From contig NZ_CP115775.1 in the NCBI RefSeq assembly GCF_027913035.1, forward strand, positions 620,001-684,000: a DNA stretch of 64,000 nt, in the 5' to 3' direction. The position numbers and the translations under genes were made by a program. Shown here piece after piece: positions 1 through 64,000 of this stretch (its first letter is position 1; the number at the start of each line of letters is the position of its first letter). This DNA comes from Paracoccus albus. Its GTDB lineage: Bacteria > Pseudomonadota > Alphaproteobacteria > Rhodobacterales > Rhodobacteraceae. Under the pieces are notes generated by a model that was not told the origin of the DNA, did no database searches, and saw only the letters and a list, made by a program, of their open reading frames with translations.

Positions 1-528
1 GTTCGCACCGGCGGTGGGGCAGAGATGGCGCGCTTCATTCTTGAAGATGTCCGCCAGTTTCTGACCGACTATGTCGTATTGGACATGACGCGCCAATCGC
101 TGTTCGGTCATTCCTTTGGCGGGTTGTTTGCACTATGGCTGATGCTCACGCGTCCCGGTGCCTTTCGCACATGGATCGCCGCAAGCCCCGCTATCACATG
201 GGAGGACGGCTTTCTGCTGGACCACCTCAAACGTTTTGATCCTGAAGGCCGCAAGCTTTTGGTCCATCTTTCTGCAGGGGAATGGGAAGGTGACGAGCTT
301 GCGCCATTCCAACGTGGTCGCGCCGACTCATCAGATCGGCTGGCACAGAAAAAGCAGACACAGACCGTGGCGGCAGCGCGCGATATGGCCCGGCATCTGT
401 CTGATCGTGGCTTGCTTGCAATGTTTGAGGTCTATTCAGGCGAAACACATATGTCAGTTCTACCTGTAGCGGTTAATCGGGCCGTGCATTGCGCGTTTGC
501 GATCGATCCCGTTATTGCGCAATCTTGA
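1..528 (+). CDS. Alpha/beta hydrolase, siderophore-esterase type (5' truncated by window edge)
   Basis: The frame is open from base 1, so the start lies outside the window and about 175 residues remain. The serine nucleophile motif GHSFGG is near residue 36-41 of the fragment, and a histidine in ETHMS near the C-terminus fits the catalytic His. This pattern (short TGGGAE region, GHSFGG, ETH) matches the Fes/IroE/BesA branch of the esterase D-like family, which opens ferric-siderophore esters after uptake. The convergent AraC gene downstream fits a siderophore locus, as such regulators often accompany these esterases. Substrate is inferred only; a generic carboxylesterase is possible. Confidence 0.75.
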   Translation, partial: VRTGGGAEMARFILEDVRQFLTDYVVLDMTRQSLFGHSFGGLFALWLMLTRPGAFRTWIAASPAITWEDGFLLDHLKRFDPEGRKLLVHLSAGEWEGDELAPFQRGRADSSDRLAQKKQTQTVAAARDMARHLSDRGLLAMFEVYSGETHMSVLPVAVNRAVHCAFAIDPVIAQS

Positions 529-699
529 GGAGCGATGACCAGCGAATAGTTCTTGAAGCGCCAAGAGCCGTGATAAGGTTCCGGTTGGTGGAGTAGCCCC
601 AATCGGTGCGGCCAGTTCGGCACAACTGAACAACCCCATCGCGGCCAAGGTTTGCACAGCTAACCAGATTGGCAATGCTCCGGCAGAGTGTATGACCAA

Positions 700-1749
700 T
701 CATTTTCCAGCTGAGACTGTTCTTTCATTTACGGAAAGTTGCGTTACATTCGACGCGGTTTTCGAACCTCGGCGCCACTGGCTCGGGGAAACGTGCGTTT
801 CACGTAGGAATTCCCGGTTAAAGTTGGATTTTGTGTTGAAACCGCTGTCCAGCATCGCGTCAGTCACACTCGCGCCCTCATCAATTCGGCTGCAAGCATG
901 CCGGATGCGCCACGAATTGATATAACGGGACACATTGTTTCCAGTTGAGCGATTGACTGCCCCGGACAGGCGTTTTTCCGGCAGATGCAAACGGCGCGCC
1001 AGACGCGACAAGGTCAAATTAGGATCAAGATGCAGCGGCTCTCGCGCCAGCAGGGTTTCCAGTCTTTCGATGATCTCAGCATCGTCGCTGCCAGCTTCAC
1101 GCGGCGGCGCGGGGGCGCAATCCGCTTCGTCACCTGACGCACCAGCGGCGGAGGGGCTGACGCTCAGAGTGCCCAGAAGCAAGAGCACAAGCGAGGAGAA
1201 GATGGTTATTAACCATCCGGTCCACCTCTCGTTTCCAGTTAGAAACGCGGCGGCAATGAAAAGGTCGCTGAGCGCCGATGCAATAAGTGCCCAGCCAAGA
1301 ACCTGCCAGAGCATTGCCGGGACCTGTCCGGCTTCCAACCGGGCCAATGGCATGTCTGACGAATTTCGCAACCGGAGCAGGATCGCGCCGCCATAGCCCG
1401 CAAAGACAAGCGGGACTATGAAGTCTGTCGTCTCAGGGGCGAAGATTCGGCAGAACACGGCAAAGGCCGGTGCCGCACCATGTATGATAATCGCGCGTAT
1501 CGGGATGCGCGAGACCATCGCATCCTGAAAGGTGATCCAGGCCAATGGGGGTATAATCGTCGCGCTCACAGGCAGGATTGGGCGCAATCCGCTTACGCCA
1601 TAACCACCGACCAACATGACAAGCAGCGATTGAAAGGCGCAGATGGTCAGAAATGACAACAGAAACGGCCTGCCCCCCGCCAAGAAAGTGCGGATGGCAA
1701 TATAGCCAAGAACGAGGGCGACGAAGGCGGGAATCGGAAGCATGGGCAT
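700..1749 (-). CDS. AraC-family regulator with N-terminal membrane domain
   Basis: About 349 residues. The first ~200 residues form six or seven hydrophobic segments and the last ~100 form an AraC double helix-turn-helix (LSRLARRLHLPEKRLS, then SVTDAMLDSGFNTKSNFNREF). Membrane-anchored AraC proteins sense a signal at the membrane and act directly on DNA without a kinase. I chose the ATG at 1749; a TTG at 1767 would add six residues, and neither has a clear ribosome binding site. It converges on the esterase fragment at the left edge, which suggests an iron/siderophore role, but no target operator is visible. Confidence 0.8.
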   Translation of the reverse strand: MPMLPIPAFVALVLGYIAIRTFLAGGRPFLLSFLTICAFQSLLVMLVGGYGVSGLRPILPVSATIIPPLAWITFQDAMVSRIPIRAIIIHGAAPAFAVFCRIFAPETTDFIVPLVFAGYGGAILLRLRNSSDMPLARLEAGQVPAMLWQVLGWALIASALSDLFIAAAFLTGNERWTGWLITIFSSLVLLLLGTLSVSPSAAGASGDEADCAPAPPREAGSDDAEIIERLETLLAREPLHLDPNLTLSRLARRLHLPEKRLSGAVNRSTGNNVSRYINSWRIRHACSRIDEGASVTDAMLDSGFNTKSNFNREFLRETHVSPSQWRRGSKTASNVTQLSVNERTVSAGK

Positions 1750-2169
1750 CCGGCGACTATTGTCCAAAAACCGGATTCTGACGACCTGAATCCCGAAAAC
1801 AGTACGTGATCATACATATTTTCTTACGATGATGGGACAACGCCCAAGAACGGAAGTTTTTGTGAAACGCCTTGCTCTGCTTTACTGCTTGCGCTCTGCA
1901 CGGCTTTGTCCGTTTCACGGATGAAGAACGGATAGGCGTCGTTGGGTTTTCGTCGGGTCGTGCCACGGCGCTTGATCTTGCGGGCGACCGATTAAATGGT
2001 GAGTTTCAGGAAAAAATTGCGCCAATGTCGCAGACGCGACTGACAGCGCCTTTTTCCGGCTCGGGGGCGTCAGCATTGCAGATCACCCCGGCTTCGAAAT
2101 CGATGCCGGCGACTCGCGCATCACGTCGGTGGAAATTGTCGATCCCGGGTTTGGAGGGTCTGCCGACCC
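1750..2169. other. Intergenic stretch between AraC gene and IS remnant
   Basis: No gene can be supported here. A frame from about 2003 to 2165 on the plus strand reads without stops and looks protein-like (includes ADHPGFEIDAGDSR) but has no start and no family I recognise. It runs directly into the IS630 remnant and may be the stump of a gene disrupted by the element. Confidence 0.3.
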
Positions 2170-2429
2170 GGCAACCCTCACCAGCCATCGCAATGCCAAA
2201 GCAGTCCAGCCATCCGAGCGGACCGCTTCTGGTTTCACTATCTGCCGCCATATTCGCCTGATCTGAACCCGATAGAAATTGCATTTGCCCGGCTCAAGGC
2301 GCATCTCGGGCGCATCCGTGCCCGCAGCTTCAAACAAGTCTTTCAGGCCTCGGCAGGGTCTGCGAACTCTTCGACCAAACCGAGTGCTCGAATTACTTCA
2401 ATGCTGCAGGAATTGTCACAGGTTAAAAC
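2170..2429 (+). pseudogene. IS630-family transposase remnant, C-terminal part
   Basis: Three reading frames together spell the last third of an IS630 transposase: LTSHRNAKAVQ (about 2171-2205), then RFWFHYLPPYSPDLNPIE (about 2224-2280) continuing to KAHLGRIRARSF, then CSNYFNAAGIVTG before a stop at 2427-2429. The LPPYSPDLNPIE motif carries the final catalytic Glu of the DDE triad. Frame changes near 2205 and 2345 and loss of the N-terminal two thirds mean it is dead. No terminal repeats or target duplication were found. Confidence 0.8.
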
Positions 2430-2438
2430 CTGGATGCT

Positions 2439-3191
2439 TTAATCGCTGATTCCCCCGTAGATAAGCCGAAGCGAAAGAACGATCAGCATCAGGTTGAGCG
2501 CGATCCTGAACCGCCGTTCATCCATTCGGTTCAGCACCAGCTTGCCGAACAATGTGCCAAGAAACCCCGCAGCTATCATAGCGGCGATGAACCCTGCCCA
2601 GCTTGCGAAGCAAAAGCCCAGTACTGCGAAGGCCAGTGATTTCACGCCGTGCTGGACGGTCATAAGCGCGGCATGGGTTGCGACATGGGCATGTCTCGGC
2701 AGTTTCTGGGACTTCGTGAAGGTTGCAACGAAAAGGCCGGTTGCGCCGAAAAACATGGTCAGAAAGCTTGAGATCACGCCGACTGAAAAAGGCCAGTCGC
2801 GCACGGCTCCCGGCGGTTTGCCAAGAACCGACCACATGACGAACCCACCCACGCCGATCTGCACCCAGGCGGGCGGCAGGTTTACGACGACAGAGCCGCC
2901 GATTGCGGCGCCTATGGCTGAACCAGCCGCGAATGCTGGCAAGGCGGGCCAGTAGATATGCCTGAATGTGACCGCTGCCCGGCCGATATTTGAGCCGATC
3001 TGGATAACGCCATGTGTGGGGATCAGCGCCGCCGGTGGCACAAGCGTTGCCATGACCGCCAAAAGCAAAGCGCCGCCGCCGATCCCGAATGCGACGGTAA
3101 TCAGCGATCCGGCAAAGCTTGTGGCAAGCAAGATTGCGAAAGTGGCATCGGCCATCCCATCCGGCATCAGCGTCGCGGTCAAGTCGATCAT
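2439..3191 (-). CDS. TSUP-family (TauE/SafE) membrane permease
   Basis: About 250 residues with seven to eight hydrophobic segments and the family's GIGGGALLLAVMATLVPP-type first repeat and a second repeat around FFGATGLFVATF. The TSUP (TauE/SafE) family exports sulfite and other sulfur-containing or organic anions across the inner membrane. The ATG at 3191 is preferred over that at 3209 because GGGAG lies about 5 bases before it. It sits just downstream of the AbrB-family gene on the same strand, with a GntR gene divergent from that pair. The substrate cannot be told from sequence. Confidence 0.85.
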   Translation of the reverse strand: MIDLTATLMPDGMADATFAILLATSFAGSLITVAFGIGGGALLLAVMATLVPPAALIPTHGVIQIGSNIGRAAVTFRHIYWPALPAFAAGSAIGAAIGGSVVVNLPPAWVQIGVGGFVMWSVLGKPPGAVRDWPFSVGVISSFLTMFFGATGLFVATFTKSQKLPRHAHVATHAALMTVQHGVKSLAFAVLGFCFASWAGFIAAMIAAGFLGTLFGKLVLNRMDERRFRIALNLMLIVLSLRLIYGGISD

Positions 3192-3257
3192 TCTACTCCC
3201 GGCCTTCATGGCATTGTCATGGGGTTATGCGCGGAGTTGCTGGTTCGAAAGCCCTAA

Positions 3258-4313
3258 TCAGCCTGACTTGTCCCTGCCGGTGCGCATTCCGATTGCCGCG
3301 GCGACCAAGGGTGCCCCGAGGATCACCAGCGTCAGCCTCACAAGATGGTGCACGACGATGAAGCCCAGATCGGCCCCTGCGACGATGGCAAGCACTGTCA
3401 TTTCGGCCTGCCCACCCGGCGCGAAGGACAGGAAGCCCTCCATCGGCGAGGCGAGTCCAAGCAGAACTACAGCCTCTGTCACCGCGAATGCGAGAATGGC
3501 GAGGATGACGACAAACACCATCCCTGACAGAACGATCCGGCGCAGTTCCAACAGCGTGACGCCGACATATCCGACCCCAATCCCCATACCGATGAAAAAC
3601 TGGGCGGCCAGAATAGCCTCGCGTGGTGGTCGGTGTTCGATCATGCCGGTCAGGGACATCAGGGCTGTGACAATCATCGGCCCCAATATAGCTGCGCCAA
3701 AAAGCCCCACGCGCTTCGCGATGGCCCAGCCGGCGATTGCGGCAACGCTCATCAGCAAAAGCTCGCGCAGCGGCAGCTCTGACGCAGGTTCGCCGATCGG
3801 TTGAACAAGCGGACGGTCCATCGCATAGACGAGTATCGCTGGCACGATTGTGACGATCACCAGCACCCGTGTCGCGTGAATCAGTGATAGTGCCCGGACA
3901 TCGCCGCCCGCTTCCTTGCCGAAGATCACCATGTCCTGCAGGCCGCCCGGCATGGCGGCGAAATATGAAGTCGGCAGGTCAAAGCCACAGACCTTATGAA
4001 AATACGGGACGCCGATCAGGCCAATGGCTGCGATGTAGATCGGGACGAAGGCCACCGATCCGGCCATTTGCGGAAGCTGGTGCATGACCTCCGGCGTGAT
4101 CGACGCGCCGACGGCGACGCCAAGGATGGTTCGGGCTGCTTCAGAGATCGGTGCGATACCTTGCAAGGGTGCGCCCAGCAATGCCGCAATCAGGCAGGCA
4201 AACATTGGGCCGAACAGAAAAGGCAGCGGCATGTTCACAAAGGCAAACACCGTTGTCCCAACGGCCGCGAGCAGCAGCGTTCCAAATCGTCGCAGGGTGA
4301 AGGGATTTGTCAT
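3258..4313 (-). CDS. AbrB-family membrane protein (PF05145 type)
   Basis: About 351 residues, almost entirely hydrophobic, in two homologous halves: MPLPFLFGPMFACLI and ALLGAPL in the first and GLFGAAILGPMIV in the second. The AMPGGLQDMVIF and SFAPGGQAEMT segments are the paired PGG signatures of the family, whose members have been called ammonia-monooxygenase-like or AbrB but are putative permeases. A longer open frame extends to 4808, but it runs through the divergent GntR gene, so the ATG at 4313 is the sensible start. The 48-bp gap to the divergent GntR gene holds a candidate operator. Confidence 0.8.
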   Translation of the reverse strand: MTNPFTLRRFGTLLLAAVGTTVFAFVNMPLPFLFGPMFACLIAALLGAPLQGIAPISEAARTILGVAVGASITPEVMHQLPQMAGSVAFVPIYIAAIGLIGVPYFHKVCGFDLPTSYFAAMPGGLQDMVIFGKEAGGDVRALSLIHATRVLVIVTIVPAILVYAMDRPLVQPIGEPASELPLRELLLMSVAAIAGWAIAKRVGLFGAAILGPMIVTALMSLTGMIEHRPPREAILAAQFFIGMGIGVGYVGVTLLELRRIVLSGMVFVVILAILAFAVTEAVVLLGLASPMEGFLSFAPGGQAEMTVLAIVAGADLGFIVVHHLVRLTLVILGAPLVAAAIGMRTGRDKSG

Positions 4314-4343
4314 GACAAAGCAACTTGACGCATTTGTATCCAG

Positions 4344-4353
4344 TCGTATACGA
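4344..4353. promoter_or_regulatory. Candidate GntR/FadR-type operator TCGTATACGA
   Basis: A perfect 10-bp palindrome lies in the 48-bp gap between the divergent AbrB-family and GntR genes, ending 8 bases before the GntR ATG. It fits the loose GT-N2-AC core pattern known for FadR-subfamily regulators. A related half, TTGTATCC, lies 8 bp to its left. Position and shape suggest autoregulation plus control of the permease; this is inference. Confidence 0.5.
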
Positions 4354-4361
4354 AAGGATGC

Positions 4362-5054
4362 ATGAATAAAACCGGAAAATTTTCTGACGCAATCGCTGCC
4401 CCGGCCGAGCGCGGCCTGCACGGCGATAGTGTCTATGAACGCCTGTGCGAGGATATCAGGTCTGGCGTGCTTTCCCCCGGGAGTCGCTTGCGCGAGGCAG
4501 AGATCGCAGAACGGCACGCTGTCAGCCGCACACCTGTCCGCGAAGCAATCCGCCGGCTGGAGGCAGAGGGGCTGGTCGATCATTTGCCGCGCAGCGGGGC
4601 GATCGTCAGGAAGCTGGATTATTCCGAGACGATGGAGCTCTATGAGATGCGGACTGTGCTGGAAGGCACAGCAGCGAGGCTGGCCGCCCGCGCCGCATCG
4701 TCGGTCGAACTCGAGGAACTTCAGGCGATCAATGACGAGATGCGCGAGGCTGACGGTCACGCAGACAGGCTGGTCACTTTGAACCGGCAGTTCCATCACC
4801 TGCTGCATGAGGCGGCGCGAAATCGTTTCCTTATCAAATCAATGGCCTCGGTCGACAACACTTTACTGATACTCGGCGCGTCGAGCATGCATCTGCCGGA
4901 ACGCGCAGTCGCTGCGGTTGATGAACATTCAAAAGTTCTCGACGCGCTTCTGGCGCGAGACGGTCTGGCCGCTGAAAGTGCAATGCGCCGGCATATGGAA
5001 CGCGCCCAGTTCGCCCGACTTAAGATATTGCGCCATTCAGCAGAGCTATCCTGA
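4362..5054 (+). CDS. GntR-family transcriptional regulator, FCD/FadR subfamily
   Basis: About 230 residues. An N-terminal winged helix (residues ~20-85, with SRLREAEIAERHAVSRTPVREAIRRLEAEGLV, the typical GntR signature) is followed by an all-helical FCD domain. The FCD domain carries histidines (NRQFHHLLHEAA, VDEHSKVLDALL, MRRHMERA) that usually bind a metal and a small organic acid. It is divergent from the AbrB-family gene and probably controls it and the following TSUP gene. The ATG is only 8 bases from the palindromic operator, leaving little room for a leader. Confidence 0.88.
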   Translation: MNKTGKFSDAIAAPAERGLHGDSVYERLCEDIRSGVLSPGSRLREAEIAERHAVSRTPVREAIRRLEAEGLVDHLPRSGAIVRKLDYSETMELYEMRTVLEGTAARLAARAASSVELEELQAINDEMREADGHADRLVTLNRQFHHLLHEAARNRFLIKSMASVDNTLLILGASSMHLPERAVAAVDEHSKVLDALLARDGLAAESAMRRHMERAQFARLKILRHSAELS

Positions 5055-5322
5055 ACCGGTTTTTCGCGATCAACCAGATGCGCGCCCCTGAAAGCGGCCA
5101 TCTCGATTTGAGACTTCGCGACTTGGCGGCAAGTCGCAGAATACCGTTTCGATCTGATTGTTTCGGGTTGCCGATGAATACCGTTGAATAACAGGAGAAC
5201 ACAAGATCGCCGCGCAGGACGCTATGAGAGCTGCAAGCCTGCCGTCGCCCAGCTTGAACATGCACAAGGGGACGGGTTAGACAAGAATCTTCAGGTTCGA
5301 TCTGCGCGGCCCTTGATGATGT

Positions 5323-6426
5323 TTAGCGCTGCAAGTCCGCGACGGGCTGATTCACGCCTTGCTCCTCCGGTGGGGGAAGGCTCTCGTCGGCGTGGACATC
5401 TTCCTGTCCGAACACTCGGTTCCAGCGGATGGATGACCAGAGCGCGATGCCGATCAGGGCAGCGCCGCCAAGGCCGGTCACGACTTCGGGGATCTCGACG
5501 AAAGATTGCAGGAACATGATGATCGACAGGGCGATGATCGCGTAGAACGCGCCATGTTCCAGATAGCGGTAATGCGTCAGCGTACCTTTCTCGACCAGCA
5601 TGATCGTCATAGAGCGCACGTACATCGCACCGATCCCCAGCCCGATGGCAATGACAAACAGATTCTGGGTCAGCGCGAAGGCGCCGATTACACCGTCAAA
5701 GCTGAAGGAAGCGTCTAGGACCTCCAGATAAAGGAACGCGCCCAGACCGCCTTTTGCGCCGGCCTCCAGCACCTGTTGGTGGCTGTCCAGAAAGCCGCCC
5801 AGAACCTCGACAAGCAGGAATGTCAGAAGGCCCCAGATTGCTGAGCGGAAGAACACTTCAGATTCCGCATCGGGCAGGAAATGTGCGAAAATCAGGATCA
5901 TCACCAACACGAATGCAACTTCGATGCCGCGGATGGTCGCATAGTGCTGCATCTTGTCTTCGATCCACGGTAGCCAGTGCACGTCCTTGTCGTGATCGAA
6001 GAAGAAGCTGAGCCCGACCATCATCAGGAATGTCCCGCCGAACGCCGCAATCGGCAGATGCGCCTCATGCATGATATGGGCATATTCCTCCGGCTGGGTC
6101 GCGGCCAGAACCATCGCCTGCCACGGCCCTATTTTCGCGGCAATAACAACGATTAAGAGCGGGAATATGATCCGCATGCCGAAAACGGCGATAATAATGC
6201 CCCATGTCAGGAAGCGATGCTGCCAGACGGGCGTCATGTCTTTCAGTTTGTTCGCGTTGACGATGGCGTTGTCGAAGGACAGCGAAATTTCCAGCACGGC
6301 GAGGACGGCGCAGATGAAAAAGATGCTTAGCATCCCGCCGAAACTGCCGGTCATCTGCCAGCCCAGTGCGGCCCCGAGGGCAAGGCCGGCTGCGGTGACG
6401 ATGAAAGCCCATTTGAAATAGTGCAT
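5323..6426 (-). CDS. DUF475-family integral membrane protein, TerC-like
   Basis: About 367 residues with roughly nine membrane segments. Two acidic intramembrane motifs, SLSFDNAIVNA and ASFSFDGVIGAF, mark the two halves and are the hallmark shared by DUF475 and TerC proteins, which are linked to metal-ion handling. The ATG at 6426 is preferred because GGCGGAG lies just upstream; in-frame ATGs further out would add up to 28 charged residues with no obvious role. The C-terminus is a polar tail of ~30 residues. It is flanked by gaps of about 270 bp and seems to be a single-gene unit. Confidence 0.82.
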   Translation of the reverse strand: MHYFKWAFIVTAAGLALGAALGWQMTGSFGGMLSIFFICAVLAVLEISLSFDNAIVNANKLKDMTPVWQHRFLTWGIIIAVFGMRIIFPLLIVVIAAKIGPWQAMVLAATQPEEYAHIMHEAHLPIAAFGGTFLMMVGLSFFFDHDKDVHWLPWIEDKMQHYATIRGIEVAFVLVMILIFAHFLPDAESEVFFRSAIWGLLTFLLVEVLGGFLDSHQQVLEAGAKGGLGAFLYLEVLDASFSFDGVIGAFALTQNLFVIAIGLGIGAMYVRSMTIMLVEKGTLTHYRYLEHGAFYAIIALSIIMFLQSFVEIPEVVTGLGGAALIGIALWSSIRWNRVFGQEDVHADESLPPPEEQGVNQPVADLQR

Positions 6427-6692
6427 AACTCCGCCTTTCGAAGCGGAGTGGTCAGAGGTCTGCATGACAAAATCCCGGTGCGGCGGGTCAGGTTTCAGTG
6501 CCGACATCACGAATGTGCCGCCACATCCGCCAGAGGGGCCCGGTCACCACTGTATCGTCAGCGCCTGTTCGGCACGACACCTGACCAAATAGCGACGACG
6601 CAGCGCGTCTTCAATTGGCGTTCAAGTCTACGGACGCAAAAATGTCTCTGCCGGTGCCACGCTGCAACGCAGTCTGCAATTTTGGCCGGAGT

Positions 6693-7814
6693 TCAGGAGC
6701 CGGCGACTTTCTGCACGCGATTTCGTTTGCTGCGACGCGCCGCGATGATCCCCACCAGCCACAAGACGCCCAACGTCCACGACTCGACCGCCAAGCGGAA
6801 CGCCACGCTCGCCCCATCGGGATCGGTCATCAGCGCGTCGCCGATAACGGACAGCATCACGCAGGCGATGAAGGTGACCAGACCGCCGCGTCCAATCATA
6901 GCAAGGGCGCGTCCGATGACGGTATCGGCCAGCCATGCCATTGGCCGGGCAAGGGGGACAGCGACCAGCCACGCTGCGGCGAGGATGCCGACATACCGCA
7001 CCCAATCCATCGACCATTTGTCGACAGAGCCGACAATGTCGCGGATCTGATAGTAGATTTCCTTCAGCTCAGGCCCATAGCGCCAAAGTTGCGCCATCGC
7101 GACGCCGAAGATCGAATAGGCGACCGCCAGGAGAGTCAGCGTGGTCGCATGTTGGCGCAGGATGGGCATGAAGCGTGTGCGGAACAGACCCATCGCGACG
7201 CCGGAATGGAACAGCAACTGCCATGCGAACGGATTGAACAGCATACCGTTCGCCCCACGCTGGTTCGGCAGCAGATCGTTCAGTGGAATGGACATTGCCC
7301 ACATTGCCAGAGAGCCGAGGGCAAACGCCCAGGGCCAGCGAAGCATCAGCGGGACGGTTATCGGCGTGAAAGCCAAGACGACCACATAAAGTGCCAATAC
7401 ATCCAGCAGGTTGGGCTGCATCCATAATGTGCCGAGCGTCACGATATACCCGATCGGAAACTCGAATATCCAACGAGCATAGGCGCCCCAGACGGCAGTA
7501 TGCGGAAGCCCCGCCTCAACAAGGAAGCGAGAGACAAGGGCAAGTAGAATGCCGCCCAGAACCAGTGCCAGCCAAACCTGAAACGCGCGACGCAGAAAGC
7601 GCTTTTGGGCTGCGCGGCGCCCAGCCTTGGCCTCGACCGTCAGCCAGACCAGGCCAACAAGAAAGCCTGATAGCAGCACGAACAGCTCTGCTGCGTCGAA
7701 GACGGCGAAATTGGCGAGCGTAAAATGACGCAAGACGCCATCGGGCATGTGGTCAACCATGATCGCGGCCAACGCATAGCCGCGCAACATATCCAGAGCA
7801 GCAATTCGTTTCAT
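6693..7814 (-). CDS. opgC: OpgC protein, membrane acyltransferase for periplasmic glucans
   Basis: About 373 residues with ten or so membrane segments; begins MKRIAALDMLRGYALAAIM, the usual opening of the OpgC_C/acyltransferase-3-like family. Known OpgC proteins transfer succinyl groups onto osmoregulated periplasmic glucans. It is the third gene of opgG-opgH-opgC, and its start codon overlaps the opgH stop by 4 bases, implying translational coupling. OpgC is not present in every OPG locus; in Rhodobacter-type bacteria it follows opgH as here. Confidence 0.88.
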   Translation of the reverse strand: MKRIAALDMLRGYALAAIMVDHMPDGVLRHFTLANFAVFDAAELFVLLSGFLVGLVWLTVEAKAGRRAAQKRFLRRAFQVWLALVLGGILLALVSRFLVEAGLPHTAVWGAYARWIFEFPIGYIVTLGTLWMQPNLLDVLALYVVVLAFTPITVPLMLRWPWAFALGSLAMWAMSIPLNDLLPNQRGANGMLFNPFAWQLLFHSGVAMGLFRTRFMPILRQHATTLTLLAVAYSIFGVAMAQLWRYGPELKEIYYQIRDIVGSVDKWSMDWVRYVGILAAAWLVAVPLARPMAWLADTVIGRALAMIGRGGLVTFIACVMLSVIGDALMTDPDGASVAFRLAVESWTLGVLWLVGIIAARRSKRNRVQKVAGS

Positions 7815-9952
7815 CTTGGCAGGCCGGACCAGATATTGATCAGATCAGGATCGTTCAGAAGCGCCTGCCGCTCTGCCGTGTCGAGGAATTGCAGAGCTTG
7901 TGCCTGATTCTCGGCAACGGCAATCTTTGCCGCGGCAGAGACCTCTGCCAATCGTTCCGCAACTGGTCGCGGCGGCAGTGGCGGAATAAGCGCGATATAA
8001 TTGCCGCGTGCTTCGGCATCGCTTCCAAGAATGGTTGTTGCGTTTTCCGGCGTGCGCAGGTGACGCGCCTGATTCACGGATTCAGACATGACAGGCGGCA
8101 CGATCCGCTCCTCTGGTGTGACAAGCAGTCCTGCCGCGCGCGCCCAGCGACCCAGCAATGGCGAGGCGCTCCACCGTGATGTCAGAGGTGCGAGGATCAG
8201 GCCAGCAAGGATAGGTGACAGCCATATCAGCTGAGCCGGGGCGAGATAGATGATCGCAACACCCGTCGCCAGACCCGCTGCGACATGAATCCAGTGTCTG
8301 CGGATGACGACGCGCCAGCTTGGCATAAAGCCCTTGCGCACCTGACTTTCCCAGCCGGAATTCCGACCGATCAGAATTTCGCAGATCTGTCGTGTCTGGA
8401 TCAGCATCTGAACCGGGGCGATCAGGGCCGACATGATGATCTCGAACGCGGCGCTGATCAGGATGCGGGGCCGCCCGCCCGCACCCTCGGCCAGTGGCCG
8501 TCGCCACGCGCGACCGATGGCGATGAATTTCGGGACGAGCAGAAGCGCAGCAGAAGCGGCCAGCAGCCACATCATTCGTCGCGCGTCAAAGGTCGGCCAA
8601 TCGGGGAAAAGCTGATAGGTCGATGGGAAATAGACGGGGCTGGACAGGATGACATTGGCGGTCAGGATCAGCCCGGTGATGATCAGCAGCAGCCAGATCG
8701 GGCTCATCAGAAACCCCAGAACACCGATCAGGAAATGCGCACGCGTGATCGCGGTAAAGCCACGGGCACCGATCAGGCGGAGGTGTTGCAGGTTGCCTTG
8801 CGCCCAACGGCGTTCTCTCACCGCCATATCCAGCAGGGTAGGCGGGCTGCCTTCGTAGCTGGCGCGCAGATCCCAATCCAGCCGGACCTTCCAGCCCGCC
8901 CGCCGCAACAACGCAGCCTCGACGAAATCATGTGACAGGATCGTGCTGCCCCAAGGCGGCTTGCCCGGCAGTTCGGGTAACCCGCAGCATTCAGCGAAAG
9001 CGGACACGCGGATCATGGCATTGTGGCCCCAGAAGTTGCCGTTGTCGCCCGACCAAGCGGCCACACCGCGCGAAATCGCCGGGCCGTAGATGCGCCCGGC
9101 AAACTGGATCAGTCGCGCGAATATGGTTTGTCCGTGCACCAGTATCGGCATTGTCTGGATCAGCGCAAGCGCCGGATCGGCGGACATGCGCGCCGACATT
9201 TGCCGGACGACATCGCCCGAAACCACGCTGTCTGCATCCAGCACGACCATCTGGTCATAGCGTCCGCCCCAGCGGCGGACAAACTCTGCAATATTGCCGG
9301 ATTTTCTGCCCCTATTGTCGGTTCGGCGGCGATACCAGACGGGGATAGGGGCGCGGTCGCGCAATTTCACCGCGCTCAGAGCCTCTGCCACCAGCAGATC
9401 GGGGTCACGGCTGTCGGACAGAACGAAAATTTCGCAGCGATCAGCCATGCCCAGATGTGCAAGCTCTTCGGCAACTGCCGCCAGCAGACCCATGCTTTCG
9501 GCGGGGTCCTCGTGGTAGATTGGCATGACGATGGCGATGCGGGCATTGCCGTCATCCGCCGGCGTTTGCTGCTGGCGCGCCAGCAGACCGGCCAGCATGG
9601 AAAAGAAGCTGAACCCGATCCACGCGAATGTAATCGTGAACAAAGCCAGCAGAACATATTGCATCGGCTGGATATTCGTTCCGAAAGCAGCCCACATCTG
9701 CCATGCGCCAAGCACGGCGATCAGAAACGCACCCCCGAAAGAAACGATCCGGGCCGCACGAACTTCCGGTGCCGGCGCAACGAAGGCAGGGCCGTCAGGT
9801 GAAGGGGCCGAGAAATCCTGCTCCGGCATGTCCAGCCTGGCCTCTGGCGGCAGCGCTTGTGGCGGAAGCAGATTGCCCTGATTGGCGACATCAGCACCAA
9901 GAAGCGCAGGGCCGGACCGGCTGCGATTGTCGTTTTCCGAAATATCGCTCAA
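7811..9952 (-). CDS. opgH: Glucan biosynthesis glucosyltransferase OpgH
   Basis: 713 residues. A GT2-type catalytic domain sits between membrane segments: IVMPIYHEDPAESMG, VVLDADSVV (DxD), LSHDFVEAALLRR and RERRWAQGNLQHL (the QxxRW-like motif). Four or more membrane spans follow. OpgH polymerises beta-1,2-linked glucose at the inner membrane for osmoregulated periplasmic glucans. The start is a TTG at 9952, three bases after the opgG stop, with GAGGGA just upstream; the length is shorter than the ~850 residues of enterobacterial OpgH, as is usual for alphaproteobacteria. Confidence 0.93.
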   Translation of the reverse strand: MSDISENDNRSRSGPALLGADVANQGNLLPPQALPPEARLDMPEQDFSAPSPDGPAFVAPAPEVRAARIVSFGGAFLIAVLGAWQMWAAFGTNIQPMQYVLLALFTITFAWIGFSFFSMLAGLLARQQQTPADDGNARIAIVMPIYHEDPAESMGLLAAVAEELAHLGMADRCEIFVLSDSRDPDLLVAEALSAVKLRDRAPIPVWYRRRTDNRGRKSGNIAEFVRRWGGRYDQMVVLDADSVVSGDVVRQMSARMSADPALALIQTMPILVHGQTIFARLIQFAGRIYGPAISRGVAAWSGDNGNFWGHNAMIRVSAFAECCGLPELPGKPPWGSTILSHDFVEAALLRRAGWKVRLDWDLRASYEGSPPTLLDMAVRERRWAQGNLQHLRLIGARGFTAITRAHFLIGVLGFLMSPIWLLLIITGLILTANVILSSPVYFPSTYQLFPDWPTFDARRMMWLLAASAALLLVPKFIAIGRAWRRPLAEGAGGRPRILISAAFEIIMSALIAPVQMLIQTRQICEILIGRNSGWESQVRKGFMPSWRVVIRRHWIHVAAGLATGVAIIYLAPAQLIWLSPILAGLILAPLTSRWSASPLLGRWARAAGLLVTPEERIVPPVMSESVNQARHLRTPENATTILGSDAEARGNYIALIPPLPPRPVAERLAEVSAAAKIAVAENQAQALQFLDTAERQALLNDPDLINIWSGLPR

Positions 9953-9955
9953 GGC

Positions 9956-11503
9956 CTATCCCTCGGACCAGCGGTAAAGCCAGGTTTCGGTCAGATTGCC
10001 CTCTGGCCCCTTCAACACTGCGCTCAGATCAGATGCGGCGGCACCGTCGGGCACATATTCGAACGACAGCCTGAGGATGTCCTCCTCTGGCAAGCGCAGA
10101 AGATAGGCGTTTTCAACATCGCCGCGCGCCGCGCTCAACTGGATCTCCGGATCGTCCCGTCCATCGAAGGGGCGCAGGTCGAAATCGACGAAGAAGCTGC
10201 GTACGTCCTGACGGTTGATGGAAAGTCCGGAACGGGTAGAGACGATTTGCGCCAGTGTCGTTTCGGCAATAACGCCGTTGCCGAAGCTAAGCTCATATCC
10301 GAAATCGGTCCGGTTGCCAGCGGTAAGGGCCTCGGACGGTTGCCAATAGGTGACGATATTGTCGTGGAACTCGCTGTCCACTGGAATTTCGATCAGCGTG
10401 ACATTCCCGTGGCCCCAGTCACCCGTCGGACGAATCCATGCCGAAGGGCGCTTTTCATATCGCGCCTCGGCATCTTCATAATCGGAAAAATCGCGCGGGC
10501 GCTGAATCAGGCCAAAGCCGCGCGGGTCCTGATCGACAAAGGCCGATATCTGCAACTTGGCCGGGTTGCTGAGGACCCGCCAGAGCTGCTGGTCAGAGCC
10601 GGTCCACATCCGCAGACCGTCGCTGTCGTGAACTGCGGGGCGGTAATCGTCCTGTCCGGCACCATCGGCGGGGCCAAACCAATACATGGATGTCAGCGGC
10701 GCGATGCCAACTTCGGTCAAATCGCGGCGGGGAAAAAGGGCGACGCGGGTGGTCAGCACCGTCGCGGCCCCCGGCGCCATAACGAACTCATATGCGCCAG
10801 CGACAGAACGGCTGTCCAGCAGAGCCTGAATGGTGATCGTCCCGGTTTCCGGGTTCGGATCATGGATCCAGAACTCATTGAAGACCGGAAACTCCTCGCC
10901 CTCGGCGCTGCCGGTTCCGATGGCAAGGCCGCGTGCCGAAAGGCCATAGTGGCTGCCCCGACCAAGGATGCGGAAATAAGATGCACCCTGAAACACGGCG
11001 AGTTCGTCCAGAACATCAGGACGGTTCAGCGCGCTGCGGATACGGAACCCGGACCAGCCCATCTCACCCGGATCCGACTGGTTGGCATCCTCGGGAAAGA
11101 AATTGGGATCGAAATCGAAAACCGAGGGGTCAAACGGCATCGGGCGCGGAACGCCGCCGGTCACAAAGTTAATGCGCACCGGTTCATGAAAAATCATGCC
11201 CGGCGGCAGCAGGTCCAGCCCGAAGCCCGCGATATCGGCCCACGGGTCAGCGTCACGGCGAAAGCGGATCGCGCGATAGGCATCATAGCTGATGTCGGCA
11301 AATGCGCCGGATTGAGGGCGCGAGGGATTTTCCCATTCGCGCGAGGCGACATTGGCTGCGATCGACGCCACGCTTTCGAACCCGAAAGGCGCTGCCGGTT
11401 CGGACGAATCGGTTTGCGGCGCTGCATCCTGCGCAAATATCATCGACGAGGGCCCCATCGTCACGGCAGCAGATATCGTTCCAAGGAAAAGTCGACGTTT
11501 CAC
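9956..11503 (-). CDS. opgG: Glucan biosynthesis protein OpgG, periplasmic
   Basis: About 515 residues, the family's usual length. No ATG lies near the expected N-terminus; the GTG at 11503 gives the signal sequence VKRRLFLGTISAAV ending near FAQDA, and GAAGG lies 8 bases upstream. The paired arginines followed by LFLG suggest Tat export, as known for the paralogue OpgD. Family signatures include NFVTGGVPRPMPFDP, GRGSHYGLSARGLAIGT, and EFWIHDP. OpgG shapes the glucan backbone or branches in the periplasm. First gene of opgGHC, divergent from exbB. Confidence 0.92.
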   Translation of the reverse strand: MKRRLFLGTISAAVTMGPSSMIFAQDAAPQTDSSEPAAPFGFESVASIAANVASREWENPSRPQSGAFADISYDAYRAIRFRRDADPWADIAGFGLDLLPPGMIFHEPVRINFVTGGVPRPMPFDPSVFDFDPNFFPEDANQSDPGEMGWSGFRIRSALNRPDVLDELAVFQGASYFRILGRGSHYGLSARGLAIGTGSAEGEEFPVFNEFWIHDPNPETGTITIQALLDSRSVAGAYEFVMAPGAATVLTTRVALFPRRDLTEVGIAPLTSMYWFGPADGAGQDDYRPAVHDSDGLRMWTGSDQQLWRVLSNPAKLQISAFVDQDPRGFGLIQRPRDFSDYEDAEARYEKRPSAWIRPTGDWGHGNVTLIEIPVDSEFHDNIVTYWQPSEALTAGNRTDFGYELSFGNGVIAETTLAQIVSTRSGLSINRQDVRSFFVDFDLRPFDGRDDPEIQLSAARGDVENAYLLRLPEEDILRLSFEYVPDGAAASDLSAVLKGPEGNLTETWLYRWSEG

Positions 11504-11834
11504 GCTGGCAGCCTTCAGAAATGCGATACGGGTGGCAATTATTTCATCACGATGACAACGGCAAGAAACGCAAAGTCCATCACAGTTCAATGAGCGGAAT
11601 TTCACACAGATTGCCACGGGCCGGGCGCAAACGGCAAGCACACAAAGGCTAAGGTCGATCACCACTGTCCGCCGGACGCGGTCATTCAGCCTTCTTCCCA
11701 TCAGATAAACAAGGAGCGGGCCAACGGTTGCGAAGCTGAGGCCGCAAGTTATGTTGACAATATTAGTCGGATTTGAAATATGCCCGCGGATCGGCGCAGG
11801 CCGTTAAGCAAGTTTTAAGGATACGAGAGTTCTA
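11504..11834. other. Divergent promoter region of opgG and exbB
   Basis: 331 bp without a gene. It must hold the promoters for opgGHC (minus) and exbBD-tonB (plus). TTGACA at 11754-11759 followed 17 bp later by AATATG (11777-11782) is a possible exbB promoter. I could not find a convincing iron-regulator box (Fur, RirA or Irr type). Confidence 0.4.
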
Positions 11835-12641
11835 ATGGACCAGAACATATTCCGCAGATACGGACTAATCGCGGGCATCGCCTTGTCTGCCTTTGCCGCA
11901 ACTCAGGCAAACGCGCAGCACATCGGCGAAATGTTCACGTTCTCTGGCTCTGATCTGCCGCACGACCTTTCGCCTTGGGGCATGTTCATGAATGCCGATG
12001 TCGTCGTGAAAGCGGTGATGATCGGCCTGGCTTTCGCATCCGTGGTGACATGGACCGTGCTGATCGTTAAACTGGTCGAGATCTGGGGCGCAAACCAGAA
12101 TGTGCGGAAGGTCTCGGAAGTGATCGCACGCTCGGCAAATCTGTCCGACGCTGTTGCCGCGACGAAGGGGCGCAAGTCCCCGGCCGCGCGTATGCTGCGT
12201 GCAGCCCAGACAGAGTTCGACCGTTCGGTCGCCGCAGTTGACGGGGCCGGGATTGACGGTCTGAAAGAGCGGATCAGATCCTACCTGTCCAGCATCGTCG
12301 CTTTTTCCGGGCGGCAGGCGGGCATCGGAACCGGCTTGCTGGCGACGATTGGCTCGACCGCGCCTTTCGTTGGCCTTTTCGGGACGGTATGGGGGATTAT
12401 GAACGCCTTCATAGGCATCTCTGAATCGCAGACCACCAACCTCGCTGTTGTCGCACCGGGCATTGCAGAGGCGCTTCTGGCCACGGCACTCGGCCTTGTG
12501 GCTGCAATTCCGGCGGTGGTGATCTACAACTATTTCGCCCGTGAGATCACCGGCTATCGCCTGCGTCTGAACGAGGCTGCTTCCGGGATCGAGCGTCTCG
12601 TCAGCCGCGATCTGGATTTCTACAGCCGGTCGGGTCACTGA
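11835..12641 (+). CDS. exbB: ExbB, TonB-system proton channel subunit
   Basis: 268 residues. An N-terminal signal-like segment (IAGIALSAFAATQANAQ) is followed by a first span (~55-80), a cytoplasmic loop, and two spans in the MotA/TolQ/ExbB domain (~155-225) with the signature GLLATIGSTAPFVGLFGTVWGIM. With ExbD it couples proton flow to TonB for outer-membrane uptake of siderophores, heme or vitamin B12. First gene of exbB-exbD-tonB with overlaps or a 1-base gap between genes. The extra N-terminal region places it in the longer ExbB class. Confidence 0.93.
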   Translation: MDQNIFRRYGLIAGIALSAFAATQANAQHIGEMFTFSGSDLPHDLSPWGMFMNADVVVKAVMIGLAFASVVTWTVLIVKLVEIWGANQNVRKVSEVIARSANLSDAVAATKGRKSPAARMLRAAQTEFDRSVAAVDGAGIDGLKERIRSYLSSIVAFSGRQAGIGTGLLATIGSTAPFVGLFGTVWGIMNAFIGISESQTTNLAVVAPGIAEALLATALGLVAAIPAVVIYNYFAREITGYRLRLNEAASGIERLVSRDLDFYSRSGH

Positions 12642-12642
12642 C

Positions 12643-13137
12643 ATGGCTGGCAGGTTTCAGGAAGGCGACAGCCTGGAGGACAATCACGAGATCAACGTCA
12701 CACCCTTCATTGACGTGATGCTGGTGCTGTTGATTATCTTCATGGTCGCAGCGCCTCTGGCGACGGTGGATATAAATGTGGACCTGCCCGCATCCCGCGG
12801 TGCTGCGTCGGAACGCCCGGATCAGCCGGTCTGGCTGACGGTATCGCCCGATCTGACGCTTTCGCTTGGGCAGGAGCCTGTGGCAGAGGGGCAGTTGCTT
12901 CCGGCACTTGAGGCCGTGACTGACGGAGATCGCGAAACACGGATATTCCTGCGCGCCGACAAGGCCGTCAGCTATGGCGATGTGATGGAGGTCATGAACC
13001 AGCTTCGCGATATTGCCTATACGAAGATCGCGCTTGTCGGGCTGGAAAGTGCTGCAGCCAACGGGATGGCGGTCGAAGAAACGATCGGCGCGACACCGGA
13101 AGCAGCCGCGGCAACGGCTGCGGGGCCGGAACAATGA
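12643..13137 (+). CDS. exbD: ExbD, TonB-system accessory protein
   Basis: 164 residues with one N-terminal membrane span containing NVTPFIDVMLVLLIIFMV; Asp24 corresponds to the proton-carrying aspartate of ExbD/TolR. The rest is the periplasmic domain, with ADKAVSYGDVMEVMNQL near the end of the fold. The last ~25 residues are an alanine-rich tail. It starts one base after exbB and overlaps tonB by 4 bases, so all three are co-translated. Confidence 0.93.
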   Translation: MAGRFQEGDSLEDNHEINVTPFIDVMLVLLIIFMVAAPLATVDINVDLPASRGAASERPDQPVWLTVSPDLTLSLGQEPVAEGQLLPALEAVTDGDRETRIFLRADKAVSYGDVMEVMNQLRDIAYTKIALVGLESAAANGMAVEETIGATPEAAAATAAGPEQ

Positions 13138-14105
13138 CGGGCGATAGCTGGGGCGGTGATTTCGCCCGGTGGGGTGTCGGCGGTGCGGCGGTGTTGGCGC
13201 TGCATGTCGCGGCGGGATATTGGATTGTCCAGGCAGCCGAGCGTGGCGATATGGCGGGCATCCCCGAACCCGTATTGATTGATTTGGCCCCCGCGCCGGA
13301 GGCTGCACCTGCCCCGGAAGAAGGTGGTCAGGAACAAGTGACCGAAGCCGAGGCAGCGCCAGAGTCTGCGCCGGCGGAAGAACCGCACGAAGAGCCGGAA
13401 CCCGCATTCACTCCGCCAGAGCCCCAGCAGCTTCCGCCGGTCGAGGATTTCGCTGACCTTATCCCGGAGCCGGTCGTCGCCCCTGATTTTGAGCCGCCGC
13501 CACTGACAGAGCTGCCACCGATTACTGACTTTTCGGAGCTTCTGCCGGATTCCGCGCTGCTGCTTGCGGCTTCCGAGCGGCCTGTGTCCCGCCCTGTGCG
13601 GCGAGAGCCAGAGCCGCAACCGCAGCAGACGAGGCGCGAACAGCCGCGTCAGCAACCGCAGCCTCAAACACAGCCCCAACAGCAACAGACGCAGCAACGA
13701 CAGCAGCGGCCGCAACAGTCACAACAGTCACAACAGGCTCAGCAGCAGCCGCGTCAGGGCACGCAGCAACGGCAACGGTCTGGCGGCGGTGGCGGACAAC
13801 CGCAGGGCATCGCCAACGCGAGCCCGCGGCAGATGGCGAGCTGGCAATCGAAGGTGCAGTCGCGTATTGCCTCGCATATGCGCCGTACTCGTGTGCCGGG
13901 CGCGCGTGGCGGTACCGTGACCGTTCAGGTTCGCATCACGATCGCGGGAAACGGCGCGGCGTCAGCGCGCCTCGCCGGCTCCACCGGCAATGCACAAGTT
14001 GATGCGGCCGTGGCGCGTAGGGCGGCAAGCATGCCGGGCATGCCGGCCCCTCCGAACCGGCAGGCTGCGTCATTCGTGTTGCCAATTCAGATCCAGCTGC
14101 GCTGA
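13134..14105 (+). CDS. tonB: TonB energy transducer with Glu/Pro and Gln-rich linker
   Basis: 323 residues: a membrane span at ~15-35 (AVLALHVAAGYWIVQAA), a Pro/Glu/Ala-rich linker (~45-145), a Gln/Arg-rich stretch (~155-225) and the C-terminal TonB domain (~235-323) with VTVQVRITIAGNG and NAQVDAAVARRAASMPGMPAPP. The Gln-rich run is longer and less charged than the Lys/Pro linker of enteric TonB, and may simply lengthen the reach through the periplasm. Last gene of exbBD-tonB; no clear terminator follows. Confidence 0.92.
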   Translation: MTGDSWGGDFARWGVGGAAVLALHVAAGYWIVQAAERGDMAGIPEPVLIDLAPAPEAAPAPEEGGQEQVTEAEAAPESAPAEEPHEEPEPAFTPPEPQQLPPVEDFADLIPEPVVAPDFEPPPLTELPPITDFSELLPDSALLLAASERPVSRPVRREPEPQPQQTRREQPRQQPQPQTQPQQQQTQQRQQRPQQSQQSQQAQQQPRQGTQQRQRSGGGGGQPQGIANASPRQMASWQSKVQSRIASHMRRTRVPGARGGTVTVQVRITIAGNGAASARLAGSTGNAQVDAAVARRAASMPGMPAPPNRQAASFVLPIQIQLR

Positions 14106-14419
14106 CGGGCGTGAACTGATCGCCTGTCAGGCCGATAATGCCCTGAGTTGCCTCACGTCCGCGTTGTCCTCAGATGGGGTGAGCATGCCAAGCTGGGTAT
14201 TTGCCTCTGTCGGAAGACATGATGCTGACCAGTGCAGACGAACACTGTTACAGGCCGTTTCGCCTTCTCGGAAGAGTTGGCCACATATCTGCATGCGTGC
14301 GGTCAATGAAAAGCAGAGTTTGGCGAAATCGTCATTGCCCATATCAGCCTGACAGATAGCGCTGGACAACGCCGACGAACAGGTCTGACATGCTACAGTT
14401 CGGAAGGCGAGGAAGCCCC
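14106..14419. other. Intergenic, nothing recognised
   Basis: 314 bp between tonB and the left end of an IS remnant. Short open frames on both strands have no recognisable domain or ribosome binding site. An imperfect hairpin at about 14119-14136 could end the tonB operon but lacks a T run. Confidence 0.3.
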
Positions 14420-14897
14420 TAACAGGGTGCTGAAATAATCGACCCTCGACGGCTATGTGAGAACATGATTCACCCTTGGCACGTTAACGGCGGAGGTGAT
14501 CTGGTCGTTGTTTGGCGATGTCGATTTGGAAGAGCGCATCGCGCCGCGGCGCCGGCTGCGCAAGATCAGACAGGTGGTCAACGATGCGATGGCCAGCCTC
14601 GATGCGGCGTTAGGGTCGCTCTACATCGATTTCGGCCGCCCCTCGATTGCGCCGGAATGGCACACCCCACCGGAATGCCGAGGTCGTTCGGGCAGTCAAT
14701 CGAACCGGTGGCATTCCTGCCCTCACTCAGGGGCGAGACGCGTTCGAATGCCACCCATGCATCGAGCACAGACCCGGACGCGCGGCTCTACAGGAAATCC
14801 CCCGGCACCGAACGCGCCAAGATGCAGCGCGTTCGCGTGACGCAGCCGTAATGCAGGGACAGCGTTCCGGATCCGGAACTATTTCAGAGGCCTGTTA
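14420..14897 (+). mobile_element. Deletion derivative of an IS1182/IS5-superfamily element with both ends
   Basis: Inverted ends are present: TAACAGGGTGCTGAAATA at 14420-14437 and its counterpart at 14880-14897 (complement TAACAGGCCTCTGAAATA), 15 of 18 bases identical. Between them, from a GTG at 14496, is a transposase N-terminus with RRLRKIRQVVNDAM and YIDFGRPSIAPE, followed after a frame change by NATHASSTDPDARLYRKSPG (about 14744-14806). In intact relatives these lie over 100 residues apart, so the centre and the 3' half with catalytic residues are deleted. At 478 bp with intact ends it resembles a MITE that might be moved in trans. Confidence 0.75.
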
Positions 14898-15767
14898 AGT
14901 TGGGCTTATGCTCGTAGCATGAGCCTATACTTATGCCGGTGCGATAAAGACCTGATTCGCGGGGCTTTCCATCTTGCTCAGAATTCGGCTCGAACGAACA
15001 GGTTTCTGTAGCGGCAGATGTCCTAACGGCGCACGAAATCAATACTAAAAAGAAGATTTTTATGTCTCAGCTTTCATCAAGCAGGTGAAGTAGAGTGGCA
15101 AACTGCATTCGAAACGGCGCGGAGCAACCGGGTCAATAGTAGCTATAGAGAACCTTTTTGATGAGGCGCGAGTTTCGCAAATGGTAAGCCCCGCGCCCGA
15201 CGTTTTGTCAACGAGGCGATCGGGGATGCCCGGTTGTTCGAGGCGACAATCAAACGCATTGATAGGTTGTCAATATCTGCGACATTCCGACCCGGACGGT
15301 CACTCTTTCGCAAAAATTAAAGTGAACAGGAAGGAATATGGTCGTTCTGCACGAACTAATCTCCTCCTAAGAAATTTTTGAAGGAACGGAGATCGAAGCA
15401 CCGAAACATAGCTCTGCGCGTGTTCCGTAGGGAGCAGTTTCGATCCGTCAGCCCGGGTCGCTCTTGTGGCCTTATTACTCGCGCCGCTCCATTTTGGTTC
15501 ATGTCTGTCGAGTAGGATGACTGGGGTTCATTCGGCGTCTGCGCCAGGAGCGTATCGGGATCTTGTCAGTATGATATCGTCAAGAGGGAAGGGCATTGGC
15601 AGAACTGTCTGTTTAGCCTAAATCAGTTTACTAAATGAATCAATTTACTCTGCTATTTTGCACGAGTAAAGCGGATAAATTGATCAGATATTGTCTGTTA
15701 AGGCGAATAAATTCATGGCCTTACCGAAATTTTGTCGGTAGGCTCATTGGGAAGTTGTGAGGAACCC
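14898..15767. other. Intergenic, AT-richer strip upstream of lysR
   Basis: 870 bp in which no gene can be supported. An in-frame stretch around 15170-15320 reads like protein (includes ARRFVNEAIGDARLFEATIK) but is closed by stops at its beginning and has no start, so it may be a gene stump. The last 150 bp before lysR is rich in A and T and probably holds its promoter. Confidence 0.35.
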
Positions 15768-16952
15768 ATGCAGCCCAGCATTCGCCACATGCGTATGTTT
15801 CAGACCTTGGCTGAAACGCATTCTGTTACCCGGACAGCTGAGATTTGCCATGTCTCGCAGCCCGCCGTGACACAGGCGATCAACAAGCTGGAACGCGACG
15901 CAAACCAGCCGCTGTTTCTACGCACACCTCAGGGGATATTTCCGAACGAAGCCGGGCAGGCCATGGTGCGCAGAACGCGAAGGGCGTTGTCTTTTTTGGA
16001 TGCGGCGATGGCAGATATGGGCCGTGCAATTCGATTTCAGGCAACCCGGCCGCAGTTGCACGCCCTGATTGCCGTTACCGAGACCCAGAATTTTACCCTT
16101 GCCGCGCGACAACTTGGTCTGGCGCAGCCGACGGTGCACCGCTCTACGTCGATGCTTGAACAGGCGTCGGGCGTACAGTTCTTCGAACGCACAGCGCATG
16201 GTCTGATCGCGACCAAGGCCGCGCGCCAGCTTGCACAGGCAGCACGTCTCGCCTTTGCAGAAATGGATCAGGCAGAGTGCGATCTCGCTGCGTTGGCGGG
16301 GCAAGAGGCAGGCCGTATCGTTATCGGCGCGCTTCCATTGTCACGTTCGACGATTCTGCCTGAGGCGATGCTACGGTTCCGGTCCTTTCATCCAAGCGTG
16401 CCGTTTGAAATTGTTGACGGGCGGTATGACGAACTTCTTGTAGGCCTACGGCAGGGCAATATAGATATTGTGATCGGTTCCCTTCGCGTTCCAAGCGCTG
16501 TCGGCGACGTACAGCAAGAACGTCTTTTCGACGACTCTGTCGTCATTGTCGCAGGGCGTGGTCATCCGCTGTTGAAGCGCGATGAAGTGTCACAGGAAGA
16601 TCTTCAGTCTTATCCTTGGGTGATCCCCCGGAAAGGCTCGCCCGTTCGGGCGGGGCTGGAAACGCTTCTGCCGGACGAATGCATCCGCCGCGCTATCGTC
16701 ACATCTTCTGTCATTATGCTACGCGAGATCCTTGGCGATTCCGATTGCCTTGGTGTCCTGTCCACCGCTCAGGTCCGGACACAGGCTGAGTCTGCCGCCT
16801 TGGGGACGATCCCATTGGAAATGCCGGGTTCAAATCGACCGATCGGAATAACCACCAGAGCAGGGTGGGAGCCGACAGCCATGCAGCAAAAATTTCTTGA
16901 TCTGCTGCGCGAGGGAGCGACGAAAATCGATTCAACCACGCTGTCGGACTAG
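15768..16952 (+). CDS. LysR-family regulator with two tandem helix-turn-helix domains
   Basis: About 394 residues, roughly 90 longer than a normal LysR protein. The first HTH is residues ~4-65 (MRMFQTLAETHSVTRTAE then VSQPAVTQAINKLE). A second, diverged HTH follows at ~97-155 (ALIAVTETQNFTLAARQLG then AQPTVHRSTSMLE), and the substrate-binding domain starts near GRIVIGALPLSR. The ATG at 15768 has GAGGA upstream; a TTG at 15732 would add 12 residues. Neighbours on both sides are IS debris, so its target is unknown. Either both HTH units bind DNA in one chain or one has a structural role. Confidence 0.9.
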   Translation: MQPSIRHMRMFQTLAETHSVTRTAEICHVSQPAVTQAINKLERDANQPLFLRTPQGIFPNEAGQAMVRRTRRALSFLDAAMADMGRAIRFQATRPQLHALIAVTETQNFTLAARQLGLAQPTVHRSTSMLEQASGVQFFERTAHGLIATKAARQLAQAARLAFAEMDQAECDLAALAGQEAGRIVIGALPLSRSTILPEAMLRFRSFHPSVPFEIVDGRYDELLVGLRQGNIDIVIGSLRVPSAVGDVQQERLFDDSVVIVAGRGHPLLKRDEVSQEDLQSYPWVIPRKGSPVRAGLETLLPDECIRRAIVTSSVIMLREILGDSDCLGVLSTAQVRTQAESAALGTIPLEMPGSNRPIGITTRAGWEPTAMQQKFLDLLREGATKIDSTTLSD

Positions 16953-16961
16953 GGTTGAGAC

Positions 16962-17125
16962 TCAATCGGCCGAGCGAATGATGGGTGCTGCGATTGAGAT
17001 TGCGGCGGCGAAGTTTTTTTGCGAGTTTGTCGTATCTTGTTGCGATGCGTCGCCAGTCCTTTAGGCGACAGAAGGCGCGCTCGATCCTGTTGCGCCGTCG
17101 ATATGCTTTTTGATCATAAGGGATC
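16962..17125 (-). pseudogene. IS5-family transposase C-terminal remnant
   Basis: Read on the minus strand it spells IPYDQKAYRRRNRIERAFCR then LKDWRRIATRYDKLAK, a classic IS5-family end, and after a frame slip at a run of seven A residues it continues AAAISIAAPIIRSAD to a stop at 16962. Only about 55 residues are left and the DDE domain is gone. It lies 10 bp after the lysR stop codon and abuts another element's fragment. Confidence 0.75.
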
Positions 17126-17189
17126 GGTCTTTTGCGTGACCGCGTCGAAGGGATGACCGCTTCGGCGTCGCATTCGACAAGGGGCTTGC

Positions 17190-17332
17190 GAAGGCATCTG
17201 TCAGAGCATGGATTTTCGCCTGGCCGTGGCCGCGCTCACCCCGAGGAGCGGCCCTGCTGACCGGGCCGAGTTTCCCTTGGCAACGTACGCGCAAATCCGC
17301 TCCCGAAGGTCCAAAGAGTAAGGTTTGCCCAT
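17190..17332 (-). pseudogene. IS630-family transposase N-terminal stub
   Basis: Starts with an ATG at 17332 and reads MGKPYSLDLRERICAYVAKG then NSARSAGPLLGVSAATARRK before a stop, the helix-turn-helix N-terminus of IS630 transposases. The remainder is missing; it is joined directly to the IS5 fragment on its 3' side, showing two elements recombined or one inserted in the other before decay. Confidence 0.72.
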
Positions 17333-17356
17333 AATCCAGCTCCCAAAAGAAGTGAA

Positions 17357-18082
17357 TCAGACAAACCGCCTCATGTGAATCCCATTTTGGTTCAGGTCAA
17401 ACGCAAACCGCTTTAGCGGCGAAGGAGGTCGGTCCATCGCGCCCTTGATCGCCCAAGGCGCGATAATGGCATTGGCGGTGAGGCCAGCGTTGAAGGTCTG
17501 TGTGCCCCATGACCGGAACCGGGCGTCCATGACCAGCGGACCCCCACGAGATGCCCAACCCCGAAGACGGGTCAGGTTTATCTTCACCGAGGCTTCATTT
17601 CGCAGGCCTTCGTGCATTAATAAAGACAACGCGCTCAGGCTGGGCTGGCATCGCCGGGATACGATATTTGAACCAGTCTTCGCTCTGCTGCTTTACCTTG
17701 GCCCGGCGACGCTCGGCGGCCACCAGCGACGTTTTTGTGCGTATGGCCAGATTTGCGGAGGAACTTGTCGATCGCACTCAGATGCGCATGCACGCCGGTC
17801 GCGTCATGCAAGGCGGACCTCAGCCCCGGCATGGTGATATCACCGTCCTGCGCTATCATCTCGGCGAAGAACGCGCGATACGGATCGAGTTTTCCCTTAC
17901 CCTGGCGGACCTTATGGGGTGGCGCAAGGCTGACCCGTCCGCCGGATCGAAAGCGACAATCCGGCCCCGGTCACCGGCGACAGTCTCGGGCGCAGCGCTG
18001 CCACGCGCCCGCTTAATCCTCCTTCAATCAATCGCTGGAACTGCGTCCGAAGCGCGCCCGATAATGCTGCAGATATGATCAT
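17357..18082 (-). pseudogene. IS630-family transposase, frameshifted and 3'-truncated
   Basis: On the minus strand, successive frames give an N-terminal HTH region (RLIEGGLSGRVAAL, ~18050), AQDGDITMPGLRSALHDATG (~17850), TSLVAAERRRAKVKQQSEDW (~17720), RVVFI near 17620, NEASVKINLTRLRGWASRGG and GLTANAIIAPWAIKGAMD (~17440). This is the order of an IS630 transposase up to mid catalytic domain. At least three frame changes, a possible Asp-to-Asn change at the first catalytic position (NEAS where DEAS is expected) and loss of the LPPYSPDLNPIE region make it non-functional. Confidence 0.78.
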
Positions 18083-18271
18083 TCCTCCCAAACAGGATGA
18101 ATCACAAATCAGGCTTCAAGGGAATCCAAACGATTCAGCGTTTTGGCAGGCCGCTGTAGATGAAGGTTGCCGCCAAGATTCTGGATCGTCCCGCGAATGC
18201 ACGGCGCTTCAGATTGTTTCTTTTGTTTTTGCTCATCAGTACCAGCTGTGTTTTCACGACCATCCTTGAGT

Positions 18272-18301
18272 AAAAAAAACGGGGCAAAAGTTGCCCCGTT
18301 T
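18272..18301 (-). terminator. Terminator of the suc operon
   Basis: Stem ACGGGGCAA with TTGCCCCGT around a short AAAG loop; on the minus strand it is followed by a run of eight T. It lies 30 bp past the sucB stop codon. Confidence 0.9.
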
Positions 18302-18330
18302 ACAACCTAATGTCTGACGATACAGACCAT

Positions 18331-19944
18331 TTACAGATCCATCAGAAGGCGGCGCGGGTCCTCAAGCGCTTCTTTCACGCGGACAAGGAAAGTTACCGCG
18401 CCTTTGCCATCAACGATCCGGTGGTCATAGCTCAGCGCCAGATACATCATCGGGCGGATGACGATCTCGCCGCCAACGACCATCGGGCGATCCTGAATCT
18501 TGTGCATCCCAAGAATCCCCGATTGCGGCGGGTTCAGGATGGGCGAGGACATGAGCGAGCCGTAAACACCACCGTTTGAGATAGTGAATGTGCCACCCTG
18601 CATTTCATCCATGGTCAGCTTGCCGTCACGGCCCTTTTTACCAAGTTCGCCGATCTCTTTTTCGATCTCGGCAAAGCTTTTGTCATCGGCATCCTTGACG
18701 ACCGGGACAACCAGACCCTGCGGGGTGCCGACGGCCACGCCCATATTGACGTAGTTCTTGTAGACGACCTCGGTGCCGTCTATTTCGGCATTGACCTCTG
18801 GTACCTCTTTCAATGCATGGCAGCAGGCTTTGACGAAGAAGGACATGAAGCCAAGCTTGACGCCATGCTTCTTTTCGAACTGGTCCTTGAACTCGTTGCG
18901 CAGCTCCATGATCGCCTTCATGTCCGCCTCATTATAGGTGGTCAGCATGGCGGCGGTGTTCTGCGCGTCTTTCAGACGGCGGGCGATGGTCTGGCGCAGG
19001 CGGGTCATCTTCACCCGCTCTTCACGCTCGGACTGATCGGCGCTGCGCGGTGCGGTAGCGGCCTTTGCCGGTGCCTTGTCCGACTTGGCCGGGGCGGATG
19101 CGGCCTTGGCCACGTCTTCCTTCATGACCCGGCCGTCCTTGCCCGATCCCTGAACAGCGTCGCGGCTGATGCCCTTTTCGGCCATGGCCTTCTTGGCCGA
19201 TGGCGCGTCTTCGACATCGCCGCGCTCTTTGACGTCTTCAGGTCCCGCACCCGGAGATCCGACATCGCCCGCTTCTTCGACTTCGGGATCCTCTGTCTCG
19301 GGTTCCTGCTCATTCGCCTCACCGGAAGAGGCGGCACCTTCCGCACCTTCGGTGATGACGGCAAGGCGAGCACTGGCATCGACAGTGGCACCCTCTTCGG
19401 CGATGATTTCCGCCAGAACGCCAGCCGCAGGTGCGGGCACTTCTACCGAAACCTTGTCGGTCTCCAGTTCGCACAGCATCTCATCGGCGGCTACGGCGTC
19501 GCCAACCTTCTTGAACCACGTCGCGACCGTCGCTTCGGTCACGGATTCGCCCAGGGAGGGCACCATTACATCAACTGCCTTACCGCTCATCTTCTTCTGT
19601 CCTTCCTGAGCATTGCTGGCCGGCTTTTTGGCGGCCGGTTCTTCGTTCGCGGCCGGTTCGGCAGCTTGGTTTGTTTCATCGGCGGGCGCAGATGCGGCGC
19701 CCTTACCGGTTTCATCTATCTGGGCCAACAGTGCATTCGGCGCGACGGTTTCCCCCTCCGTGGCAACGATCTCCGCCAGCACACCCGCGGCTGGGGCAGG
19801 GACCTCTACCGTCACCTTGTCGGTTTCCAGCTCACACAGCATTTCATTGACGGCAACGGCATCACCCGGTTTCTTGAACCAGGTGGCGACCGTCGCCTCT
19901 GTGACGGATTCGCCCAATGCAGGCACGCGGACTTCGGTTGTCAT
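18331..19944 (-). CDS. sucB: Dihydrolipoamide succinyltransferase (E2o) with two lipoyl domains
   Basis: 537 residues. Two lipoyl domains lie at ~1-77 (lipoyl lysine K43 in ETDKVTVE) and ~121-200 (K164 in ETDKVSVE), joined by an Ala/Pro/Glu linker. A peripheral-subunit-binding domain follows at ~255-290 ([21 protein letters not shown]), then the catalytic domain with DHRIVDG near residue 508. E2 moves the succinyl group from SucA to CoA in the 2-oxoglutarate dehydrogenase complex. Many SucB proteins have one lipoyl domain; here the two are about 80% identical. It starts 3 bases after sucA and is the last gene of the operon; no lpd follows. Confidence 0.96.
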
Positions 19945-19947
19945 CAG

Positions 19948-22914
19948 TTATCCCTCAATGCTGAGTGCGTCATTGACGAGCGCTTGCTGCTCGGCCTTGT
20001 GACGCGAGGCCAGACCGGTTGCGACAGATGCCGCAGCCGCACGGCCTGCATAACGCGCGCGAGCCGCCTTGTGTTCCAGTTTGTCCAGAACCCATTCCAG
20101 ATTCGGCTCGACAAATGTCCAGGCCCCCTGGTTCTTAGGTTCTTCCTGACACCAGACGATATCTGCATTGGCGAAGCGTCCAAGCTCTTTGGTCAGTGAT
20201 TGGGCGGGGAACGGATAGAACTGTTCCAGCCGCATCAGATAGACGTCTGTGATGCCACGCTCATCCCGCTCTTTCAGCAGGTCGTAATAGACCTTGCCAG
20301 AGCAGATGACGACGCGCTTGATCTTGTCATCGGCGACTAGTTCCGTTTCTGAATTTCCGCGCTCTGCATCGTCATGCAATACCCGGTGGAAGGTCGAGCC
20401 GGTCTGGAACTCTTCGGCCGTCGAGACCGCCATCGGGTGACGCAGCAAGGATTTCGGCGTCATGATCACCAGGGGTTTGCGGAAGCTGCGCAGGATCTGA
20501 CGGCGCAGGATATGGAAGTAGTTGGCTGGCGTCGTCACATTCGCGACAATCCAGTTATCCTCGGCGCTCATTTGAAGGAAACGCTCCAGCCGGGCAGAGG
20601 AGTGTTCAGGCCCCTGACCTTCATAACCATGCGGCAGCAACATCACGAGGCCCGACATGCGCAGCCATTTCTTCTCACCCGATGAAATGAACTGGTCGAA
20701 CATGATCTGCGCGCCATTGGCAAAGTCACCGAACTGGGCTTCCCACAGGGTCAGCGCGTTGGGTTCTGCCAGCGAATAGCCATACTCGAAGCCAAGCACC
20801 GCATATTCAGACAGCATGGAGTCGTGGACCTCATAGCGGGCCTGACCTTCGCGGATGTTGTTCAGGGGATAATAACGCTGCTCTGTCAGCTGATCGACAA
20901 AGGCCGAATGGCGGTGGCTGAATGTGCCGCGGGTCGAATCCTGACCGGTCAGGCGCACCGGGTGGCCATCCAGCAGCAGCGAGCCAAAGGCCAGTGCCTC
21001 GCCGGTCGCCCAATCGAAGCCCTTGCCAGAGTTGAACATTTCCTTCTTGGCTTCGATCAGCCGTCCCACCGTTTTGTGCAGGCTGATATCGGCGGGCGGC
21101 GTCGTCAGCGCCTTTCCGATTGCCGCCATGCTTTCCGCCGGAATGCCGGTATCGCCGGGGGTGTATTCCGTGCCCTCTTTCTCGAACCCGGTCCATTTGC
21201 CGTCCAGCCAATCGGCCTTGTTGGGCTTGAAACTCTTGCCGATGTCGAACTCTTCGTTCAGATGCGCCTGGAACGCAGCCTTCATGTCCTCGATCTCGCC
21301 TTCGGGGATCAGCCCGTCGGCGACCAGCCGGTCAGTGTAAAGTTGCAGGGTCGTCTTGTGGCCCTTGATTTCCTTATACATCAGCGGGTTGGTGAACATC
21401 GGCTCGTCACCTTCGTTGTGACCGAAGCGGCGATAGCAGAAGATGTCGATGACCACGTCCTTGTGGAATTTCTGCCGGAACTCGGTCGCGACCTTGGCGG
21501 CGTGGACCACCGCTTCGGGGTCGTCGCCGTTTACGTGGAAGATCGGGGCTTCCACCATCAGCGCGATATCGGTCGGATAGGGCGAGGTGCGGCTGAAATG
21601 CGGCGCGGTGGTAAAGCCGATCTGGTTGTTCACCACGATATGGATGGTCCCGCCGGTGCGGTGGCCGCGAATTCCGGAAAGCTGCAAACATTCCGCGACG
21701 ATGCCCTGACCTGCGAAAGCGGCATCGCCATGCAGCAGGATCGGCAGGACCTTCGTACGTTCAGGCGAGTCCTTCAGCTGATCGCCCTTTGCGCGGGCCT
21801 TGCCCAGCACGACCGGGTTCACGGCCTCGAGATGCGAAGGGTTCGCGGTCAGCGACAGGTGCACGACGTTCTCGTCGAATTCACGGTCCGAGGATGCGCC
21901 GAGGTGATATTTCACATCGCCCGAGCCATCCACGTCCTCGGGCTTGAAGCTGCCGCCCTGAAACTCGTGGAAGATCGCCCGGTAAGGCTTGTTCATCACA
22001 TTGGCCAGAACCGACAGTCGGCCACGGTGGGGCATGCCGATGACGATTTCCTTCACGCCAAGCGCGCCGCCGCGCTTGATGATCTGTTCCATCGCCGGGA
22101 TCAACGATTCACCGCCATCAAGGCCGAACCGCTTGGTTCCCATATATTTGACATGCAGGAACTTCTCGAAGCCCTCCGCCTCGACCAGCTTGTTCAGGAT
22201 GGCGCGGCGTCCTTCACGGGTGAACTGGATTTCCTTGCCGTAGCCCTCGATCCGCTCTTTCAGCCAGGCGGCTTCTTCCGGGTTCGAGATATGCATGTAT
22301 TGAAGCGCGAAGGTGCCGCAATAGGTCCGCTTCATGATCTCGTTGATCTGACGCATAGATGCGACTTCCAGCCCGAGAACATTGTCGATGAAGATCGGGC
22401 GGTCCATGTCGCCCGCCTTGAAGCCATAGGTTTCGGGCTGCAACTCACCATGATCTGGAACCTCACGAAGCCCCAGCGGATCCAGCTCGGCGTGAAGGTG
22501 GCCGCGGATCCGATAGGCGCGGATGAGCATCAGGGCGCGGATCGAATCCAACACCGCCTGACGCATCGCATCGGGCGTGATTTCCTTGCCCTTCTCGGTG
22601 GCCTTGGCTGCAATCTTTTCCATCGCGGCAGTCGCCTCGGCCTTGGAGGCCATCGGCCATTCTCCGGTCAGCGCGGCGATATTCTCTCCAGTCGGGGCAG
22701 GCGGCCAGTCGGCACGCTTCCAGCTTGGTCCGGCAGCTTCGGCTTGCGCATCTGCCGCGTCATCGCCAAGGGCAGCAAAGTACCGGTCCCATGCCTCATC
22801 CACTGCTGCCGGGTCCTTTGCCCATTGGCCGTAAAGCTGTTCGACATAGGTCGCGTTATGTCCCTGAAGGAAGGACGAGTCGTGAAAGTCGGCGTTTTTT
22901 GGTTGGTCGTTCAT
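19948..22914 (-). CDS. sucA: 2-oxoglutarate dehydrogenase E1 component
   Basis: 988 residues, normal for the family. Thiamine-diphosphate binding regions include GMPHRGRLSVLANV, GDAAFAGQGIVAE and HVNGDDPEAVVHA. The C-terminal half has FEYGYSLAEPNALTLWEAQF and LLPHGYEGQGPEHSSARLER. It decarboxylates 2-oxoglutarate and hands the succinyl group to SucB. The start at 22914 (MNDQPKNADFHDSS) matches the N-terminal E2-binding motif; the open frame continues upstream to 23127 but that part overlaps the DUF805 gene. It overlaps the DUF805 gene by 4 bases. Confidence 0.97.
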   Translation of the reverse strand: MNDQPKNADFHDSSFLQGHNATYVEQLYGQWAKDPAAVDEAWDRYFAALGDDAADAQAEAAGPSWKRADWPPAPTGENIAALTGEWPMASKAEATAAMEKIAAKATEKGKEITPDAMRQAVLDSIRALMLIRAYRIRGHLHAELDPLGLREVPDHGELQPETYGFKAGDMDRPIFIDNVLGLEVASMRQINEIMKRTYCGTFALQYMHISNPEEAAWLKERIEGYGKEIQFTREGRRAILNKLVEAEGFEKFLHVKYMGTKRFGLDGGESLIPAMEQIIKRGGALGVKEIVIGMPHRGRLSVLANVMNKPYRAIFHEFQGGSFKPEDVDGSGDVKYHLGASSDREFDENVVHLSLTANPSHLEAVNPVVLGKARAKGDQLKDSPERTKVLPILLHGDAAFAGQGIVAECLQLSGIRGHRTGGTIHIVVNNQIGFTTAPHFSRTSPYPTDIALMVEAPIFHVNGDDPEAVVHAAKVATEFRQKFHKDVVIDIFCYRRFGHNEGDEPMFTNPLMYKEIKGHKTTLQLYTDRLVADGLIPEGEIEDMKAAFQAHLNEEFDIGKSFKPNKADWLDGKWTGFEKEGTEYTPGDTGIPAESMAAIGKALTTPPADISLHKTVGRLIEAKKEMFNSGKGFDWATGEALAFGSLLLDGHPVRLTGQDSTRGTFSHRHSAFVDQLTEQRYYPLNNIREGQARYEVHDSMLSEYAVLGFEYGYSLAEPNALTLWEAQFGDFANGAQIMFDQFISSGEKKWLRMSGLVMLLPHGYEGQGPEHSSARLERFLQMSAEDNWIVANVTTPANYFHILRRQILRSFRKPLVIMTPKSLLRHPMAVSTAEEFQTGSTFHRVLHDDAERGNSETELVADDKIKRVVICSGKVYYDLLKERDERGITDVYLMRLEQFYPFPAQSLTKELGRFANADIVWCQEEPKNQGAWTFVEPNLEWVLDKLEHKAARARYAGRAAAASVATGLASRHKAEQQALVNDALSIEG

Positions 22915-23519
22915 GATGTTTGCTCCAGCGGGCTCGGCCCGAAGCGGTTGGTTCCCGGCTGTGATTTCTTCAGCAGCCCGATGGCAATGAAAATTGTTGA
23001 GACGATGGCGATCAGGCACAGGAACAAAAAGATGAAAACCTGTGCCCGAGACGCGGCAATCCCGGTATCGGCGGCACGTCCGATGACGATCAGCCCGGCC
23101 AGTGGCAAAAGCGGGAAGATCAGCCACCAGCCGCTTTCGCCTACATCATGCAGGCGCCGGACGGTCACTGTCAGACCGGGCACGAACGAACTGCAGAAGA
23201 AGATGACAAATGGCAGGAACGGGTCCTGCGGCGCGGGCTGGCTATTGAACTGCATCACATAGAACAAAGCGGACAGGCAGATCAGCACGACCAGAAGGAA
23301 GGCGACGAACCACCAATATTCCGCACGCTGCGCACGGCCCGAGAAACGCCAATATTTCCCGAAGACGCTTTTCACAGCTTCGCGCATGGTCATGGAAGGC
23401 GCTGCGGCTGATTGCGCAAGCTCTTGCCGCCACGCCTTGCCGCCGATTGGCTGCGCTTTTTCGACGGGTCGCTCGGCTTCCCTGGCGTCGGGCGGAGGTT
23501 GAAGGGTCGCGCGTTCCAT
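22911..23519 (-). CDS. DUF805-family membrane protein in the suc operon
   Basis: About 202 residues. A ~60-residue polar N-terminus precedes the DUF805 domain (EAVKSVFGKYWRFSGRAQR then AEYWWFVAFLL), which has four membrane spans and the conserved RRLHDVGESGWW. Its function is unknown. The ATG at 23519 has GAGG at proper distance. The gene overlaps sucA by 4 bases and starts 7 bases after the preceding lipoprotein gene, so it is translated with the TCA-cycle genes. The polar N-terminal extension is longer than in most DUF805 proteins. Confidence 0.85.
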   Translation of the reverse strand: MERATLQPPPDAREAERPVEKAQPIGGKAWRQELAQSAAAPSMTMREAVKSVFGKYWRFSGRAQRAEYWWFVAFLLVVLICLSALFYVMQFNSQPAPQDPFLPFVIFFCSSFVPGLTVTVRRLHDVGESGWWLIFPLLPLAGLIVIGRAADTGIAASRAQVFIFLFLCLIAIVSTIFIAIGLLKKSQPGTNRFGPSPLEQTS

Positions 23520-23526
23520 CACCACC

Positions 23527-23919
23527 TCACGCACAGTAGATATCGATCATGCGCGTGCCCGGATCATCAAGCGGCGAAACCTGCGAGACGGGGGTAACAT
23601 AGTCCACGCCCCGGCTTTCAAGCCGACACAGCGCCGCTGCAGCGCGGGCATCGGCATCGGGTGGCGCAGAAGAGGGATGATAGATCAGGCGCCATCCAAA
23701 ATCGCGCCGCGATACGGTCCGCACCGCATCCGGCGGCAAGCTTGTGGCGCGGGGCAGATTGGTGCTTGCCGGTACGCCGCCACGCAGCAGTTCATCCGTG
23801 GTGCGTGGCCCGCAGGACGACAACGTCAGCACAGCCGCTGCGAACAGCGCCGGGGGGGCAATCCGCCGCCCCGCAGACGCGGGGGCTGGGTCGGCTTTGG
23901 CGTGGCTGGTCTTGTCCAT
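23527..23919 (-). CDS. Putative lipoprotein of unknown function in the suc operon
   Basis: 130 residues. A polar N-terminus of ~22 residues is followed by a hydrophobic segment ending in the lipobox LSSC (Cys36), so the protein is probably anchored in a membrane by a lipid. The mature part is ~95 residues with two further Cys and no domain I know. It lies between sucD and the DUF805 gene. The N-terminal extension before the signal is unusual; an internal start is possible but no ATG fits. Confidence 0.65.
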   Translation of the reverse strand: MDKTSHAKADPAPASAGRRIAPPALFAAAVLTLSSCGPRTTDELLRGGVPASTNLPRATSLPPDAVRTVSRRDFGWRLIYHPSSAPPDADARAAAALCRLESRGVDYVTPVSQVSPLDDPGTRMIDIYCA

Positions 23920-23941
23920 CTAACCTGCTGCACAATTTATC

Positions 23942-23970
23942 CGCATCCCCATAGTTATGATGGGGATGCG
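23942..23970 (-). terminator. Strong hairpin between sucD and the lipoprotein gene
   Basis: An 11-bp stem (CGCATCCCCAT with ATGGGGATGCG) and 7-base loop lie 14 bp past the sucD stop. There is no T run on the minus strand, so it may be a processing or attenuation element that lowers expression of the downstream sucAB part relative to sucCD rather than a full stop. Confidence 0.5.
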
Positions 23971-23983
23971 CTATGTCAAATCA

Positions 23984-24868
23984 TCAGCTTTTGATCGCCT
24001 TCAGCACGGCTTCACCAAGCTGGGCGGGGCTGTCGGCAACGACGATACCGGCGGATTTCATCGCCTCGATCTTCGATTCCGCATCGCCCTTGCCGCCCGA
24101 AACGATGGCGCCGGCATGACCCATCCGACGACCCGGAGGAGCCGTGCGCCCGGCGATGAACCCGGCGGTGGGCTTCCATTTGCCCTTCTTCTTCTGCTCG
24201 GCAAGGAATTCGGCGGCTTCCTCTTCTGCCGAGCCGCCGATTTCGCCGATCATTATGATGGATTCGGTTTCATCATCGTCAAGGAACATGCGCAGCACAT
24301 CGATATGCTCCATCCCCTTGATCGGGTCGCCGCCGATGCCGACAGCCGAGGACTGGCCGAGACCCACGTCAGAGGTCTGCTTCACGGCCTCATAGGTCAG
24401 CGTACCTGAACGCGAAACGACGCCGACCGAACCGCGGCGGAAGATGCTGCCCGGCATGATGCCGATCTTGCATTCGTCGGGGGTCATGATGCCGGGACAG
24501 TTCGGGCCGATCAGGGTCGAAGCCGAACCCTCAAGCGCGCGCTTGACCTTCATCATATCCAGCACCGGAATGCCTTCGGTGATCGCCACGATCAGCGGCA
24601 CTTCGGCGTCGATGGCTTCAAGGATCGAATCCGCCGCGAAGGGCGGGGGCACATAAATCGCCGTCGCATTCGCGCCGGTCTTCGCCACAGCCTCATGGAC
24701 CGAGTTGAAGACGGGCAGATCAAGGTGATCCGTCCCGCCCTTGCCGGGCGTCACGCCGCCGACGACCTGCGTGCCATAAGCAATCGCCTGTTCGGTGTGG
24801 AAGGTCCCCTGAGAGCCGGTGATGCCCTGGGTGATAACCTTGGTGTTCTTGTCTACGAGGATCGCCAT
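23984..24868 (-). CDS. sucD: Succinyl-CoA ligase alpha subunit
   Basis: 294 residues. CoA-binding Rossmann domain ([19 protein letters not shown]) and the phosphorylated histidine in [14 protein letters not shown] near residue 247. With SucC it converts succinyl-CoA to succinate, making ATP or GTP. It follows sucC after 5 bases in the operon. Confidence 0.97.
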
Positions 24869-24873
24869 CGGGA

Positions 24874-26067
24874 TTATCCTTTCACCGCTTTAACGATTTT
24901 TTCTGCGCCGTCCTTCAGGTCGTCGGCGGCGATCACGTCCAGGCCGGATTCGTTGATGATCCGTTTGCCTTCTTCGACATTGGTGCCTTCAAGGCGCACG
25001 ACCAAGGGGACCTTCAGCCCGACCTCTTTCACGGCGGCGACGATGCCTTCCGCGATGATGTCGCAGCGCATGATGCCGCCGAAGATATTCACGAGGATAC
25101 CTTTGACGTTTTCGTCCGAGGTGATGATCTTGAACGCCTCGGTCACCTTGTCCTTCGTCGCGCCGCCGCCGACATCGAGGAAGTTCGCCGGTTCCGCGCC
25201 ATACAGCTTGATGATGTCCATCGTCGCCATGGCAAGGCCCGCGCCGTTGACCATGCAGCCGATTTCACCATCGAGCGCGATATAGTTCAGGTCGTATTTC
25301 GACGCGGCGAGTTCCTTGGGGTCCTCTTCGGTCTCGTCGCGCAGGGCGAAGATGTCGTCATGGCGATAGAGCGCGTTGTTATCGAAGCCCATTTTGGCAT
25401 CGAGCGCTTTCAGATTGCCGTCTGTGGTGACGATCAGCGGGTTGATTTCCAGCATCTCCATGTCCTTCTCGATGAAGAGACGATAGAGATCCTTGACCAG
25501 CTTCACGCATTGCTTGACCTGGCCGCCCTTCAGGCCAAGGGCGAATGCCACGCGACGGCCGTGGAAATCGGACAGGCCCGAGGCCGGATCGACGCTGAAG
25601 CTGACGATCTTTTCTGGGGTCGAAGCCGCGACTTCCTCAATATCCATGCCGCCTTCGGTCGAGGCGACGAAGCTGACGCGGCTGGTCTGACGGTCGACCA
25701 GCAGGGCGAGATAAAGCTCGGTCTCAATGTCCGAACCGTCTTCGATATAGATACGGTTGACCTGCTTGCCAGCTTCGCCAGTCTGATGCGTGACCAGCGT
25801 GCGGCCCAGCATCTGGCGGGTCATTTCTTCCGCTTCCGAGGTCGATTTGGCCAGACGCACGCCGCCCTTATCGCCCGCTTCGGCTTCCTTGAATTTGCCC
25901 TTGCCGCGGCCACCTGCATGAATCTGGGCCTTTACGACCCAAAGCGGGCCGTCCAGTTCACCGGCTGCACGCTTCGCATCTTCGGCACGGGTCACGACGC
26001 GACCGTCGCTGACCGGGACGCCATAATCGCGCAGCAGCGACTTGGCCTGATATTCGTGGATGTTCAT
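24874..26067 (-). CDS. sucC: Succinyl-CoA ligase beta subunit
   Basis: 397 residues, the usual length. ATP-grasp domain with [17 protein letters not shown] and the C-terminal CoA-ligase domain with [16 protein letters not shown]. The start [18 protein letters not shown] at 26067 is the conserved one; upstream in-frame codons are discarded. It is the first gene of sucC-sucD-lipoprotein-DUF805-sucA-sucB, and the tandem palindromes at 26175-26205 lie about 110 bp upstream. Confidence 0.97.
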
Positions 26068-26174
26068 GGCAAACCTCTGTTTGATACGGTTTGCCCGTCT
26101 GTCTGGCACATTAAGACGCGGGGATGAACCTACTTTTACGCCCACCTTCCAAGTTAGCTACAAAAAATGCATGT

Positions 26175-26205
26175 TGTGATCACGCAAAGAAATGCTGTGA
26201 TCACA
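26175..26205 (-). promoter_or_regulatory. Tandem TGTGATCACA operators upstream of the suc operon
   Basis: Two palindromes, CGTGATCACA (26184-26175 on the minus strand) and TGTGATCACA (26205-26196), are separated by 11 bp, giving 21 bp centre to centre, two helical turns. An arrangement with identical motif and spacing precedes sdhC at 30346-30376. A divergent glycosyltransferase gene begins 190 bp away on the other side and could also be affected. No regulator gene for it was recognised in the window. Confidence 0.75.
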
Positions 26206-26393
26206 TAATTTATGAAGGGTGATAGTGGGCTTGCTGGAACAACCGGCAAGTCGGGAATCGAATGGGAAATGAAACGGCTTTTCGTGCTTTCCGGGCTGAA
26301 ACTTAGCGACGCCAATCGTGCATTCAGGCCCGGCGGTTGGTTGCGCCTGCCGGCCGACCAATTCAATCTGTGGCGACTCGAAGGATGGATTCA

Positions 26394-27473
26394 ATGCGCT
26401 CCGAAACAATTCCCCGACCTGCACGATGGGGTATCGTGGCAACAATAGATGAACCGGCAAGCCTGATCGCCGCCTGGGTTGCCTATCACCTCACAATCGG
26501 CGCGAGCGAGATTCACATCTTCTTCGACCGACCGAATTCAGAAGCCCGGAGCCTGCTGGAAGGGATGAGCGGCGTTTTCCTTCATGCTTCTGGGGAGGAT
26601 GGGTGGAGAGGCCTCACATCCGGCCGCCGACCGGGGCGGCATCAGGCACGTCAGGCATATAACGCGACGCGCATCCTGAATGAAACAACGCTCGATTGGC
26701 TGGTGCATTGTGACGCGGACGAGTTCCTGAGGGTATCGGACCCGCTTGGAGATGAACTGGCGAACGTTCCCGACAATATCGAATGGCTGCTGATCGAGGT
26801 GCAAGAGCGTGTCTGGACCGGCGCCGAAACTGAAGGCGATATTTTTGCTGGGGCGTTTCGGCTCCCGCTGGCTGATTTCGAATTGATAGGACCGGGACTT
26901 TATGGCGCGGCGCGGGCCATGCGCATGAATGCAGGGCTAAGCGGGCACGATGTCGGTAAGGCTTGTGTGCGGGCAGGCAGGGGGCATGTCATGAACATTC
27001 ACCGACCGGCGAGGCACAGGCATTCAAAGCGCTGCGATCTGAGATTTGCAAAATGCCGGAGCGCATGCCTGACGCATTTCAACGGAATGACTCGTTTGCA
27101 ATATATCATGAAGATGCTTCGGCGCGGCCTCGTATTGCTTGATGGGCTGCCCTCCCCTTCGTCTGCGGCGCGCAAACAGCAATTTGAGACTGCGCTGTCA
27201 CATGCCGGCGATGCAGAGGCGTTGAATATGTTGTGGCAGGATATGCAGTATATCAGTGCGGAAGAGCTGGAAATTCTGAAGGAGTTGGAAGCTATCCGGT
27301 TCGACGATCTGAATATTGCAGAGATTGCGCAAAAAATGTTTCAGAACAGGCTGCGCCTGAACCCGGCCGATTTTGACCGCACACTGATTGCATACGAGGC
27401 CGCGGCGATTGGCGAACTAGTCGATCGGCTGGGCTTTGCGCCCGACGCGGTTATGGCAGAAGTACCCCGTTAA
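26394..27473 (+). CDS. Glycosyltransferase family 2-like protein
   Basis: About 359 residues. The N-terminal half looks like the Glyco_tranf_2_4 domain: RWGIVATIDEPASLIAAWVA, GASEIHIFFDRPNS, then the metal-binding HCDADEFLRV near residue 115. Members of this group are often linked to surface polysaccharide or are encoded near them, but the acceptor here is unknown. The ATG at 26394 has GAAGGA about 8 bases upstream; one at 26385 is also possible. It stands alone, divergent from sucC and convergent with mdh, sharing a terminator with it. Confidence 0.78.
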   Translation: MRSETIPRPARWGIVATIDEPASLIAAWVAYHLTIGASEIHIFFDRPNSEARSLLEGMSGVFLHASGEDGWRGLTSGRRPGRHQARQAYNATRILNETTLDWLVHCDADEFLRVSDPLGDELANVPDNIEWLLIEVQERVWTGAETEGDIFAGAFRLPLADFELIGPGLYGAARAMRMNAGLSGHDVGKACVRAGRGHVMNIHRPARHRHSKRCDLRFAKCRSACLTHFNGMTRLQYIMKMLRRGLVLLDGLPSPSSAARKQQFETALSHAGDAEALNMLWQDMQYISAEELEILKELEAIRFDDLNIAEIAQKMFQNRLRLNPADFDRTLIAYEAAAIGELVDRLGFAPDAVMAEVPR

Positions 27474-27510
27474 GCGAAGAAAATGCGAGAAACGATAGTG
27501 CAAAAATGAA

Positions 27511-27536
27511 AACGACGCGCCATGAGGCGCGCCGTT
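27511..27536. terminator. Bidirectional terminator between glycosyltransferase gene and mdh
   Basis: Stem AACGACGCGCC with GGCGCGCCGTT (one mismatch) around ATGA. T-rich sequence follows on the minus strand (for mdh) and TTTCGT on the plus strand. Confidence 0.8.
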
Positions 27537-27558
27537 TCGTGTTCTTGGAAATGATCGC

Positions 27559-28560
<1,002 letters not shown>

Positions 28561-28601
28561 TTAGACGCTCATAAACGGGCTTTCAAGGCGCGATTCGCGG
28601 C

Positions 28602-29369
28602 ATGGGGTGGCAAGTGGCCGAGTTAACGCAAACATCATGGGTTCTGGCGATTTTGGCGGCGATTGCGGTTGGCATGTCTAAAGGCGGCCTGACCATGATC
28701 GCCACGATGGCCGTCCCGCTTATGGCGCTGAGCATGTCGCCAGTCGTCGCGGCGGGAATCATGCTGCCGATATTCGTGGTTTCTGACATCGGCGGGCTGA
28801 TCGCGTTCCGACGCAGTTTCGACCGGCGTGTGTTATGGACGCTGTTGCCAGGCGCAATCATAGGCATCGGCCTTGGCTGGGCGACAGCACACCTGATCAA
28901 CGACGTGGCTGTCATGGGGCTCGTCGGCGTGATCGGTGTATCTTTCGCGTTGAATGCGCTTTTCCGGTCTTCCGGGCAAAAGCTTCGCCAACCGTCGCCC
29001 GCCGCAGGCAATTTCTGGGGTTCGGTGGCTGGCTATACCAGCTTTGTCAGCCATTCGGGCGCGCCGCCTTATCAGGTTTACGCTCAGCCTTTGGGGATGA
29101 GCAGCCAGTTGTATGCTGGCACGACGACGGTGTTCTTCGCGATCGTGAATGCCGTGAAGCTTATACCTTACGCCGCGCTCGGGCAGTTGAGCATGGCGAA
29201 CCTTCGGGTCTCGCTGATGCTGGTACCGGCAGCGATATTCGGAGTGTGCCTAGGCCTGTGGCTGCTGCGTATCATGCCGCAGGCCTTGTTTTACAAGCTG
29301 ATCACCTGGGCGCTGCTTCTGGTATCGCTGCGTCTGATATGGAGCAGCGGTTCTGCGTTGTTCGGCTGA
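28602..29369 (+). CDS. TSUP-family (TauE/SafE) membrane permease, second copy
   Basis: 255 residues, seven to eight hydrophobic segments, with the repeat signatures AAIAVGMSKGGLTMIATMAV and SFVSHSGAPPYQVYAQP. The family exports sulfite or related anions. It is not close to the TSUP protein at 2439-3191 in sequence and shares no neighbours with it. It is divergent from mdh with 80 bp between the start codons. Substrate unknown. Confidence 0.85.
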   Translation: MGWQVAELTQTSWVLAILAAIAVGMSKGGLTMIATMAVPLMALSMSPVVAAGIMLPIFVVSDIGGLIAFRRSFDRRVLWTLLPGAIIGIGLGWATAHLINDVAVMGLVGVIGVSFALNALFRSSGQKLRQPSPAAGNFWGSVAGYTSFVSHSGAPPYQVYAQPLGMSSQLYAGTTTVFFAIVNAVKLIPYAALGQLSMANLRVSLMLVPAAIFGVCLGLWLLRIMPQALFYKLITWALLLVSLRLIWSSGSALFG

Positions 29370-29485
29370 ATGTTTCGCGTAGTTCATGGGTCCAGTTCGG
29401 ACGTTCAACCAGCAGGCGCTGATTGCGGCAAGCTGAAATTGGTGCCACAACTATGCACAGATTCATCCAGCCGGAGGCCAGCCAG

Positions 29486-30040
29486 ATGTTCATCTTAATT
29501 GTCGGGGTCGCACTGTGGTGGGCCGCGCACCTGTTCAAACGTGTTGCACCACGCCAGCGGGCGCAGCTTGGCGAGCCGGGCAGGGGAATGGTCACCGGCG
29601 CATTGATCCTGTCGGTCATTCTTATGGTGTGGGGCTATCGCAGTGCGCCAATGGGGGATGTCTGGTGGGGTCCCTCGCCCATGATGAAGGGAATCAACAA
29701 TCTGCTGATCCTGCTGGCATTCTACCTGTTTGCCGCTTCGGGTATGAAAACCGGCATAACCCGCAGGATTCGGCACCCGCAACTGACAGCATTCGCGCTT
29801 TGGTCGGTGGCGCATCTGCTGGTAAACGGCGACGCGCCTTCGCTGATTTTGTTCGGCGGGCTGCTGCTCTGGGCTGTCGTTGAAATCATTGTAATCAACC
29901 GCGCAGATCCGAATTGGCAGGCGCCCGCGCATCCGGTTCCAATCCGCCAAGAAGCGATGGCGTTCATCGGCGCGATCCTTGTATTCGGAGTAGTGGGACT
30001 GATCCATGCTTGGCTGGGCTATAACCCCTTCGGGGCATGA
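29486..30040 (+). CDS. NnrU-family membrane protein
   Basis: About 184 residues with five membrane spans. Typical NnrU features are the opening FILIVGVALWWAAHLFKR, VWGYRSAP, and the HPQLTAFALWSVAHLLVNGD motif. NnrU was found to be needed for nitric oxide reduction in a denitrifier, but its action is unclear. No nitrite or nitric oxide reductase genes are in this window. The ATG at 29486 is preceded by GGAGG; earlier in-frame codons are rejected. Confidence 0.85.
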   Translation: MFILIVGVALWWAAHLFKRVAPRQRAQLGEPGRGMVTGALILSVILMVWGYRSAPMGDVWWGPSPMMKGINNLLILLAFYLFAASGMKTGITRRIRHPQLTAFALWSVAHLLVNGDAPSLILFGGLLLWAVVEIIVINRADPNWQAPAHPVPIRQEAMAFIGAILVFGVVGLIHAWLGYNPFGA

Positions 30041-30052
30041 GGAAGCAAAGAT

Positions 30053-30259
30053 ATGGCAACAGTTTTCCGGTTCCTGACAGAGGATGATACGTCCGCATTC
30101 TGTCACAAGGTCAGCGCGGCTTTGGACAAGGGATGGGTTCTGCACGGTCAGCCGGTCATGGCCTTCGATCCGATCAAGGGAATCATGCGCTGCGGGCAGG
30201 GCGTTACCAAGGAAATTGACGGTGCATATAGTCCTGATATGAAGCTTGGCGAGCAGTAG
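30053..30259 (+). CDS. DUF1737-family small protein
   Basis: 68 residues; the opening FRFLTEDDTSAFCHKVSAAL and central GWVLHGQPVMAFD match the DUF1737 family of small proteins without known function. It follows the NnrU-family gene after 12 bases with GAGGAAG-like sequence upstream and is probably co-transcribed with it. A cytosolic location is likely as there is no signal peptide. Confidence 0.8.
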   Translation: MATVFRFLTEDDTSAFCHKVSAALDKGWVLHGQPVMAFDPIKGIMRCGQGVTKEIDGAYSPDMKLGEQ

Positions 30260-30345
30260 CAGTGGTCTCGATCCGTGCGGTGTCACACGGAAGATTGCTG
30301 CCTGTTCGTAACTCAGCGGGCAGCGTTTCCCGACGATCGCTTGTC

Positions 30346-30376
30346 TGTGATCACAGCGCCAGATACTGTGATCACA
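30346..30376 (+). promoter_or_regulatory. Tandem TGTGATCACA operators upstream of the sdh operon
   Basis: Two perfect copies of TGTGATCACA at 30346-30355 and 30367-30376, 11 bp apart and 21 bp centre to centre, match the pair upstream of sucC. A possible -10 box TATCTA lies at 30388-30393, which would put the downstream copy over the -35 region; this geometry allows repression by occlusion or class-II type activation. Confidence 0.78.
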
Positions 30377-30524
30377 AAGTGCGGATTTATCTACATTTTT
30401 GTCATGGGGCTGGACAAGTACGGGTGACAGGCGCGAAAAAAGCCGTATGACATCTTGCGAAATCCAGCCAGCCCGCGCGCCAGCTGCTGCCGTGGGCCCG
30501 CAATAAAGACTGAAAGGGGACAAC

Positions 30525-30914
30525 ATGGCTGACGTGAACCGGGATAACCGGCCGCTTTCACCTCATTTGCAGGTCTACCGGCTGCCATTGGCCGCCATAA
30601 CCTCGATTTTGAACCGCGCGGCGGGCCATGGCATGGTTGCTGGTTTGCTGCTTCTGGCATTCTGGCTGCTTGGTGCCGCCGTTGGTGGCGGTATGTGGGA
30701 AAGCGCCGATTGGCTGACGCGCAGCTGGTTCGGATTTCTCGTGCTGCTCGGTTCTTGCTGGGCGCTGTGGTACCACTTCCTGGCCGGTATCCGTCATTTC
30801 TTCTATGACGCGGGCGAAGGGCTGGAGATCGAGACCGCGCATAAGACCAGCATCGCGATCATTGCAGGTTCGGTCGTCCTGACCCTGCTGAGCCTTGTCA
30901 TCTACCTTCTGTAA
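30525..30914 (+). CDS. sdhC: Succinate dehydrogenase cytochrome b556 subunit
   Basis: 129 residues, three membrane spans. The opening NRPLSPHLQVYRLPLAAITS is the SdhC signature and a heme-ligand histidine candidate lies in YHFLAGIRHFFYD. It anchors the dehydrogenase in the membrane and passes electrons to ubiquinone. First gene of the sdh operon, about 150 bp after the tandem operators. Confidence 0.95.
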   Translation: MADVNRDNRPLSPHLQVYRLPLAAITSILNRAAGHGMVAGLLLLAFWLLGAAVGGGMWESADWLTRSWFGFLVLLGSCWALWYHFLAGIRHFFYDAGEGLEIETAHKTSIAIIAGSVVLTLLSLVIYLL

Positions 30915-30923
30915 GGGGACACC

Positions 30924-31316
30924 ATGCGTTACGTCACCCCCCGCAAAGCCGCCGTCGGAATGGGCGCGTCCCATACCGGGACCGAACATCACTGGTGGAT
31001 GACGGTCAGTTCCGCCGCATTGGCGCTGCTGACGCCGTCCTTCCTGATGGTCATCGGCACGGCGCTGCAACTGCCTGATCGTGCTGACATCCTGCTGTAT
31101 TTCACGCGTCCCTATCCGGCGATTGTCGTCGCGATCTTCATGACGCTTGGGATGATGCATTTCATCAAAGGCACGCGGATCATGATCGACGACTATTTCG
31201 ATCATACCGCACGTAAGGTGGCTATCCTGTTTTCGGTCGTTTTCGGCTGGGCGGTGATCGCCATGACACTTTTCGCACTCGCGCGCGTACAACTTGCCTT
31301 CGCACAGGCCGTCTGA
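30924..31316 (+). CDS. sdhD: Succinate dehydrogenase membrane anchor subunit
   Basis: 130 residues with three membrane spans. Typical features are the N-terminal [19 protein letters not shown] and the [15 protein letters not shown] stretch, which holds a heme/quinone-site histidine region (MMHFIKG). It starts 9 bases after sdhC and lies 7 bases before sdhA. Confidence 0.94.
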
Positions 31317-31323
31317 GGTTCCC

Positions 31324-33165
31324 ATGGCTGAGAATAACGAAAACCAAGCGACCGAAGCGGCCGATACGAAATACCCTTACGAGGTTCATGATTACGACGT
31401 TGTCGTCGTGGGTGCCGGTGGTGCGGGCCTGCGTGCGACGCTCGGCATGGCTGAACAGGGCCTTCGCACGGCCTGCGTGACCAAGGTCTTCCCGACCCGT
31501 TCGCATACCGTCGCGGCGCAGGGTGGGATTGCCGCCAGCCTGTCCAATATGGGGCCGGATAACTGGCAGTGGCATATGTATGACACGGTCAAAGGCTCTG
31601 ACTGGCTGGGCGATACCGACGCGATGGAATATCTGGCGCGCGAGGCACCCAAGGCTGTTTACGAGCTGGAACATTACGGTGTTCCCTTCAGCCGGACCGA
31701 GGAAGGCAAGATCTATCAGCGCCCCTTCGGCGGCCATACGACCGAATTCGGCGAAGGCCCGCCCGTGCAGCGCACATGTGCCGCTGCCGACCGCACCGGC
31801 CACGCCATCCTGCACACACTTTATGGCCAGTCGCTGAAGAACAATGCTGAATTCTTCATCGAATATTTCGCGCTCGACCTGATCATCACCGATGGCAAAT
31901 GCACCGGCGTCGTCTGCTGGAAGCTGGACGATGGCACCATGCATGTCTTCAACGCCAAGATGGTGGTGCTGGCCACGGGCGGTTATGGCCGCGCCTATTT
32001 CAGCGCGACCTCAGCCCATACCTGCACCGGCGATGGCGGCGGCATGGTGGCCCGCGCCGGTCTGCCGCTTCAGGATATGGAATTCGTGCAGTTCCACCCG
32101 ACCGGCATCTATGGCTCTGGCTGCCTGATCACCGAGGGCGCACGTGGGGAAGGCGGGTATCTGACCAACTCCGAAGGCGAGCGCTTCATGGAGCGTTATG
32201 CCCCGACCTATAAGGATCTTGCGTCCCGCGATGTGGTCAGCCGCTGCATGACCATGGAAATCCGCGAAGGCCGCGGCGTGGGTGAGGAAAAGGATCATAT
32301 CTTCCTGAACCTCATGCATCTTGATCCCGATACGCTGGCCGAACGTCTGCCGGGTATTTCTGAATCGGCCAAGATCTTCGCCGGTGTCGATGTGACGCGC
32401 GAGCCGATTCCGGTTCTGCCGACCGTTCATTATAATATGGGCGGCATTCCGACGAACTATTGGGGCGAGGTGCTGAACCCGACCGAAGAATCGCCTGATC
32501 AGGTATTCCCCGGCCTTATGGCCGTGGGCGAGGCTGGCTGCGCATCTGTGCATGGCGCGAACCGCCTCGGCTCAAATTCGCTCATTGACCTTGTCGTCTT
32601 TGGCCGTGCTGCGGCGATCAAGGCGGGCGAAGTCGTCGATCCGGGCACGCCGGTCCCGGCGACGAATACGGCAGCGGTAGAGCAGATTCTCAACCGCTTC
32701 GACAGCATCCGAAACGCCAATGGCGGGACGCCGACCGCACAGTTGCGGGACCAGATGCAGCGCACCATGCAGGCTGACGCCGCCGTCTTCAGGACTGACA
32801 AGACGCTGGCAGAAGGCGTTGAGAAGATGAAGGAAATCGCAGCGAAGATTGACGACCTTCACGTCACGGATCGCGGGTTGATCTGGAACACCGACCTGAT
32901 GGAAACGCTGGAGCTGACCAACCTTATGCCCAACGCGATGGCCACCATCGTTGCGGCAGAGGCGCGCAAGGAATCGCGCGGTGCTCATGCCCATGAGGAT
33001 TATCCGGATCGCGACGATGAGACATGGCGCAAGCACAGTCTTGCGTGGGTTGATGGCAACAATGTGACATTGGAGTATCGCCCCGTCCATCTTGATCCGC
33101 TGACGAAAGAAACAGAAGGTGGTATCGATCTGAAGAAGATTGCACCGAAAAAGAGGGTTTATTGA
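31324..33165 (+). CDS. sdhA: Succinate dehydrogenase flavoprotein subunit
   Basis: 613 residues. FAD-binding [20 protein letters not shown], the covalent flavin histidine in [15 protein letters not shown], and the catalytic region with [21 protein letters not shown] and [17 protein letters not shown]. It oxidises succinate to fumarate in the TCA cycle and respiratory chain. The ATG at 31324 follows sdhD closely; the stop shares one base with the next start codon (TGATG). Confidence 0.97.
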
Positions 33166-33542
33166 TGCGTCTGATACTTTCCCTTGGCGCGGCGTCGCTG
33201 ATCCTGGCCGGTTGTGTGGCCCGCGTTCCGCCAAGCCAGCCGTCCTCGCCGATCCCGACACCTGCACCTGCACCGGCGCCCAGCCAGCCGTCCACCACGC
33301 TGGACAGCTCGACCCGCGCAGTTGCACGCGATGTAGTTAACCGTGAGATGGCAAAGCGCCTGCCGGGTCGCAACGTTGCGCCATATACCGATTGCGTGAT
33401 CAACAACGCCTCGATGGCGGAGCTGTCAGATATCGCATCGCGCGGCGTGAATGACAGCGGCTCTGCCGCGTCTTCTGTCGCCACGATCGTGCAACGTCCG
33501 GCAGCATCGCAATGCGTTGCCAAGGTGGCGGCGACCGCCTGA
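33165..33542 (+). CDS. Putative lipoprotein embedded in the sdh operon (first)
   Basis: 125 residues beginning [19 protein letters not shown], a lipoprotein signal with lipobox ILAGC (Cys near 17). A Pro/Ser-rich linker (~22-45) is followed by a compact region with two Cys (TDCVINNAS and QCVAKVA). I do not recognise a domain. It overlaps sdhA and the next gene by single bases in TGATG arrangements, so it is translationally coupled to both. Confidence 0.75.
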   Translation: MRLILSLGAASLILAGCVARVPPSQPSSPIPTPAPAPAPSQPSTTLDSSTRAVARDVVNREMAKRLPGRNVAPYTDCVINNASMAELSDIASRGVNDSGSAASSVATIVQRPAASQCVAKVAATA

Positions 33543-33862
33543 TGCACTATGTGGCGATCCTGACGGCAGTTTTCGCACCGGCATTGCTTGCCGGTTGCGG
33601 ACCGCTGCCGCTTCAGGATGCCGAGCAGGTCTGTCTTGAAGATGCCCGCGCCGCGACCGGTCCCCGTGGATCGGTTGGCGTGGGTGTCGGCACCGGCAGT
33701 GGTGGCCCGCGCACTTTCAGCCGCTTCGAGGTGTCGGTTTCGTCCGATTACATCATGGGGCGCGATCCGGCTCAGGTCTATGCATCCTGCGTGCAGCGCC
33801 GCGCCGGACAGCCCCCTTCGCGACCGCTTTACGACCAGCCCGGCTGGTCGGGCAGGGGCTGA
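33542..33862 (+). CDS. Putative lipoprotein embedded in the sdh operon (second)
   Basis: 106 residues. The N-terminus MHYVAILTAVFAPALLAGCG is a lipoprotein signal with lipobox LLAGC. The mature part has a Gly-rich stretch (GSVGVGVGTGSGG), a strand-rich FSRFEVSVSSDYIMG and two Cys that could form a disulfide. No known domain. Its start overlaps the stop of the previous lipoprotein by one base; sdhB follows after about 150 bp. Confidence 0.72.
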   Translation: MHYVAILTAVFAPALLAGCGPLPLQDAEQVCLEDARAATGPRGSVGVGVGTGSGGPRTFSRFEVSVSSDYIMGRDPAQVYASCVQRRAGQPPSRPLYDQPGWSGRG

Positions 33863-34010
33863 TGCTGGCCACCCGCCAAATAACAAAGGCAGGGCGTCAC
33901 TCGCCCCTGCGCCACCGCGGTGTGGCACCTGACTGCAAGCTACGGCCCATATGCGGCCATCAATTCGACGCCTTCCAGGTCCGCAGGGCCCAGAAGAAAG
34001 GAGCCTGAAA

Positions 34011-34790
34011 ATGGTCGAGTTTTCCCTTCCCAAGAACAGCAAGATCAGGGTCGGCAAGACCTGGCCGAAGCCGGAAGGCGCGACCAATCTGCGCAAGTTC
34101 AAGATCTATCGCTGGGATCCGGACACGGGTGAGAACCCGCGGTTGGATACCTATTTCGTTGATCTGGACAAATGCGGACCGATGGTTCTTGACGCGCTCA
34201 TCAAGATCAAATCAGAGATCGACCCTACCTTGTCCTTCCGCCGTTCCTGCCGCGAGGGGATCTGCGGCTCCTGCGCCATGAACATCGACGGTGGCAACCA
34301 TCTGGCCTGTATCTATGGTATTGACGAAGTGAAGGGCGACGTGAGCATTTATCCGCTGCCGCATATGCATGTCGTCAAAGATCTGATCCCGGACCTGACG
34401 CATTTCTATGCACAACATGCCTCGATCAATCCTTACCTGATCACCAAGTCGCCGGAACCCGGTAAAGAGTGGAAACAGTCCATCGACGACCGCAAGAAGC
34501 TGGACGGTCTGTATGAGTGCATCATGTGCGCGTCATGCTCGACCTCTTGCCCAAGCTATTGGTGGAATGGCGACAAATATCTTGGCCCGGCAACGCTGCT
34601 TGCGGCCTATCGCTGGATCATCGACAGCCGCGATGAGGCGACGCCGGAACGTCTGGATCAACTGGAAGATCCGTTCAAGCTGTATCGTTGCCACACGATT
34701 ATGAATTGCACCAATACCTGTCCGAAAGGGCTGAATCCGGCGAAGGCCATCGCTGAGATCAAGCACATGCTCGTCGACCGGATCGTCTGA
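34011..34790 (+). CDS. sdhB: Succinate dehydrogenase iron-sulfur subunit
   Basis: 259 residues. The N-terminal domain carries the [2Fe-2S] cysteines ([17 protein letters not shown] followed by HLAC). The C-terminal domain carries the cysteines of the [4Fe-4S] and [3Fe-4S] clusters ([12 protein letters not shown] and [17 protein letters not shown]). It passes electrons from SdhA to the quinone site. The ATG at 34011 has AAGGAG at good distance. Last main gene of the sdh operon. Confidence 0.97.
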
Positions 34791-34812
34791 GCAGTCAGTA
34801 CGACTTTCTCAG

Positions 34813-34857
34813 ACGCCGCGTTGCAGCTTGATAACGCTGCGGTGCGGCGTTATCTTT
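34813..34857 (+). terminator. Terminator of the sdh operon
   Basis: Outer stem ACGCCGC/GCGGCGT enclosing an inner stem GCAGC/GCTGC, followed by TATCTTT, 22 bp after the sdhB stop. Confidence 0.65.
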
Positions 34858-34891
34858 GGTGTGGGAGGAACCACGAGACCCGAGGTTCACC

Positions 34892-35011
34892 ATGACCAAC
34901 CCAAAGCAGAGCGATACAGCAAAGCCTGACGCCAAATCGGCAGCAGCCGTTTTGGAGCAGATGTTTGCTTACTTCAGCTATGAAGGTCTGCCCAAGGCAA
35001 AAGGCGCCTGA
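34892..35011 (+). CDS. Small 39-residue protein of unknown function
   Basis: A short frame with ATG at 34892 and GAGG about 7 bases upstream. The product begins MTNPKQSDTAKPDAKSAAA and ends with a helical MFAYFSYEGLPKAKGA segment. A disordered Lys/Asp/Ala-rich half followed by a short aromatic amphipathic segment looks designed rather than random. It sits between the sdh terminator and the convergent ArsR gene, so it likely has its own promoter. I do not recognise a family. Confidence 0.5.
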   Translation: MTNPKQSDTAKPDAKSAAAVLEQMFAYFSYEGLPKAKGA

Positions 35012-35079
35012 GCTTTCCGCTGCGCGGGTCACAATCCGCGCAGCGATCCTTTGGCTGACCGGGCGCTGTGAAACTGGCC

Positions 35080-35427
35080 CTATTCCTGCAAGCCGTCCTC
35101 GGCCAATGCACTGAGAAGAAACTTCTCAAACGCATCAAGGTCGACGGGGTCGAACTGGCCAAAACCCTGCATCCAGATCGTGGCCTGACGCAGGCCATCA
35201 GGATCAAGCCGGCACCATGTGATGCGGCCGCGCCGTTCCTGCTGGATCAGCCCTGCGGCTGCCAGAACGACAAGATGTTTCGACACGGCTGCCAGACTGA
35301 CGTCGAAAGGCGCGGCGACGTCACTGACCGCCATGTCATCTTCCAGCAACATGCCGAGAATGCGCCTGCGGGTCGGGTCCGCAAGGGCCGAGAATATCTG
35401 GTCCAGGCGTTTTTCGGGTTCGGACAT
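35080..35427 (-). CDS. ArsR-family transcriptional regulator
   Basis: 115 residues; winged helix with IFSALADPTRRRILGMLLE then VSLAAVSKHLVVLAAAGLI, the ArsR signature. No cysteine pair for metal sensing is visible in the recognition helix region, so it probably belongs to the SdpR/YgaV-like branch that pairs with an SRPBCC protein or acts alone. No such partner is adjacent. It is divergent from the atp operon, with 194 bp between. Confidence 0.85.
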   Translation of the reverse strand: MSEPEKRLDQIFSALADPTRRRILGMLLEDDMAVSDVAAPFDVSLAAVSKHLVVLAAAGLIQQERRGRITWCRLDPDGLRQATIWMQGFGQFDPVDLDAFEKFLLSALAEDGLQE

Positions 35428-35564
35428 AGTGTGAATTATGGCTCAATACTCAACTTGGCGGTTGAATTATGTTGCAGGCGCGTGGGCGTTGCAACCGCCT
35501 AGTAGGGTCGCGATGAAATAAAATATGCAATGATAACAATATACTAATCCGATACCCGATCTGC

Positions 35565-35593
35565 TTGACTCGGGGCGTCCTGAACCCTATCAC
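35565..35593 (+). promoter_or_regulatory. Candidate sigma-70 promoter of the atp operon
   Basis: TTGACT (35565-35570), 17-bp spacer, TATCAC (35588-35593), 28 bp before the atpI start. Confidence 0.5.
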
Positions 35594-35621
35594 CGCCCCC
35601 GAGATAACAGGGGTGTGAATC

Positions 35622-35987
35622 TTGCCTGATCGTGACGACGGCACGCCGGATCCTGAAAGGTTAAGGCGGCTGGAAGAACGGCTGGCGCAAGTGAAGCTTC
35701 CCAAAGCGCCCACCAAAGCGGCGATCAATATGCGTCATGCTGATACGGCCTGGCGAATGGTGATCGAACTGGTGTCGGGACTCGGGATCGGGTTCGCCAT
35801 CGGTTACGGACTGGACAGTTTGTTCGGCACGATGCCGATCTTTCTGATCCTGTTCCTGCTGATCGGGCTGGCGGCTGGCATCAAGGTGATGTTGCGCACC
35901 GCTGAAGAATTGCAGCGCAAGGCTGCGCAGAACGGGCAGGGTGATCTGCCGCAAACGAGGGATGATACACGTGGCGACGGAAGCTGA
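35622..35987 (+). CDS. atpI: ATP synthase assembly protein AtpI
   Basis: 121 residues with two membrane spans ([19 protein letters not shown] and [17 protein letters not shown]) as usual for AtpI, which aids assembly of the c-ring. A TTG start at 35622 is needed since no ATG lies at the N-terminus and a stop lies just upstream. It opens the F0 operon and overlaps atpB by 17 bases. Confidence 0.85.
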
Positions 35988-36717
35988 TACCGGCCTTGCT
36001 TTCCACCCGATGGACCAGTTCATGGTCAAGCCGCTGTTCGGCGACGGTGCGGTTCACTGGTACACCCCGACCAACGCAACCCTGTGGTTTGCGCTGACTC
36101 TGGTCGCGATCATCGCACTTCTGGTTTTCGGCACTCGTGGCCGTGCCGTCGTGCCTAACCGCGTACAGTCCATCGCAGAGATGACCTATGGCATGGTCTA
36201 TAAAATGCTGGAGGACATCTGCGGCAAAGAGGGGCTGAAGTATTTCCCCTATGTCATGACGCTGTTCTGCTTCATCATCTTTGCGAACTATCTCGCGCTG
36301 ATCCCGAAAAGCTTTTCGACCACGTCGCATATCGCGGTGACGGCGGTGCTGGCGATTTTTGTCTTTGTCGGCGTAACCGTACTGGGTTTCGTCAAGAACG
36401 GGATGCATTTTCTGGAATTGTTCTGGGTCAAGTCGGCCCCGCTGGCGCTGCGCCCGGTTCTGGCCATCATAGAGGTGATTTCTTACTTCGTGCGCCCGGT
36501 CAGCCACTCTATCCGACTTGCGGGTAACGTCATGGCCGGTCACGCCGTGATCAAGGTTTTCGCCGCTTTCGCTGCCGTGCTTTGGATCGCACCTATCGCG
36601 ATTGCCGGTATCGTCGGCGTCTATGCCTTGGAAGTGCTGGTCTGCATCATCCAGGCATATGTGTTCACCATCCTGACCTGCGTCTATCTGAAGGACGCGC
36701 TGCATCCGTCGCACTGA
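35971..36717 (+). CDS. atpB: ATP synthase F0 subunit a
   Basis: About 248 residues, five to six membrane spans. The essential arginine lies in [20 protein letters not shown]. Subunit a forms the proton half-channels against the c-ring. The GTG at 35971 is preferred as start since GAGGG lies about 10 bases upstream; an ATG at 35962 lies too near it. Preceded by overlapping atpI, followed by atpE after 58 bp. Confidence 0.95.
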
Positions 36718-36775
36718 CGGGCAAGGTTCAGGTCATCAATCCTTCCATTCCATAAAGCCTCAAGGAGCAAGAAAC

Positions 36776-37000
36776 ATGGAACAAATGGGTCAGTATCTCG
36801 GCGCGGGTCTCGCATGCATCGGTATGGCGGGCGCCGCCATCGGTGTGGGCAATGTTGCCGGCAACTACCTGTCGGGCGCGCTGCGTAACCCGTCGGCTGC
36901 CGCTTCGCAGACCGCCACGCTGTTCATCGGCATGGCCTTCGCTGAAGCACTGGGCATCTTCTCGTTCCTGGTTGCGCTGCTGCTGCTGTTCGCAGTCTGA
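36776..37000 (+). CDS. atpE: ATP synthase F0 subunit c
   Basis: 74 residues forming two membrane helices joined by the polar loop RNPSAA. The proton-binding carboxylate is Glu57 in [11 protein letters not shown]. The absence of a sodium-type ligand pattern suggests proton coupling. A strong AAGGAG lies just upstream, as expected for the most abundant subunit. Confidence 0.97.
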
Positions 37001-37077
37001 TCTTCTGCCATCCTTGCGGTTGGGTGGGGGCACAGCTTCCCCCACCTGATTGTAACTTGAACGGCCAGAGGTAGGAC

Positions 37078-37749
37078 ATGTTCAGCCTGTTGCAACAAGC
37101 GGCCACGACGGCTGCTGATACCGGAACCCACGCGGATGCCGCGAATGAAGAAGCTGCGGCCGCTGCTGCCACTGCTTCGGCAGAGCACGGCACGGAAGCA
37201 GCCGGTCATGGCGCGGAAGCGGCTGGCCATGCGACCGAGGTTGCGGAACATGCCGTCGGCATGCCGCAGCTCAATACAGAGTATTTCGGCAACCTGATCT
37301 TCTGGTTGCTGGTCACGCTCGCGCTGCTTTACTGGGTTCTTTCGAAAGTGGCGCTTCCCCGTATCGCGGGTGTCATCTCGGACCGTCAGGGCGTCATTAC
37401 CGGCGATCTGATGCAGGCCGAGGAATACAAGAAAAAAGCCAAGGACGCTGAGGCCGCCTATAACGAGGCGCTTGCCAATGCCCGCTCCGAGGCGAACAAG
37501 ATCGTTGCCGCGCAGAAAGCCGATATTCAGAAGGATCTGGATAGCGCCATCGCCAAGGCGGATGCTGAAATCGCCGCGCGCACGGCTGAATCGGAGAAGC
37601 GCATCGGCGCGATCCGTGAAAGTGCAACGGCAGATGCGCGTACAGTCGCCCGTGATGTCACGGCAGAGCTTGTGCGTGCATTTGGCGGCAATGCGGACGA
37701 AAGCGCGATCAACGCGGCTGTCGATGCACGTCTGAAAGGGGCAGTCTGA
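37078..37749 (+). CDS. atpF': ATP synthase F0 subunit b'
   Basis: 223 residues. A long Ala/Glu/His-rich N-terminus (~1-60) precedes one membrane span ([19 protein letters not shown]) and a long coiled coil. This is the b' form found with b in photosynthetic and related alphaproteobacteria, forming a heterodimeric stator. The N-terminal low-complexity extension is longer than usual. It overlaps atpF by one base. Confidence 0.92.
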
Positions 37750-38303
37750 TGAAGAAACTCTCCATCCTGCTGTCGCTTTCCGCGACCCCGGCACTGGCTG
37801 CAAGCGGACCGTTTTTCAGCCTTCGCAATACGGACTTCATCGTTACGATTGCGTTTCTGGTCTTCGTGGGCATCCTTGTTTACTTCAAGGTTCCCCAGAT
37901 CATTGGCGGCCTTCTGGACAAGCGGGCCGAGGGTATTCGGGCCGATCTGGAAGAGGCAAAGCGCCTGCGTGAAGAAGCGCAGGAGATCTATGCCACATAC
38001 GAACGTCGCCAGCGTGAAGTGCAAAGTCAGGCTGACGATATCGTCGCGAATGCGAAGCGCGAGGCATTGGCGCAGGCCGAGAAGGCGAAGGTCGATCTTG
38101 ACCATTCGATCGAGCGTCGACTGAAAGCGGCTGAGGATCAGATTTCCTCTGCCGAAAGCGATGCCATCCGCGCGGTGCGTAACAGCGCGGTTCAGACAGC
38201 CGTTGCCGCTGCCAGCGAAGTTCTGCGCCAGCAGGGCGTGGCGGCGGACCGCAGTGCAGAAATCGATCAGGCCATCGAAGAAGTGGCGCAACGTCTGCAC
38301 TGA
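37749..38303 (+). CDS. atpF: ATP synthase F0 subunit b
   Basis: 184 residues. A signal-like or membrane N-terminus ([17 protein letters not shown]) is followed by a span ([17 protein letters not shown]) and a coiled coil of ~130 residues ending VAQRLH. It pairs with b' in the peripheral stalk. The F1 genes are not in the window, as usual for Rhodobacterales where F0 and F1 operons are separate. Confidence 0.95.
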
Positions 38304-38328
38304 CCCCACCCATAGGGACAGGGAGTTG

Positions 38329-38366
38329 AAGGCCCGGCGCTTGTATGACGCCGGGCCTTTCTTACT
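38329..38366 (+). terminator. Terminator of the atp F0 operon
   Basis: Stem AAGGCCCGGCG with CGCCGGGCCTT, 9-base loop, then TTCTTAC; 25 bp past atpF. Confidence 0.92.
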
Positions 38367-38420
38367 GTGTTTCCGTTTCGTTATCGGCGCAGGCACGCGA
38401 ACCCGTTGATACCATCGCAC

Positions 38421-38453
38421 GAAAGAGAAAAGGCCGGGCAAAGCGCCCGGCCT
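38421..38453 (-). terminator. Terminator of the OmpA-family gene
   Basis: Stem AGGCCGGGC with GCCCGGCCT; the minus strand continues with TTTCTCTTTC. It lies 24 bp after the stop codon at 38477. Confidence 0.9.
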
Positions 38454-38476
38454 CAGCTTCTTCTATGCTGTCATTA

Positions 38477-39142
38477 TCAGCGCGTCGGGCGGATCAGGAT
38501 TTCTACGCGGCGGTTCTGCGCCTTGCCGGACTCGGTATTGTTCGAGGCGACCGGCTGGCTTTCACCGCGACCAATCATTGCGAGACGGGCGGAGGATACG
38601 CCAGCAGCAGTCAGGATACCGCCAACCGATTGGGCGCGGCGCTGCGACAGGTCGAGGTTATACGCCTCGGACGCGGTGGAGTCGGTGTGGCCGTAGATTT
38701 CAACACGGCTGTTCGGATAGCGCTGCAAGCTTTGCGCCAGACCATACAGGTCGTTCTGCGCCTGGCCAGAGACCGCCGCGCTGTCCGATGCGAACAGCAG
38801 ACCCGAGGGCAGGATAACCTGCAGGTAGTCGCCGCGATTGATGATCTGCACGCCCGGCGTGGTCATGACCTGACGAAGGTCCTGCTCCTGACGCTCAAGG
38901 ATATTGCCCGCCACAGCGCCCGCCGCCGCTCCAAGGATGGCACCGCGCGCCGCATCACGACCCTGATTATTGTTATCGTCGTCGCGCTGCGCGCCATAAA
39001 GCGCACCTGCGGCGGCGCCGATCAGTGCGCCTTGCTGCGTGCGCGACATATTGCTGCCGGGCATGGTGCCGTCTGGATTGGTACATGCGCCCAGACCGAT
39101 AATGCCTGCCGCACCGATAAGAAGGGAAACCCGCATGTTCAT
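38477..39142 (-). CDS. OmpA-family outer-membrane lipoprotein, YiaD-like
   Basis: About 221 residues. Signal ending in a lipobox (GLGAC), a glycine-zipper region (GALIGAAAGALYGAQ and GAILGAAAGAVAGNI), then a C-terminal OmpA domain (~110-221) with EIYGHTDSTASEAYNLDLSQ and NRRVEILIRP that binds peptidoglycan. It likely links outer membrane and cell wall. The start at 39142 is taken from GGCGAG upstream; a second ATG two codons later is equally possible. Single-gene unit with its own terminator. Confidence 0.92.
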   Translation of the reverse strand: MNMRVSLLIGAAGIIGLGACTNPDGTMPGSNMSRTQQGALIGAAAGALYGAQRDDDNNNQGRDAARGAILGAAAGAVAGNILERQEQDLRQVMTTPGVQIINRGDYLQVILPSGLLFASDSAAVSGQAQNDLYGLAQSLQRYPNSRVEIYGHTDSTASEAYNLDLSQRRAQSVGGILTAAGVSSARLAMIGRGESQPVASNNTESGKAQNRRVEILIRPTR

Positions 39143-39356
39143 ATGCTCGCCTTTCGTCATTTGCCTATTGTGCCGCAAAGGCACGTCTTGTTTTCAAAAC
39201 GTCGCGATACTTGCACAGGTTCCCGGCAAATCCTAGCCGAAGCGCAGTTACCCGGCTGAAATCAGGTCACATTCTCACGATAAATCTGACGCGATACCTC
39301 TCATTCCGTCGATCCGCGCTTGAACTGCGACGCACCTGCGGGCAAAGACAGGCCAA

Positions 39357-40010
39357 ATGGCCCGCTTGCCCAAACCCCTGCCTTATGCCCAGCAGGTCGC
39401 GATATTTTCGCGGCTGCGCGATGCTGAACCTTCACCTGTGACGGAGCTGCAACATGGCAATGCCTTCCAGTTGCTGGTGGCGGTCGCTTTGTCGGCGCAG
39501 GCAACCGATGCGGGCGTGAACAGGGCGACGAAATCGCTGTTCGAACAGGTTCAGACCCCGCAGCAGATGCTGGAACTGGGTGAGGAGGGGCTGACAGAGC
39601 ATGTCAAAACCATCGGCCTTTTCCGGCAGAAGGCGAAGAACGTGATGAAGCTGTCACGCATTCTGACCGAGGACTATGATGGCGAGGTGCCTGACAGCCG
39701 GGCGGCACTGATGTCCCTTCCGGGGGTAGGACGCAAGACCGCAAATGTCGTTTTGAATTGCATCTTCCACTTTCCTGCGCAGGCCGTGGACACGCATATC
39801 TTTCGCGTCGGCAACCGGACGCATATTGCACCCGGTCGCGACGTCGAAGAGGTGGAGCGTGCGATTGAAGACAATGTCCCCGCCCAGTTCCAGCAGAACG
39901 CCCATCACTGGCTGATCCTGCATGGCCGATATGTCTGCCAGGCGCGTCGCCCGCGATGCACGATCTGTCCCATAGAAGATCTCTGCCCGTATGAGGAGAA
40001 AACCGTATGA
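39357..40010 (+). CDS. nth: Endonuclease III
   Basis: 217 residues. Helix-hairpin-helix with LPGVGRKTANVVLN (catalytic Lys), the catalytic Asp in AVDTHIFRVGNR and a C-terminal [4Fe-4S] motif C-X6-C-X2-C-X5-C (CQARRPRCTICPIEDLC). It removes oxidised pyrimidines from DNA and nicks the abasic site. It overlaps the kinase gene downstream by 4 bases. Confidence 0.96.
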   Translation: MARLPKPLPYAQQVAIFSRLRDAEPSPVTELQHGNAFQLLVAVALSAQATDAGVNRATKSLFEQVQTPQQMLELGEEGLTEHVKTIGLFRQKAKNVMKLSRILTEDYDGEVPDSRAALMSLPGVGRKTANVVLNCIFHFPAQAVDTHIFRVGNRTHIAPGRDVEEVERAIEDNVPAQFQQNAHHWLILHGRYVCQARRPRCTICPIEDLCPYEEKTV

Positions 40011-41002
40011 GCGCATTTGATGTCATCGGCATCGGCAACGCCATTATCGACGTAATCGCCCCGATCGAGGATGATGACCTTCAGTCGTTGCAGGTCGAAA
40101 AGGGCATCATGCAACTCGTCGAGCGTGAGCGGTCGGAATATCTGCTGGCTCAGCAGGCGCAGCGCGGCAAAGCGCGGTTGGTGCCGGGCGGCTCGGTCGC
40201 TAACACGCTGGCTGGGATCGGCCGAATGGGGCTGAAAACAGCGTTCATCGGTCGGGTCGCGGATGATGAGTTGGGACAGGCCTATGCGCGCGATACCCAG
40301 GCGGAGGGCACGCAATTTGTGAATGCCCCGGTGCAGGGCGGCAATCTGCCGACCTCGCGATCAATCATTTTTGTTACGCCTGACGGCGAGCGTTCGATGA
40401 ATACCTATCTTGGGATCTCGGCCAATCTTGGTCCCGATGATGTTGAAGAACAGGTTTTCGAAGGGAATCGCTGGCTTTTCCTGGAGGGTTATCTGTTCGA
40501 CAAGCCCGCCGGGAAATCGGCATTTCTTGCGGCCGCAGATGCGTGCCACAAATCTGGCGGGCAGGCTGGGATTGCGCTGTCAGATCCGTTCTGCGTTGAC
40601 CGCCATCGTGACGATTTCCGCAGCCTCGTTTCGCAATCGCTCGATTACGTCATCGGTAATGTTCACGAATGGGAATCGCTTTATCAGACGAATATCGACG
40701 AAGCGCTTCGGCTGGCGACAGCGGATTGCGACACGGTGATCTGCACCCGTTCGGGCGATCCTGCTTTGCTGTTCCGCCGTGGCAAGCGGGTGGAAGTCCC
40801 TGTTCACCGTGTGACCCCGGTCGACGCCACAGGCGCCGGCGATCAGTTCGCTGCCGGTCTGATCTTCGGTCTTGCATCGGGCTGCGATCTGGAAACGGCC
40901 GGACGCATGGGTGTCATGGCCGCGTCAGAGGTGATCAGCCATGTGGGCGCCCGGCCAGAGCGTGACCTGCTGGCTGATTTTCAGGCGGCCGGTCTGATCT
41001 GA
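40007..41002 (+). CDS. PfkB-family sugar/nucleoside kinase, adenosine kinase-like
   Basis: 331 residues. Sugar-kinase features: N-terminal GGSVANTLAGIGRMG and C-terminal anion-hole motif DATGAGDQFAAG with the catalytic Asp. Close alphaproteobacterial relatives are named adenosine kinase, but ribokinase-like activity on another substrate is possible. The 4-base overlap with nth implies co-translation without an obvious functional link. Confidence 0.88.
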   Translation: MSAFDVIGIGNAIIDVIAPIEDDDLQSLQVEKGIMQLVERERSEYLLAQQAQRGKARLVPGGSVANTLAGIGRMGLKTAFIGRVADDELGQAYARDTQAEGTQFVNAPVQGGNLPTSRSIIFVTPDGERSMNTYLGISANLGPDDVEEQVFEGNRWLFLEGYLFDKPAGKSAFLAAADACHKSGGQAGIALSDPFCVDRHRDDFRSLVSQSLDYVIGNVHEWESLYQTNIDEALRLATADCDTVICTRSGDPALLFRRGKRVEVPVHRVTPVDATGAGDQFAAGLIFGLASGCDLETAGRMGVMAASEVISHVGARPERDLLADFQAAGLI

Positions 41003-41005
41003 CGC

Positions 41006-41947
41006 TCAGCTGCTTTCCGGTGGCTGAGAGGTCGGCTTTGCGCTGCGCCCGAAATCGGGTGCGGCGGTGTCCTGACCGGCCTCGATAATGCCCCTGCGGA
41101 TCGCGCGGGTCCGGGTGAAATAGTCGTGCAACTGGTCGCCGTCTTCCATCCGTATCGCGCGTTGCAGCATGAACAGTTCTTCGGTGAACCGGCCGAGGAC
41201 GTCCAGCACAGCCTCTTTATTGGTCAGGAAAACATCGCGCCACATCGTCGGGTCTGAAGCCGCGATACGCGTGAAATCGCGGAAGCCGGCGGCTGAATAC
41301 TTGATGACCTCGGACTCCGTGACCCGTTTCAGGTGATCCGCCACGCCGACCATTGTATAGGCGATAAGGTGCGGGGTGTGGCTGGTAACGGCAAGCACCA
41401 GATCATGGTGCGCGGGTTCCATATCCTCGACATTCGCGCCGAGCGCACGGATAAAGCGGCGCAGACGCGAAACCTCGTTCGGGTCGCTTTCCGGCAGCGG
41501 TGTCAGAAGCCACCAGCGATTATGGAACAACTCGGCGAAACCGGAATAGGGGCCGGAATGTTCCGTACCGGCCAGCGGGTGGCCGGGTATGAAGTGGACA
41601 CCGGCAGACAGGTTAGGGACGACCTGATCTATCACCTCTTGCTTGACCGACCCCACATCCGTGATGACGGCCCCCGGTTTTAGGTGCGGTTTGATATCGG
41701 CCATCACCTTGCCCATTGCACCGACAGGCACGCACAGAATGACCAGATCGGCGTCCCTTACCGCAGCGGCAGGGTTATCGACGATCTCATCGCAAAGGCG
41801 CAAGTCACGTGCGGCCGCGCGCGTCTTGACGCTGCGCGAAGTCCCGGTGATCCGCGCGGCCGCGCCCGCTTCACGCGCCGCCAGAGAGATGGAGCCCGCA
41901 ATCAGGCCCAGACCGATCAGCGCGACCTTGTTATAGATGACACTCAT
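41006..41947 (-). CDS. tyrC: Prephenate/arogenate dehydrogenase
   Basis: 313 residues. NAD(P)-binding ALIGLGLIAGSISLAAREAG and the catalytic PGHPLAGTEHSGP (His) are typical of TyrA/TyrC cyclohexadienyl dehydrogenases of tyrosine synthesis. No chorismate mutase or ACT domain is present. It follows hisC after 3 bases, an arrangement that joins the aminotransferase and dehydrogenase steps of aromatic amino acid synthesis. The C-terminal ~25 residues are polar and disordered. Confidence 0.92.
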   Translation of the reverse strand: MSVIYNKVALIGLGLIAGSISLAAREAGAAARITGTSRSVKTRAAARDLRLCDEIVDNPAAAVRDADLVILCVPVGAMGKVMADIKPHLKPGAVITDVGSVKQEVIDQVVPNLSAGVHFIPGHPLAGTEHSGPYSGFAELFHNRWWLLTPLPESDPNEVSRLRRFIRALGANVEDMEPAHHDLVLAVTSHTPHLIAYTMVGVADHLKRVTESEVIKYSAAGFRDFTRIAASDPTMWRDVFLTNKEAVLDVLGRFTEELFMLQRAIRMEDGDQLHDYFTRTRAIRRGIIEAGQDTAAPDFGRSAKPTSQPPESS

Positions 41948-41950
41948 CCA

Positions 41951-43048
41951 TCAACCCCTTTCAGCCATAAAGCGGCCAATGACATGGGCAACGCGCCTGC
42001 ATGAAGGCTCATCCCCGATTGTGATACGCAGACAGTTCGGCAGTCCGTAGCCCGCAACACGCCGCACGATGATGCCGTCCTGTTTCAGCGCATTGTCGCA
42101 GCCATTCGCGGTTTCCTCATCCCTGAAGCGGGCGAGGACGAAATTCGTGTGGCTCTCATCGCAGCCGATGCCAAGATCGTTCAGCGCGGATTGCAGCCAG
42201 ATGCGCCAACGGTTGTTTTCATTCTTGCAGCGTTTGACATGGTCCTGATCGCGCATCGCTGCCTCTGCCGCTGCCAGTTGCACAACTGACAGGTTAAAGG
42301 GTTGGCGCACGCGATTCATCACGTCAATCAAAGGTCGTTGCGCATAGCCCCATCCAATTCGCAGCCCGCCGAGCCCATAGATTTTTGAGAAAGTGCGCGT
42401 AGCAAGAACGTTGGGAAAGGCATCGGCAAGCTGGAAATCGAGACGAAATTCTTCGCCTGCAAATTCGGTATAGGCGCCGTCATGGACCAACAGAACATCG
42501 GGGCGAAGCGCCGATGCGAGGGATTGGACCTCTGCTTCCGATAACATCGTGCTTGTCGGGTTGCCCGGATTGGTCAGGAAAACGATGCGCGTATCTGCTG
42601 TGACGGCATCCAGTATCGCTTGTATGTTCACACGTCTGTCAGTTTCGGGCACGACAACAGGTTTTGCACCGGCAGCACGGGCGAGTATCGGATACATGGA
42701 AAAACCATGCTCTGTCATGATCACTTCATCGCCGGGGCCCGCGAAGCACTGGGTCGCAAATTGCAGGACTTCGTCCGAACCTGCACCGCAGATGATACGA
42801 TCAGCGTCAAGTGTATGGGTTTCAGCAATCGCACTGCGCAGACCGGCATGGTCGGTGTTCGGATAGCGGTGCAACTGGTGTGTCGCACGTATGGCGGCCT
42901 CTTTGGCCTTGTCCGAAGGACCGTAAGGGTTCTCGTTCGACGAAAGCTTGACCACGTTGTCGCGCCCTTCGACATGTGCGGCACCGCCGACATAAAGCGA
43001 GATATCCATGATGCCGGGTTGCGGCGTGATGCTTGGCTGGTCGGACAT
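41951..43048 (-). CDS. hisC: Histidinol-phosphate/aromatic aminotransferase
   Basis: 365 residues, fold-type I PLP enzyme. The PLP lysine lies in [30 protein letters not shown] near the N-terminus is the HisC substrate-binding motif. It makes histidinol phosphate and, next to tyrC, may also transaminate prephenate or phenylpyruvate. The ATG at 43048 has GGAGG about 6 bases upstream. A longer open frame reaching 43591 runs antisense through metY and is rejected. Confidence 0.93.
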
Positions 43049-43240
43049 GGCGGCCTCCATTGGACCTGCGTTACTTATCCGGGGCGCAAGCAGTTGGAAA
43101 GCGGGACAAGTCGGGTTTTCTGCATTGGTGCGCTTGTCGCCCGCACATTGCCGGGGGCGGATCGCGATCAGCCGGATATTCAGCGTTGCGCCACCCGCAA
43201 CGACCGCCCTAGTCTGCATACATATCAGAGGAGAGAGAGA

Positions 43241-44527
43241 ATGACCGATGAGCTGGGTTTTGACACGCGCGCCATTCATGCAGGAACGCCGCCGGATCCG
43301 GCGACGGGGGCAAGGCAGGTTCCGATTTATCAGACCACGGCCTATGTGTTCCGCGATGCCGATCACGCGGCCAAGCTGTTCGCGCTGCAAGAGGTCGGCT
43401 ATATCTACTCTCGCCTGACCAATCCGACGATTGCGGCATTGCAGGCACGGATTGCCGATCTGGAAGGCGGCGCCGGGGCGGTTTGCTGTTCTTCCGGTCA
43501 CGCGGCGCAGATACTGGCACTTTTCCCGCTTATGGGGCCGGGCAAGAACATCGTGGCATCGACCCGGCTTTATGGCGGCACGGTCACGCAATTTAGCCAG
43601 ACCATCAAGCGTTTTGGCTGGTCAGCGAAATTCGTCGATCTGGACGATGTTGAGGCGGTGCGCGCGGCGATTGACGACGATACACGCGCGATATTCTGCG
43701 AATCGATCTCTAACCCGGCCGGTTATGTGACCGATATTCCGGCGATTGCAAAAGTCGCTGACGAGGCTGGGTTGCCACTGATCGTCGATAATACGCTGGC
43801 CACGCCCTATCTGTGCAAACCGATCGAAATGGGCGCGACGCTGGTGGTGCACAGCCTGACCAAGTACATGACCGGCAATGGCACGGTCACCGGCGGTGTC
43901 GTGGTCGACAGCGGTAAATTCGACTGGTCGGCATCGGGCAAGTTCCCGTCGCTGTCAGAGCCGGAGCCAGCTTATCACGGCCTTAATTTCCACGGGGCTC
44001 TGGGGCCGATGGCATTTACCTTCCACGGCATCGCAATCGGTTTGCGCGACCTTGGAATGACCATGAACCCGCAAGGCGCGCATTACACGCTGATGGGGAT
44101 CGAGACTTTGGCGCTGCGGATGCCGCGCCATGTCGAGAATGCCCAGAAGGTCGCGGAATGGCTGGAGAATGATGCGCGTGTTTCCTCTGTCACATATGCG
44201 GGGCTGGCTTCGTCGCCGTGGAACGCAACGGCCAATAAACACTATCCGAAAGGTGCAGGGGCGCTGTTCACCTTTGCGCTGAAGGGTGGCTATGACGCGG
44301 CGGTGAAGCTGGTCGACAACCTCAAGCTGTTCAGCCATGTGGCAAATCTTGGCGATGCGCGGTCGCTGGTGATCCACTCGGCCTCGACCACGCACAGCCA
44401 GTTGACCGATGAACAGAAGGTGGCGGCGGGTGCCGGACCCGATGTTGTCCGGCTGTCAATCGGGATCGAGGATGCAGACGATCTGATCGCCGATCTGGAT
44501 CAGGCGCTGACCGCCGCATCAGCCTGA
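43241..44527 (+). CDS. metY: O-acetylhomoserine sulfhydrylase
   Basis: 428 residues, Cys/Met-metabolism PLP family. [20 protein letters not shown] at the N-terminus and PLP lysine in [19 protein letters not shown]; the length fits MetY rather than the shorter MetB/MetC/MetZ. It makes homocysteine from O-acetylhomoserine and sulfide. GAGGAGAGA precedes the ATG. It is divergent from hisC with 192 bp between; I did not find a SAM riboswitch there. Confidence 0.92.
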
Positions 44528-44534
44528 CCGAGTG

Positions 44535-44566
44535 GCCCGGCCGTTTATCCGGCCGGGCTTGTTTCT
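44535..44566 (+). terminator. Terminator of metY
   Basis: Stem GCCCGGCC with GGCCGGGC, then TTGTTTCTT; 8 bp after the stop codon. Confidence 0.88.
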
Positions 44567-45598
44567 TCAGTTGGACGGAGCTGCTTCGATATCCTCTGCA
44601 GCATCAGCCTCTTCGCCGCTATCCGCGGAAGGCGCGACGTTCAAGGTGGTTTCTGAATCAGGCGTTGCCTCATCTTCGGCACCCTGATCTGCGCTGCCTT
44701 CGGGTGCCGTCTCCGACTGCACCTGTCTATCGGCCTCCGAAGCATCGGGCAGGTCCGGGGCTGTTGCCGCGTCACCCGCAGGATCGGTGGCCTCCGTCGG
44801 CATCGGCTTCGGCTCCATCGGCTTATCACCCTTGCCCGGCATATCGCAGCCCGCGCCGGGAAGCGCAAAACTGACATCCACATCTGCGGTAAAGGCGACT
44901 TCGCCACCCTCGACCGGAATGCTTTTTGCATCTGCCTCGGCACCCATAGCACGCATCATGACCGGGCCGGGCGGCACGGCGTCATTCTTCGGCTCTCCAA
45001 TGCGAATGATGGGGCCAAGCTCTACCCCAGCGGCTTCTGCCATGACCGATGCGCGGTGGGTCGCGTCTTCAACCGCCATCTGCAGCGCTTCGTCTTCAGT
45101 CGCCTGCGAGTCTTCGCGGATAAAGCGGATGCCCTGCATTTCGTTCGCGCCAGCGGTCACGATGCTGTCCAGAACTTCCCCGGCGCGGTTGATCTCTGTC
45201 ACCCGCACCGTCAGCAGGTTCTGTGCCATATAGCCGTCAATCGACGGGGCATCGCCGTTTTCGGGATAGTTCATCAAGGGGTTCAGTGACAGGCCAGAGG
45301 TCTGGATGTCGTCCTGATTGACGCCCGCTTCGCCAAGCGTATCCAGAACCGCCTGCTGACGTTCCGAGTTTGAGCGCATTGCTTCGGCGGCGGTCTCTGC
45401 CTGGGTCGTGACGCCAAGCGATATCATCACCTGATCGGGTGCAACGCGCGATTCTCCGTGACCCGAAACGCTGAGGATACCGGGCTTGGCACAAGCGCCG
45501 TGAGATGGCGGCGCCGCAAATGCCGGCGCACCAAGCAGCAGAATACTTGCGGTTCCAGCAAGTGCTGCGGTGATCGGTCTGGTCGAAAAGGCTGACAT
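44567..45598 (-). CDS. SIMPL (DUF541) domain protein with acidic C-terminal tail
   Basis: 343 residues. A signal peptide (ITAALAGTASILLLGAPAFA) is followed by the SIMPL/DUF541 domain (~40-245; ILSVSGHGESRVAPDQVMIS opens it), known from periplasmic YggE, which lowers oxidative stress by an unclear route. The last ~90 residues are rich in Glu, Asp, Ala and Pro with no hydrophobic core, an unusual addition. Two Cys (one near residue 36, one in GAGCDMPG near 252) could form a disulfide linking both ends of the domain. Confidence 0.88.
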   Translation of the reverse strand: MSAFSTRPITAALAGTASILLLGAPAFAAPPSHGACAKPGILSVSGHGESRVAPDQVMISLGVTTQAETAAEAMRSNSERQQAVLDTLGEAGVNQDDIQTSGLSLNPLMNYPENGDAPSIDGYMAQNLLTVRVTEINRAGEVLDSIVTAGANEMQGIRFIREDSQATEDEALQMAVEDATHRASVMAEAAGVELGPIIRIGEPKNDAVPPGPVMMRAMGAEADAKSIPVEGGEVAFTADVDVSFALPGAGCDMPGKGDKPMEPKPMPTEATDPAGDAATAPDLPDASEADRQVQSETAPEGSADQGAEDEATPDSETTLNVAPSADSGEEADAAEDIEAAPSN

Positions 45599-45741
45599 AT
45601 CAACTCCTCATTGTTCTGTATTCGGGCGATAACGCGGGAAAATGCTGTTTTGTTCGATCACATCCGCGCGTGTTCTTCCCATAGGCGTCTGTTCGGGTTA
45701 TTCAGGTAAAAAAACAACGCCGGCCGACAAAGGCAGAGCAT

Positions 45742-48700
45742 ATGAACGAGCAGAGTGCAAAAGGGGCTTTCGCCTCAGGTGATGACTTCGCATTGGGCTT
45801 TCAGCCCGATGGCGTCCAGTTGTTACACCGCGACCATAATGATTGGGAAGAACTGGGCAAAGCGCCATTCAACGGTGATCTTCGCGATGGTCTTGTTGGT
45901 TTCGTGAAGCAATTGCGGGTCGCAAATGCGCCCGGTGTGGCTTTGGTCATCCCCGAAGACCAGATCCTGTATACTGATCTGGTTCTGCCAGAGGCTACCG
46001 ATACGCAGGCGGCGCTTAAGGCCGGGCTGGACGGGCTGACGCCCTATCCGGTCGATGAGCTGGCATATGACTTTTCCCCCGCAGACGCGAAGCCCGGTGC
46101 CAAGGTGAAGGTCGCCGCCGTCGCGCGTCAGACCCTGCAAGAGGCCGAGGATTTCGCTGTTCGTCACGGCTTTGCGCCCAGCCGGTTTGTTGCGGCCCCG
46201 GCATCCGGGCAGTTCCCGCACGCGCCTGATTTCGGTTCAACGGAGCTGGCCGCAGAGTGGAGCCTGGCAAGCGCGGAGGTTGCGGAACTTTCTGCGGCTG
46301 AGCCTCGGCATGCATCGGAAATGGCAGGGGCTGAACAAGTGGCGTCTGCACATACTGCTGCGCCTTCTGCGGTGGGCGAGGTGGATACGGCAGCCTCAAC
46401 CAAGGTCGAGATCGTCGCAGACCCGATTGCGCTGCCAGAGGCCGCCCCCCAAGACAATGGCGGCCCTGCGATTTCCCGCATCACATCTCATTTCGTCGTG
46501 GCAGGTGCCGCCTCAGCTGGTGCTGGTCCAGCTTTGGCGACAAAAACGACCGCTGCTTCGGTCAACGATGGAACGATTATGTTGCCCGGTGAAGCGCCCT
46601 TCGTGGAGGCCGATAAAGCCGCCGTAGTCGAAGAAACGAAGGAAGATTCCGAGGCAGCGGAGCCGGAAATTTCCGCCGCGCATGAACCGCGTCCCGCCAA
46701 ACCGCTGCCAGAGCGGGCGCGGATCTTCCATGAAAGGGCAAGCGCCGCGCGGAAGGCCCGGCCCGTGTCCGATGTGCCGTCGCGCGCTGCGGCGAACGGC
46801 GGAAAGCGCAGCGGTCTGGGCGGGGCATTGCCCTTGGTCGGGTTGCTGGTCCTGGGTTTGGGCATCTCCGCCGTAATGATCGGCGGCGACCCCGAGCCCG
46901 CACCGACCGCGACCGAGCGGCAGGCAGAGGTGCAGTCGCCCGACACGAAGGTTATCGCGGCAGAGACAGAAACCGTTCCCGCAGTCGAAACACAGACGCC
47001 CGATAATGTGGCGGCCGCTGAGACGCAGGCGGTACAGGCTGATGATGTGACGAATGATACTGCGGTCGTCGCCGAGCAAGCTGCCACCACCAACGAAACT
47101 TCAACGCCCGTAAGCGATCAGACTGGCCCCGACCCCGTGCAGGTACAGGCGGAATTTGGCACAGCTGTACCCACTCAACAGACGGCGCAGACGGTGCCAT
47201 TCCCTGACGATATTGCGCCGCTGGCGGATGCGCCTTTGGTTGCTGCGCAGGAGGCGGCGATCGAGGCGGCGGTGACTGCTGCCTATGCGACGGCTCAAAT
47301 GCCTGAACAGGCAGCGGAGCCCGCGCAGGAACTGCCGACAGAAACACAAGAGGCTGCTACTCCCGCAACAACAGCGCCCACTCGCGCTGCCAGCGATGAC
47401 AGCTCTGGTACGGCTACTGCACAAGACACGCCATCGGTGACGCGATCCGCGCGTCCGATGTCACGCCCGGCCAATATTTCGCAGCGTTCCGCACCCCCTT
47501 CCGCACCGACCGCTGGCCGTAGCTCGAACCAAACGGCATCCGTGGCGGCGGCTCCACAACAGAACAATCGGCCGGCTTCACGTCCGGCGGCATCAAGTGG
47601 CAATAACACGACATCCTCTGCACCCAATCCCGGGGCGCCGGACAGCGCGACGCTGGTTTCTTCGGCCCGCCCGAAAAGTGCTCCGTCGCGCAGCGAGCCG
47701 GCCAGCCAGACGCCCGATGCAAGGCCCTCTGTCCCGCGCAGCCCCCAACCTTATGAGCAGCGCGATCGTCCCGAACCAACCGGCACGAGGCCACCGCCGA
47801 AGCCGGTAACACAGTCGTCTGTCGATGGCGCCGTGCAGCATATGCTGCCGGCGCCTCGTCATTTTGCGATGTTCTCTGTTCGCGATCATGATGCGATGCT
47901 CTCGCATATGGACAGGCCGTGGATCCGGATTGCAAAGGTTGCAGCACCATCGCCCGTCCGGACGGCGCAGACCCGCCCGGTTCGCCGCCCGACGCGGACC
48001 GATGCATCCACTTCCGCTGTCGACGCGGCAGTGTCAGAAGCAATTGGTGCTGAGCGCCCGGCGGCACGTTCGTCGACAACTGCCCAGGAAAACGCCGCAC
48101 CCGCTGCATCGGCGGCAGCCGCACCCGCCGCCGGTTCGGCCAGGATCAGCAGCTCTGCCCGTCCAAGGCAGAGACCCGGAACCTTGACTGGTGCAGCCAG
48201 TGCAAGCACCGCCGGCATTTCCCAGGCCACCGATAGCGCGGTCGAGCAGGCCATCGCGTCAGCCGTCGACAGTTCTTCGGCAGTTCCGGGGCGCGTTGCG
48301 TTGCTTCCGCTGACCAGTTCGGTCCGACCGTCATGGCGCGGCAACAGAAGCGGCGGCGGCAACTCTTCCGCCACGGACGACGCTGTTTCTTCCGCGATGG
48401 CCAATAGTGGCGGCACCGAGGGCACGCTGGCACCAGAGCCGGAGCAGGATGCCGGAGAAAGCAAGGCGGAAGCAGAGGCCGCGGCACTTGCGGAACGGCG
48501 CAGGCTGGATGAAGAACTTCAGCGCCAGGCAGAGCAACGCGTCCGCGAACGTGCCGCGTCAGATGCGCGGGCTGCAGCGCAGGCAAAGGCTGCAGCAGAA
48601 GCGCGGGCGCGGGCGCAGGCAGAAGCAGAAGCCGCCGCCGCCGCCAGACGCAATCAGCAATACCGCCCGCCAGAGGTGGATAACGAGCCAGAGGTCGCAT

Positions 48701-48963
48701 CGGCGCAAAATGCGCCTGCCAACGGCAGGGTGACAAGCTCCGCCACGACCAAGGGCATCGACCTGAACGCGACGCAGCTGATTGGGACTGTTGGTGCCGG
48801 AAAAGCCAGCCGTGGTCTGATACGGCTGCGTAATGGCCGGATCGTCACTGTGCGCCTTGGCGACAAGATCAATGGCGGTCAGATTTCCTCTATCGGAAAT
48901 GGCGGGTTGAAATATGTGAAAGCAGGGCGCGAATATAGCTTGCCGATACTCAACGGTCGCTGA
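45742..48963 (+). CDS. 1073-residue single-span protein: GspL/PilM-like start, GspC/PilP-like end
   Basis: Residues ~15-150 (FALGFQPDGVQLLHR, LVLPEATDTQAALKAGLDGL, TPYPVDELAYDF) resemble the cytoplasmic actin-like N-terminus of GspL/PilM. After an Ala/Glu-rich stretch, one membrane span lies at ~357-378 (LPLVGLLVLGLGISAVMIGG). A periplasmic Ala/Pro/Ser-rich region of ~600 residues follows, holding four copies of a motif like S-A-x-D-x-A-V-x-x-A-I and several SxRPxxRP segments, then a charged coiled coil (~920-965). The last ~70 residues (LIGTVGAGKASRGLIRLRNG, ISSIGNGGLKYVKAG) resemble the small domain of GspC/PilP. Function unknown; such proteins are often mislabelled IF-2. The antiporter gene starts 6 bp downstream. 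Confidence 0.85.
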   Translation: MNEQSAKGAFASGDDFALGFQPDGVQLLHRDHNDWEELGKAPFNGDLRDGLVGFVKQLRVANAPGVALVIPEDQILYTDLVLPEATDTQAALKAGLDGLTPYPVDELAYDFSPADAKPGAKVKVAAVARQTLQEAEDFAVRHGFAPSRFVAAPASGQFPHAPDFGSTELAAEWSLASAEVAELSAAEPRHASEMAGAEQVASAHTAAPSAVGEVDTAASTKVEIVADPIALPEAAPQDNGGPAISRITSHFVVAGAASAGAGPALATKTTAASVNDGTIMLPGEAPFVEADKAAVVEETKEDSEAAEPEISAAHEPRPAKPLPERARIFHERASAARKARPVSDVPSRAAANGGKRSGLGGALPLVGLLVLGLGISAVMIGGDPEPAPTATERQAEVQSPDTKVIAAETETVPAVETQTPDNVAAAETQAVQADDVTNDTAVVAEQAATTNETSTPVSDQTGPDPVQVQAEFGTAVPTQQTAQTVPFPDDIAPLADAPLVAAQEAAIEAAVTAAYATAQMPEQAAEPAQELPTETQEAATPATTAPTRAASDDSSGTATAQDTPSVTRSARPMSRPANISQRSAPPSAPTAGRSSNQTASVAAAPQQNNRPASRPAASSGNNTTSSAPNPGAPDSATLVSSARPKSAPSRSEPASQTPDARPSVPRSPQPYEQRDRPEPTGTRPPPKPVTQSSVDGAVQHMLPAPRHFAMFSVRDHDAMLSHMDRPWIRIAKVAAPSPVRTAQTRPVRRPTRTDASTSAVDAAVSEAIGAERPAARSSTTAQENAAPAASAAAAPAAGSARISSSARPRQRPGTLTGAASASTAGISQATDSAVEQAIASAVDSSSAVPGRVALLPLTSSVRPSWRGNRSGGGNSSATDDAVSSAMANSGGTEGTLAPEPEQDAGESKAEAEAAALAERRRLDEELQRQAEQRVRERAASDARAAAQAKAAAEARARAQAEAEAAAAARRNQQYRPPEVDNEPEVASAQNAPANGRVTSSATTKGIDLNATQLIGTVGAGKASRGLIRLRNGRIVTVRLGDKINGGQISSIGNGGLKYVKAGREYSLPILNGR

Positions 48964-48969
48964 TTCCAA

Positions 48970-50859
48970 ATGTCCGATTTTCTGCTGCTTGCCACCGTCT
49001 ATTTGTTGACGATGTTAATTGCCGTGCCGGTCTCGACCCGGCTTGGTCTGGGATCGGTGCTTGGCTACCTGATTTCGGGAATTATAATCGGGCCCGTGCT
49101 TGGTCTTGCTGGTCATGGCGAGATGCACGATCTGCAGCATTTTGCGGAATTTGGTGTGGTGATGATGCTGTTCATCATCGGGCTGGAGCTGGAGCCGCGC
49201 AGTCTTTGGGGGATGCGCCGCAGGCTGGTGGGGCTGGGCGGATTGCAGATTGCCGGTACGATGGCGCTGATTTTTGCCGCGTCTATGGCACTGAATCAGA
49301 CTTGGCAGGTGGCGCTTGCGCTTGGCATGATCCTTGCGCTGAGCTCTACCGCGATCGTCCTTCAGACCCTGTCCGAAAAGAACCTGATGCAGACGCGGGG
49401 CGGGCGCGATACCTTTGCGGTGCTGCTGACCCAGGATATCGCGGTCATCCCGATGCTGGCGCTGATGCCCCTGTTGGCCAGCAATCCCGGCGGCGCAACC
49501 AGTGAAGAATCAGTCGGCGGAGCGTTCATGGCACAGCTTCCCGGATGGGGTGCCGCACTGGTGACACTCGCTGCGATCGCATTCGTCATATTGGCTGGCA
49601 ACTACGCTGTCCGTCCCCTGTTCCGCTTCGTTCATTCCGCGCGCCTGCGCGAGATGGATACCGTCATGGCGTTGTTCATCGTTGTCGGCATCGCATCCTT
49701 GATGAGCTTTGTCGGATTGTCACCGGCACTCGGCACGTTTCTGGCGGGCGTTATGCTCGCAAGCTCAGAGTTCAAGCATGAGCTGGAATCGCAGATAGAG
49801 CCTTTCAAGGGCCTGCTGCTGGGCCTGTTTTTTATCACCGTCGGCGCAGGGATGGACTTTCAACTTCTTGCCGAAATGCCGGTGATCGTGATCGGCGTGA
49901 CGGTCGTGCTGATCGCAATCAAGGCAGGGGTGCTTCATCTGATTGCCCGGATCGTGAAGATGCATCCACGGGATCGCTCGCTGTTTACTCTGTCGCTGGC
50001 ACAGGCGGGCGAGTTCGGCTTTGTGCTGACCTCCTACGCCGTGGCGCTGAACGTGTTGCCTGACCGCGTTGCGCAAGGGTTTCTGCTTGTCATCGCGCTG
50101 TCCATGCTGATGACGCCGCTGCTGTTCATCGCGAACGATCAGATTAGTCGTCGACTGGTCGATCCGATGGGCGAGAACCATCGCCCGGACGAAATCGACG
50201 ATCAGCAGCCGATCATCATCGCGGGGGTGGGCCGGTTCGGGCAGGTGGTGAACCGGCTGGTGACGTTTTCCGGCCTGAAGACGACGGTGCTGGATCACGA
50301 TCTGAAGCTGATCCAGCTGATGCGCAGGTTTGGTTTCAAAGGCTATTTCGGCGATCCGACGCGACCGGAAATACTTGCGGCGGCAGGTTTGGACAAGGCA
50401 CAGATCCTTGTGGCCGCATTGGATAACCCCGAAAGCAACCTGAAGCTTGTAGAATATGCGCGCGAAAAGCGGTCGGACATCACGATCATCGCGCGGGCGC
50501 GTGACCGAATTACGGTTTACCAGCTTTACAAGGCGGGTGCCGATCATATCGTGCGCGAGATGTATGATTCCAGCCTGCGCGTCGGGCGCTATGTCCTCGA
50601 GAATGCCGGTTTCTCGGAATATGAGGCGCATGAGGCCGAGGCGATCTTCTACAAAATCGACCGTGCAAGCCTGCGCGATCTGGCAAAGCTATGGGATCCT
50701 GAAAAGCCGACCGAGGCCAATGAACCCTATATTGAACGCACACGCCGGGTGAATCAGGATCTGGAAGCCGCCCTGATGGAGCGGTTTTCGCATGGCCCCG
50801 CCGCAGGACCGATCAAGGCCGATGACGATCCGGAGCCCGAACATGGGCTGAAAGACTAA
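48970..50859 (+). CDS. CPA2-family cation:proton antiporter with TrkA-N domain (KefB/KefC type)
   Basis: 629 residues. Twelve or so membrane spans in the Na/H-exchanger fold (LGLGSVLGYLISGIIIGPVL, SSTAIVLQTLSEKN, SPALGTFLAGVMLASSEF), then a cytosolic Rossmann TrkA-N domain (~405-520; IIIAGVGRFGQVVNRLVTF). KefB/KefC relatives export K+ and are gated by glutathione adducts or nucleotides; specificity here is not known. It begins 6 bases after the 1073-residue gene, so the two are probably co-expressed. Confidence 0.92.
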   Translation: MSDFLLLATVYLLTMLIAVPVSTRLGLGSVLGYLISGIIIGPVLGLAGHGEMHDLQHFAEFGVVMMLFIIGLELEPRSLWGMRRRLVGLGGLQIAGTMALIFAASMALNQTWQVALALGMILALSSTAIVLQTLSEKNLMQTRGGRDTFAVLLTQDIAVIPMLALMPLLASNPGGATSEESVGGAFMAQLPGWGAALVTLAAIAFVILAGNYAVRPLFRFVHSARLREMDTVMALFIVVGIASLMSFVGLSPALGTFLAGVMLASSEFKHELESQIEPFKGLLLGLFFITVGAGMDFQLLAEMPVIVIGVTVVLIAIKAGVLHLIARIVKMHPRDRSLFTLSLAQAGEFGFVLTSYAVALNVLPDRVAQGFLLVIALSMLMTPLLFIANDQISRRLVDPMGENHRPDEIDDQQPIIIAGVGRFGQVVNRLVTFSGLKTTVLDHDLKLIQLMRRFGFKGYFGDPTRPEILAAAGLDKAQILVAALDNPESNLKLVEYAREKRSDITIIARARDRITVYQLYKAGADHIVREMYDSSLRVGRYVLENAGFSEYEAHEAEAIFYKIDRASLRDLAKLWDPEKPTEANEPYIERTRRVNQDLEAALMERFSHGPAAGPIKADDDPEPEHGLKD

Positions 50860-50901
50860 GGGCAGGGCAGGAGGCGGCTTTTTAGCCGGCCACCCGCGCA
50901 G

Positions 50902-50928
50902 TAAAAAGGCCGCCCTGAGGGCGGCCTT
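50902..50928 (-). terminator. Terminator of carD
   Basis: Stem AAGGCCGCCC with GGGCGGCCTT; T run on the minus strand; 20 bp after the carD stop. Confidence 0.9.
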
Positions 50929-50948
50929 CTGATGGTCTTAGTTCACGC

Positions 50949-51458
50949 TCAGGCAGCGCGAGCCAGAAGCACGTCATCGACCTTTTTCTGTGCGCCAGCG
51001 GCGTCGATCCCGCCAACAGCCGCAACCTCACGGGTGAGGCGGTCAAGAGCTGCTTCGTACAGCTGACGCTCGGAATAGGACTGCTCACGCTGGTCGTCGT
51101 TGCGATGCAGATCGCGCACGACTTCGGCAATGGCCAGCAGGTCGCCGGAGTTGATTTTCTGTTCGTATTCCTGCGCACGACGCGACCACATTGCGCGCTT
51201 CACGCGGGCCTTGCCTTTCAGCGTGGTCAGCGCCTGCTCGACCAGATCAGGACTTGCAAGGCTGCGCATACCGATTTCGCTTGCGCGGGCCGTGGGAACG
51301 CGCAGGGTCATCTTGTCTTTTTCAAACGAAATCACGAACATTTCCAGCGACATGCCGGCGACTTCCTGCTCTTCGATCGAAACGATCTTGCCCACGCCAT
51401 GCGCAGGATATACGACGAAGTCATCGGGGCGGAACTCGGATTTCTTAGCTTTCGACAT
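50949..51458 (-). CDS. carD: CarD-family transcriptional regulator
   Basis: 169 residues. N-terminal RNA-polymerase interaction domain (FVVYPAHGVGKIVSIEEQEV) and a helical C-terminal DNA-binding domain (KINSGDLLAIAEVVRDLHRN). CarD/CdnL binds the RNA polymerase beta subunit and stabilises open promoter complexes, often at rRNA and growth genes. A single-gene unit with its own terminator and an AT-rich upstream region. Confidence 0.93.
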   Translation of the reverse strand: MSKAKKSEFRPDDFVVYPAHGVGKIVSIEEQEVAGMSLEMFVISFEKDKMTLRVPTARASEIGMRSLASPDLVEQALTTLKGKARVKRAMWSRRAQEYEQKINSGDLLAIAEVVRDLHRNDDQREQSYSERQLYEAALDRLTREVAAVGGIDAAGAQKKVDDVLLARAA

Positions 51459-51777
51459 TCATTATTCCTTCCAGCTGGCGCGAAGCTGATCCATGCGTCA
51501 GTCGCGCAAAAGGCCTCACGGCAGGGGCTCCCCCTTTCCGTCAGACCGAATTTTCAGAACATTGATCCATCGGGCAGACGATGGATGGCCTTCCTTTCCA
51601 TGCCGGGACAGGGCGTTCACCCGGCTGTTTATGACAATAATATATCACAAAAATCGGGCTGAAAAAAGCCGCGTATCTGCGATGCGGATTTGTTTCGAAA
51701 AGAAAGAAAAAACAATTATTATTCAGCCCATAACATCGCATTCTTGATGTATTAGGGACTGGTGTCACCTGAAAGAA
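51459..51777. other. Intergenic between carD and fdxA
   Basis: 319 bp without a gene. The central part (about 51630-51745) is unusually A/T rich for this genome and likely holds the carD promoter on the minus strand (a TATATT box lies near 51642-51647). No clear fdxA terminator was found. Confidence 0.4.
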
Positions 51778-52116
51778 TCAGTCGCCTTCGCCGGGGTTCG
51801 GGCTGAAGTATTTTTGCAGCTTGCCGGCGACGCCGTCCATCTCCTGATAGCCGTCCATCGGTTCCTTTTTACGTGTGATAACCGGCCACGCTTCCGAGTA
51901 TTTCCGATTGAACTCCACCCAAGGTTCCATGTCGGGTTCGGTATCCGGACGGATCGCGTCGGCGGGGCATTCGGGTTCGCAGACGCCGCAGTCGATGCAT
52001 TCGTCCGGGTGGATCACAAGCGTGTTCTCACCCTCATAGAAACAGTCAACGGGACATACCTCGACGCAGTCGGTGTATTTGCACATGATGCAGTTGTCGG
52101 TAACGACGTAGGTCAT
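51778..52116 (-). CDS. fdxA: Ferredoxin FdxA, seven-iron type
   Basis: 112 residues. The N-terminal half carries the cysteines of a [3Fe-4S] and a [4Fe-4S] cluster ([18 protein letters not shown] and [12 protein letters not shown]), and a ~50-residue C-terminal tail is typical of FdxA. It is a low-potential electron carrier; the partner is not indicated by its neighbours. It follows olsA by 28 bases on the same strand. Confidence 0.95.
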
Positions 52117-52144
52117 TCGGCGTATCCCTTGTGGTATTCAGCCT

Positions 52145-53014
52145 TCACCTAGACCGCTGTTCCCTGCCTTTCAAGGCCGTATCGAAAGGCAAAGCGCCGC
52201 GAATTGCAGACTCTGACGCCTGTGACAGCGTCTTGCGGGTTTCGCCTTTTATAGGGATCGGCGGATGTAGAATGACATGGACACGGCCCTGCCGGCGTAC
52301 CGACAGCACAGCAAGGATATGGGGGCCAAGCGCCATGTCGCCCCACCAGCCATAGAAACGAAGGTCCTCGCCCTTTGGTGCGTGGTACACAGCGGTAATC
52401 GGCTGAATCGCGAAACTGCCGGGAATATCCGGGTCCAGAAAGCCCTGAAACAATGCAGGCTTGAAGGGCAGCACGCGCAGACCATCGCTGGACGTGCCTT
52501 CTGGGAAAAACAGCAGGCGGTGGCCAGCTTTGGTGCGCGCCGCGAACTCTTCTGCCTGAACGCGGGCGAGCTTTGGGTCGCGGGTCACGAAATGGGTGTC
52601 GGTCACGCGGGTGAGGATATTGATACCGGGCCATGTCGAAACTTCGGACTTCGCGACAAAGAAGACTGGCATCGCGGCGTTCAGGCTGAAGATATCAAGC
52701 CAGGAGGAGTGGTTCGCGACAACAGCGCCGGGGCCGCGCATCGGCTCTCCGCTGCTGGTCCAGGACAAACCAATGCACCACAAGACGCATCTGCACACGC
52801 CCTGAACAAAGGGTCCGGTGACGGGCCTGCGCGGGCCGCTGAACAAGCGCTCCATCAGGCGCAACGGAATCAGGATGATCACACCGATTACCAGGACGGC
52901 GATGCCCGGAATGCCGCGGCGCAGGATGCGAAGCCATCCAGACAGGCCCGGTCGCCCATATTCAGGCGGTGGCAGGTCCGCCCAGCCGGTGTGGATCACG
53001 CCTTGTTCTGCCAT
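52145..53014 (-). CDS. olsA: O-acyltransferase for ornithine lipid synthesis (PlsC family)
   Basis: 289 residues. One or two N-terminal spans, then the acyltransferase motifs NHSSWLD (His/Asp catalytic pair) and FPEGTSSDG. PlsC-family enzymes make phosphatidic acid, but being coupled to olsB (19-base overlap) marks it as OlsA, which adds the second acyl chain to lyso-ornithine lipid. It could also serve phospholipid synthesis, as shown for Rhodobacter OlsA. Confidence 0.88.
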   Translation of the reverse strand: MAEQGVIHTGWADLPPPEYGRPGLSGWLRILRRGIPGIAVLVIGVIILIPLRLMERLFSGPRRPVTGPFVQGVCRCVLWCIGLSWTSSGEPMRGPGAVVANHSSWLDIFSLNAAMPVFFVAKSEVSTWPGINILTRVTDTHFVTRDPKLARVQAEEFAARTKAGHRLLFFPEGTSSDGLRVLPFKPALFQGFLDPDIPGSFAIQPITAVYHAPKGEDLRFYGWWGDMALGPHILAVLSVRRQGRVHVILHPPIPIKGETRKTLSQASESAIRGALPFDTALKGREQRSR

Positions 53015-53781
53015 CGTGATGTATAATAATCGCGGTGCTTCTGCGACATTGCGGCGGTATCCATCAGCAGCAGCACATCTGTCGTGTTGAACTCACGGTC
53101 AAGAAACGCGCCTTCCCCGACCGTTCCGCCAAGGCGCAGATATGCCTTGATAAGTGCGGGCATCGCGACCATCGCGGCCCGCCTGTCAAGATCAGACGGC
53201 TCGATCAGGTTCATGGGCTGAAAGCCGTCCTTTTGCGCCACCGGACGCAGCGCTTCGGGCGCCAGGTGGTGGCGATGCAGCCAGCTTAGCGGTTGTGCCA
53301 GGGCGTCGGTATCGAGGCCGTGAAAAGAGGCGACGCCAAACAGAATGTCGATGTCGAGTTCCAGGACATATTCTGCCAGTGCATTCCACATCAGAAACAT
53401 AACTGCACCGCCGCGATATTCGGGCAAGACGCAGGAACGGCCCAATTCCAGCAGCTTGCGCCCGGAATTCTTCAACTTTGTCAGGTCATATTCGCTGTCG
53501 CAGTAAAAGCGGCCCAGTCCGGCCGCCCGGCTGCCTGGAAGCAGGCGATAGACGCCGACCACATGATCGAGCGCGGCTGGGTCGCGGCGCTTGTCGACAA
53601 GAACCAGATGGTCCACGACCGCGTCGAATTCATCCCGCTCCAACCGCTCGTCATGATCAACCAGCGGACCGTCACCGCCAAGTTCTTCGATAAAGACCTG
53701 ATAGCGAAGGCGTTGCGCGGCCAGCAGATCAACCTCTTCCGTCGCGATACGGATGTCGAAGAAGTTGCTGTCGGGGTTCAT
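52996..53781 (-). CDS. olsB: L-ornithine N(alpha)-acyltransferase
   Basis: 261 residues of the GNAT-like OlsB family (RLRYQVFIEELGGDGP, GLGRFYCDSEYDL, LELGRSCVLPEYRGGAVMFL). It transfers a 3-hydroxyacyl chain from acyl-carrier protein to ornithine, the first step to phosphate-free ornithine lipids. It overlaps olsA; no PhoB box is evident upstream. Confidence 0.92.
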   Translation of the reverse strand: MNPDSNFFDIRIATEEVDLLAAQRLRYQVFIEELGGDGPLVDHDERLERDEFDAVVDHLVLVDKRRDPAALDHVVGVYRLLPGSRAAGLGRFYCDSEYDLTKLKNSGRKLLELGRSCVLPEYRGGAVMFLMWNALAEYVLELDIDILFGVASFHGLDTDALAQPLSWLHRHHLAPEALRPVAQKDGFQPMNLIEPSDLDRRAAMVAMPALIKAYLRLGGTVGEGAFLDREFNTTDVLLLMDTAAMSQKHRDYYTSRWQNKA

Positions 53782-53914
53782 CGTCTGCCTGTCGTCAAGG
53801 TCGGTACAGGTCTAGGCAAGCGGAAACCCCATTGCAACCATTCGCTTGCCGGATCAGGTGCAGAAAATATCTTGATTCAACTTTAAGTTGAGTTAGAAAA
53901 AGATTATGCCCCGT

Positions 53915-54094
53915 TTAATCGGTATCACTTTCGACCAGTTCCAGTTCGACCCGGCTTCCGTCGATCACGCGCTTTCCTGCCTCGGAAAAATTAACCGTGA
54001 TCCGGTCACCGATGCGCGACTGAACCTGTCCCACGCCCCAGTCGGGCGCCTGAGGGTGGCGCACCATCATGCCCGGCTCTAGAATTTCGTTCAT
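53915..54094 (-). CDS. DUF3553-family small protein
   Basis: 59 residues, with MVRHPQAPDWGVGQVQSRIG then RITVNFSEAGKRVID, a small SH3-like barrel similar to the CarD/UvrD-tail type domains that DUF3553 covers. Function unknown. AAGGAG lies before its ATG. Its start codon is only 18 bp from the divergent chpT start codon. Confidence 0.85.
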   Translation of the reverse strand: MNEILEPGMMVRHPQAPDWGVGQVQSRIGDRITVNFSEAGKRVIDGSRVELELVESDTD

Positions 54095-54112
54095 TATGAA
54101 AGCTCCTTGAGT

Positions 54113-54769
54113 ATGGAATACGCCCCCGACGACATCGCCACAATCCCGGAGCATCAAACGGATTCTACGATCCGTCTGGTTTCGCTGGTTGGCTCGCGGC
54201 TGTGTCATGACCTTGTTTCTCCGCTTGGCGCTATCGGTAACGGCATAGAGCTGTTGCAGATGGTGAAAGAGCAGGCGGGGGAAAGCGAAGCCCCGGAAAT
54301 GCAATTGATAGAGCAGGCACTGCAGGCGGCGCGCGCTCGGATCGACGGGTTCAGGGTTGCCTTCGGTTCTGCTGCTTCGGGGCAGAAAATATCCGCCAGT
54401 GATTTCGCGGCTCTTGTGCGAAATCTCTGCGTCTCAACCGAACTGCAAATCACCCTGCATAACGACCTGGCGCAGCCGCGTTCCGATGTGAAAATGGTCC
54501 TGTTGGCGCTGATGTGTCTGGAAAGTGCCCTGCCTTGGGGAGCGCGCATCCGAATCAGCCAGCAAGGCGGACGCTGGTATCTGGCCGCCGTGGCGGAGAG
54601 GACGAAGCGGGATCTGGCACTGTGGTCATGCCTGAACGCGCAGAACGGATCAAAGCCGAATGTTGTAGCGGCAGAGGTTCAGTTTCCGCTGCTCAGGCTG
54701 ATGGCGGATGAACTTGCCCGACCGCTGTCATGGGAAGCGACGGAAACCGGGGCTCAAATACGCTTTTGA
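54113..54769 (+). CDS. chpT: Histidine phosphotransferase ChpT
   Basis: About 218 residues. Phosphorylated His32 lies in GSRLCHDLVSPLGAIGNGIE, followed by a degenerate kinase-like ATP domain (RSDVKMVLLALMCLESALP) that cannot bind ATP. ChpT relays phosphate from CckA to CtrA, governing the cell cycle in Caulobacter and motility or gene transfer in Rhodobacter. A TTG two codons earlier is an alternative start. No clear ribosome binding site precedes the ATG, so the transcript may be leaderless. Confidence 0.9.
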   Translation: MEYAPDDIATIPEHQTDSTIRLVSLVGSRLCHDLVSPLGAIGNGIELLQMVKEQAGESEAPEMQLIEQALQAARARIDGFRVAFGSAASGQKISASDFAALVRNLCVSTELQITLHNDLAQPRSDVKMVLLALMCLESALPWGARIRISQQGGRWYLAAVAERTKRDLALWSCLNAQNGSKPNVVAAEVQFPLLRLMADELARPLSWEATETGAQIRF

Positions 54770-54780
54770 CATTCTGTGTC

Positions 54781-54813
54781 GCGATGCTCGGAAAAAAATG
54801 GTCCGAGCATCGC
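54781..54813. terminator. Bidirectional hairpin between chpT and proA
   Basis: A 12-bp perfect stem (GCGATGCTCGGA with TCCGAGCATCGC) and a 9-base loop lie between two convergent genes. There is no T run after the stem on either strand, so efficiency is uncertain. Confidence 0.65.
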
Positions 54814-54824
54814 GATTAATGGCG

Positions 54825-56093
54825 CTAATCGCGCGTCGTGCCGTCGCCAGTCACCAGATATTTGAAGCTGGTCAACTGATCCGCGCCGACGGGTCCGCGC
54901 GCATGCATTTTGCCGGTGGCGATGCCGATTTCCGCGCCCATGCCGAACTCTCCACCATCGGCGAACTGGGTTGAGGCGTTGCGCATCAGGATGGCGCTGT
55001 CCAGACGTTGGAAGAAGCGTTCGGCTGTCGCGTCATTCTCCGTCAGAATCGACTCGGTGTGGCCCGATCCGTTTTCGCGGATATGCGAAATTGCGCCATC
55101 GACCCCTTCCACCAGACGCACCGCGATGATGCTGTCCAGAAACTCTTTGCCGAAATCATCGGGCGAAGCCGGCTTCGTTCCAGCGATCTGCGACAGTTCC
55201 CCGTCAGCGCGAACCTCGACACCAGCGTCCAGAAGGTCGCGGATCAGAACGTCACCGTGCTTGTCGAAAAAGCCCCGATCAATCAGCAGACATTCCGCAG
55301 CGCCGCAAACACCTGTGCGGCGGGTCTTTGCGTTCAGCACGACGCGGCGCGCCTTGGCCAGATCGGCGTCCTTATCTGCGTAGATATGGCAGATGCCTTC
55401 GAGATGGGCGAAAACCGGAACCCGCGCTTCTCGCTGAACAAGTCCGACCAGACCCTTGCCACCGCGCGGGATAATGACATCAATCCATTCCTGCGCCCGC
55501 AGCATGGCGGCCACCACCTCGCGGTCGCGCGTCGTGACCATCTGGATCGCAGCCTCGGGCAGTTTGGCGGCACGCAGGCCCTCGACCATACAGGCGTGCA
55601 GCGCGGCAGAGCTGTTGATGGAATCGCTGCCACCACGAAGGATCACAGCATTTCCCGATTTCAGTGCAAGCGCGCCTGCATCGGCGGTAACATTCGGACG
55701 GCTTTCATAGATGACGCCCAGCACACCAAGCGGGGTAGAGACACGCTGAATATGCAGGCCGGTCGGACGATCCCATTCTGACAGGACACGCCCGACCGGG
55801 TCGGGCTGTTCCGCGATGGCGCGCAGGCTGTCGACAATGCCGCGCAACCCATCCGGCGTCAGTGTCAGCCGGTCAATCATCGCCTCTGACAGGCCCTTTT
55901 CACGCGCAAAGTCCAGATCCCTGGCGTTGGCCTGCAGAATCTCGGCTTCGCGTGTGCAAACGGCGTCTGCCGCAGCGATCAACGCGGCATGTTTGCGTTC
56001 TGCATTGGCAAAGGCCAGTTCGGCTGCTGCGTCCCGCGCGTCGCGGCCCATTCGGGCGACAAGCGCATCTGCGGATTCAATCGCGCCGTCCAT
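54825..56093 (-). CDS. proA: Gamma-glutamyl phosphate reductase
   Basis: 422 residues, aldehyde-dehydrogenase fold. Catalytic Cys in [13 protein letters not shown]; other landmarks are [19 protein letters not shown] and [15 protein letters not shown]. It makes glutamate semialdehyde for proline synthesis. proB is not adjacent in this window. pgk lies 36 bp upstream on the same strand. Confidence 0.96.
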
Positions 56094-56129
56094 GTTTGCT
56101 CCTTCCCCGTTTGTCCGGGTTAAATGGTC

Positions 56130-57329
56130 CTACTGTCGCGCATCGGCAAGTGCTGCGACGCCTGGCAGGTCCTTGCCTTCCATCCATTCCAGAAATGCAC
56201 CACCTGCTGTCGAGATGAAGGTGAAATCTTCGGCAATGCCTGCCTTGTTCAGCGCAGCAACCGTGTCACCGCCGCCCGCGACAGAAATCAGCCTGTCTTC
56301 ACGCGTCAGCTTCGCCGCCTCTTGCGCCGCGGCATTTGTTGCCGCGTCGAATGGTGCAATCTCGAACGCGCCGAGGGGGCCATTCCAGATCAGCGTCTTC
56401 GAGGATTCAAACACCCCACGGATCGCTTCAACCGTCTGTGGTCCTGCGTCAAGGATCATGGCATCGGCAGGGCATGCGTCGACCGCCACGGTTTCGGATG
56501 CAGCACCTTCCTTGAATTCGCGCGCCACTACGACATCGACGGGAAGGTGGATCGCGCAGCCGGTCTTCTCAGCCTTTTGCAGTATCTCACGCGCGGTATC
56601 AGCCATGTCACGCTCGGCAAGTGATTTGCCGACCTCGATCCCCTTGGCGACGAGGAATGTGTTGGCCATACCGCCGCCGATCACCAGATGATCGACCTTC
56701 TCGATCAGGTTCGACAGCAGGTCCAGCTTGGTCGAAACCTTTGCACCGCCGACAACGGCGACAACCGGGCGCTGCGGTTCGCCAAGCGCGGCGTTCAGGG
56801 CATCAAGCTCTGCCTCCATCAGCTTGCCAGCGGCGGAAGGCAGCAGTCGGGCAAGCCCCTCGGTCGAGGCATGGGCGCGATGTGCGGCTGAAAAAGCATC
56901 GTTCACATAGACCTCCCCCAATGCGGCGAGAGATGCGGCGAAGGTTGGATCATTCGATTCCTCGCCCGGATAGAAACGGGTGTTTTCCAGCAGAACAACA
57001 TCACCTTTCTGCATCGCCGCGACGGCGCGCTTGGCCGGGCCGCCAATTGCCTCTTCCGAAAAGGTGACACTCTGGCCAAGTGCTGCTTCCAGTGCCGGAA
57101 CCACCTGCTTCAGCGACATCGTATCGACACGCTGCCCCTTCGGGCGGTCGAAATGCGCCAGCAGGACCGGCTTGCCGCCGGCCTCCTGAATCGCCTTGAC
57201 CGTCGGGACGATTTTCTCGATTCGGGTCGTGTCGGTGACCTGACCGTTATCCATCGGCACATTCAGATCGACGCGGGTCAGCACAACCTTATCTTCCATA
57301 TCCAGATCTTCGATGCGGTGGAATTCCAT
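56130..57329 (-). CDS. pgk: Phosphoglycerate kinase
   Basis: 399 residues. [20 protein letters not shown] at the N-terminus, the nucleotide-site [16 protein letters not shown] and the C-terminal [13 protein letters not shown] are diagnostic. It converts 1,3-bisphosphoglycerate and ADP to 3-phosphoglycerate and ATP. In the substrate loop the usual HxGRPKG reads HFDRPKG (Asp for Gly); the basic residues are kept, so activity is expected. It is upstream of proA with a 36-bp gap. Confidence 0.96.
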
Positions 57330-57481
57330 GTCAGCCTCCGAAGCTTGTTTGACCGGGGTTTTCGGACATACTCACAGGATCGTCAATCTATGTGACGGTG
57401 CCGCCGTGACGGGATCGTGCGTTGCAGGGCGCATAACTACAGTTTAGCTGTATGTGCGACTGACAACAGAGGAGGCCCGGA

Positions 57482-57988
57482 ATGGCCGAGATCAAGGATC
57501 CCGAAAACACGATCATTATCGAGCTGAAGGATGGCCCCGTCACGATCGAGCTGCTGCCCGACGTTGCCCCTAAACATACCGAGCGTATGAAGGAACTCGC
57601 CCGCGCCGGAAAATACGACAACGTCGCCTTTCACCGGGTGATTGATGGTTTCATGGCCCAAACCGGCGATGTCGAGCACGGCAATATGGAAAACGACTAT
57701 AATCCGCGTCGTTGCGGCACCGGCGGGTCGGAGCTGCCTGATGTGAAGGCAGAGTTTTCGAAGCTGCCGCATGATCGCGGAACGCTTGGCGCGGCGCGGT
57801 CGCAAAATCCTGACAGCGCGAACAGCCAGTTCTTTATCAACTTCAAGGACAATCATTTCCTGAACGGTCAGTACACGGTCTACGGCCGCGTGATCGAAGG
57901 CATGGAGCATGTCGACAAAATCGCCAAGGGTGAGCCGCCAGCGAATCCCGACCGCATGATCTCGGTCAAGGTGGCCGCCGATGCGTAA
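57482..57988 (+). CDS. Peptidylprolyl isomerase, cytoplasmic cyclophilin
   Basis: 168 residues without a signal peptide. Cyclophilin motifs: [36 protein letters not shown] and NGQYTVYGRVIEGMEHVDKI. It speeds proline cis-trans isomerisation in folding. It overlaps the next cyclophilin gene by 8 bases, so a cytoplasmic and an exported copy are made from one transcript. Confidence 0.95.
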   Translation: MAEIKDPENTIIIELKDGPVTIELLPDVAPKHTERMKELARAGKYDNVAFHRVIDGFMAQTGDVEHGNMENDYNPRRCGTGGSELPDVKAEFSKLPHDRGTLGAARSQNPDSANSQFFINFKDNHFLNGQYTVYGRVIEGMEHVDKIAKGEPPANPDRMISVKVAADA

Positions 57989-58574
57989 TTTGATTCTGGT
58001 GCCGGTATTAGCCCTTGCTGCCACGGCCGCCACGGCAGAGGGTCTGCCAGGTGTCACCGATGGTCCAGGGCCCAACCTTGTGATCGAGGTCGCGGATTCG
58101 GCAGGTGAAGCAAAGGGAACGATCGTTCTGGACCTTTACGCTGACAAAGCGCCGAACCATGTCGCCCGTCTGACCGAACTTGCGACCTCGGGCGCTTATG
58201 ATGGCGTCGTCTTTCACCGCGTGATTGATGGTTTCATGGCCCAGACCGGCGATGTTCAGCACGGAAAGCAGGGCGGTGATACCGCGATGGCCGGCATGGG
58301 CGGCTCTGACCTGCCCGATCTCGCGGCAGAGTTCAGCGATGTTTCGTTCCAGCAAGGCACTGTTGGCATGGCCCGTTCGCAGGACCCTAACAGCGCGAAC
58401 AGCCAGTTCTTCATCGACCTTGCGCCTGCGACCTTCCTTGACGGGCAGTATACGGTCGTCGGGCAGTTGGTCGATGGCTGGGACGTGCTGAACGCGATCA
58501 AGAAGGGCGATGCCGCCGCAAATGGTTCGGTTGAAAACCCTGACTATATGGCGCGCGTGACGGTTGCCGAATAA
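57981..58574 (+). CDS. Peptidylprolyl isomerase, exported cyclophilin
   Basis: 197 residues. A signal peptide ([19 protein letters not shown]) sends it to the periplasm; then [38 protein letters not shown] and [20 protein letters not shown]. The core is closely related to the upstream gene, indicating tandem duplication followed by gain of a signal peptide. A terminator follows 13 bp after the stop. Confidence 0.95.
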
Positions 58575-58587
58575 AACCACGAACGAC

Positions 58588-58616
58588 AAAGCCCCGCCAA
58601 AGCGCGGGGCTTTGCT
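58588..58616 (+). terminator. Terminator after the cyclophilin pair
   Basis: Stem AAAGCCCCGC with GCGGGGCTTT and a 6-base loop, 13 bp after the stop codon; the A-rich left arm could serve the opposite strand too. Confidence 0.88.
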
Positions 58617-58660
58617 TATCGGTGGTTGGTACAGATTGCCGTCTGCCTGAGGATACCCCG

Positions 58661-59122
58661 ATGACGACCCTTTATATCGACGCCGATGCCTGCCCTGTGA
58701 AGGCAGAGGCGGAACGCGTCGCCACCCGCCTGCGCGTCCCGATGATTCTGGTGTGCAATGGCGGTATCAGACCATCGCAAAACCCGCTGGTATCACTGGT
58801 GGTCGTCAGTGAAGGCCCTGACGAGGCGGACAAATGGATCGCCGATCAATGTGGCCCCGGCGATGTGGTAGTGACGGCGGATATCCCTCTGGCCGATCGC
58901 TGCCTGAAAGCGGGCGCGCAGGTGGTCGAGCCCAATGGCGAGGTGCTGAGCCTTGCCAATATCGGCCCCAGACTGGCAACGCGCGACCTGACGCAGGATA
59001 TCCGCTCTGCCAACCCGTTCCAGCAGGGCAGCGGCAAGGGCTTCGGCAAGGCCGACCGGGCGCGGTTTCTGCAGTCGCTTGACCGCGTGATGGCGGCGGC
59101 GCTGCGGGTGGGGAAAGGGTAG
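58661..59122 (+). CDS. YaiI/YqxD-family (DUF188) protein
   Basis: 153 residues; [25 protein letters not shown]-like [20 protein letters not shown] and the [20 protein letters not shown] segment are the DUF188 signature. The fold is PIN-like, suggesting a nuclease, though no function is proven. The ATG at 58661 matches the conserved start. Single gene. Confidence 0.92.
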
Positions 59123-59279
59123 CCTCCCTTAGGCGCGGGGAATGGCTGGGCCAGTGACCGAACAGCTTTGAGTAAAAATGTCCGCTTTGAGCCCTCTTTG
59201 ACCGATGCTGCGCGCTGAACCGATGTCTGGTTCGAGGTATGGTGCGAGGGCACGGTCTACGTGTCGTCTCCGGAGTTGT

Positions 59280-59603
59280 TCAGGATGACAGGATGTCCGC
59301 AGCTCTGTGATCCGCGTCCACGCCATCGATCAAGAATACTTCGCCTTCAGCGTTTTTAGTCCGCAGCGCCTTAATGTGTTGATAGGCCGAGGATGTGTAC
59401 CACGCCTGGGCCTTCGCATTGTCCGGAAAGACGATCACGATCAGGTCGCCGACGAACGTTCCTTCGAGCATGTGCTTCTTCCCGCCGTGAATGATGAAGT
59501 GTCCCTCGAACGGCGCCAGCGTGGCATCAATGGCTTCGAGATAGGCGACGATCTCTGCGCCCATCTCGACGTTGCGCAGACGGCCGATGGCATAGCAAGT
59601 CAT
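59280..59603 (-). CDS. DUF1330-family protein
   Basis: 107 residues with an alpha/beta barrel-dimer pattern: YLEAIDATLAPFEGHFIIHG, IVIVFPDNAKAQAWYTSSAY, QHIKALRTKNAEGEVFLIDG. These match DUF1330, a ferredoxin-like-fold family of unknown role. The ATG at 59603 follows AGGAGA. It lies 20 bp after a small membrane protein gene and is probably co-transcribed with it. Confidence 0.88.
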   Translation of the reverse strand: MTCYAIGRLRNVEMGAEIVAYLEAIDATLAPFEGHFIIHGGKKHMLEGTFVGDLIVIVFPDNAKAQAWYTSSAYQHIKALRTKNAEGEVFLIDGVDADHRAADILSS

Positions 59604-59623
59604 TGGAATCTCCTGTCCAGAAG

Positions 59624-60022
59624 TCATGCGACGGCAGCAGCATGTGGCCGCGCGGCCCATTCGAGGCCCGCGAGCAGCGCAACGACTGCTGCCTGCATCA
59701 GAAGGAAGAGCCATCCCAGACCATTCGGCGTGATCAGCTCGGTTATTGGCAGGATCACACTGCCCAGAACCCAGAGCACGTTGCCTGCAACAATCATCTG
59801 CACGGCCCAGGCAGGGACAGTCGTGGCTCGGGCGCATACTGCCATGAAGACCGCAATCGGCAGCAGAAGCAGGCCCGCAACGAATAAGAGCAATCCGGGG
59901 ATCGCCGTCAGTCCTGCGATCGGCCCGGATGCGACGACCAACAGCATGCCCATTGCCGCGCAGGTCGCGGCATCGAGGGCTAGAATGGTCTGCAAGGAAA
60001 ATCGGCGTCCGAGTTTGGTCAT
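59624..60022 (-). CDS. Small integral membrane protein, four spans
   Basis: About 132 residues with four hydrophobic segments (LDAATCAAMGMLLVVASGPI, IPGLLLFVAGLLLLPIAVFM, MIVAGNVLWVLGSVILPI, GWLFLLMQAAVVALLAGLE). No family name can be given with certainty. GGAGGG lies upstream of the ATG at 60022. It forms a likely operon with the DUF1330 gene and is divergent from an XRE regulator, which may control the pair. Confidence 0.72.
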   Translation of the reverse strand: MTKLGRRFSLQTILALDAATCAAMGMLLVVASGPIAGLTAIPGLLLFVAGLLLLPIAVFMAVCARATTVPAWAVQMIVAGNVLWVLGSVILPITELITPNGLGWLFLLMQAAVVALLAGLEWAARPHAAAVA

Positions 60023-60155
60023 GGTTCCCTCCATCTACTGGTGGCCACGCTTCGTGGGTGGCGAAATGATGGAGTGATCATCGTGCAGCCATGATCTCGC
60101 GTCGATTACCTCAGAGGTAATGGTCGTGCTGGCCGCTGTCGGTTACGATACCGGG

Positions 60156-60959
60156 ATGAAAGCGCATCCGGACAGTATCGGGGTCCTGTTAAGGCAGTGG
60201 CGTCAGCGCCGCCGCCTCAGCCAGCTTGCGCTCGCGCTCGACGCGGGCGTCTCCCAACGGCATCTCAGCTTCCTGGAATCCGGGCGGTCGCGGCCAAGTC
60301 GCGACATGGTTCTTGAACTGAGCCGCCAGCTCGACGTGCCGTTGCGGGATCGCAACGTCATGCTTCATTCCGCCGGCTACGCTCCGTTCTTCCCACAGCG
60401 ACCGTTGGATGTGCCTGAGCTTTCCGTGGCGAGGGAAATCATCGACCGAATCCTGCGCGGCCACCTTCCCCATCCGGCACTGGCGGTGGATCGTCACTGG
60501 ACATTACTGTCTGCAAATACAGCCGTGTCCCACCTGCTGGCTGGCGTTGCGCCTCACCTTCTGAACGGGGACGTGAATGTTCTGCGCTTGAGCCTCCACC
60601 CGGAAGGACTGGCGTCACGCATCCTCAATCTGGCCGAGTGGCGCCATCACGTCCTGACCCGCCTCGGCCATGAAATCGAGCACTCCGCCGATCCGGTGCT
60701 CGCGGGACTAAGGGACGAGCTAGAGGCGCTCCCGCTTCCAGGGACGGGGCGGCCGGATCATGCGGTACTCGGACAAACTCAGGCGATCGCGGTGCCTCTC
60801 CGGCTCAAAAGCGACGCCGGGCCACTGACCTTCCTGACCACGACAACCGTCTTCGGAACGGCGGTCGACGTCACATTGTCTGAGGTCGCGATCGAAGCGT
60901 TCTTCCCGGCGGACAAGGAAACGGCGGATATTATGGCGGCGCTCGACGACGGAACATGA
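60156..60959 (+). CDS. XRE-family regulator with MmyB-like ligand domain
   Basis: About 267 residues. HTH at ~9-65 (LLRQWRQRRRLSQLALALDA, GVSQRHLSFLESGRSRPSRD) and a C-terminal MmyB-like PAS domain (~95-265; RHWTLLSANTAVSHLLAGVA). MmyB-type proteins bind fatty acids or similar ligands. It is divergent from the DUF1330 and small membrane protein genes, a common layout for this family. An ATG at 60120 with GAGG right before it would add 12 residues. Confidence 0.88.
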   Translation: MKAHPDSIGVLLRQWRQRRRLSQLALALDAGVSQRHLSFLESGRSRPSRDMVLELSRQLDVPLRDRNVMLHSAGYAPFFPQRPLDVPELSVAREIIDRILRGHLPHPALAVDRHWTLLSANTAVSHLLAGVAPHLLNGDVNVLRLSLHPEGLASRILNLAEWRHHVLTRLGHEIEHSADPVLAGLRDELEALPLPGTGRPDHAVLGQTQAIAVPLRLKSDAGPLTFLTTTTVFGTAVDVTLSEVAIEAFFPADKETADIMAALDDGT

Positions 60960-61041
60960 ATGCCGACATTCGAGCGGACGAACCGAAAGCGCGCTTCGTC
61001 CCGCATAGCTGCCAGTCGAACTCCGCCCGTTTCGGCGAACG

Positions 61042-61065
61042 AAAAGGCCGGGAATTATCCCGGCC
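61042..61065 (-). terminator. Terminator of tyrS
   Basis: Stem GGCCGGG with CCCGGCC around AATTAT, with TTTTC following on the minus strand; just past the tyrS stop. Confidence 0.88.
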
Positions 61066-61071
61066 GTCCAT

Positions 61072-62310
61072 TCATCCGATCTGCACCATCCGGTGCTTCT
61101 TTTTCCCGACGGATACTTTCAGCCCGTCCCCGATGATCCCCGCATCGACCTGCACCTGCGGATCGCTGACCGGATCGTTATTCAGCCGCAAGCCGCCTTC
61201 GGCGATCAGGCGCTTGGCCTCTTTGCCTGATCCGGTGATGCCGGTCTGTGACAGAAGCTGGATGATCGAGACGGGCAGGGCGTCAGCGGCAATTGTCACG
61301 ATTTCCAGATCGCCACCCGCGCCGCCTTGTTCAAAGACCTCACGCGCTGTCGCCTCGGCAGAGGCAGCAGCTTCCGCGCCGTGCAGCAGCGTCGTGACTT
61401 CGTTAGCCAGACGGATCTTGCCCTCGTTGATCTCGGACCCCTGCAAAGCGCCAAGCCGGTCGCATTCATCGACTGGCAGTTCGGTATAAAGCTTCAGGAA
61501 GCGCCCGACATCGGCATCGGTGGTGTTGCGCCAGAACTGCCAGAATTCATAAGCGCTCAGCATATCGCCATTCAGCCAGATCGCACCGCCCTGCGATTTG
61601 CCCATCTTGCGCCCGTCGCTGGTCGTCAGCAGCGGCGTGGTCAGGCCCCAGACCTCGCGGTCCAGAATGCGCCGGGTCAGGTCGACGCCGTTGACGATAT
61701 TGCCCCATTGATCGGAACCGCCCATCTGAAGGCGGCAGTCGTAACGCCGGTATTGCTCCAGGAAGTCATAGGCCTGCAGGATCATGTAGTTGAATTCGAG
61801 GAAGCTCAGCGATTGTTCGCGATCCAGCCGGGATTTGACTGACTCAAAGGATAGCATCCGGTTGATGCTGAAATGCCGCCCGATATCGCGCAGGAAATCC
61901 AGATAGTTCAGCCCGTCCAGCCATTCGGCATTGTTTAGCATCATCGCCTTGCCGTCGCCATAGTCGAGGTAGCGGGCAAAGACTTTCTGGATATTGTCGA
62001 TATTCGACTGGATCTGGTCCGGGCCCAGCAAGGGGCGTTCATCACTGCGGAAGGAGGGGTCGCCCACCTTGGTTGTGCCGCCGCCCATCAAGGTGATCGG
62101 CCTGTTGCCGGTTTTCTGGAACCAGCGAAGCAGCATGATATTCAGCAGGTGGCCGACATGCAGCGAGGCCGCCGTGGCATCGTAGCCGATATATGCCGTC
62201 ACCGGCCCGTCGATCAAAGCGTCGTCAAGCGCGGTCAGATCAGTGCAATCGGCCAGAAAGCCGCGTTCCATGATGATGCGCAGAAAGTCTGATTTGGGGG
62301 TCGGTGCCAT
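61072..62310 (-). CDS. tyrS: Tyrosyl-tRNA synthetase
   Basis: 412 residues. Class I motifs: HIGH as HVGH in [15 protein letters not shown], and KMSKS as KMGKS in [12 protein letters not shown]. Tyrosine pocket residues GYDATAAS and the [11 protein letters not shown] region are in place, and an S4-like RNA-binding domain ends the protein ([20 protein letters not shown]). It charges tRNA-Tyr. The ATG at 62310 starts the conserved N-terminus. Confidence 0.96.
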
Positions 62311-62579
62311 ATTGGTTTCCTTTCGATAGGCTGGATATATCGGGCGGGCCAGAGAAGGAAAAGACGTGTCGCGTATGTGCCCATGTGCGGATGGCGGGGT
62401 GTGGCGCTCTGCGGCGTACAGGGCGTCACGGCAGGGGCGCAGGTCCGACATAACCACCACAGCGAAGGCGCGTGTGACGCGAAACCGGTATTTTTTCGAA
62501 ATCGCACCTTGACGCGTCCGATGGGGCCGCGTAAATCCCCGCTACCCCGGCGGGCGATCATGCCGGGGTTGGTGAGCAT

Positions 62580-62656
62580 GCGGTTGTAGCTCAGTTGGTT
62601 AGAGTACCGGCCTGTCACGCCGGGGGTCGCGGGTTCGAGCCCCGTCAACCGCGCCA
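62580..62656 (+). tRNA. tRNA-Asp (anticodon GTC), copy 1
   Basis: 77 bases with a 7-bp acceptor stem (GCGGTTG/CAACCGC), D arm with AGCTCAGTTGGTTAGAG, anticodon stem CCGGC/GCCGG around CTGTCAC (GTC at 62614-62616), T arm with GGTTCGAGCCC, encoded CCA. Confidence 0.97.
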
Positions 62657-62679
62657 CCACCATCGCCCGAAAATGATGC

Positions 62680-62756
62680 GCGGTTGTAGCTCAGTTGGTT
62701 AGAGTACCGGCCTGTCACGCCGGGGGTCGCGGGTTCGAGCCCCGTCAACCGCGCCA
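62680..62756 (+). tRNA. tRNA-Asp (anticodon GTC), copy 2
   Basis: Identical in all 77 bases to the copy at 62580-62656, 23 bp downstream; likely one transcript. Encoded CCA. It is the last core gene before the mobile-element debris. Confidence 0.97.
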
Positions 62757-62912
62757 TTTTGCACTTTTTGCTAAATAATTGAATCTAAATTCTTGAAATG
62801 TAATAATAAATTAGTTGTTCGACGCTCCTGATTTCGAAAGTAGGGCAAAGGCTCTGCCAAAACAGTGTTATGAATGTTTTTTCAGAGTAAGATCAGAATT
62901 GTTTCAAATTTT
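62757..62912. other. AT-rich spacer after the tRNA pair
   Basis: 156 bp with clearly lower G+C than the flanks. No gene, and no direct copy of the tRNA 3' end that would mark an attachment site within this span. Confidence 0.4.
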
Positions 62913-63053
62913 CTAATAATTTGAGAAGAACCGCATCGCGTTTTCGAACGACTCCTCAAAGCTATGCCGAAGCTTGCCACTATTGGCGAGATGTTCTTCT
63001 GCCAAGACCTTCTTGCGTTCCAGCCTGCTTATCTTCCCAATGTCCATAAACAT
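62913..63053 (-). pseudogene. Serine-recombinase C-terminal remnant
   Basis: A 46-codon frame reads ISRLERKKVLAEEHLANSGK then LRHSFEESFENAMRFFSNY to a stop at 62913. This coiled coil plus SFEESFENAMRFxSN pattern matches the C-terminal part of large serine recombinases/DNA invertase-type resolvases, where SNPW normally follows. The catalytic domain is absent. It sits ~160 bp from the tRNA-Asp gene, consistent with an old integrated element. Confidence 0.55.
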
Positions 63054-63225
63054 CCCTGTCACCGATATTCGCCGGGCGGTTGTTGATTATCAAGCGTCGT
63101 CAATGAAGGGCTTGGCGCGGCTCCGGGCTCGTTCGCGGGGCAAGTCGAGTGCGCGGCCGGAGCGGAGGCAGGCTGAGAGCTCTCGCCTCAGTACCCCGTG
63201 TTATTGAATTTATAGCACCCGGCAG

Positions 63226-63430
63226 TTGGCTTCATGGCTGATGCGCATGATCGGATATTCGGGGAAGACCGCCTTCCGGGATCGTTAGATCTGCGCCGGA
63301 CTCCAGCAGATGACCAGCGTCGGCTTTGCCGGAGAACGGCCCGCCGTCCTTTCCATGCCACGATGGGTTCTCCGAAGGCGATACCGTCCGTTATGGCAAC
63401 GAGGCCGCACGGCCAATCCTGAGCGCAGTC
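63226..63430 (-). pseudogene. Possible IS30-family transposase remnant
   Basis: On the minus strand a frame reads KPTLVICWSPAQI, a stop, then RSRKAVFPEYPIMRISHEA. The spacing and the SPxQI and MRISHEA elements resemble the IS30 region before its DDE domain (SPEQI...ISHEAIY). Short and broken, so the assignment is tentative. Confidence 0.4.
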
Positions 63431-63459
63431 GCGCAGGACGTGTTGGCTGCGAGCTTGCT

Positions 63460-64000
63460 GATTTTTGGACGCTTGTTTGTCGAGGCGGTGCTGTGGATCG
63501 TGCGCACCGGCGCGCCTTGGCGTGATCTGCCAGATGTGTTCGGAGCGTGGAATGCGGCGTTTCGCCGGTTCAGTCGCTGGAACTGCAAGTGGGTCTGGTG
63601 GCGGATATTCGAGGCGATGTCCGATGACCCGGATTTCGAGTATCTGATCGTTGACAGCACCATCATTCGCGCTCATCAGCACGCCGCCGGGGAAAAAAGG
63701 GGCTGAAGGTCAGGCCATTGGCCGCTCTCGCGGAGGCTTGAGCACAAAATTGCACATGGCCGTGCGCGGCTTGGATGCCCGTTCCGCTTCGCACTGACCG
63801 CCGGACAGAAAGGCGACGCGACGCAGGCCGAAGGCCTCATCGCCGACCTGCCCGCCGACATCGTCATGGCTGATACGGCATATGACAGCGACGCCATACG
63901 CCAGATCATCGCGGACAAGGGGGCCATCGCAGTGATCCCCAACAACCCGTCCCGAGCACTGAAATATTCGCTCGCCCGTGATCTCTACGCCCAACGGCAT
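63460..64000 (+). pseudogene. IS5-family transposase, 5'-truncated, frameshifted, runs off the window
   Basis: From about 63470 the frame reads LFVEAVLWIVRTGAPWRDLP, FGAWNAAFRRFSRWNCKWVW and FEYLIVDSTIIRAHQHAAGE (first catalytic Asp in VDST). At a run of six A (63692-63697) the frame shifts to GQAIGRSRGGLSTKLHMAV, then returns near 63765 to RFALTAGQKGDATQAEGLIA and VMADTAYDSDAIRQII (second Asp) up to the edge. The usual ~35 N-terminal residues are replaced by unrelated sequence. Two frame changes 70 bp apart and a lost start argue for a dead copy. Confidence 0.75.

Follow-up and report, generated by a model that had tools for sequence, protein, structure and literature searches.

Paired palindromes before the suc and sdh operons of Paracoccus albus are probable operators of the GntR-family regulator AkgR

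Here we describe paired 10-bp palindromes in front of the suc and sdh operons of Paracoccus albus, found in a window of 64,000 nucleotides (contig NZ_CP115775.1, positions 620,001 to 684,000). Our best explanation, held with considerable confidence, is that they are paired operators of the regulator AkgR and serve joint activation of both operons by adjoining dimers. Most likely P. albus shares the AkgR system of its family relative Rhodobacter sphaeroides: the probable regulator is, as there, of the GntR family, the core GTGATCAC is the same, and the predicted targets sucCD, 2-oxoglutarate dehydrogenase and sdh agree. AkgR as an activator, its predicted targets and the presence of GTGATCAC among its sites are taken from published work. 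The pairs, their conservation and spacing, the steady distance from the sdh pair to a -35-like element, the palindrome before akgR and the co-occurrence of regulator and pair are read from genome sequence. While regulator, core motif and targets are already known in R. sphaeroides, what is worked out here is the pairing at 20-21 bp, the position relative to the -35 element, the single site at akgR, a fumC case and the distribution within the family; we do not claim the pairing as new to print.

On the + strand the suc pair reads TGTGATCACG-N11-TGTGATCACA at window positions 26175-26205, with one mismatch against the perfect pair, and ends 107 bp ahead of the start of sucC, a minus-strand gene. 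On the strand of the gene, the operator distal to sucC, TGTGATCACA (26196..26205), begins 138 bp before the start codon and the proximal one, CGTGATCACA (26175..26184), begins 117 bp before it. The 11-bp spacer between them (26185..26195) keeps its length in relatives and varies in sequence. Upstream of sdhC a perfect TGTGATCACA-N11-TGTGATCACA occupies 30346-30376, its distal operator at 30346..30355 and its proximal operator at 30367..30376, both on the + strand, with 148 bp between the end of the pair and sdhC. The core GTGATCAC occurs four times in the window, always inside these two pairs, and the operator centres lie 21 bp apart in each. The original prediction had placed a pair with this centre-to-centre distance at 26175-26205 upstream of sucC and the same pair with the same spacer upstream of sdhC, and had seen no further copy of the core in the window; all three statements are borne out.

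The genes behind the two pairs diverge. Leftward, on the minus strand, follow sucC (24874..26067; succinyl-CoA synthetase beta, the first gene of the suc operon, its start codon set by alignment to relatives), sucD (23984..24868; succinyl-CoA synthetase alpha, identified by its CoA-binding and CoA-ligase domains and by relatives), sucA (19948..22914; 2-oxoglutarate dehydrogenase E1) and, downstream of sucA, sucB (18331..19944; dihydrolipoyl succinyltransferase). Rightward, on the + strand, follow sdhC (30525..30914), the first gene of the sdh operon, sdhD (30924..31316; assigned by position and homology to relatives), sdhA (31294..33165 counted from the first TTG, the true start probably being near 31324) and sdhB (33951..34790 counted from the first ATG, the true start probably near 34011), with mdh in between the two operons. 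Between sucC and mdh the window also holds a gene with a family-2 glycosyltransferase domain (26337-27473, + strand). Since it begins some 130 bp away from the suc operators, the intergenic region is common to this gene and sucC. In the relative G110, mdh immediately precedes the sucC pair, whereas the glycosyltransferase gene intervenes in this window.

It is hardly credible that the pairs arose by chance, or that they are functionless sequence inherited from a remote common ancestor. The four core copies are by themselves not very rare: dinucleotide shuffles of the window contain 1.09 copies of GTGATCAC on average and at least four copies in 4 of 100 cases, which amounts to no more than mild enrichment. 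The pair, in contrast, did not occur in any of 100 shuffled windows when sought with up to three mismatches, and its reversed control occurs at no place in the whole genome at the same tolerance and in none of 198 genomes of the family. In the genome (3.76 Mb, five contigs) the pair with up to three mismatches is rare, being present at three places only: suc, sdh and a third place at C1:1351546, which has three mismatches and lies within long reading frames. The perfect 10-mer TGTGATCACA occurs nine times, once at suc, twice at sdh, once directly before a GntR gene (C1:1571107) and five times within reading frames; a single mismatch extends the count to 68 places, about 59 of which carry that mismatch. 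We took the five copies at 342350, 458271, 550693, 2062342 and 3054087 as chance, the frames that contain them being longer than 110 codons. The perfect sites outside long frames thus mark three promoters, those of suc, sdh and the GntR gene.

Conservation likewise argues against chance. With up to three mismatches the pair is present in 60 of 61 genomes of the genus, the genome studied here included, and with up to two mismatches in 163 of 198 genomes of the family, a sample that holds nearly one genome per genus. Across the class it was found in 5 of 337 genomes, namely in four of the five that belong to the family (the fifth, G114, has 20-bp pairs instead) and in one of the 332 outside it. 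The location of the pair relative to genes was checked in the genomes that were read, a subset of those counted. Ten relatives were read over 40 kb, and all ten have both pairs, one before sucC and one before sdhC. Neither of the two outcomes that would have spoken against the original prediction, a pair common at random or one missing before suc and sdh in close relatives, was obtained. Among 103 pairs in the scanned loci, 67 precede sucC, 35 precede sdhC and one (L049) precedes sucA in a genus with a different gene order; the pairs before sucC and sdhC lie 95-190 bp from the gene start. The addition of 40 regions, with one pair counted per genome and gene and with L049 and L247 left out as unassigned, gave 129 pairs. 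Their spacers are almost wholly different (128 different sequences among the 129), while operators and spacing are kept. This supports the earlier proposal of a dedicated regulator common to suc and sdh. The search pattern behind the 129 pairs let a single inner position per operator arm vary, between T and C or between A and G. Beyond the palindrome the operator continues on both sides as TTTGTGATCACA...TGTGATCACAAA. A third pair is present in one genus: in L247 (genome G101), at about 601-631, it stands before a fumC-like gene, whose product would catalyse the next step of the TCA cycle and matches the class II fumarase model with an E value of 1.3e-68 over the 159 residues read.

The distance between operators is kept in most of the genomes examined. 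When the gap was left free between 0 and 30 bp in 36 genomes, 62 of the 75 places listed had their operators 21 bp apart, six had them 20 bp apart and seven were scattered. The corresponding figures in 20 further genomes, mostly chosen for their surplus of hits, were 33, 6 and 22 of 61. The 20-bp pairs serve the same promoters in other genomes, since sucC lies downstream in 13 and sdhC in 2 of 15 loci read from a search at this spacing. The proposal that the operators are exactly two helical turns apart therefore holds for most pairs and is too strict in its "exactly".

Some suc promoters carry more than two operators. Those of G194, G250 and L182 have three in 21-bp steps, and L188 has four before sucC with a last step of 26 bp; the loci noted for such arrays, of three and once four operators mostly in 21-bp steps before sucC, are L317, L318, L182 and L188. 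Separately, L296 (G128), L304 (G120), L299 (G184) and L300 (G166) have palindrome pairs 12-15 bp apart in fetched stretches that gave no suc or sdh match. Other GntR proteins that share the core may use these pairs as operators, or they may be chance matches in coding sequence.

At sdh the pair also keeps a distance to a putative promoter. In the window a -35-like GTGACA (30424..30429, + strand) follows the pair by 47 bp and a -10-like TATGAC (30446..30451, + strand), found by consensus scan only, follows the -35-like element by 16 bp. Among 59 genomes, NTGAC occurs after the sdh pair at 45-47 bp in 20 and at 56-59 bp in 33, hence in 53 against 1.5 expected from shuffling. The shorter distance is that of all 18 genomes of the genus and of 2 of the 41 others; the longer one is found in 33 of the 41 genomes outside the genus. 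Of the remaining six, one has NTGAC at 68 bp, G256 at 77 bp, G174 at 39 and 75 bp, and three have none from 30 to 90 bp after the pair. Some sdh promoters bear extra copies elsewhere. The stricter GTGAC is present 30-80 bp past the pair in 49 of the 59 genomes against about 3.3 expected, and it also follows 20-bp sdh pairs, at 69 bp in L293 and at 59 bp in L284. These classes of distance lie about one helical turn apart, which is suggestive of a fixed register with the promoter, kinship within each class being still contained in the counts. At suc, a scan for sigma-70 elements gave best scores equal to those of shuffled sequence, and the sole notable feature is T-T at offsets 46-47, in 18 of 21 genomes of the genus and 30 of 49 elsewhere.

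The regulator of the pair is probably AkgR, a protein with GntR and FCD domains, as judged from motif, locus and distribution. We take RSP_0981 of R. sphaeroides to be AkgR; that the regulator in question here corresponds to it is probable from two secondary papers together with motif and synteny. In the portion of PMC4344238 available to us, the GntR regulator RSP_0981 is predicted to control sucCD, sdh and 2-oxoglutarate dehydrogenase, and the consulted text of PMC6365646 calls AkgR a transcriptional activator in R. sphaeroides and gives GTGATCAC among its sites. AkgR is not named in the excerpts of PMC5343134. Literature searches returned, as judged by title, nothing on these operators for TGTGATCACA and, among the matches listed, nothing relevant for GTGATCAC together with promoter and regulator.

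The original prediction had named CceR and AkgR and chosen neither; AkgR fits the motif with good confidence and CceR does not. CceR, a LacI-family protein, is likewise reported as a regulator of central carbon and TCA-cycle genes in the same bacteria, and it differs from AkgR in both protein family and motif. For R. sphaeroides, mdh and sdh are among the predicted targets of CceR (RSP_1663; PMC4344238, in part), and succinate and 2-oxoglutarate dehydrogenase belong to its regulon according to the consulted part of PMC11323563. However, the CceR motif given in the former excerpts, [A/G/T]GTT-N6-8-AAC[A/C/T], is not matched by TGTGATCACA on inspection of the palindromes, and the CceR regulon of Paracoccus denitrificans is reported not to include these enzymes (PMC11323563, in the part consulted). 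It is thus very unlikely that CceR acts through these pairs; CceR may act on suc and sdh through other sites. AkgR is, by the same excerpts of PMC11323563, which put sdh and 2-oxoglutarate dehydrogenase under CceR, not the only reported regulator of these genes. As for another familiar class of operator, a CRP-type site is TGTGA-N6-TCACA. We rejected this candidate: the half-sites TGTGA and TCACA abut in the palindrome and the N6 gap is missing. R. sphaeroides is moreover not predicted, in the accessible part of PMC4344238, to have proteins analogous to CRP.

Outside the window, the putative akgR of this genome (L078 = L107), whose product has GntR and FCD domains, lies at G000:C1:1570442-1571098 on the minus strand and reads, directly before its ATG, TTTTGTGATCACAAAAC, which contains one perfect palindrome. 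It is one of 24 GntR matches in the genome, 21 of which score above the curated cut-off. A GntR gene stands within the 40 kb around suc and sdh in two of the ten relatives; both products are 70-77% identical to L078, and the next-best paralogue in this genome is 36% identical to them. In G110 the akgR orthologue directly follows sdhB. In Cereibacter ovatus and C. flavus, members of what we take to be the genus of R. sphaeroides, neither sdh nor suc lies within 10 kb of akgR, so the neighbourhood expected of it is not seen there. The only match of the pair in the class outside the family (G403, locus L153) directly precedes a gene for an AkgR-like GntR/FCD protein that is 28% identical; at about 970-1028 of L153, the start of this gene is preceded by three sites centred on GATC and spaced 20 and 21 bp. 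In a comparison with solved structures, the AkgR alignment profile best matches McbR of E. coli (4p9f; residues 19-213, E value 1.1e-35).

The palindrome at akgR itself is found in part of the family. Among the best 80 of 575 named akgR loci, chosen by score rather than at random, 24 have GTGATCAC no more than 45 bp upstream of the akgR match, against 0.65 expected from its rate elsewhere in those loci; many of the 80 end at contig ends. In the remaining 56, some of them incomplete, the palindrome was not found. Similarly, among 30 best-scoring unnamed loci that were listed first (two of them unscorable), 10 of the 28 scorable ones have the palindrome 17-26 bp upstream of the start, and in 18 it was not found there. 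About two thirds of akgR loci are thus without it, and autoregulation is not general. Six palindrome-less akgR loci (L109, L112, L114, L121, L122 and L126) have in common a GTGCTTG(G)CTG-like stretch just before the start codon.

Presence of AkgR and presence of the pair go together across the family. A 20- or 21-bp pair is present in 172 of 177 genomes that bear AkgR, and 18 of 21 genomes that lack AkgR are without it, G079, G155 and G173 being the exceptions (Fisher 2.7e-18, 198 genomes, uncorrected for kinship). For this count scoring covered no more than 15 first-look candidates in each genome, and AkgR was called absent when the best E value was above 1e-50 (12 genomes with no hit at 1e-20 and 9 with weak hits), a cut chosen after the scores had been seen. 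With absence defined more strictly as no hit at 1e-20, the pair is missing in 11 of 12 genomes and present in 174 of 186. Eleven AkgR-bearing genomes were counted through a 20-bp pair with up to three mismatches, each read at suc or sdh, and G117 was counted as pair-bearing with a 21-bp pair before sucC whose outer bases are altered. The AkgR-bearing genomes without a pair are G120, G181, G206, G214 and G225, which are 71-92% complete; G120 was so counted with two hits, at 13 and 22 bp, that are not placed at suc or sdh, its sucC being cut by a contig end. In 16 genomes lacking both AkgR and the pair, the palindrome is absent from the 260 bp upstream of sucC. In a SucC phylogeny with 78 rows, AkgR has to change state 10 times and the pair 7 times on the best tree. 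Support is weak, with 8 of 75 inner branches starred, and two independent pairs lie on supported branches. With just these two, independence of the co-occurrence from kinship is not established, and kinship is a possible partial cause of it.

A different FCD-type GntR protein could use the pair, either the one encoded in the window (4362-5054) or one of the paralogues L080 and L082. Such paralogues are indeed present in this genome, and for a distant Pseudomonas homologue use of this core palindrome has been proposed (PMC6365646, in part). That homologue is of the PS417_07240 type, found in deoxyribonate clusters of Pseudomonas and Burkholderia. According to the same excerpts it is 32% identical to AkgR and has GTGATCAC upstream of its own gene, but it belongs to a catabolic cluster with a single palindrome at -47 to -40, and TCA-cycle targets are not mentioned in that text. 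We consider use of the pair by another such protein quite improbable. Of the groups examined, it is the AkgR group whose genes carry an upstream palindrome, whose presence goes along with that of the pair, and which is encoded close to suc or sdh in some genomes. The GntR protein of the window has good matches (E value below 1e-50) in 33 of 198 family genomes, with a link to the pair of p 0.13. Its gene, 21 kb from the suc pair, was our first candidate and was dropped for its other palindrome and the lack of significant co-occurrence: just upstream of it, at 4344-4353, stands TCGTATACGA, and the gene is divergent from a membrane-protein-like frame. This protein is probably a local regulator unrelated to suc and sdh.

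With AkgR as the preferred regulator, we propose that one dimer would occupy each palindrome, so that two dimers would sit 20-21 bp apart on the same side of the helix, roughly five to six turns ahead of the -35 region. They would contact each other and RNA polymerase, and sucCD-sucAB and sdhCDAB would be activated together when 2-oxoglutarate must run through to fumarate. Where the lone palindrome at the akgR start codon is present, AkgR probably represses its own gene. The dimers, their common face, cooperativity, activation in this species, autorepression and the effector are what we infer here.

Many FCD GntR proteins are repressors, and the palindrome near the akgR start codon suits repression. 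AkgR might accordingly bind the pairs as a repressor, or act through looping, rather than as a cooperative activator of two dimers. We regard this as unlikely: the sdh pair stands at a conserved distance ahead of the -35-like element and does not overlap it, and a fixed 20-21 bp would suit neighbouring dimers better than a loop. AkgR is, besides, the transcriptional activator of the published account (PMC6365646, in part).

A more specific form of the activator proposal, for which we see about even chances, is that AkgR acts as an obligate pair of dimers whose helical register is fixed twice, from dimer to dimer (20-21 bp) and from the pair to RNA polymerase, the distance from the pair to the -35-like element being about 46, 57 or 68 bp in steps of one turn. 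If this is true, paired operators would mark the stretch from 2-oxoglutarate to fumarate as activated in one unit and a single operator would mark autorepression of akgR, while lineages would tune output by arrays of three or four operators or would add fumC.

The analysis ties a promoter element to a known but little-studied regulator and shows that this kind of control over the central TCA-cycle steps is common in the family. The regulon becomes readable from sequence, as two operators 20-21 bp apart and, at sdh, a kept distance to the promoter. In R. sphaeroides both AkgR and CceR may act on the genes of succinate and 2-oxoglutarate dehydrogenase. For P. denitrificans, where the available part of PMC11323563 places these enzymes outside the CceR regulon, AkgR is a candidate for the control of TCA-cycle oxidation.
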